IMG/VR virus record: IMGVR_UViG_3300031670_000019
Coordinates: 1 to 20,110 of that record
Source of the DNA: a virus
Strand: one strand, 5' to 3'
DNA length: 20,110 bases
The notes under the pieces were generated by a model. It searched no databases. It was not told the DNA's origin and saw nothing but the letters and a program-made list of their open reading frames with translations. The position numbers and the translations under genes are program-made. This document shows positions 1 to 20,110 of this stretch, piece after piece (positions within the stretch are counted from its first letter, which is position 1; each line of letters starts with the position of its first letter).

Positions 1-2
1 CC

Positions 3-239
3 AAAAAGGGCAGCGGAAGTGCGGGAAAATATAAAGATGTTTCCCCAAAGGAATTTGCAGGTGCTTCTGGCGGTGCTTCGAAATTTAGCTACCCAATCGA
101 CACGCTTTCACGAGCCCGTAATGCACTAGCGAGAGCACACTTTGCCCCGGATCCTGAAGGGATCAAAAGGAAGGTATACAGGCTTTATCCAGAACTCAAG
201 AAAAGGAAATTAAAGCGCGAAGGCACGCTTAAAAAGTAA
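3..239 (+). CDS. 3' end of a small conserved phage protein (DUF6582-like C-terminus)
   Basis: The frame is open from the left edge to TAA at 237-239, so only the last 78 codons are seen and the start lies outside the window. The visible part contains a glycine/serine/alanine-rich stretch, then YPIDTLSRARNALARAHF, then KRKVYRLYPELKKRK, and ends very basic. A block of YPI(D/N)T..RA..AL.RA followed by a K/R-rich helix with VY..YPELK is, from memory, typical of the short DUF6582-type domain found near head and portal genes of phages. Its function is not established. This segment is visibly more GC-rich than the following 4 kb. The downstream neighbour is the putative homing endonuclease at 298, after a 58-bp gap. 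Family assignment is by motif memory only. Confidence 0.6.
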   Translation, partial: KKGSGSAGKYKDVSPKEFAGASGGASKFSYPIDTLSRARNALARAHFAPDPEGIKRKVYRLYPELKKRKLKREGTLKK

Positions 240-240
240 G

Positions 241-269
241 TTGCGCAATTCATTAAATCGTAGTATATT
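241..269 (+). promoter_or_regulatory. possible sigma70-type promoter before the HNH-like gene
   Basis: TTGCGC at 241-246 and TATATT at 264-269 are separated by 17 bp, which fits a sigma70 arrangement. The -10 box is one base from consensus but the -35 box matches only in TTG. It would give the endonuclease gene at 298 its own transcript. In AT-rich DNA such matches occur by chance. Confidence 0.25.
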
Positions 270-297
270 TTAGATAAATGAAATATATAAGGAATTA

Positions 298-924
298 ATG
301 CTGGGTTTTAAGAATAATTATTTTGAAGTCTTAGAAAAAGTTGGCCAAGATAAAAGAAGATCTTGGCTTTGGTTGTGCAAATGTAAATGCGGAAAAACTA
401 CGGTACTTGATACAAGTTCAATAAAATGTGAACGAATTAAGAGTTGTGGTTGTTCTAGAAAAGGAATAAATAAAGCTAATAAATATGGATTAAAACATGG
501 ATTAACGCAACATAAAAAAACTAAGCATCCATTATACAGTAAATTTAGAAGCATGATTAATAGATGTTACAATGCCAAACCTTCAGATTATCCATATTAT
601 CAAGGTAAAGGAATTAAAATATGCGAAGAATGGTTACAAAATCCTAAATCATTTATTGATTGGTCGTTGTCTAATGGATGGAAAATGGGATTAACGATAG
701 ACCGTATCGATAATGAACTGGATTATAGTCCATCAAATTGTGTATATATTACAATAGGCGAAAATCTAAGAAAAATGCATATTTTCAGGAAATTGAATAA
801 TCCTAAACCTAAATATATTCCAAATAAGTATTGCTATAAATGCCAATGCACTGCGCCTAATAATGCAGAGTGCAAAAGAAAGGAAGCACGTGAAAAGAAA
901 GAAACTAAAAAAGAAAAAGATTAA
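298..924 (+). CDS. free-standing putative homing endonuclease / HNH-like DNA-binding protein
   Basis: A 208-residue protein with two recognisable parts. Residues 23-55 contain a Cys cluster (C27, C29, C31, then C44, C50, C52) of the form CxCG...KSCGC, probably metal-binding. Residues about 85-150 have the block LYSKFRSMINRCY...YYQGKGIKICEEW followed by GLTIDRIDNELDYSPSNC, a hallmark of a widespread phage family usually annotated as HNH-like or putative homing endonucleases; the D-R-I-D-N segment is its most conserved piece. The tail is Lys/Glu-rich. ATG at 298 follows AAGGA with good spacing. The gene sits between two small structural-region genes and its last 35 bp overlap the next gene, as expected of an inserted selfish gene. 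The target and activity are inferred. A DNA-binding protein without nuclease activity is the alternative. Confidence 0.7.
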   Translation: MLGFKNNYFEVLEKVGQDKRRSWLWLCKCKCGKTTVLDTSSIKCERIKSCGCSRKGINKANKYGLKHGLTQHKKTKHPLYSKFRSMINRCYNAKPSDYPYYQGKGIKICEEWLQNPKSFIDWSLSNGWKMGLTIDRIDNELDYSPSNCVYITIGENLRKMHIFRKLNNPKPKYIPNKYCYKCQCTAPNNAECKRKEAREKKETKKEKD

Positions 925-1060
925 AAGCAAAGTAGCTATTGTTATGGAGGAATTCAAGGCCGGAAAATTGCATTCGGGTTCAAAAAAAGGACCTAAGGTC
1001 ACGAATCCAAAGCAAGCAATTGCCATAGCAATAAGTGAATCCAAGAAGAAAAGAAAATAG
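890..1060 (+). CDS. small basic protein, DUF6496-like
   Basis: A 56-residue Lys-rich protein if started at GTG 890, which follows AAAGGAAG at a good distance; an in-frame ATG at 863 would add nine residues but has no visible ribosome binding site. The core VMEEFKAGKLHSGSKKGPK followed by NPKQAIAIAISE matches, from memory, the conserved pattern V..VM.EFK.GKLHSGSK.GP.V..R.QAIAIALSEA of DUF6496, a short family common in phages and bacteria with no established function. The first 35 bp overlap the end of the HNH-like gene in another frame. A terminator follows 20 bp after the stop, so this is the last gene of its transcript. Confidence 0.7.
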   Translation: MKRKKLKKKKIKSKVAIVMEEFKAGKLHSGSKKGPKVTNPKQAIAIAISESKKKRK

Positions 1061-1080
1061 ATCCGTTTTACTGTGATTTC

Positions 1081-1110
1081 GGAGGGATGTCATGAGATAT
1101 CCCTCTTTTT
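1081..1110 (+). terminator. rho-independent terminator
   Basis: GAGGGAT (1082-1088) pairs perfectly with ATCCCTC (1099-1105) around a 10-nt loop and is followed directly by five T (1106-1110). It ends transcription of the gene stopping at 1060. The 150 bp between it and the next gene hold no other convincing feature. Confidence 0.8.
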
Positions 1111-1261
1111 GTTGATATAAATCTCCATAGTTTAAGGAAAACATTGCAGTATTAAAATAACTAACAATTACTTTAAAATATTAAAACACACCTGCAAGAT
1201 GAAGGTGAAGTCTTTCTGGAGATACTAAATGATACTTGGATATTAAACTTAAGGGATAAAA

Positions 1262-1549
1262 TTGAACAAGATAACGAAGATTGATTTTATCTCGGGGAAC
1301 ATATCGAAACACAATGTTTCTAAGCGCAGGAAATGTTGCGGAATTTTATCGATAACGATAGATGATTTTATAAAGGTTTGGAATATTTTAATTTATTATG
1401 AACCTTATAATAATGAATTTGTATGTATTATTCCTACAGATGTGCAATGGCAGATAATGGAAGAGCAATTTACAGATATCATCAGGAGCACTATAGAACA
1501 ATGGGGCAACGAAACTTTTGGAGAAATAAATGACAAAAAGAGTAACTAA
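1262..1549 (+). CDS. hypothetical protein, 95 aa
   Basis: I do not recognise this protein. It begins at TTG 1262, seven bases after AAGGG, in a leader (ACTTAAGGGATAAAAT) resembling those before the capsid gene and the gene at 19429, which supports the unusual start. The sequence is mixed alpha/beta in appearance with an RKCC pair near residue 22 and an acidic C-terminal half; there is no signal peptide or membrane segment. It overlaps the next gene by 20 bp and opens a run of four overlapping or abutting small genes that leads to the scaffold gene, so it is probably transcribed with them. Confidence 0.6.
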   Translation: MNKITKIDFISGNISKHNVSKRRKCCGILSITIDDFIKVWNILIYYEPYNNEFVCIIPTDVQWQIMEEQFTDIIRSTIEQWGNETFGEINDKKSN

Positions 1550-1874
1550 TTTGATTTTTTATGATGACGAAATGATGCCTGGAGATAAAATATTATGTCG
1601 TATAGCGTTCACTTTAGATAATGTAATTAGATTAACCAGAATATATTTATATAATAATGATGATGTCTATCAATTCGTTTATGCGAACGCATGTAACTGT
1701 ATAAAAAAAAATTGCCAATGTGAACCAGTTGTTTTATTTGTAGATAATAAAGTTGTGAAAGAAGTAGAAACTTATATTTTATCCGAATATGTGAAACGAA
1801 ATACAATTTTATGTGAGGGTTGTGATAATTGTGAAAAAGGAATAAGCATTATAGAACCGAATGAATTTCAATGA
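1530..1874 (+). CDS. hypothetical Cys-rich protein, 114 aa
   Basis: Unrecognised. ATG 1530 lies seven bases after GGAG and inside the 3' end of the previous gene. Two Cys clusters stand out: CNC and CQC at residues 55-64 and CEGCDNC at residues 95-101, so a small metal-binding or disulphide-linked protein is possible. The N-terminal half is rich in hydrophobic and aromatic residues alternating with polar ones, suggesting beta structure. A run of A at about 1702-1711 lies in the codons before the CQC cluster. The stop overlaps the next start as ATGA. Function unknown. Confidence 0.6.
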   Translation: MTKRVTNLIFYDDEMMPGDKILCRIAFTLDNVIRLTRIYLYNNDDVYQFVYANACNCIKKNCQCEPVVLFVDNKVVKEVETYILSEYVKRNTILCEGCDNCEKGISIIEPNEFQ

Positions 1875-2245
1875 ACCCATTTCATTTTTTGGTTAAATTT
1901 TTTAAGAGCTTATTTCCCAAAAAGAGTCCCCAATTTATATTTTATCAGTTACCATTTGAGATTAAGGTTCATTCTCACAAAGTGAAGATTACTCTAGCGC
2001 AGCGGTCGGATAATATTGATCATTATTTAGTAATAATTAATGGTAAAATTATTGGATATTATTATTTAGAGGTGATTAAAGATGAATTTGACGCTTTAAG
2101 AGTGGGTCAAGAATTAGTTTCTGATTTATCTAAAATTTTAGAGGATAATCCTAATTATTACAAAGATAAACTGGAATATAAGCAGCATGTATTTTTTAGT
2201 GGAATAGAGAATAAATATAAATTTGTACACGTGAATAAGGAATGA
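1871..2245 (+). CDS. hypothetical protein, 124 aa
   Basis: Unrecognised. It starts at ATG 1871 in an ATGA overlap with the preceding stop, which indicates translational coupling. The N-terminus (FHFLVKFFKSLFPKK) is amphipathic and basic and could touch a membrane, but it is not a clean signal peptide or transmembrane helix. The rest alternates short beta-like segments (IKVHSHKVKITLAQR, YLVIINGKIIGYYYLEVI) with a helical C-terminal third. The stop is followed at once by the next ATG. Codon use and coupling argue that it is a real gene. Confidence 0.6.
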   Translation: MNPFHFLVKFFKSLFPKKSPQFIFYQLPFEIKVHSHKVKITLAQRSDNIDHYLVIINGKIIGYYYLEVIKDEFDALRVGQELVSDLSKILEDNPNYYKDKLEYKQHVFFSGIENKYKFVHVNKE

Positions 2246-2761
2246 ATGGAAGAGGAAAAAAAGCGAAAGACAGTTGGAGAAATTAATGCCGAACTACTGA
2301 TAAAAGCTGTAGATGATCAGCATTGTGCAGTTGATCAAGCAGATGAACAACTGAAAAACTATGAACAGAAATTTCTTGAATGTTTAGAGGATGCAAAAAG
2401 TAAATATGGATCTAATGAAGATTTTTATATAGTTTCCATATTTCAGCATGACAAACTTTTAACTCGTGTTATGAAGAATCCATTTGTGGCACGAAGATCC
2501 TGTCCTACACCACATTATGATGAGGCTGTATATAAATATACTGCTTCTGAAGATCGTATTCAATTTTTATGGGTTCTTCCGGATATTAAAGTAGCGAATT
2601 ATTTAGTAAATAATTATTTGACTTTAAGAGATGATGAGAGACAACTAGCTGATTTTGTGTTAAAACATTTAAATAACGAATTATTATATACAGCAATGAA
2701 ATTAAACAATGAATTTCCGGATAACGAGATATTGAAATCATTTAAACCAACAGTTTTATAA
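2246..2761 (+). CDS. conserved phage structural-region protein, 171 aa
   Basis: Begins immediately after the preceding stop (TGA-ATG), with AAGG upstream. After a helical N-terminus of about 60 residues comes EDFYIVSIFQHDKLLTRVM, then an ARRSCPTP block, then an aromatic AVYKYTASEDRIQFLWVLP segment, and near the C-terminus a DFVLKHLNNELL...LNNEFPDNE stretch. I recall proteins with this order of motifs (R.SCP.P..DQ..Y.Y......FLWV.P) next to scaffold and capsid genes of many podovirus-like phages, where the function is unassigned. It directly precedes the scaffold-like gene with a 9-bp gap, so a role in head assembly is a reasonable inference. Confidence 0.6.
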   Translation: MEEEKKRKTVGEINAELLIKAVDDQHCAVDQADEQLKNYEQKFLECLEDAKSKYGSNEDFYIVSIFQHDKLLTRVMKNPFVARRSCPTPHYDEAVYKYTASEDRIQFLWVLPDIKVANYLVNNYLTLRDDERQLADFVLKHLNNELLYTAMKLNNEFPDNEILKSFKPTVL

Positions 2762-2770
2762 GGAGTAGTA

Positions 2771-3487
2771 ATGTTTGACGAAAAAGAAGAGCAAAATTTA
2801 GATACGCAGAATCAGGTTCAGGAAGGTCAGGTAGATAACGAACAGAATGAGCAAGAAGTCGAGAGCGGTGCGAAGCAGAGTTTCAGAGAAATCCGAACAA
2901 AACTTGAGAAGACGCAAAAAGAAAGAGACGAATTATACCACTATATTAAAAATATTGAGGCTAAAAACAGCGCTAATACTACTAGTGATAACGTGTCTGA
3001 CGAAGATTTTGCATTGGATCCGGACGCTTTGGCAGAAGGGAAACATTTAAACAAAGTAAAGAATGAAGTAAAGAATCTCAAGAAGCAATTGCAGGAATTT
3101 AAGAAGATATCTGAAGAAACTATAGCTGAGAGTAAATTACGCAGTAAATATTCTGATTTCGATCAGGTAGTCTCTGAACAAAATATAATGTTTTTAAAAG
3201 ACAAACATCCAGATTTGTGGAATACAATAGCTTCATCGAATAATTTATATAATCAAGGATTGAGTGCTTATATGTTTATTAAGAGCATTAATCCAGGACC
3301 ATCACAAACAGATGAAGATAAATTAACGATGCAAAAGAATATCTCCAAACCTAGATCTATGACAAGTATATCTCCGCAACGGGGAAGTAGTCCATTATCG
3401 CAAGCCAATGTATTTGAAAAGGGATTAACTCCGCAATTAAAAGATCAATTATGGAAAGAGATGCAGGACGCTATGGGGAACAAATAA
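2771..3487 (+). CDS. scaffold-like head assembly protein
   Basis: A 238-residue, strongly charged, mostly helical protein. Residues 1-35 are Gln/Glu/Asn-rich and acidic. Residues 37-62 carry SFREIRTKLEKTQKERDELY, a coiled-coil block closely resembling the start of many phage scaffolding proteins (FR.LR.K.E.LEKERDEL). A second coiled coil lies at about residues 93-125. A short globular part follows (KYSDFDQVV...DKHPDLWNTI), then a disordered Ser/Pro-rich stretch and a helical, basic C-terminus, where scaffolds usually bind the coat. ATG 2771 follows AAGGAG. The position upstream of the capsid gene supports the call, which rests on composition, motif and context rather than a database match. 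Confidence 0.7.
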   Translation: MFDEKEEQNLDTQNQVQEGQVDNEQNEQEVESGAKQSFREIRTKLEKTQKERDELYHYIKNIEAKNSANTTSDNVSDEDFALDPDALAEGKHLNKVKNEVKNLKKQLQEFKKISEETIAESKLRSKYSDFDQVVSEQNIMFLKDKHPDLWNTIASSNNLYNQGLSAYMFIKSINPGPSQTDEDKLTMQKNISKPRSMTSISPQRGSSPLSQANVFEKGLTPQLKDQLWKEMQDAMGNK

Positions 3488-3582
3488 GGATTATTTATTC
3501 GTGAAAAGGAGATATATAATTCTAAAAGAGAAGATAAAGTAACACATTGGTGTCATATGCCTAAAATAGTACTATATAAAGA

Positions 3583-4152
3583 ATGAATATATACAAATAC
3601 GGCAACAATACAAAGGGGAAGAAATATGATCCAAACAGAGCCTTTATTGATCCCAGAGATGCACGGGATGTATGGTTGAAATATGAAACTGAAGAGGATT
3701 ATAGCACATATATAAAATTCCCAATATGGATAACAGATGGAGTTGAAGTCGAATTGGATCACACTCTGTACAAAGAAGTTCCACGAAGTGTTGAAATGTC
3801 GAATGGAAATTATTCTGAATATTGGATGGCGCCGGGTCATGAATATCCGTGGTATAATGATGAAGAAAATAGGGAATTAACCGAACATGAACTTATTAAG
3901 CCCCCAATACCCAAGGCAATCTATACTTGTTATCGGATTAATCATGACCCAAAAGAACATATTCCGGATGCTGAAGCTATAAAGTCGGAAAATTTAATCT
4001 GGACTAAAAAAATACAGAGATTAAAAAAATTAAAAGAAATGATAATTCGAGAAAATGTAGCACCATGGCAATCCGCTAGAGATTACAATGATTTAATAGA
4101 TGAAATGGATGAATATATTGAACTACTACATGAACGGATTAAAATAATTTGA
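3583..4152 (+). CDS. hypothetical protein, 189 aa
   Basis: Unrecognised. ATG 3583 is the first possible start after an in-frame TAA at 3577-3579, and the ribosome binding site is weak. The protein is acidic, rich in Tyr, Trp and Pro in its first 130 residues (IYKYGNNTKGKKYDPNRAF, then DPRDARDVWLKYE), and ends in two probable helices (about residues 140-189) with heptad-like Leu/Ile spacing. It lies alone between the scaffold gene and the capsid gene and is followed by a strong terminator 28 bp after its stop. The 95 bp before it contain only very short frames. Confidence 0.6.
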   Translation: MNIYKYGNNTKGKKYDPNRAFIDPRDARDVWLKYETEEDYSTYIKFPIWITDGVEVELDHTLYKEVPRSVEMSNGNYSEYWMAPGHEYPWYNDEENRELTEHELIKPPIPKAIYTCYRINHDPKEHIPDAEAIKSENLIWTKKIQRLKKLKEMIIRENVAPWQSARDYNDLIDEMDEYIELLHERIKII

Positions 4153-4180
4153 TATATATTTACAAAATATAATATACTTT

Positions 4181-4214
4181 AAGTGGCGCAAATGAAGTTC
4201 GCCACTTCTTTTTT
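4181..4214 (+). terminator. rho-independent terminator before the capsid gene
   Basis: AAGTGGCG (4181-4188) pairs perfectly with CGCCACTT (4200-4207) and is followed by CTTTTTT. It ends the scaffold-region transcript and implies that the capsid gene has its own promoter or depends on read-through. The same sequence is also the first member of the four-unit repeat described next. Confidence 0.85.
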
Positions 4215-4293
4215 AGTCGCAAGTGGGATTCGGCCACCCAGTCGCAAATGAGATTCGACAACTCATGACGCAAAATTAAGACTCGTCATCTTA
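4185..4293 (+). repeat. four tandem units able to form crossing helices (pseudoknot-like)
   Basis: Four imperfect units begin at 4185, 4216, 4241 and 4267 (spacing 31, 25, 26). Each has the order a - CAA - b - short linker - a' - b'. Helix a: GGCG 4185-4188/CGCC 4200-4203; GTCG 4216-4219/CGGC 4231-4234; GTCG 4241-4244/CGAC 4256-4259; GACG 4267-4270/CGTC 4284-4287. Helix b: GAAGT 4194-4198/ACTTC 4204-4208; TGGG 4224-4227/CCCA 4237-4240; ATGAG 4248-4252/CTCAT 4262-4266; TAAGA 4277-4281/TCTTA 4289-4293. Sequences change while pairing is kept, which indicates selection on RNA structure. Because a-a' and b-b' interleave, each unit is either an H-type pseudoknot or two alternative hairpins. Whether the units are transcribed together with the capsid gene is not visible. 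Confidence 0.75.
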
Positions 4294-4329
4294 TTCTAGG
4301 TAAAAGTTTCAACTTAACTTAAGGATAAA

Positions 4330-6254
4330 ATGTCCATAACTACTACAAGTATTTTACCTCCACCAATTAAAGCTAGTTTTGATTTCAAGCTCCTTGCAGT
4401 ACCAGTACCAACAATGATTCACAATATACCTGCAATGAGAAGTATTCATCCTAGAAATGGTGGTGATGTACATAGATTTAGAAGGTATAATGCGTTGAAT
4501 ACTGCATTAGTACCTTTGGGACCCAGTGGTATGACACCACCTGGCCAGAATTTAACTGCTGTAGACATAGATGCTCAGATATCATTTTACGGTACTTTTG
4601 TGACTATTAGTGAGCAGGTCACATTGCAGAATCAAGACCCTAAAAAGTATGGGGTCGTTAAACTTTCTCTAATTGACTTGGAAGCCTACGGTATTAACTA
4701 AGGTGACAAGGGCGAAGGATTTTTTAACGGATGATTATGAAAACGAGAATTAAGATTACGCAATTCTTCAAGAAGTTTAATGCGCTGTTCATTTACTTCA
4801 GGAGACAAGAGTCTACTTCCGATATTTTTAGAAGTGAGTCTATATCTCATCATAACATCACATTGTTTCTTTTTGATAATCAAAAATGGCTTAACTTGCG
4901 GCAAAATATAATCGAGCATTGGTCCCGTAGCTTGCCAATTATAGACGGGGCGAGTGAATTTCTGTTTACTTGTCCATCTGTAGCGCGAATCTTTGGATCC
5001 ACCAAAAGTATTTTCCAACCAGATTATAAGTTCTTCATCGCAGCTAGTTATTTTAAGCATAGAATGCCATTGATATCCATTGCCATATTTTCCTTGTTTG
5101 GTATGACCAATATAAATACAACCTTCACCATCAATAAGGCCAGCCAAATAAGCGATTTCTGCAATGGAATGATGTGTATTAAACTTAACGATTTTTCCCA
5201 TAATTATCCTTACATTTATAACATTATAGCATTAAATGAAAATAAAATCCACGCTGAACGACTTAACGAGAGAGACTTTGAAAAAAGTATGCGAAAGTCT
5301 GAGCTCTTTTCGAAAGAAAGAGAGGAAGATCCGAAGAGGTTTTCCCGCCTAATAATAGGTCATAAAAGTAACAGAATGGTATTAAATGAAGCAGCTAAAC
5401 GTCTTGGTGTTTCCCTTAACAAGCTGGGGGAAGTAAAACTAAACCTGAATACCTTGGAACACCTAAGGGCACAAGCCTAAGGCAACCAGATGGAACTTGA
5501 CTAACTGAAGATGTGTCAAGACCAGCAGAGACTAAGCGGTTTAGAGTTGTATAATATCAACTATGCGATAGTCCGAACCTAAGCGAAAGTTTGGGAGGAG
5601 GGATTAACAAGACCTCCCGCCAATAAAAAATTGGTCACAAAAGTAACAGATAGCAGACAAACCGAAGATGAACTAACACGTAATATGTTAGCATCTTCAG
5701 CATCGTTTATAAACTGTGTTAATGGATTTAACGGTGATTCTCCTACTGAGATCACATTCCCGGATGTACAGAATATTGTTGCAACATTAATAGATAATAA
5801 TGCATATACTATTCTAGATGAAATACCGGGAGAAGACCGTTTTGGGACCGCACCAGTAAGAGAGGCGTTTTATGCTTTAAGTTCATCTAAGCTGATTCCT
5901 GAATTGGAAAATATGGATAGATTTATACCTAAATCTCAGTATCCTTCTTCAATGAGAGGATTACCGAGTGAATGGGGTTCATGCTCAAACTTAAGGTTCT
6001 TGGTATCCAGTATTGGATCATTCTTTCCAAATGCATCTGCACTAGGATCGAATGTGTATAATACCTTCTGTGTGGGTCTAGAAGCATACGCATATATCTA
6101 TCAAGACGGGTATAATGCGGAGTTCATCTATCGACCGCCAATTTTTTCGGGTCCATTAGCTCAAAATGCAACTTGTGGATATAAGATGGCAAGTGCTCAG
6201 CAAATACTTAACGATTTGTGGGTACTCAATTTACGTAGCACAAAAGCATCATAA
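4330..6254 (+). CDS. major capsid protein, N4-gp56 family; three exons 4330-4641, 5379-5416, 5654-6254
   Basis: Builds the icosahedral head. Joining the three exons gives 951 nt, or 316 residues plus TAA. Exon 1 encodes residues 1-104 and includes GQNLTAVDIDAQISFYGTFV and ISEQVTLQNQDP; exon 2 encodes VLNEAAKRLGVS and two bases of the next Leu codon; exon 3 continues LRQTEDELTRNMLASS. The restored order (P.G..L...DV.A....YG.Y..IS..V followed by NEA...LG and D.LTR) is the N4-gp56 capsid pattern as I know it. ATG 4330 follows AAGGATAAA. Unspliced, exon 1 would run to TAA 4699 and yield a 123-residue fragment, so the head depends on splicing. The next gene starts 8 bp after the stop. Family by memory; exon limits from pairing and frame. 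Confidence 0.9.
4642..5378 (+). ncRNA. group I intron 1 of the capsid gene, with an antisense endonuclease gene
   Basis: A 737-nt self-splicing intron. P1 pairs exon GACCCU (4636-4641) with GGGGUC (4651-4656), leaving the required U.G pair at the 5' splice site. P3 is UUCUCU 4665-4670/AGAGAG 5269-5274, P7 is GACUU 5260-5264/AAGUC 5295-5299 and P8 is ACUUU 5275-5279/AAAGU 5284-5288 closed by a GAAA tetraloop. The intron ends in G5378, and the first five exon-2 bases GUAUU can pair with AGUAU 4646-4650 as P10. The 5' splice falls on a codon boundary. The endonuclease gene sits in a loop probably closed by GGATTTT 4717-4723/AAAATCC 5244-5250, most likely P6. The core resembles intron 2 helix by helix. 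Confidence 0.9.
4698..5201 (-). CDS. LAGLIDADG homing endonuclease, antisense within intron 1
   Basis: A 167-residue protein with one LAGLIDADG motif, written YLAGLIDGEGCIYIG, at residues 18-32; D24, G25, E26 and G27 form the catalytic motif. Single-motif enzymes act as homodimers that cut an intronless allele so that repair copies the intron in. Later segments (HSMLKITSCDEELIIWLENTF at about 47-67, in two parts HSMLKITSCD and EELIIWLENTF, then a KPFLIIKKKQ block) are usual for the fold. ATG at 5201 has its own site, AAGGATAATT, on the minus strand. The gene runs opposite to its host gene, so it cannot be translated from capsid mRNA and needs a separate minus-strand transcript. Its last codons overlap the antisense of the intron core. 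The active state is inferred from an intact frame and motif. Confidence 0.92.
   Translation of the reverse strand: MGKIVKFNTHHSIAEIAYLAGLIDGEGCIYIGHTKQGKYGNGYQWHSMLKITSCDEELIIWLENTFGGSKDSRYRWTSKQKFTRPVYNWQATGPMLDYILPQVKPFLIIKKKQCDVMMRYRLTSKNIGSRLLSPEVNEQRIKLLEELRNLNSRFHNHPLKNPSPLSP
5379..5416 (+). other. 38-nt micro-exon of the capsid gene
   Basis: Encodes VLNEAAKRLGVS plus the first two bases of a Leu codon completed by C5654. Its first five bases serve as the P10 partner of intron 1 and its last six (UUCCCU) as the P1 strand of intron 2, leaving 27 nt with no splicing role. Skipping it would join 4641 to 5654 and shift the frame, so both introns must be removed separately. Confidence 0.85.
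5417..5653 (+). ncRNA. group I intron 2 of the capsid gene, without an ORF
   Basis: A compact 237-nt group I intron. P1 pairs exon UUCCCU (5411-5416) with GGGGAA (5427-5432), with U.G at the splice site. P3 is UAAACC 5440-5445/GGUUUA 5538-5543, P7 is GACUA 5530-5534/UAGUC 5569-5573, P8 is AGUUG 5545-5549/CAACU 5558-5562, and P9 is CCUAAGC 5578-5584/GUUUGGG 5589-5595 capped by GAAA. A further 3' hairpin uses GGAGG and CCTCC near 5596-5617. The intron ends in G5653, and exon CAG 5654-5656 pairs with CUG 5424-5426 as P10. Ending the exon at 5416 completes a Leu codon (CT+C) and restores the frame exactly. The 18 bases at 5633-5650 match intron 1 (5358-5375) in 17 positions. Confidence 0.92.
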
Positions 6255-6262
6255 GGAGAGAT

Positions 6263-7285
6263 ATGGAAGGAACTACTTTATCTCAAGGAACATTCACTCA
6301 ACCGGCAACGGCTATAGCGCAAACTTTTGCTATACCTGCTGGATTTGATTACCTTGAAGTAACAAACTATACACAATCTGCTGCAGGCGCTGCCGCTAAT
6401 GGTTTTAAATTTTATTGGCAATTAGGTTATCCTAATGGGATTATGACCTCGTTAATTAATACTGCTGGAGTGGTAACAGCAGATGTTACTGCCGCTAATG
6501 CACTAACAATTTATGATCCTAGTGTAGAAACTATTGGTGCATTAGATAATGGTGGAGCAGGTGTAACTGGATTTACTGCAGCTAATCCAGCTGTTGTAAC
6601 AGATGTTGGCTCTAATGTACCAGCTAATAGCATAGTTATTTTCAGTTCATTGAATAATCAACCACAATATAATGGTATACCATTTACTGCTGGAATTGGA
6701 ACACATACAGCCAACACATTTAGTGTAGATTATTTAAATGCTACTGGGAGCACACCATCTACTGCGGGTCATTTTAGAATTATACCTTATAATCCATTAT
6801 TCTATCCTTCGGTACGTGTGATCACTAATATTACAGCGGCTACACAAGCAGTTGTAACACTAAGTGTGCAGCATAACTACCAAATAGGACAAGAAATAAG
6901 ATTCAGTTTCCCAGGTGGTTCAGCATATTGGGCAAACTATGCTGCATTAGATGGTGTACAAGCTACCGTTGTTGCAGTAGATAATGCATTAGGTAATGGT
7001 CATAATACTATAACTGTGAATGTGAATACAACTGGATTTGGTGCATTTGCATTTCCTGCACAAGCGATTGCAGGATTACCATATACACCAGCATCAGTGA
7101 ATCCATTTGGTGAAAATACTGCTACTGCGTATCAAAATATTCCACAACTTTCTTCCTTTATGAGTGCTAGAACTAATACTGGATTTATAGGGGTTACATT
7201 AGCACCAGGAGCATTGCTTCCTGCTGGGGTAGCCAATGATGTGGTTTATTGGGTAGCTGGTAAGAGTTCATACGGAGGATCATAA
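6263..7285 (+). CDS. virion protein, probable head decoration or minor capsid protein
   Basis: A 340-residue, Ala/Thr/Asn/Gly-rich, beta-strand-like protein with no Cys and almost no Lys, a composition typical of abundant phage surface proteins. It starts at ATG 6263 after AAGGAGAG, 8 bp after the capsid stop, and is followed by a terminator, so it shares the capsid transcript and probably its high expression. The N-terminal 60 residues (TQPATAIAQTFAIPAGFDYL, then VTNYTQSAA) look like a virion-anchoring beta domain. Residues about 183-260 (VITNITAATQAVVTLSVQHN, then IGQEIRF) resemble a beta module also seen at 7800 and within the protein at 10775. The C-terminus repeats short Gly/Ala turns. 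The exact role, decoration versus fibre, cannot be read from sequence. Confidence 0.6.
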   Translation: MEGTTLSQGTFTQPATAIAQTFAIPAGFDYLEVTNYTQSAAGAAANGFKFYWQLGYPNGIMTSLINTAGVVTADVTAANALTIYDPSVETIGALDNGGAGVTGFTAANPAVVTDVGSNVPANSIVIFSSLNNQPQYNGIPFTAGIGTHTANTFSVDYLNATGSTPSTAGHFRIIPYNPLFYPSVRVITNITAATQAVVTLSVQHNYQIGQEIRFSFPGGSAYWANYAALDGVQATVVAVDNALGNGHNTITVNVNTTGFGAFAFPAQAIAGLPYTPASVNPFGENTATAYQNIPQLSSFMSARTNTGFIGVTLAPGALLPAGVANDVVYWVAGKSSYGGS

Positions 7286-7323
7286 TAGACAAAATATTTC
7301 AGTTTTAATGTGTATTTAATGTT

Positions 7324-7354
7324 ACGTGGGTGGTTACAACTGCCCACGTTTTTA
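7324..7354 (+). terminator. terminator after the capsid and second virion gene
   Basis: ACGTGGG (7324-7330) pairs perfectly with CCCACGT (7343-7349) around a 12-nt loop, and T's run from 7349 to 7353. It lies between the stop at 7285 and the ribosome binding site of the next gene at 7356-7362, so partial read-through would set lower levels for downstream genes. Confidence 0.75.
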
Positions 7355-7368
7355 AGAAAGGATTTACT

Positions 7369-7803
7369 ATGGCAACTGCTAAGAACTTAACCGTTACTCC
7401 ACAACATCTACAAAGTAATGCAATGAAGCAGAAGAGAGAAGAACTCAAGAAGAAATTGGAATATGATAGAGACCGTGATCGGCAGATGATTCGGGGTGTA
7501 TTCAATTATTTGGAAAGAAAAGGTGGTATATTAAAATTTTCTTTTTTGAAATATAAAGGTGATCAAATAGAGAAATATGTATTAGAGGATGGTCACGAAT
7601 ATACGCTACCCCTTGCTGTAGTGAATCATTTGAATAAGAATTGTTCATATCCGATACATTCTCATGCTACTGATGAAAATGGGATGCCGTATGTGCGTAT
7701 TGGTCAAATGGTAAGACGTTGTAGTTTTAGTAACTATGATTTTATGATGGAAGATCTAATGCCAGAAGAGAAATCACTAGTTACAATAGAACATTTAAAA
7801 TGA
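7369..7803 (+). CDS. conserved hypothetical head-region protein, 144 aa
   Basis: The start is placed at ATG 7369, seven bases after AAAGGA; an in-frame ATG at 7330 would lie inside the terminator stem and has no ribosome site. Residues about 20-45 form a strongly charged helix (QKREELKKKLEYDRDRDRQM), followed by a compact mixed domain with FKFSFLKYKGDQ-like and KYVLEDGHEYTLP segments, HSHATDENGMP, and a C-terminal segment rich in acidic and aromatic residues (CSFSNYDFMMEDLMPEEKS). I do not recognise a named family. The ATGA overlap with the next gene indicates coupled translation, and the position between capsid and connector genes suggests a head-completion or assembly role. Confidence 0.6.
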   Translation: MATAKNLTVTPQHLQSNAMKQKREELKKKLEYDRDRDRQMIRGVFNYLERKGGILKFSFLKYKGDQIEKYVLEDGHEYTLPLAVVNHLNKNCSYPIHSHATDENGMPYVRIGQMVRRCSFSNYDFMMEDLMPEEKSLVTIEHLK

Positions 7804-8171
7804 GTTACGAGCCATCGTTTACCCCAAGTAGGCCTACATTTCAACATGCGATGAGAGTTATATCTGGTATAACCAACTCAAATCCTGTAGAAATAACTAC
7901 TACCATTTCACATCAGTATATAGATGGATTGATAGTGAGGATAAGTATACCCGAGGTATTTGGTATGCAACAGCTGGACCAATCATTTGGACCGGTGACT
8001 GTGATTGACAATATTAGTTTTTCATTACCAATAAATTCTACATTTTTTGATGTATTTATGATACCATCAGGCAATGGGGCATTTCAAGATCCTCAGAGTA
8101 TCCCCATTGGTGAAATAAATAGTACATTTCAGGGAGCCACCCAGAATGTATTACCATATTCGGCGAGTTAG
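7800..8171 (+). CDS. small virion protein made of one E1-FCCH-like beta module
   Basis: A 123-residue protein beginning in an ATGA overlap with its neighbour. Almost all of it is one module: VISGITNSNPVEITTTISHQ, then DGLIVRISIPEVFGMQQL, then VTVIDNISFSLPINSTFFD. The order (ITGI....P..VTT...H....G..V.I....GM..LN....VTVID...F.L) is what I know from many phage tail proteins that match the FCCH domain named after ubiquitin-activating enzyme E1; the resemblance is structural and does not imply ubiquitin chemistry. It ends in TAG, 9 bp before the next start. A small tail or connector component is likely. Confidence 0.65.
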   Translation: MSYEPSFTPSRPTFQHAMRVISGITNSNPVEITTTISHQYIDGLIVRISIPEVFGMQQLDQSFGPVTVIDNISFSLPINSTFFDVFMIPSGNGAFQDPQSIPIGEINSTFQGATQNVLPYSAS

Positions 8172-8180
8172 GAGAAAAAT

Positions 8181-9356
8181 ATGCCACCAACTGTACCTGC
8201 ACCAGGCAATACTTTAACTAACATACAAATAAAAGTTAGAAGACTAACACGATCACCTTCAGAAGCTCTATTGACAACATCTGCATTGAATGAGTATATT
8301 AATACGTTTGTAGTTTATGATTTTCCAGAACATTTAAGAACATTCAACAATAGAACTACTTTCAATTTTTGGTGTAATCCATTTCAGGATGTATATCCTA
8401 CAGACGAACTATCATTTGGAGAATCTGCGAATCCTGAGCAGAATCCTCTTTATAATTTTCAGAATAAATATTTAACAGTGCACAAACCATTTTACATTGC
8501 AGGATTTCCATCATTTTATAGTCAATCTCCAGGACAATTCTATTCCATATTTCCCCGCATAAATAGCATTCAAACAATTGGTGTAACTGGTGATGGTGCT
8601 ACAGTTACATTCACGGGAAATCTGAATACGCAGGGAATAGTGCCAAGTCCTACATTTGGTGCTCAACAGGCCACATGTTACTTAAAGAATAATGTTCTAT
8701 TTGAATCTGTGGATATAAATGGAAATGGATTAACTTTAACGGATGTACCATGCTTAGATGCGACTACTGGTAATCCTACTGTCTGGGGAAATTTATATAC
8801 ACCAGCCAATCAACCTACAGAAATACCATTAATAACTAATTACAATACCTTACCTACTCTTCCCGATGAAGTTATTCCAAATAACTATATAAATTACGTA
8901 ACCGGACAATTTGTCATTACATTTGATATTGCTCCCAAGGCTGGATTTGCAATAAATTCACAAACTGTATTAGTGCAGACTGGCCGCCCTAGATATATCC
9001 TTTTTTATGATAATCAATTTACTTTAAGACCAGTACCTGATCAGCCATATCAAATTAATTTTGAAGTATATAGTAGGCCTACATGGCTAATGGAGAATGA
9101 TTCAGTACCGGAATTGGAAGAGTTATGGCAATTTATAGCGCTAGCTGCTGCAAAAAAGGTATTTGAAGATCGGCTTGATATGGATAGCGTAGCATTAATA
9201 CTACCTGAATATAAAAAGCAAGAAGAGTTATGTTTAAGAAGGACTTTGGTGCAATATGCTAATGAACGCGTAGCCACAATTTACACCGAACAGACCGGGG
9301 TTTCTGCGAATACGTGGGGATGGGGTTGGGATGGATTAGGTAATGGTGTGGAGTAA
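8181..9356 (+). CDS. probable head-tail connector / tail protein, 391 aa
   Basis: Begins at ATG 8181 after GGAGAAAA. Residues about 10-60 contain NIQIKVRRLTRSPSEALLTT and INTFVVYDFPEHLRTF, a helical start seen in head-to-tail adaptor-like proteins (R.LT..PS...L....L...IN.......P). The middle (about 125-290) is beta-rich and Asn/Thr-rich. The C-terminal part has PELEELWQFIALAAAKKVFE and EYKKQEELCLRRTLVQYANE, a helical bundle typical of the adaptor fold at the base of podovirus tails, followed by a Gly/Trp-rich tail. The layout suggests an adaptor with a beta insertion. It precedes the gp10-like gene as in P22-type gene orders, though three to four genes intervene here. I cannot name the family with certainty. 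Confidence 0.6.
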   Translation: MPPTVPAPGNTLTNIQIKVRRLTRSPSEALLTTSALNEYINTFVVYDFPEHLRTFNNRTTFNFWCNPFQDVYPTDELSFGESANPEQNPLYNFQNKYLTVHKPFYIAGFPSFYSQSPGQFYSIFPRINSIQTIGVTGDGATVTFTGNLNTQGIVPSPTFGAQQATCYLKNNVLFESVDINGNGLTLTDVPCLDATTGNPTVWGNLYTPANQPTEIPLITNYNTLPTLPDEVIPNNYINYVTGQFVITFDIAPKAGFAINSQTVLVQTGRPRYILFYDNQFTLRPVPDQPYQINFEVYSRPTWLMENDSVPELEELWQFIALAAAKKVFEDRLDMDSVALILPEYKKQEELCLRRTLVQYANERVATIYTEQTGVSANTWGWGWDGLGNGVE

Positions 9357-9359
9357 TGA

Positions 9360-9677
9360 ATGACCAATAAGAAATTTGATGTAATTGAATTTAATTTTTA
9401 TAGTTTCGAGGAGGGTATAAAAGTAGATTCAGAAATTATTAACAAGATGAGTCCCTCGATTTCATGTATTTCAGGGCATAGAATTGATACTCAGTTTTAT
9501 GGTTCGCCTTTAATAACAAAAATATTTTATTCGAGGGAATTTGATTGTGAAAGATGCGTAGAATCTATTAAAACTTTAAATGATGTTGTTGATAAGTGTA
9601 TACCAATCAATAAACCTTTTACCATGAGACGTGTTTCAAGCTTTATGCTAAAGGATCCCAATGACAAAATTGTGTAA
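9360..9677 (+). CDS. hypothetical protein with possible metal site, 105 aa
   Basis: Unrecognised. ATG 9360 begins three bases after the previous stop; the nearer ATG at 9356 is closed after four codons. The candidate metal ligands are C36, H40, C63 and C66 (SCISGH and CERC), spaced as in small zinc-binding proteins. The rest is acidic at the N-terminus and basic at the C-terminus. It overlaps the next gene by 17 bp. Together with the following zinc-ribbon-like protein it forms a pair of small Cys proteins between tail genes. Confidence 0.5.
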   Translation: MTNKKFDVIEFNFYSFEEGIKVDSEIINKMSPSISCISGHRIDTQFYGSPLITKIFYSREFDCERCVESIKTLNDVVDKCIPINKPFTMRRVSSFMLKDPNDKIV

Positions 9678-9960
9678 TCAATGTAATACCGAATTAAACG
9701 GGGCGAATGCGGCCAAGAAAGATGCACGAAGATTTAGGAAAATATGTAAAGCATGCTACAGCGTGAAAAGAAATGCATATCGTGATATAAAGAAAGACGA
9801 ACAGAAAGAGCACTTGAAAACGTTGATAGACCAGCAAATTCTACGTATAGATTTTGAGGCTCTTATCAATGTAAAGCCAAGGAAGGATACGGTTAAATCT
9901 AATATATTTTTATGGTTAAAAAATAAAATACAGAGGATAAAAAATGCCTTATACAGCTAA
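9661..9960 (+). CDS. small zinc-ribbon-like protein, 99 aa
   Basis: ATG 9661 follows AAGGATCCCA inside the previous gene. The N-terminal 32 residues contain LCNQC (C5, C8) and CKAC (C29, C32), a four-Cys zinc-binding arrangement; the sequence between them is basic. The remainder is Lys/Arg-rich and helical. Phage proteins of this shape are often tied to HNH-type endonucleases (the C-x-x-C pairs followed by a basic helix recall their N-terminus), but no HNH catalytic motif is present, so function is open. It overlaps the tail-fibre-like gene by 17 bp. Confidence 0.55.
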   Translation: MTKLCNQCNTELNGANAAKKDARRFRKICKACYSVKRNAYRDIKKDEQKEHLKTLIDQQILRIDFEALINVKPRKDTVKSNIFLWLKNKIQRIKNALYS

Positions 9961-10603
9961 CATTCCTATGGCCACAGATTTTCTGTCGATTTCTCAGGGC
10001 CAGATACAGGCGAATTTTAATGCGATAGCGGATGCTTTTAATAGGAATCATGTAGTATTTAATTCTGTAACACCACTACAAGGAAAACATGCTTTTGTGG
10101 AGATGCCCAATCAAAGTACGGCTCCTGCGATGCCCCCATTAACGATAGCAGATGAAGTGGGATTATATTGCAATAGTTCATCTCTTACTTCTCAGCCTGA
10201 ATTGTTTTTTATCAAACAAGCAGGAAGTACTGCTCCGGCGAATTTAATACCTGATATTGCTCCAAATGGTTACCCTATTACAGCATCTAATTATATAGCA
10301 CAGAATGGATGGACCCGGTTGCCTTCTGGTATTTTGTTGATGTGGGGTAATGTTACAACATTTACAAATAGTACTACAGTGACTTTACCTATTTCGGCTT
10401 CTATTCCTAATTTTTACACTATTTATCAGGTATTTATTACTTCTACAGGACATTCCGGTTCAGGTGGTGGAGCACTTGGTACAGCAATGGCATTAGGGGC
10501 TATAACACAACCTACAAATGGAGGTAGTCCGACTCCAGGAATCTTTACAATATTTGGTAGTGCGGCTGGGGTAGCAGCTAATTATCTTGTAATAGGAGTC
10601 TAA
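9944..10603 (+). CDS. tail-fibre-like protein with gp53-like C-terminus
   Basis: A 219-residue protein starting at ATG 9944 after AGAGGATAAA. Residues 8-45 (MATDFLSISQGQIQANFNAI, then NRNHVVF) form the short N-terminal block seen in many phage tail proteins (S..QIQ.NF.AI...F..NHV.F). The C-terminal half starts with NGWTRLPSGILLMWG, a block common in fibre tips and gp53-like receptor-binding domains, followed by a TV.LP segment and Ser/Gly/Thr-rich strands ending in NYLVIGV, a typical fibre C-terminus. It probably contacts the host surface or caps the tail. The stop overlaps nothing; a short broken HNH fragment follows. Confidence 0.7.
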   Translation: MPYTANIPMATDFLSISQGQIQANFNAIADAFNRNHVVFNSVTPLQGKHAFVEMPNQSTAPAMPPLTIADEVGLYCNSSSLTSQPELFFIKQAGSTAPANLIPDIAPNGYPITASNYIAQNGWTRLPSGILLMWGNVTTFTNSTTVTLPISASIPNFYTIYQVFITSTGHSGSGGGALGTAMALGAITQPTNGGSPTPGIFTIFGSAAGVAANYLVIGV

Positions 10604-10604
10604 A

Positions 10605-10793
10605 ATGCCTTTCGATACAAATGCAACTTCTGATATATTTGCTAATTATATGAGATGTAAGTGTGATTAGGGATACATTGCTTCAAATTGTGTATCCTGT
10701 TGTAAAAACTGTAATTTTTCAAAAGGCTCACTGGCATTAAATGAATGGAAAAATTACATTGAAAGGATTTACAAATGTTTGATAGGTTCTTGA
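10605..10793 (+). pseudogene. HNH endonuclease remnant with an in-frame TAG
   Basis: ATG 10605 lies six bases after AGGAG and opens a 21-codon frame closed by TAG at 10668-10670. The same frame continues past the TAG for 40 codons: GYIASNCVSCCKNCNFSKG followed by NEWKNYIERIYK. The string GY...N...CC..CN..K......W..YI.RI is the C-terminal signature of phage HNH / endonuclease VII-type homing enzymes (a zinc-binding CC..C and helix). The catalytic part upstream is missing. I read this as a decayed endonuclease, possibly fused to the first codons of a lost tail gene. The end overlaps the start of the next gene. TAG is a normal stop elsewhere in this genome (1060, 8171, 19407), so read-through is unlikely. 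Confidence 0.6.
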
Positions 10794-13009
10794 TTGCGCC
10801 CTATAACACAGGTCTACAGACCAATTTACGTCCATGGTTGATCAACGATGACGCATGGTCGCTATTAAATAACGCTTATGTTTTTAGGGGCAGAATAAGG
10901 AAACGATTTGGATCTACATATATGGGTGCTGGATTATCAGATTCTACATTAGATAATCAATTATATTCTAGATTAAGAATAGATTTAGGTACTACCACTA
11001 CGGGTACGGCCCCTGGAATCAAATGGCAAATTGGACAAATGTTTTCAGTTGGAGATGTAATATTAACAGTTTATTTAACGGGAGCTACCCAAACGTTGCT
11101 CACTACAGGATCGGTAACGGGTACATATAGTACTACTAATGGAGCATATTCGTTTACTGGTACAGGTGGCCAACATATATATTTTTATCCTGCATTACCT
11201 GTAATGGGATTGGGAAATTATGAAATAGGGCCGATAAATGATCAACCACTTTTTGGATTTGATACTCAATTTGCTTATGAATTTGATCCTACTAATGCAT
11301 GGCTAAGATCTGGGATGACTGTCTGGAAAGGGACGAATTTAAATTTCTTCTGGACGGCGAATTGGCGTGGCACAACTGCAGATGTTACTGTACTTTTTGT
11401 ATCTAATTTTAATTCTGCACCAGGTGTACCCCCAGCTAACCAAGATCCATTATGGTCTTATGATGGAACTAACTGGACAGAGTTTACACCCTATTTTCTT
11501 CCCGGAGGCGCTGCCATAGGCGATGGCCCATTTGTACAAACTGCATTAATGATTTTTTCTTTTAAGAATAGATTAATTTTATTGAATACTATTGAATTTA
11601 ACACCAATACTTCTGAAAATCAGGCATTCGTAAATAGATGTCGTTATTCTTTTGTGGGTTCTCCATTTGCTGTAAATGCATGGTATGAACGAGGTCAAAT
11701 GGATGCTAGCGGAAATGTAGCTGGCGGAGCAGGATTTACGGATGCTACAACTGAAGAAGCAATAGTAAGTGCTGAATTTATTAAAGACAGATTGATAGTC
11801 TATTTTGATAGAAGTACCTGGGAACTTGTGTATACCGGAAACCAAGCGGACCCTTTTATATGGCAGAAGATAAACACTGAATTAGGCTCTGAATCGACAT
11901 TTAGCACCATTCCATTCGACAAAGTGATCCTGTCCATCGCCAACACGGGAGTACATGCCTGTAACGGAGCTAACGTGGAGAGAATAGACAATACTATACC
12001 CGAGTTAATCTTTGATATCCAGGATTTTCAAGAGAGTGAAAACAGAGTATGTGGAATACGGGATTATTATAACGAGATGGTCTACTGGGCATTTCCACCA
12101 GATGCAGATAATGCTACATATCCAAAACGAGTCCTAGTGTATAATTACAAGACGGGTGCTTGGGCATTGAATGATGATTCTATAACGGCATTTGGATATT
12201 TTGAGCAACAAGCAGATACTACATGGGCCAATACGACCACTGCATGGAATGAATCTAATTTTACCTGGATAGATGGAATTGTACAATCTGAATTTAGGCA
12301 AGTGGTAGCTGGCAATCAAGAGGGATATACATTCATAATAAATTCGGAGGTAACTAGAAATGAGGGTGTACTACAAATAACTAATATAACTTTAGATGTA
12401 TTTAATAATATTGTATTAACTATAATAGATCATAATCTTTCTGTTTCGGATTTTATTTTAGTAGAAAATGTGCAAGGGTATAGTGATTTTGCACCATTTA
12501 TATGTCAGATATTGTATGTCACAGATGTGAATACAGTTGGTACTTCTCAAATTTTTACATTTACAGGTACATATAGTGGTGGTGGCACTGTTGCCCGAGT
12601 ATCAAAAATCTCTATGCAATCGAAGCAATTCAATCCTTATATTGATAAGGGCATGAATGTCTATATAGAGAAGGTAGATTTTGCTGTTAAGAGAACTTTA
12701 ATGGGTGAAATTACTGTAGATTCATTTCCGTCTGCATCCCAATTATCTATGTTAGCCGAAGGAATGGCTACAGGAGCGAGTACGGGAACCAATGTATTAC
12801 AGACTTATCCATATGATCCTTTATATTATCCACTAGAATCTAGCCAGGAAAGATTATGGCATACAGTTTATTTCCAATCTTCTGGTGAATGTATACAATT
12901 AGTTTTTGATATGTCATTTGATCAGATGATCAATCCCTCGATATCATTGGTAGATTTTCAATTAGAAGCGATGACGTTATATACTATGCCGACAGGAAGG
13001 TTGGGATAA
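10775..13009 (+). CDS. large tail protein, P22 gp10-like (DNA stabilisation) candidate
   Basis: A 744-residue protein starting at ATG 10775 after GAAAGGA. The N-terminus (APYNTGLQTNLRPWLINDDA, then WSLLNNAYVFRGRIRKRFGS) has the pattern of podovirus proteins that sit below the portal (GL..N..P......W..L.N......G...KR.G). The body to about residue 520 consists of repeated beta segments containing W and NTE/TAN motifs, suggestive of a beta-propeller-like fold as known for P22 gp10. Residues about 530-610 hold an inserted module, LQITNITLDVFNNIVLTIID followed by HNLSVSDFILVENVQGYSDF, similar to the proteins at 7800 and 6263. The C-terminus (LYYPLESSQERLWHTVYFQS) is also typical of this protein class. 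It overlaps the next start by one base (TAATG). Confidence 0.65.
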   Translation: MFDRFLIAPYNTGLQTNLRPWLINDDAWSLLNNAYVFRGRIRKRFGSTYMGAGLSDSTLDNQLYSRLRIDLGTTTTGTAPGIKWQIGQMFSVGDVILTVYLTGATQTLLTTGSVTGTYSTTNGAYSFTGTGGQHIYFYPALPVMGLGNYEIGPINDQPLFGFDTQFAYEFDPTNAWLRSGMTVWKGTNLNFFWTANWRGTTADVTVLFVSNFNSAPGVPPANQDPLWSYDGTNWTEFTPYFLPGGAAIGDGPFVQTALMIFSFKNRLILLNTIEFNTNTSENQAFVNRCRYSFVGSPFAVNAWYERGQMDASGNVAGGAGFTDATTEEAIVSAEFIKDRLIVYFDRSTWELVYTGNQADPFIWQKINTELGSESTFSTIPFDKVILSIANTGVHACNGANVERIDNTIPELIFDIQDFQESENRVCGIRDYYNEMVYWAFPPDADNATYPKRVLVYNYKTGAWALNDDSITAFGYFEQQADTTWANTTTAWNESNFTWIDGIVQSEFRQVVAGNQEGYTFIINSEVTRNEGVLQITNITLDVFNNIVLTIIDHNLSVSDFILVENVQGYSDFAPFICQILYVTDVNTVGTSQIFTFTGTYSGGGTVARVSKISMQSKQFNPYIDKGMNVYIEKVDFAVKRTLMGEITVDSFPSASQLSMLAEGMATGASTGTNVLQTYPYDPLYYPLESSQERLWHTVYFQSSGECIQLVFDMSFDQMINPSISLVDFQLEAMTLYTMPTGRLG

Positions 13010-13557
13010 TGGCTAATCCGATATATAGTGGTGCATTTGTCCCAACAACGAACATTTGGGATGTGCAAGCACTTTACGATACAGATGTTAATACTCCTGC
13101 TTTTAAGGAACTCCTTGTTCGTCTTTATCAGAACGTAAATAATATAGCGAATGTATTGAATCTTAAGGATACTGGATATTATTTGAATCAGGAATTTGTT
13201 AATGGACAACTATATTTTCCGGATCCTACATTAAATTCTTCTACTTCTGCAAATGCAGAATTCCGACAGGTATGGCGATTTGTGATTAATTTTGGTGCAT
13301 TACCTGATTTTACAGGAAATCCGACGAAGAGTGTGCCACATGGGCTTACGATTAATTCTGGAGTAACATTTACTAGGATATATGCCACAGCATCAGATAC
13401 AACAGGATTTAAATATATACCTATCCCATACGCGAGTGCTTCGGGGGCTGATAATATACAATTAGATGTGAATGCTACGGATGTAGTAATAACAGTGGCG
13501 AGTGATAAATCTGCATTTAATGTATGTTATGTAATATTAGAATATTTAACTTTCTGA
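13009..13557 (+). CDS. conserved tail-associated protein, 182 aa
   Basis: Starts at ATG 13009 overlapping the preceding stop by one base, so translation is coupled. The first 65 residues include FKELLVRLYQNVNNIANVLN followed by KDTGYYLNQEFVNGQLYF; the C-terminal half has SVPHGLTINSGVTFTRIYAT, IPIPYAS and VTVA-like strands ending in a VCYVILEYL segment. This two-part layout is familiar from small proteins next to tail genes of many podovirus-like and metagenomic phages, where they probably form part of the tail tip or fibre base. I know no established function. The gene is the last before a 520-bp non-coding region. Confidence 0.6.
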   Translation: MANPIYSGAFVPTTNIWDVQALYDTDVNTPAFKELLVRLYQNVNNIANVLNLKDTGYYLNQEFVNGQLYFPDPTLNSSTSANAEFRQVWRFVINFGALPDFTGNPTKSVPHGLTINSGVTFTRIYATASDTTGFKYIPIPYASASGADNIQLDVNATDVVITVASDKSAFNVCYVILEYLTF

Positions 13558-13564
13558 TAAATAA

Positions 13565-13620
13565 TAAGACCGCTGGGGTACAACGGTCTTAAGTAAATAG
13601 GAGCGGTTATGTATCCGCTT
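13565..13620 (+). promoter_or_regulatory. two hairpins with a competing pairing, attenuator-like
   Basis: Hairpin A: TAAGACCG 13565-13572 with CGGTCTTA 13584-13591 (8 bp). Hairpin B: GAGCGG 13601-13606 with CCGCTT 13615-13620. A third pairing, ACCGCT 13569-13574 with AGCGGT 13602-13607, uses parts of both stems, so the structures exclude each other. Neither is followed by a T tract (the nearest, seven T, is at 13634-13640). A TATAAT at 13629-13634 could be a -10 box. It lies 8 bp after the tail gene stop and may end or control that transcript. Confidence 0.5.
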
Positions 13621-13647
13621 CAAACTACTATAATTTTTTTGTAATAT

Positions 13648-13775
13648 CTACTTTTCGTTGATAAATTCTATCCATGTAAAATCATTTAAATAATATTTAT
13701 AGCGAATACTGCTGTATTATTTTCTGGATGGATATCTTTTTTGTGAAGTCTTAAATTTTTTATATTTATTTCCAT
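13648..13775 (-). pseudogene. small minus-strand frame, perhaps a broken relative of the gene at 17485
   Basis: On the minus strand ATG 13775 opens a 29-codon frame to TAA at 13686, containing LHKKDIHPENNTAVFA. In another frame, overlapping its end, the reading continues as YKYYLNDFTWIEFINEK to TAG at 13648. Joined by one frameshift the product resembles the 43-residue protein at 17485-17616: both have DIH in the first half, a following N...A, and TW...I near the end. The match is short and could be chance in AT-rich sequence. Confidence 0.3.
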
Positions 13776-13796
13776 TTTCTTATTTTCATTTTTTTA

Positions 13797-13910
13797 TGAG
13801 TGATAACATTCTATTATCGATTATATCATAATATGAAAATAAGACACACAGTATAGTGCTAATACTGTGTGCAATGTTACCACCACTCATGCATGATAAC
13901 ATTTACTCAT
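13797..13910. repeat. nested inverted repeats around a strong hairpin
   Basis: The centre is a perfect 10-bp stem, CACACAGTAT 13845-13854 with ATACTGTGTG 13862-13871, around a 7-nt loop. It is flanked by an interrupted inverted repeat: ATGAGTGATAACATT at about 13797-13811 and AATGTTACCACCACTCAT at about 13873-13890. A third related copy, ATGATAACATTTACTCAT, lies at about 13893-13910. The repeated core is GATAACATT or its complement. The cluster could be an operator array, a replication or packaging site, or an RNA structure; the sequence alone does not decide. Confidence 0.6.
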
Positions 13911-13942
13911 GAAGACTTTATTCTTTCGGGATTTAAATTAAA

Positions 13943-13960
13943 GGGCACCCTAGGGAGCCC
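13943..13960. repeat. near-perfect 18-bp palindrome
   Basis: GGGCACCCTAGGGAGCCC is a palindrome except for one symmetric pair of positions (A opposite A). It stands out as a GC-rich block in very AT-rich DNA. There is no T tract on the + strand; on the minus strand the hairpin is followed by TTTAATTT. Operator or hairpin; function unknown. Between 13662 and 13797 and between 13961 and 14023 I see nothing else. Confidence 0.45.
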
Positions 13961-14023
13961 CTAAAAAGGAGTAATCTGATTTAGATAATCAAATTAATTA
14001 TAATGAAGCGCTAATATCTTAGC

Positions 14024-14052
14024 AAAGATTGATGTAATTTCAAATCTTTTTT
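14024..14052 (+). terminator. weak AT-rich terminator before the ejection-protein genes
   Basis: AAAGATT (14024-14030) pairs with AATCTTT (14043-14049), and T's run on to 14052. The stem has few G-C pairs, so strength is doubtful. It lies 28 bp before the start at 14081 and would end transcripts entering from the non-coding region. Confidence 0.4.
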
Positions 14053-14080
14053 AATCTAATACAAAAAGTGAAAGGAAGAC

Positions 14081-14830
14081 ATGGCATCGATATTGGACAT
14101 GTTCGCAGGACCCGCTGCGAGACCTTTATATAATCTATTGGGCGGCAATAGAAATATGAACTCTCAATCAAACAATAATGATCAAGGTAGTTTTTTGGGA
14201 GGAACCCCTGCGCAAATACAGCAATTCGAGAGATTTAGACCCAATCAGCAGAATGCTATAAACCAATCATTACAAATGGGATTATCTGGACTACAGAATA
14301 CGGGAAATTTAGATTTTGGTCCTATAGAACAACGAGCTATAAAAAACTTTAACACACAAATTGTGCCTTCTTTGGCAGAAAGATTTACTGCTATGGGCAG
14401 TGGTCCTAGGTCCAGTAACTATGCACCTACGATTGCAGCAGCTGGAGCGGATCTTACAGGGCAATTAGCCGCTTTGAGATCCCAATATGGATTACAGCAA
14501 CAAAATGCATTACAGAATCTATTGCAAATAGGTCTAACACCGCAGTATGAGAGTGCATATGAACAAAGATCTCCGGGATTTGCAGAATCCGCGGGGGGTC
14601 CACTATTACAAGCACTGGGTCAATCATTGCCTTACTTATTGCCTTTACTTCTAGGCGGCGCTACAGGAGGTGCTGGAGCAGCTGCGGGAGCGGGAATTTC
14701 TGCAGGATTACCGTTACTAATTAAGTTGCTACAAAGTGGATTCCAAGGTGGAGGAGAAGGGGGGACTTCATATGCGGGCAATGCATCTGTGGTACCTACG
14801 TTAATTAATATGCTAAGAGGAGGAAGATAA
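14081..14830 (+). CDS. probable DNA-ejection / internal virion protein, 249 aa
   Basis: ATG 14081 follows AAAGGAAGAC. The protein is Gln/Gly/Ala/Leu-rich and lacks Cys. Residues about 60-150 contain NQQNAINQSLQMGLSGLQNT, a FGPIEQRA block, PSLAERFTAMG and LAALRSQYGLQQQNALQNLL, a pattern I know from small internal proteins located before a large ejection protein in podovirus-like phages (Q..AL..LL..GL.....F.PIE..A...F....IP...ERF...G). Residues about 180-220 form a hydrophobic Leu/Gly/Ala stretch (LLPLLLGG...GAAAGAGISAGLPLLIKLL) that could cross a membrane, as expected for a protein helping DNA through the host envelope. It abuts the next gene with no gap. Confidence 0.6.
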   Translation: MASILDMFAGPAARPLYNLLGGNRNMNSQSNNNDQGSFLGGTPAQIQQFERFRPNQQNAINQSLQMGLSGLQNTGNLDFGPIEQRAIKNFNTQIVPSLAERFTAMGSGPRSSNYAPTIAAAGADLTGQLAALRSQYGLQQQNALQNLLQIGLTPQYESAYEQRSPGFAESAGGPLLQALGQSLPYLLPLLLGGATGGAGAAAGAGISAGLPLLIKLLQSGFQGGGEGGTSYAGNASVVPTLINMLRGGR

Positions 14831-17212
14831 ATGGCCATACAAATATTACCCAAAGTAGGATTAGCTGAAAGATTGGGTACGGCATTAGGAACAGGTTTAG
14901 GTGCAGGTATCCAAGGATTAGCGCAGAATAAACTTGCAGAAATTGAACGGCAAAAAGGAATATCTCAAACCCAAAAGGCATTAGAAGCATTAGGAGCTCC
15001 TCCTGAATTAGCATATTTACCCGAGAAATTACAACCACAAGCTTTAAAAGATATATTGCGCGGAAGAGAAGAGGGAGTATTTAATCAGGCATTAGAACAA
15101 ATACAAAGTGGTGAACCTTCGGATATAGCTTCATTGCCTGTAGGTCCCAATTTAAAAAGCAAATTGAATAAGGCTGATTTGCAAGAAAGAAAATTCAAAT
15201 ATCAGCAAGAAGCAAACAAATCATCTGAAGCAGCTAAAGCACAAAGATATATAGAAGCTGATACTAAAGCATTAAGAGACACTATATACAACTCTCATCA
15301 AGCTAGAGGTAAAACTAAGGCTATTATTGGTAGGTTTAAAGCATTAAATAGAACTGGAAAATTAGATAGAGATAAATTAGTAACCCAGATCAGTAATGTG
15401 CTTGGAATAAATGCCACCCCATTTTTAAGTGCGGATGCGATAGAATTTGAAAAATTAATATCTGAATTAATAAAAGGTGGCGTATTAAAAGATTCATTTG
15501 GATCTAGAGTTACAAATTTAGATTTGACAACATTTTTAAAATCTTTGCCATCATTATTACAGACTAAGGAAGGGAGAGAAAGAGTAATAAATAATTTAGA
15601 GATTTTAGATGAGATGGGAGATGTGCGATATAAGGCATTTCGAGAAATTATTAAAAATAATGAAAATAAAACTCCTGCTGATTTGCAATTTCTTCTTGAT
15701 GATGCTACAGAAAAAGAGATGGAAGAACTGGAGAAACTGTTTGTTTCTGGGAAACCATTGAGTTCTAGGGCTAAAAAAAAAGTAGAGAAGGAAACTAATA
15801 AAGATGCTGCAAGAGAAATAGCTACGCATCCTTCTGAGCCCACACAAAATCCATTAGCACCTACTTCATCTGCAATGCAGAATTTAGAATTACAGACTCC
15901 TACTCAGCAAGCGCCGCAATCTAGACCATTGACTCCGTTAGAGCAGATTCCTCTTTTTGGAACACATCTAGCTCCACAGGAGAAAGGAAATATAGGAGGT
16001 CTGGCAAATCTACTACAGGAGGGAGCAAGAATAGGTGGTGGGGCTGGGCTTCGAACTCTAGAATCATTGTTAGGAAATTATCCTTCATTGGCATCACTTG
16101 CATTACAGATTCCACATTCTATATTAGAAGCTACTACTGGTAAAGGCATACCGGGACATGAACAAATACAAAATTTAATTCCTTCACCAGAAACCTTACA
16201 TAAAGGGACTAAAGTATTGACTGGCAAAACATTTGAGCCGAGAACACCAGGTGAAGCTACTTTACAACGAATTACTGGAGATATAGGAACATTTTTGGGT
16301 GCAGCAACAAATCCTGCGACACTTATAAAATCGATTCCTGCTATAGGAAAACAGGGTGCCAATATAGTTAAGGCATTAGCAAAGGCTACATTATTGAGTG
16401 GAGCGGCTAATTCGATTCAGGCAATAGGAAATAGGTTGTATGAAGGGGCAGGAGATTTAGGTAAATTAATTTTTGCTTTTGGCACAGGATTATTGGGTAC
16501 TAGAAAGGGTGTAACTGAAAATATGAAGGAGGCATATAAGAATGTAGATAAACTAGGAGCTGGAAAAGCTGTATCCGGTGACATAATACAAAAAGGTGCA
16601 GAAGAATTATTAAGAAGAACTGAAACTGGTGCCGGTACGGAAGCTAAGGGTTATATTAAACCAGTATTAACTAAAATATTAAATGATTTAGAACTTACGA
16701 ACGGAAAAATTTCAGTAAATAATCTTTTAGAAATTGATAAAGATATTAATGCGAGATTAATAAAAGAAAATATACCTGCCGGAGCAGATAAATGGTTAAA
16801 TAGATTAAAGGTTTATAACGGTAGGAATCTAAATGAATTTAGCAAAGAAGCACCTGAATTTGGATCTGAATTGAAGAAGGCTAAAGAAATATTTAGGGCT
16901 ACGCATAATTCTTCTGAGGTAACTAAAAATATCAACAAATATATTGCACCGGGTACGATTGCAAATCATACTATTAAAGCGGCTTTTTCTAGAGGATTAG
17001 ATGCAAAGCATATTATGCGCGGATTGTCTGGAATTGCTATAGCTCATACAGCTGGTAAAGCATCTGATCTAGTTGATTTACTTAAACAAAGTCCGGAAGT
17101 AAGAAAATACGTAGCCAAGGCAATAGGAGCAGCTGTACTGAAACATGGTGGCCTTGCACATAAATTGATTCAAAAAGCTGAAAAGAAAGCTCGTGAATTA
17201 GGATATGATTAA
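14831..17212 (+). CDS. large probable ejection (internal virion) protein, 793 aa
   Basis: Starts at ATG 14831 immediately after the previous stop (TAA-ATG), with AGGAGGAAG upstream. The N-terminus (LAERLGTALGTGLGAGIQGL, then AQNKLAEIERQKG) is the usual start of phage ejection proteins. Residues about 100-290 are charged and helical, about 300-370 are disordered and rich in Pro, Gln and Thr, and about 385-560 are Gly/Ala-rich amphipathic segments (GGLANLLQEGARIGGGAGL and IGTFLGAATNPATLIKSIP) that could insert in membranes. The remainder is helical and basic (VAKAIGAAVLKHGGLAHKLI). No peptidoglycan hydrolase motif is seen. A run of nine A codes for KKK at about residue 315. The last bases overlap the end of a minus-strand gene. 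Confidence 0.65.
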   Translation: MAIQILPKVGLAERLGTALGTGLGAGIQGLAQNKLAEIERQKGISQTQKALEALGAPPELAYLPEKLQPQALKDILRGREEGVFNQALEQIQSGEPSDIASLPVGPNLKSKLNKADLQERKFKYQQEANKSSEAAKAQRYIEADTKALRDTIYNSHQARGKTKAIIGRFKALNRTGKLDRDKLVTQISNVLGINATPFLSADAIEFEKLISELIKGGVLKDSFGSRVTNLDLTTFLKSLPSLLQTKEGRERVINNLEILDEMGDVRYKAFREIIKNNENKTPADLQFLLDDATEKEMEELEKLFVSGKPLSSRAKKKVEKETNKDAAREIATHPSEPTQNPLAPTSSAMQNLELQTPTQQAPQSRPLTPLEQIPLFGTHLAPQEKGNIGGLANLLQEGARIGGGAGLRTLESLLGNYPSLASLALQIPHSILEATTGKGIPGHEQIQNLIPSPETLHKGTKVLTGKTFEPRTPGEATLQRITGDIGTFLGAATNPATLIKSIPAIGKQGANIVKALAKATLLSGAANSIQAIGNRLYEGAGDLGKLIFAFGTGLLGTRKGVTENMKEAYKNVDKLGAGKAVSGDIIQKGAEELLRRTETGAGTEAKGYIKPVLTKILNDLELTNGKISVNNLLEIDKDINARLIKENIPAGADKWLNRLKVYNGRNLNEFSKEAPEFGSELKKAKEIFRATHNSSEVTKNINKYIAPGTIANHTIKAAFSRGLDAKHIMRGLSGIAIAHTAGKASDLVDLLKQSPEVRKYVAKAIGAAVLKHGGLAHKLIQKAEKKARELGYD

Positions 17213-17391
17213 GGTTCTATATTCATAATATTTTCACCTGTAGCAACCACTAGCCAAAACCAGAAATATTTTGGATGAAATAAGAAGAATATTATAAGAG
17301 TTAAAATTAATATTAAACGAACAATTACTCTTAATTTTATGAAAGGTGTAGATTTATTATATCTTTTGATGAAGGTTTTAATTAAATTCAT
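17209..17391 (-). CDS. small membrane protein, 60 aa, minus strand
   Basis: Convergent with the ejection gene: its TAA (17209-17211) overlaps the other stop. The product has a basic N-terminus (KTFIKRYNK), one strong membrane segment (RLILILTLIIFFLF, residues 25-38), a short break and an aromatic hydrophobic segment (FWFWLVVA, about 43-50), then a polar tail. A holin-like or membrane-exclusion role is possible but not shown. No clear ribosome site precedes ATG 17391. T-rich DNA can imitate membrane proteins; the intact frame, basic N-terminus and membership in a minus-strand cluster argue that it is real. Confidence 0.45.
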   Translation of the reverse strand: MNLIKTFIKRYNKSTPFIKLRVIVRLILILTLIIFFLFHPKYFWFWLVVATGENIMNIEP

Positions 17392-17458
17392 AGCATCTAC
17401 AATTTGATTTGATTAATGAAAAATTGTATATTCATAAACTGTCCTAATGTTTCTTTAG

Positions 17459-17486
17459 AGCCATCTATCTCTCAGATGGCTTTTTT
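17459..17486 (+). terminator. rho-independent terminator after the ejection genes
   Basis: AGCCATCT (17459-17466) pairs with AGATGGCT (17474-17481) around a 7-nt loop, followed by TTTTTA. It faces the + strand and probably ends the ejection-protein transcript 250 bp after the stop, reading through the convergent small gene. The T tract partly overlaps the 3' end of the minus-strand gene at 17485. Confidence 0.8.
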
Positions 17487-17616
17487 ATTTTGTTTCAAAA
17501 ATGATATCGTAAAATCCTTCTATTAATTGCCAAGTACATATAGAATTATCGATATTTACTAATACATATGCTCTTTTGTTTTGAGTATCGCAATGAATAT
17601 CTCCTACTTTCCACAT
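17485..17616 (-). CDS. very small protein, 43 aa, second gene of a minus-strand pair
   Basis: ATG at 17616 lies two bases after the stop of the upstream regulator gene (17619-17621) and eight bases after AGG, so the two are translated together. The product, starting MWKVGDIHCDTQNKRAYVLV and continuing with ICTWQLIEGFYD, reads like a compact beta protein with three to four strands. I do not recognise it. The tight coupling to a ribbon-helix-helix protein recalls toxin-antitoxin pairs, but no toxin family motif is visible and 43 residues is short for one. A broken related frame may exist at 13648-13775. Confidence 0.5.
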   Translation of the reverse strand: MWKVGDIHCDTQNKRAYVLVNIDNSICTWQLIEGFYDIIFETK

Positions 17617-17618
17617 AA

Positions 17619-17846
17619 TTACCTAACGAATTTATTTACTTCACCTAATTTTTCTAATATTGCTTTAAGTACCCATTGGTTTATAGTCTCATATCCCATA
17701 CTAGCATGCATCTTAATTAGAGCATGCACTTCGGGAGACCATTTACAAATAAAGCGGCATTCTCTCTTTTTGCCGTTCGCATCTCGAAGGAGCGGTTTAT
17801 ATCTACTTTTTTTCTGTGAATTTTTTTTTTTAATTGTATTGGACAT
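17619..17846 (-). CDS. ribbon-helix-helix-type DNA-binding regulator, 75 aa
   Basis: The first 28 residues are strongly basic and probably disordered. Residues 29-36 (ECRFICKW) fit the DNA-contacting strand, 37-50 (SPEVHALIKMHASM) helix A, and 53-68 (ETINQWVLKAILEKLG) helix B of an Arc/MetJ-type dimer; the G51 turn is in the right place. Such proteins bind operators as dimers or tetramers and often repress their own promoter. The start at 17846 has GGAAAG upstream on the minus strand. Codons 5-9 lie on a run of 11 A in the mRNA. The gene is divergent from the fibre-like gene at 17954, so the 107 bp between them is the natural operator region. Confidence 0.65.
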   Translation of the reverse strand: MSNTIKKKNSQKKSRYKPLLRDANGKKRECRFICKWSPEVHALIKMHASMGYETINQWVLKAILEKLGEVNKFVR

Positions 17847-17872
17847 TCTTTATCTTTCCAAATATGAGTGAC

Positions 17873-17878
17873 ATTATA
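17873..17878 (-). promoter_or_regulatory. possible -10 box for the minus-strand regulator operon
   Basis: Read on the minus strand this is TATAAT, a perfect -10 consensus, 27 bp upstream of the regulator start at 17846. No -35 box at 16-18 bp is convincing, so the call is weak. Confidence 0.3.
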
Positions 17879-17953
17879 AATATAACAAACATGTGCTGAA
17901 TTTGCAATAAAATAATAAACGAAGTTTAATTATGGCAAAAAGAAAGGGTTTGG

Positions 17954-18664
17954 ATGAACAACTCGATACCTAATCAGGTATATGGATTCAATAATGCGCT
18001 TACAGACAACTCACCTCCGCCTATAGTGTTAAATGTATCACCTGGATCTGCGAATTTAGCCAACATTGGCAGATTATGGATCAACAAATCTTTAAATACT
18101 GCATTTATACTTACATCTATAGTGGGTGGTGAAGCTTTTTGGCAGCCATTTTCTGGGAACGCTGCATTTACTTCACTGACTGTATTTCCTGGTCCGATAT
18201 CGCTTACTGGGGTAACTGAGATAAATACGAGTGGAGTAGCTACTACCACCATAGGTAATGCGTCATCATTTGTGGATATAAATGGATCTGTATTTATAAA
18301 TTGCATAGGATCTACAAATACCAATATTAATACTACTGGTACAGGTGCTGTATTTATAGGAAACAGTACAGGAGATACAGAAATATATGGTGGTAATTTA
18401 ATTATAAACGGTACAGGAAATATAGAAATATCTGGTGGTAATTTAATTATAAATGATGGAAATGTACAGTTAGTAGATAATGGCACTGCATTTATTCTTC
18501 CCGGTCCTTCACAGATTATTTCTGGAAGTGGGACGCCTGCAAATGGGTTAGCGATAAACACGGGTGATATATACGTAAATCTAACTGGATCTACTACCAC
18601 AAATAGGCTTTATATAGCTACGGCTCCGGGGGGACCTTGGGCCACATTTACGACTAGTTCATAA
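17954..18664 (+). CDS. fibre-like virion protein, first of a tandem paralogous pair
   Basis: A 236-residue, Gly/Asn/Thr/Ile-rich beta protein starting at ATG 17954 after AAAGGG. The start is fixed by its paralogue at 18685, which aligns from the first residues (IPNQVYGFNNALT versus IPSNLVYGFNQALT). Conserved N-terminal pieces are IGRLWINKS, AFILTSIVGG and FTSLTVFPGPISLTG. The middle is a stack of short repeats of the form G-x-I-x-I-x-G, typical of beta-helical fibre shafts, including a duplicated 15-residue unit (18380-18453). The C-terminus (NTGDIYVNLTGSTTTNRLYI, then ATAPGG) is again conserved in the pair. The shared ends suggest a common attachment to the virion and a variable shaft. Confidence 0.65.
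   Translation: MNNSIPNQVYGFNNALTDNSPPPIVLNVSPGSANLANIGRLWINKSLNTAFILTSIVGGEAFWQPFSGNAAFTSLTVFPGPISLTGVTEINTSGVATTTIGNASSFVDINGSVFINCIGSTNTNINTTGTGAVFIGNSTGDTEIYGGNLIINGTGNIEISGGNLIINDGNVQLVDNGTAFILPGPSQIISGSGTPANGLAINTGDIYVNLTGSTTTNRLYIATAPGGPWATFTTSS
18380..18453 (+). repeat. two copies of a 29-bp direct repeat inside the fibre-like gene
   Basis: The segment 18380-18408 recurs at 18425-18453 with 28 of 29 bases identical and an offset of 45 bp, exactly 15 codons. It encodes GGNLIIN twice, once after EIY and once after EIS. The near identity at DNA level suggests recent duplication of one beta-helix turn. Confidence 0.85.
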
Positions 18665-18684
18665 AAATAAAAGAAAGGAAAAGG

Positions 18685-19407
18685 ATGAGTGTACAAATAC
18701 CATCGAACTTGGTGTATGGATTTAATCAGGCATTAACTGAGGCATTTCCACCACCCATTATATCTTTAAGGAATCCCACCACTAGTGACAAGACACAAAT
18801 AGGCAGAGGATGGATAAATACATCTGCGAATGATGCATTTGTATTGACCTCTATAGTAAATAACAGTGCGACTTGGATTAACGTTGGTGGCGGAGGCGGT
18901 ACATTTACTTCATTGACTGTAACTCCGGGGCCCATAAATCTTACTGGTACAACTAATATAAATACTGCAGGCGCTGCAGCGACAAATATAGGAAATATTC
19001 TTGCGGGTAATGGACCTACAACGATATTAGGTAGTGATGTAGTGATAGATGGTACCGGTATATTAGCCTTAGGAGAATTGACGGCTACTACCATAAATAT
19101 AGGAACCAGTAGTGCGGGAGCAATAAGCATAGGAAATGGTACTGCCATTACCATAACCGGAGAAACAGATGTTACGGGAGAGATAACAGCTACTGGAAAC
19201 ATAGTATCTACTGGAGGAAATCTTCTGGGAACAGCATTACAATTAGCTGGACCAATTAGTGTATTAACGGGAGCGGGTGCTCCTTCGGCAGGATTGGCAG
19301 CACAAGTGGGTGACGTGTATATAAATACGACAGCAGCTAGTGCTACCACAAGAATGTATATAGCAACTGCAGCATCGACTTGGACTAATGTATCTTGCGC
19401 TGCGTAG
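18685..19407 (+). CDS. fibre-like virion protein, second of the tandem pair
   Basis: A 240-residue protein starting at ATG 18685 after GAAAGGAAAAGG, 20 bp downstream of its paralogue. N-terminal agreement with it is strong (VYGFN.ALT, PPPI, IGR.WIN.S.N.AF.LTSIV, FTSLTV.PGPI.LTG.T.INT). The central shaft (about residues 95-190) differs, using NIGTSSAGAISIGNGTAITI and TGETDVTGEITATGN-type repeats. The C-terminus (QVGDVYINTTAAS, then RMYIATAAS) matches again. It has no Cys until the last residues. It ends in TAG. Like its neighbour it is probably an accessory tail or head fibre; binding specificity cannot be read. Confidence 0.65.
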   Translation: MSVQIPSNLVYGFNQALTEAFPPPIISLRNPTTSDKTQIGRGWINTSANDAFVLTSIVNNSATWINVGGGGGTFTSLTVTPGPINLTGTTNINTAGAAATNIGNILAGNGPTTILGSDVVIDGTGILALGELTATTINIGTSSAGAISIGNGTAITITGETDVTGEITATGNIVSTGGNLLGTALQLAGPISVLTGAGAPSAGLAAQVGDVYINTTAASATTRMYIATAASTWTNVSCAA

Positions 19408-19428
19408 ATTAAACTTAAAGGATAAAAC

Positions 19429-19629
19429 ATGACAATTAAATCATTTATAGCAATAGAAGTAACAAAGAACGATAGATTATATCAATTCTTTATACCTGCG
19501 GGTGCGCCATATGGGGAAACATATGATGCATTATTCAAATGCTTAGAGGATGTGAGTGAGATGCAGAAACTTAGTATAGAGCAGGCAAAGAGTCAGAATC
19601 CTAATAATTCTACAGAGGCAAAAGTATGA
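19429..19629 (+). CDS. small conserved phage protein, 66 aa
   Basis: ATG 19429 follows AAAGGATAAAAC, in a leader like those at 1262 and 4330. The first 40 residues (IKSFIAIEVTKNDRLYQFFI followed by PAGAPYGETYDALFKCLED) match the shape of a short protein I know from many podovirus-like genomes (F.AIEV.KN.R.Y.F..P.GAP.GE.YDA), where no function is assigned. The C-terminus is helical and polar. It overlaps the next gene by four bases (ATGA). Confidence 0.6.
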   Translation: MTIKSFIAIEVTKNDRLYQFFIPAGAPYGETYDALFKCLEDVSEMQKLSIEQAKSQNPNNSTEAKV

Positions 19630-19976
19630 CAGCAGGCATGAGGGTATTTGCTGAGCCTTTGCGATCGCTGGCGGCAGCATCTGTTGTGGTGGGTTATACG
19701 GCCATAGGGGATCCTTTAGTATATCCAATGAGGATTATGTTAGTGCAGAACTTAACAAATGCGCAAGTGGTATTTTCTCTTGACGGGGTGAATGATCATT
19801 TCACGTTGCCAGCAGGTGGCTTTATATTATTAGATTTACAAGCTAACAATATTGTTAAAGAAGGATGGAATATAGCTGCACAGACTACATTTTATGTGAA
19901 GAGAGTAGCGACACCAACAGCAGGTAATGTTTATGTATCTTCTTTTTATGGTACTGCATTTTCTATGATGGGATGA
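19626..19976 (+). CDS. conserved phage tail-region protein, 116 aa
   Basis: Starts at ATG 19626 in an ATGA overlap; a second in-frame ATG at 19638 is possible. The protein is a single beta-rich domain: PLRSLAAASVVVGYTAIGDP, then VYPMRIMLVQNLTNAQVVFS, then GGFILLDLQANN and FYVKRVATPTAGNVYVSSFY. This order (R.L.......Y..IG.P.....RI...QN.T...V..S.DG......LPAG.F..LD......G.......FYVK......G.VYVS..Y) is common among small proteins encoded beside fibre genes of short-tailed phages. The function is not established; a virion component is likely from position and fold. Confidence 0.6.
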   Translation: MTAGMRVFAEPLRSLAAASVVVGYTAIGDPLVYPMRIMLVQNLTNAQVVFSLDGVNDHFTLPAGGFILLDLQANNIVKEGWNIAAQTTFYVKRVATPTAGNVYVSSFYGTAFSMMG

Positions 19977-20001
19977 ATTTAAATACGAAAGTGAGAACAC
20001 G

Positions 20002-20110
20002 ATGAGTCAATCGGGTGCATATGGGGGAGGATCTACTCCTCCTACTGGCAGTATATTAACTTTAACAGGAAATGATGCAGTAGCAGTAGGACCTAATGTA
20101 GCAGGTAATA
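20002..20110 (+). CDS. 5' end of a fibre-like protein, cut by the window edge
   Basis: ATG 20002 opens a frame that is still open at the right edge (36 codons). The product begins MSQSGAYGGGSTPPTGSILT and continues LTGNDAVAVGPNVAGN, a Gly/Thr/Val pattern seen at the start of many phage tail-fibre or tail-spike-like proteins in which T-G-N repeats form beta turns. The ribosome site is weak (AGTGAGAA). It continues the fibre cluster. Confidence 0.6.
   Translation, partial: MSQSGAYGGGSTPPTGSILTLTGNDAVAVGPNVAGN

Follow-up and report, generated by a model that had tools for sequence, protein, structure and literature searches.

The window, by which we mean the whole stretch of DNA that was analysed, is a virus record of 20,110 bases. 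It carries a free-standing HNH endonuclease gene (298-924, phrog_374), a scaffold-like gene (2771-3487) and, on the plus strand, the major capsid gene. The first exon of the latter runs from 4330 to approximately 4641, and an intact relative matches phrog_1357, a major head protein. An ORF of 189 amino acids without a match to any known family (3583-4152) lies between the scaffold-like gene and the capsid promoter. The capsid gene is interrupted twice (4642-5660), and both inserts end in AAAAGTAACAG. The first insert (about 4642-5377) contains an ORF on the opposite strand that Pfam recognises as a LAGLIDADG endonuclease. The second (about 5422-5660) gives a weak match to the group I intron model RF00028, with 24.6 bits and an E-value of 0.00072, below the gathering threshold. 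Among the relatives L002-L081 the capsid frame breaks at several codons, e.g., after about 31, 81, 90-96 and 117-124 amino acids. Since the frames of the relatives break at different codons, the capsid gene seems to act as an insertion hot spot.

The tandem units upstream of the capsid gene

The original prediction placed four tandem units with crossed helices upstream of the capsid gene. The sequence and structure assignment confirmed this position and revealed four units of a-b-a'-b' order at 4184-4293, with all eight helices present. Unit 1 (4184-4208) combines the first helix, S1, formed by TGGCG/CGCCA (4184-4188/4200-4204), with the second helix, S2, formed by GAAG/CTTC (4194-4197/4205-4208); its outer helix can be extended to 8 bp, beginning at 4181, and the unit is followed by a T-run (4209-4214). 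Unit 2 (4216-4240) has GTCG/CGGC, with one G-U pair, as S1 (4216-4219/4231-4234) and TGGG/CCCA as S2 (4224-4227/4237-4240). Unit 3 (4241-4266) has GTCG/CGAC (4241-4244/4256-4259) and ATGAG/CTCAT (4248-4252/4262-4266). Unit 4, the last one (4266-4293), has TGACG/CGTCA (4266-4270/4284-4288) and TAAGA/TCTTA (4277-4281/4289-4293). All four lie on the plus strand. Lone crossed-helix matches are frequent by chance in such AT-rich DNA, so one unit by itself proves nothing; the real signal is the tandem array plus its conservation, not the single units. The nested fold of the array stretch is nothing unusual (z = -1.24), a result that is expected if the helices cross.

Across the family, a unit consists of S1 of 4-6 bp, a loop L1 that begins with Y-A, S2 of 3-6 bp, a short loop L2 ending in U, the strand S1', 0-2 nt (L3, often A), and the strand S2'. 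S1 mostly ends in C-G or G-C beside the loop, the inner pair being able to flip to C-G or A-U, and one bulged base interrupts S1 in 89 of 232 units. In a scan free of any sequence motif, the first letter of L1 is a pyrimidine in 123 of 142 units, the next is A in 103, and the final letter of L2 is U in 107. The CAA that had been described as common to the units is found in some relatives, while others have UA(N) instead. L2 is mostly 2-3 nt long. L3 measures 0 nt in 109, 1 nt in 90 and 2 nt in 33 of the 232 units, the scanner having permitted only 0-2 nt.

This geometry agrees with a classical H-type pseudoknot in the a-b-a'-b' order with both helices conserved. It departs from it in the third loop: a classical H-type pseudoknot usually needs an L3 of about 3 nt or more to cross S1, whereas here L3 is 0-2 nt within the limits of the scanner. 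Because L3 is shorter than the classical type usually allows, the units may stack otherwise, using L3 as the junction, or the two helices may alternate. The mean duplex energies of about -5 and -3 kcal/mol per unit, before loop costs, mean that the units are individually weak.

Conservation of the crossed helices and spread of the family

The capsid exon (4330-4698) used as a query against IMG/VR returned 89 relatives, of which 80 loci were retained. A further query, an alignment of full capsid proteins (A1), gave at least 578 relatives, of which the best 80 were retained. In total, 157 loci had at least 100 nt of upstream sequence, and 120 of them were non-redundant. The table of capsid starts lacks L024 and L071, which have too little upstream sequence, L083, L085 and L086, whose retained sequence does not include a capsid start, and the duplicates L089, L124 and L142. 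At least two units were found in 76 of the 120 non-redundant loci, so that the pairings are kept in related phages: many leaders have the same type of array built from different bases. The 76 arrays have two (22), three (35), four (13), five (5) or six (1) units. The array table includes a few chance units, such as the AT-rich one that precedes unit 1 of the window.

The signal is concentrated at one place. Scanning 620 kb of real loci on both strands yielded 36 clusters, whereas a dinucleotide shuffle yielded one. The capsid strand carries all 36, nearly all of them 35-130 nt 5′ of the capsid start. The array is found much less often in a distant capsid group of about 40% identity: the strict scanner detected at least two units in 11 of 79 loci, and one member, L318, has three clear units. 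Leaders of the same group (L320-L397) contain candidate units of the GCGTTA type, seen by eye and missed by the strict scanner, which may represent a branch of this RNA family that has diverged.

Three tests, set up to keep circularity low, address the pairing itself. The first dealt with S2 in 204 units of 85 loci, which were anchored by S1 and the loop letters alone, loci with less than 100 nt upstream being excluded. The mean S2 stem has 3.60 Watson-Crick pairs vs. 1.84 when downstream strands are swapped (sd 0.07, maximum 2.03 in 200 trials), i.e., S2 is specific to its own unit. At least three pairs are formed in 80% of units vs. 30% for swaps within an array. A scan based on pairing only, with no sequence motif, detected 142 units in the leaders; shuffled leaders gave 15, and control stretches located 1 kb upstream (107 loci) gave 19.

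Two-sided changes were counted in 46 gap-free units, which remained of 55 sequences after the removal of 9 that were out of register or outside arrays. Shuffles gave 17.9 (sd 3.7) cells with such changes, the real units 56; pairing is kept in 87% of cells, and the signal is lost if the partner is shifted by one to three columns. The outer S1 pairs occur as G-C, A-U, U-A and U-G, and the S2 pairs as three to five types. Since these units were selected for G-(U/C)-A, U and C, the invariant columns of the 46-unit alignment are partly invariant by construction; the unbiased letter figures are those of the pairing-only scan given above. Covariation in both helices, together with the excess in the motif-free scan, bears out the predicted selection: the crossed helices are under selection for structure.

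The G-U pairs are less telling. G-U was slightly commoner than A-C in two counts (14 vs. 9 and 17 vs. 10), not commoner in a looser count of internal pairs (11 vs. 15 in S1, 21 vs. 26 in S2), and in another count the figures were 40 vs. 18 in S1 and 93 vs. 119 in S2. Because G-U is barely or not commoner than A-C, wobble pairs are no proof of an RNA of this strand.

Place in the transcript, specificity and hosts

A predicted sigma70-type promoter precedes the array on the same strand. Its -35 hexamer, TTGATA (4149-4154), makes 10 of 12 consensus matches together with the -10 hexamer, TATACT (4173-4178), which follows after 18 nt and begins 11 nt before unit 1; the site was third in the list of the promoter scan. 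From the -10 position, transcription is predicted to start at 4184-4186, on the first bases of unit 1. Promoter-like sites in that scan are at chance level (47 vs. 51.6), so the support for this promoter comes from its conserved spacing to the array across loci. In 45 of 73 arrays vs. 8 of 73 shuffled ones, S1 of the first unit follows 8-14 nt after the start of the -10 of the best upstream promoter, the hexamers typically resembling TTGCAT and TATACT. At the other end, the distance from the array to the capsid ATG has a median of 39 nt (range 28-197), and all 76 arrays are followed by a Shine-Dalgarno-like motif, which in the window is AAGGA (4321-4325). With the predicted +1 at unit 1 and the array end about 39 nt from the ATG, the array makes up essentially the whole 5′ leader.

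These positions tell against part of the original prediction, in which unit 1 doubled as the terminator of the upstream transcript and the array controlled read-through into the capsid gene. The T-run after unit 1 is missing in the close relative L004, and the promoter lies just upstream of the array; a conserved terminator role is therefore rejected. Since the promoter separates the upstream gene from the array and the T-run is not conserved, control of read-through is unsupported as well. Judged by its position, the array seems to be the 5′ end of the capsid mRNA, with the predicted +1 at the first base or two of unit 1, rather than a conserved terminator.

A second clade is instructive in this respect. 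Here, the scaffold-like gene runs directly into the capsid gene with no array between them, and a unit is located just before the scaffold-like gene in 7 of the 18 loci examined. Because the unit of this clade precedes the scaffold gene, the element follows the start of the operon, not the capsid ORF. We are highly confident that the element is real, that it has structure, and that the capsid (or scaffold-capsid) transcript has its 5′ end there. As a separate observation, L044 and L045 of the second clade contain a further candidate element, noticed by eye about 750-830 nt before the capsid gene and 5′ of a single unit. It looks like an outer clamp round a small crossed pair (CGG/CCG or CGT/ACG with CCC/GGG).

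The array was also sought without reference to the capsid. An IMG/VR search for two units of the GACG type gave 80 loci (81 sites) among the matches listed. Of these 81 sites, 7 are array-like. Six of the 7 share their locus with a capsid relative (L209, L215, L250, L263, L267, L275): in five it follows shortly downstream, and in L267 the best capsid match is found at a distance of about 1.7 kb. The seventh, L274, seems to be a chance hit. Nine phage contigs scanned over their whole length contain 12 clusters vs. 2.7 expected; 7 are capsid leaders, and the other 5 lack the motif and look like chance. Thus, no convincing second array was found in these nine contigs. The contigs of L061 and L101 fell below the cluster threshold, though units are visible in their leaders.

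The hosts are likely Chlamydiota, as judged from binned genomes and contigs. Among 84,980 species genomes, a close capsid relative occurs at seven loci. Three of them are Chlamydiota bins (Simkaniaceae, 78%; Parachlamydiaceae, 82%; Parachlamydia, 81%), and the other four belong to Methylococcaceae (two), Thermotoga and Methanomicrobiales. The capsid matches 8 of 232 Chlamydiota genomes, three of them preselected, all with at least 38% identity in the best segments. In the control, the class of the methylotroph, 3 of 274 genomes match, of which one is the preselected centre and two reach 22-30%. The capsid relatives in named phage records all have less than 60% identity.

Known RNA elements and possible functions

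No described element was recognised in the original prediction, and the searches bear this out. Rfam 15 run over the array returned only a chance-level snR75 on the opposite strand (E 4.5), and nothing sensible in six relatives. A full-text literature search, whose reach left out most subscription papers, found no description of this array. The array is a clearly defined, widespread RNA family, with none like it in Rfam.

The nearest described kind is STAXI, which is likewise made of tandem pseudoknots (PMC2864571). As characterised in that source, STAXI is an element of Enterobacteriales, where it lies near genes for ssb, topoisomerase and antirestriction and often carries UUCG tetraloops (PMC2864571). 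The array, in contrast, occupies a capsid leader at the predicted +1, has no internal tetraloop hairpin, is followed by a capsid or scaffold gene and likely belongs to phages of Chlamydiota. The STAXI covariance model (RF01728) matched 0 of 14 phage records, including the window, at E≤10, and no STAXI was found in phages P4 and P1, which were scanned. The model searches speak against membership in STAXI or another Rfam family, and STAXI, compared by covariance model and by description, differs in its setting as well.

The ToxI antitoxin of type III systems resembles the array in that tandem repeats, each folding into a pseudoknot, are transcribed before a gene (PMC5772629); ToxI has 5.5 repeats of 36 nt, with a terminator and a ToxN gene behind them. 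The array differs from it in that stems vary between neighbours, the conserved signal is a promoter rather than a terminator, and the gene is that of a capsid. PADLOC gave no match in 8 window proteins from around the array, and no toxin-like Pfam family was found in 10 proteins (9 from the window and one capsid relative). The leader of T4 gene 32 also has a pseudoknot upstream of the ribosome site that is tied to translational control, but it is a single pseudoknot before another gene. The array is a new RNA family within the tandem-pseudoknot kind, for which functions may be proposed.

We tentatively favour, at somewhat less than even chances, the reading that the array acts in cis as an RNA leader: it would be a structured 5′ terminus by which the capsid mRNA is protected and controlled. 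The capsid operon would have its own sigma70-type promoter, starting the transcript at the first base of unit 1. The mRNA would then open with two to six crossed-helix units, followed by about 39 nt with the Shine-Dalgarno sequence and ATG. Being paired from its first base, the 5′ end would be processed poorly by RppH-like enzymes and by 5′-end-dependent RNase E/G, and the capsid mRNA would be long-lived. The array would also keep the ribosome landing zone free, and ribosome access may in addition be controlled by the last unit, whose 3′ strand is CUU-rich.

Among known elements, the closest to this reading are the 5′-terminal stabilising stem-loops of the ompA and papA type. As the array is predicted to do, they provide structure from the 5′ end of the mRNA and would hide it from RppH and RNase E, which need or prefer single-stranded 5′ ends, 5′ structure being reported to stabilise mRNA (PMC3997798). 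They are ordinary hairpins, whereas the array has several conserved crossed-helix units. In the capsid leaders, the promoter position puts the predicted +1 on S1, i.e., the leader is predicted to be paired from the first transcribed base; since RppH and RNase E need single-stranded ends, a longer life of the capsid mRNA may follow. Of the options in the original prediction, protection of an RNA 5′ end is the one favoured by the position of the predicted promoter. Of 63 genomes of Chlamydiota, the likely hosts, 62 have RNase E/G above cut-off.

Other data do not fit a simple clamp. A stronger first unit was looked for and not found: S1 of unit 1 has 4.92 bp vs. 4.80 and 4.68 bp in later units (p = 0.61), which speaks against a pure 5′ clamp. 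The weakness of the individual units counts against 5′ protection, and a clamp alone explains neither the several copies nor the conserved loop letters. A different kind of protection, a roadblock to 5′-to-3′ exonucleases as formed by xrRNA-like elements, is weakened if the hosts are Chlamydiota, where RNase J was above cut-off in 0 of 63 genomes.

As the units are repeated and their loops conserved, recognition by a protein or RNA polymerase is suggested. It is possible, though doubtful, that the units form a new class of RNA fold, a compact module of crossed helices whose junction is L3 rather than L2, with a continuous a'-b' strand and with L1, including its conserved Y-A, lying in the groove. 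Two to six such beads, placed at +1, would make a modular 5′ "cap" on the capsid mRNAs of an abundant lineage of phages from environmental chlamydiae, which either a dedicated protein or RNA polymerase would recognise.

Rather unlikely, but to be taken seriously, is an operator array, in which a protein of the phage or host would bind the repeated units and act on the translation or stability of the capsid mRNA. The simplest autoregulator would be the capsid protein itself, with the last unit, nearest the ribosome site, as the effector. Stems that vary around kept loop letters (Y, A and U at the frequencies above) are what a recognised module would have, and the copy number of 2-6 also suits such sites. 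Furthermore, the last unit has an identity of its own: its S1 is GACG in 45 of 76 arrays, and its CUU-rich 3′ strand is more complementary to the leader, in the anti-Shine-Dalgarno sense, than those of other units (permutation p = 0.0002). However, this complementarity is a small effect and not specific to the phage's own leader (7.92 vs. 7.69, sd 0.13), and no candidate protein was found among the flanking genes, none of which is similar to an RNA-binding family according to Pfam or PADLOC.

It is improbable that the nascent array binds RNA polymerase and, in the manner of put RNAs, lets it pass the pauses and terminators of a long structural operon. The best precedent for a nascent RNA acting on polymerase directly after a phage promoter would be put of phage HK022, whose putL, about 70 nt long, comes directly after its promoter and acts as an RNA in cis on RNA polymerase (PMC9378689). 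Like put, the array is a structured RNA at the predicted +1, present once per genome, and long ORFs continue on the same strand to the window end. Unlike the array, put RNAs are two stem-loops with no crossed tandem units, and they act on early operons. Terminator-like sites between 2700 and 14100 number 5 vs. 6.0 expected, with only one on the coding strand, and the tight spacing between array and ATG would be left unexplained.

Less probable still is a translational switch in which S2 of the last unit exchanges with a pairing between its CUU-rich strand and the Shine-Dalgarno sequence, turning capsid synthesis on and off. The UCUUA strand of unit 4 (4289-4293) is able to pair with UAAGG in the Shine-Dalgarno stretch of the leader, and the last unit is the most complementary one, but the small effect without phage specificity noted above weighs against a switch, and the remaining units would have no role. 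The special character of the last unit, in its GACG helix and its 3′ strand, leaves room for translational control. A DNA-level element, single-stranded or cruciform, that serves replication, packaging or recombination and happens to fall in the leader is very improbable: G-U pairs are few and do not clearly outnumber A-C, and the same option was weighed for STAXI by its authors (PMC2864571), but orientation and position are fixed between the predicted promoter +1 and the ribosome site, and the element relocates with the operon start.

Structured protection and control of the capsid mRNA is thus the reading that we prefer. The array combines unusually strong covariation with a fixed genetic address, from the predicted promoter +1 to the capsid start, and since the family is clearly defined and has such an address, its role is directly testable. 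The geometry with a short L3, if real, would be an unusual way of building a tiny pseudoknot. In general, the array probably controls the amount of capsid made. It suggests that, in this large group of uncultured phages with environmental chlamydiae as probable hosts, capsid synthesis has a main control point after transcription.

Follow-up and report, generated by a model that had tools for sequence, protein, structure and literature searches.

Described phage introns mostly number one to three per gene and lie mainly in genes for DNA metabolism. Capsid genes can also be interrupted. Splicing of the capsid intron of mycobacteriophage LittleE has been demonstrated by RT-PCR and N-terminal sequencing (PMC3706429), and the same paper cites a single capsid intron in lactococcal phage Tuc2009. 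Among the Bastillevirinae, genes carry up to three introns, and exon skipping has been reported in SIOphi (PMC11878797).

The window analysed here, 20,110 bases of viral DNA, is an entire IMG/VR record (IMGVR_UViG_3300031670_000019). Its major capsid gene is divided into three exons by two inserts (Table 1). Very probably, these inserts are group I introns that were acquired independently, each from a homing lineage of its own insertion site, with a micro-exon left between them. This reading rests on sequence comparison, and splicing, its order, and homing are inferred without RNA or protein data. A text search of the literature, confined to open-licence papers and therefore weak evidence, brought up no capsid gene described as carrying several group I introns. 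The earlier note on this DNA knew of no phage capsid gene with such an arrangement. That statement is too narrow, since capsid genes with one intron have been described (LittleE, Tuc2009) and the micro-exon pair recurs within this capsid family.

Table 1. Features of the interrupted capsid locus (positions in the window)
Feature	Position	Strand	Description
Capsid exon 1	4330..4641	+	Codons 1-104, ending ...QNQDP; placed by contiguity in relatives and profile spliced alignment
Group I intron 1 (structural assignment)	4642..5378	+	737 nt at site 104, phase 0; the two ends hold the core, and the P6 region the endonuclease ORF
LAGLIDADG homing endonuclease gene (predicted)	4698..5201	-	167 aa; antisense to capsid, inside intron 1; motif YLAGLIDGEG
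Sense open frame opposite endonuclease	4731..5480	+	249 codons from an ATG that follows AAGGA; continues in frame across the micro-exon and on into intron 2
TATAAT box preceded by TG	5223..5228	-	Probable promoter element of the antisense endonuclease
Micro-exon	5379..5416	+	38 nt; codons 105-116 and two bases of codon 117 (VLNEAAKRLGVS + CT)
Group I intron 2 (structural assignment)	5417..5653	+	237 nt, no ORF, site 116, phase 2; RF00028 24.6 bits plus covariation
Capsid exon 3	5654..6254	+	Remainder of codon 117 through stop; profile spliced alignment

Joined end to end, the three exons form 951 nt, or 317 codons (316 residues and a stop), without an internal stop. The spliced protein matches PHROG 1357, ‘major head protein’ (E = 7e-28), and scores slightly below the Pfam cut-off for Phage_capsid_4. 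A scan of IMG/VR returned 484 stretches coding for capsid relatives, the best 80 of which are uninterrupted in the aligned segment, at 65–70% identity. In all 80 of these intact relatives, QDP-VLNExAxRLGVSL-RQTED runs without a gap, and the micro-exon residues are nearly invariant. The 38-nt island therefore supplies exactly the capsid residues that are missing. Boundaries were set with a GeneWise-like spliced aligner written for the analysis, using a profile built from the intact relatives, which placed intron 1 after codon 104 and intron 2 inside codon 117. Three claims of the earlier note were borne out. The frame of exon 1 does meet a stop inside intron 1 (4699–4701), the missing residues do form a short island, contiguous in the 80 intact relatives, with exon 3 resuming beyond the second insert, and the proposed splice points do restore the frame (312 + 38 + 601 nt), the profile alignment agreeing to the base. 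The 1925-nt capsid region is 100% identical in three separate assemblies (the window, L125, and L138), so the split gene is not an assembly error. At the level of sequence, a capsid gene of three exons and two inserts with these boundaries is thus confirmed. Neither the locus nor intron 2 had a blastn match among 50,697 phage records, and capsid proteins in phage records are only 22–26% identical to that of the window. The spliced protein would contain VLNEAAKRLGVSL, and the peptide region VLNEAAKRLGVSLR is predicted in the virion capsid protein.

Just upstream of the capsid gene (4185–4292) lie three to four small hairpin-like repeats with the loop CAARTGRRRTT, the stems of which change yet stay complementary (TGGCG/CGCCA, GTCG/CGAC, and GACG/CGTC). 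Apart from copies of the same virus, the repeat was absent from the other loci fetched. Two adjacent genes at 17954–18664 and 18685–19407 share similar openings (VYGFNxALTxxxPPPI) and are apparently tandem paralogues, low in complexity and fibre-like.

Homologous introns were collected with DNA patterns for the conserved capsid codons at an interrupted junction, followed by the spliced aligner. Among introns at site 104 (n = 53), P3, P7, P8, P9, P9.1, and P9.2 are paired in 90–94% of cases, against 27–53% in slid controls, and changes on both sides of the helix occur in 6 of 6 pairs of P3, 3 of 5 of P7, 4 of 4 of P8, 5 of 6 of P9, 7 of 8 of P9.1, and 2 of 4 of P9.2. Introns at site 116 (n = 24) show pairing of 90% in P3, 96% in P6, 87% in P7, 89% in P8, and 92% in P9, with both-side changes in 6/7, 3/3, 1/5, 5/5, and 6/7 pairs, respectively; P7 is nearly invariant in this lineage. 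In the core alignments, P1, P3, P7, P8, and P9 are paired in 87–96% of cells, well over the slid controls, and both-side changes affect some pairs of P1 and P7 and most pairs of P3, P8, and P9. The P3–P7 pseudoknot, together with P8 and P9, is thus backed by covariation in both intron lineages. The evidence for the P4–P6 domain is mixed: P4 of intron 1 is paired in 70% of cases, inside its slid control (maximum 73%), and in intron 2 pairing reaches 82% in P4 and 96% in P6. Weak helices in intron 2 are P5 and P9.1.

The splice sites carry the expected signals. A U precedes each intron (U4641 and U5416), and the P1 helix with U.G at the splice site and the terminal G that had been read from the letters alone are present in both, with a P1 of 6 bp in intron 1 and 8 bp in intron 2 and ends at G5378 and G5653. 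Across the collected introns, 278 of 281 end in G. The aligner had been set to favour U before introns and G at their ends, however, and these boundary counts are therefore not independent evidence. Codon 104 provides an independent test: T is the last base of this proline codon in 82 of 87 interrupted genes versus 70 of 167 intact ones, which fits the requirement of a U.G splice site. Of about 280 introns, 77% have a P1 of 6 bp or more, compared with 6% when exons of other sites are substituted; a strict scan missed it in 19 of 66 introns at site 104. The P10 pairings proposed for both introns fared less well. Short pairings can be read by eye, about 5 bp with two G.U in intron 1 and 3 bp (CUG/CAG) in intron 2, but they are too short to test and chance could explain them. 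Covariation is uninformative for P10 because the 3' exon is constrained by the protein.

The covariance search that the earlier note had suggested gave only partial support. RF00028 scores 24.6 bits on intron 2 (E = 2e-4), a value reached only in a short search, and only 11 bits on intron 1, both below the Rfam cut-off of 50, and Rfam over the whole window gave nothing useful. At its gathering threshold, RF00028 detected no intron in any of 13 related loci (L145, L150, L175, L174, L198, L227, L232, L272, L241, L234, L189, L334, and L105). As these loci bear many introns, the model itself looks insensitive, and capsid genes of this kind are likely to have been annotated as broken or missing. 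Consequently, the group I assignment rests on structure rather than on the library. On this footing, the identification of both inserts as group I introns, one on each side of a 38-nt capsid exon, is supported by covariation within site-specific lineages, and self-splicing is inferred in the absence of RNA data.

Kinship follows insertion site. Intron 1 is 71–78% identical, over its full or near-full length, to ten introns that all occupy site 104 in other phages. The nearest kin of intron 2 likewise share its site (116, second base of codon 117), and these relatives contain an antisense endonuclease insert of about 0.9 kb extra. Intron 1 would then be an endonuclease-bearing homing intron of the lineage that enters after codon 104, its LAGLIDADG gene lying antisense with a promoter-like box of its own. 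Intron 2 would be an ORF-less member of a lineage that enters after the second base of codon 117 and elsewhere bears an antisense LAGLIDADG gene. After late transcription, each intron is expected to excise itself by guanosine attack after U4641 or U5416, and ligation after G5378 or G5653 would unite exon 1, the 38-nt micro-exon, and exon 3 into a message of 317 codons.

The micro-exon had been supposed to serve with its two ends as P10 of intron 1 and P1 of intron 2, so that the introns might compete for it. Opposite ends are indeed so placed: the last 7–8 nt pair in the 8-bp P1 of intron 2, and the first 5 or so nt are a possible partner, no more than that given its shortness, in P10 of intron 1. 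The supposed competition finds no anatomical support, as the pairing ends do not overlap and about 25 nt separate them. A broader version would have the introns compete or cooperate over the short exon, with regulated or alternative splicing, such as skipping of exon 2, controlling capsid output. The shortness of the exon is in keeping with this idea, and exon skipping between adjacent group I introns has been reported for SIOphi and for Twort orf142, the latter as cited there (PMC11878797). It nevertheless appears improbable. Besides the distance between the pairing ends, skipping the micro-exon in the window would shift the frame and end the protein after QDPQTNRR, at about 109 residues, and such a truncated capsid is a waste product, not an isoform. 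In relatives with a 42-nt exon, skipping would stay in frame, yet the residues lost are conserved.

The 104/116 intron pair with its 38-nt exon also occurs in L150, L175, and L189, and a neighbouring 104/118 pair with a 42-nt exon occurs in L105, L114/L156, L126, and L334. On a capsid tree of 72 rows, the double-intron state needs six changes, and the two-intron arrangement, with a micro-exon of 38 or 42 nt, would have arisen about six times. The 13-codon exon is proposed to exist because two favoured homing targets, 38 bp apart, lie in the part of the capsid gene that is conserved most strongly. On the same tree, the introns at 104, at 116/118, and at 144 account for 8, 7, and 8 occurrences and need 8, 7, and 8 changes, respectively. 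Together with the grouping of related introns by site, this scatter is the pattern that homing leaves, and not that of vertical descent or local duplication.

Interruption is common in the family. In a frequency sample of loci picked by a C-terminal motif, and hence neutral to introns, 37 of 66 complete capsid genes carry one to four introns (29 with none, 16 with one, 10 with two, 6 with three, and 5 with four). Two genes outside the sample carry five, L234 and L371, the latter in a MAG labelled Parachlamydia; once spliced, their proteins align to the window capsid without gaps over 311 and 315 residues. Further well-supported internal exons measure 27 nt (L241), 34 nt (L091 and L115), and, elsewhere in the gene, 38 nt (L232). 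With the stretch of codons 88–97 left out, at least 17 insertion sites recur in three or more loci. Several loci have unreliable boundaries in that stretch, and the call of a 17-nt exon in L272 is poor; neither was relied on. Loci were sampled by exact degenerate patterns, and counts refer to the matches listed. Judged from these sequences, the capsid gene appears to be an unusually strong magnet for mobile introns.

The same census bears on whether the locus is a decaying pseudogene or a misassembly rather than a spliced gene. The capsid frame is certainly broken at the DNA level, but this explanation is scarcely credible in view of the three identical assemblies, the conservation of every exon, the exact restoration of the frame, the interruption of 37 of 66 family members, and the gap-free alignment of five-intron genes over 311–315 residues. 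That the inserts are inteins or another splicing element, which would likewise restore the gene precisely, can practically be set aside, since the frame of exon 1 meets stops in intron 1, its 737 nt (of 737 and 237) are no multiple of three, and the inserts have canonical group I helices, a P3/P7 pseudoknot, and U/G boundaries.

As for hosts, contigs of the relatives L369, L371, L370, and L372 were binned with Simkaniaceae and Parachlamydia, and also in Methanomicrobiales and Methylococcaceae bins. This hints that environmental chlamydiae might be hosts to tailed phages with such capsids; bin membership by itself is weak evidence.

The antisense gene in intron 1 fits both profile and motif expectations for a LAGLIDADG homing endonuclease (Pfam LAGLIDADG_1, 5e-6, 27.7 bits against a cut-off of 23.1; PHROG 5046, 2e-24). 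The TATAAT box upstream of it is probably its promoter element, judging by recurrence: in 16 of 50 introns, the 80 nt that precede the antisense endonuclease contain an exact TATAAT, versus 3.8 in shuffles. A generic promoter scan did not list the box. A free-standing HNH endonuclease gene lies upstream in the same genome (298–924; PHROG 374, E = 3e-47).

Opposite these antisense genes, the sense strand is open. Facing 40 antisense endonucleases at sites 104 and 116, a set in which some homologues were assigned on site and similarity instead of motif, the codon-aligned sense frame contains 35 stops per 8304 codons. The other two sense frames contain 426 and 893 stops, and the strand opposite 16 sense endonucleases has 341 per 5271 codons. 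On these counts the open frame is not due to chance. It is achieved by synonymous choice avoiding TTA, CTA, and TCA: across all antisense endonucleases, TTA and CTA together account for 8% of the leucine codons, and TCA for 4% of the serine codons, compared with 48% and 23% in sense endonucleases. Open sense frames span nearly the whole endonuclease length (the window, L098, L101, L105, L115, L181, L182, L188, and L205, among others). Most have an early ATG, many with an AAGGA-like sequence ahead of it. They occur in several small endonuclease clusters and in two large ones that stay apart at 45% identity, and both strands are also open in introns at sites 123, 137, 144, 213, and 281. A lineage at sites 88–92 (L345, L189, L198, L331, L354, L365, and L366) has antisense endonucleases without an open sense frame, at the same third-base composition.

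Of three other accounts of the frame, the first two were rejected and the third is not supported. Base-composition bias does not produce it, as the lineage at sites 88–92 has the same composition and many stops, and the other sense frames are full of stops. As for an alternative product joined to the exons, the window has the frame continuous with the micro-exon, but relatives do not show this consistently. A genuine second protein has no family match, and no extra constraint was seen: third positions of the endonuclease, which are first positions of the sense frame, evolve no more slowly (pos3/pos2 2.5–2.6, versus 2.1 in sense-strand endonucleases).

The sense frame at 4731–5480 is probably translated, by inference, though not as a conserved protein. 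The evidence tips only slightly towards selection on antisense endonuclease genes for a stop-free sense frame with an ATG, and often a Shine–Dalgarno sequence, which would let ribosomes cross the intron loop on the capsid transcript. What is selected is inferred to be translation through the intron and not its product, which need do nothing; the frame would act as a ‘ribosome track’ on the strand opposite a selfish gene. One reason for translating an intron may be to keep transcription from terminating where the RNA goes untranslated. No report of such an open sense frame was found in the same kind of text search, limited to open-licence papers and weak as evidence.

Compared with described phage introns, the family differs in degree and in place. 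The gene for the most abundant virion protein appears as an intron hot spot, with more than half of the family interrupted, up to five introns, many recurrent sites, and exons down to about 27–38 nt. This makes it possible to test how accurately several neighbouring ribozymes splice themselves in a gene that needs the highest expression, why homing targets are concentrated in a single gene, and by what means antisense endonuclease genes are maintained in it. LittleE resembles the window in having a major capsid gene intron preceded by U and ending in G, with a bottom-strand LAGLIDADG gene, but it is an unrelated phage with one 820-nt intron, typed only as ‘most likely a group I’, and no micro-exon (PMC3706429). 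Antisense, and also sense, homing endonuclease genes are described within the L2066 group I introns, though these lie in eukaryotic rDNA and encode His-Cys endonucleases (PMC9548176). Twort orf142, as cited in PMC11878797, is likewise a phage structural gene with more than one group I intron and ribozyme splicing; there are three introns, the gene is for a tail tube protein and not the capsid, and exon skipping is observed. In the Bastillevirinae, cDNA sequencing of phiNIT1 rNDPL revealed a small exon between two group I introns, as in the window, whereas introns there reside in polymerase, terminase, and nucleotide genes, with the capsid unmentioned (PMC11878797). As an isolated case, the window would extend these known phage introns, and the family-wide pattern adds to its interest.
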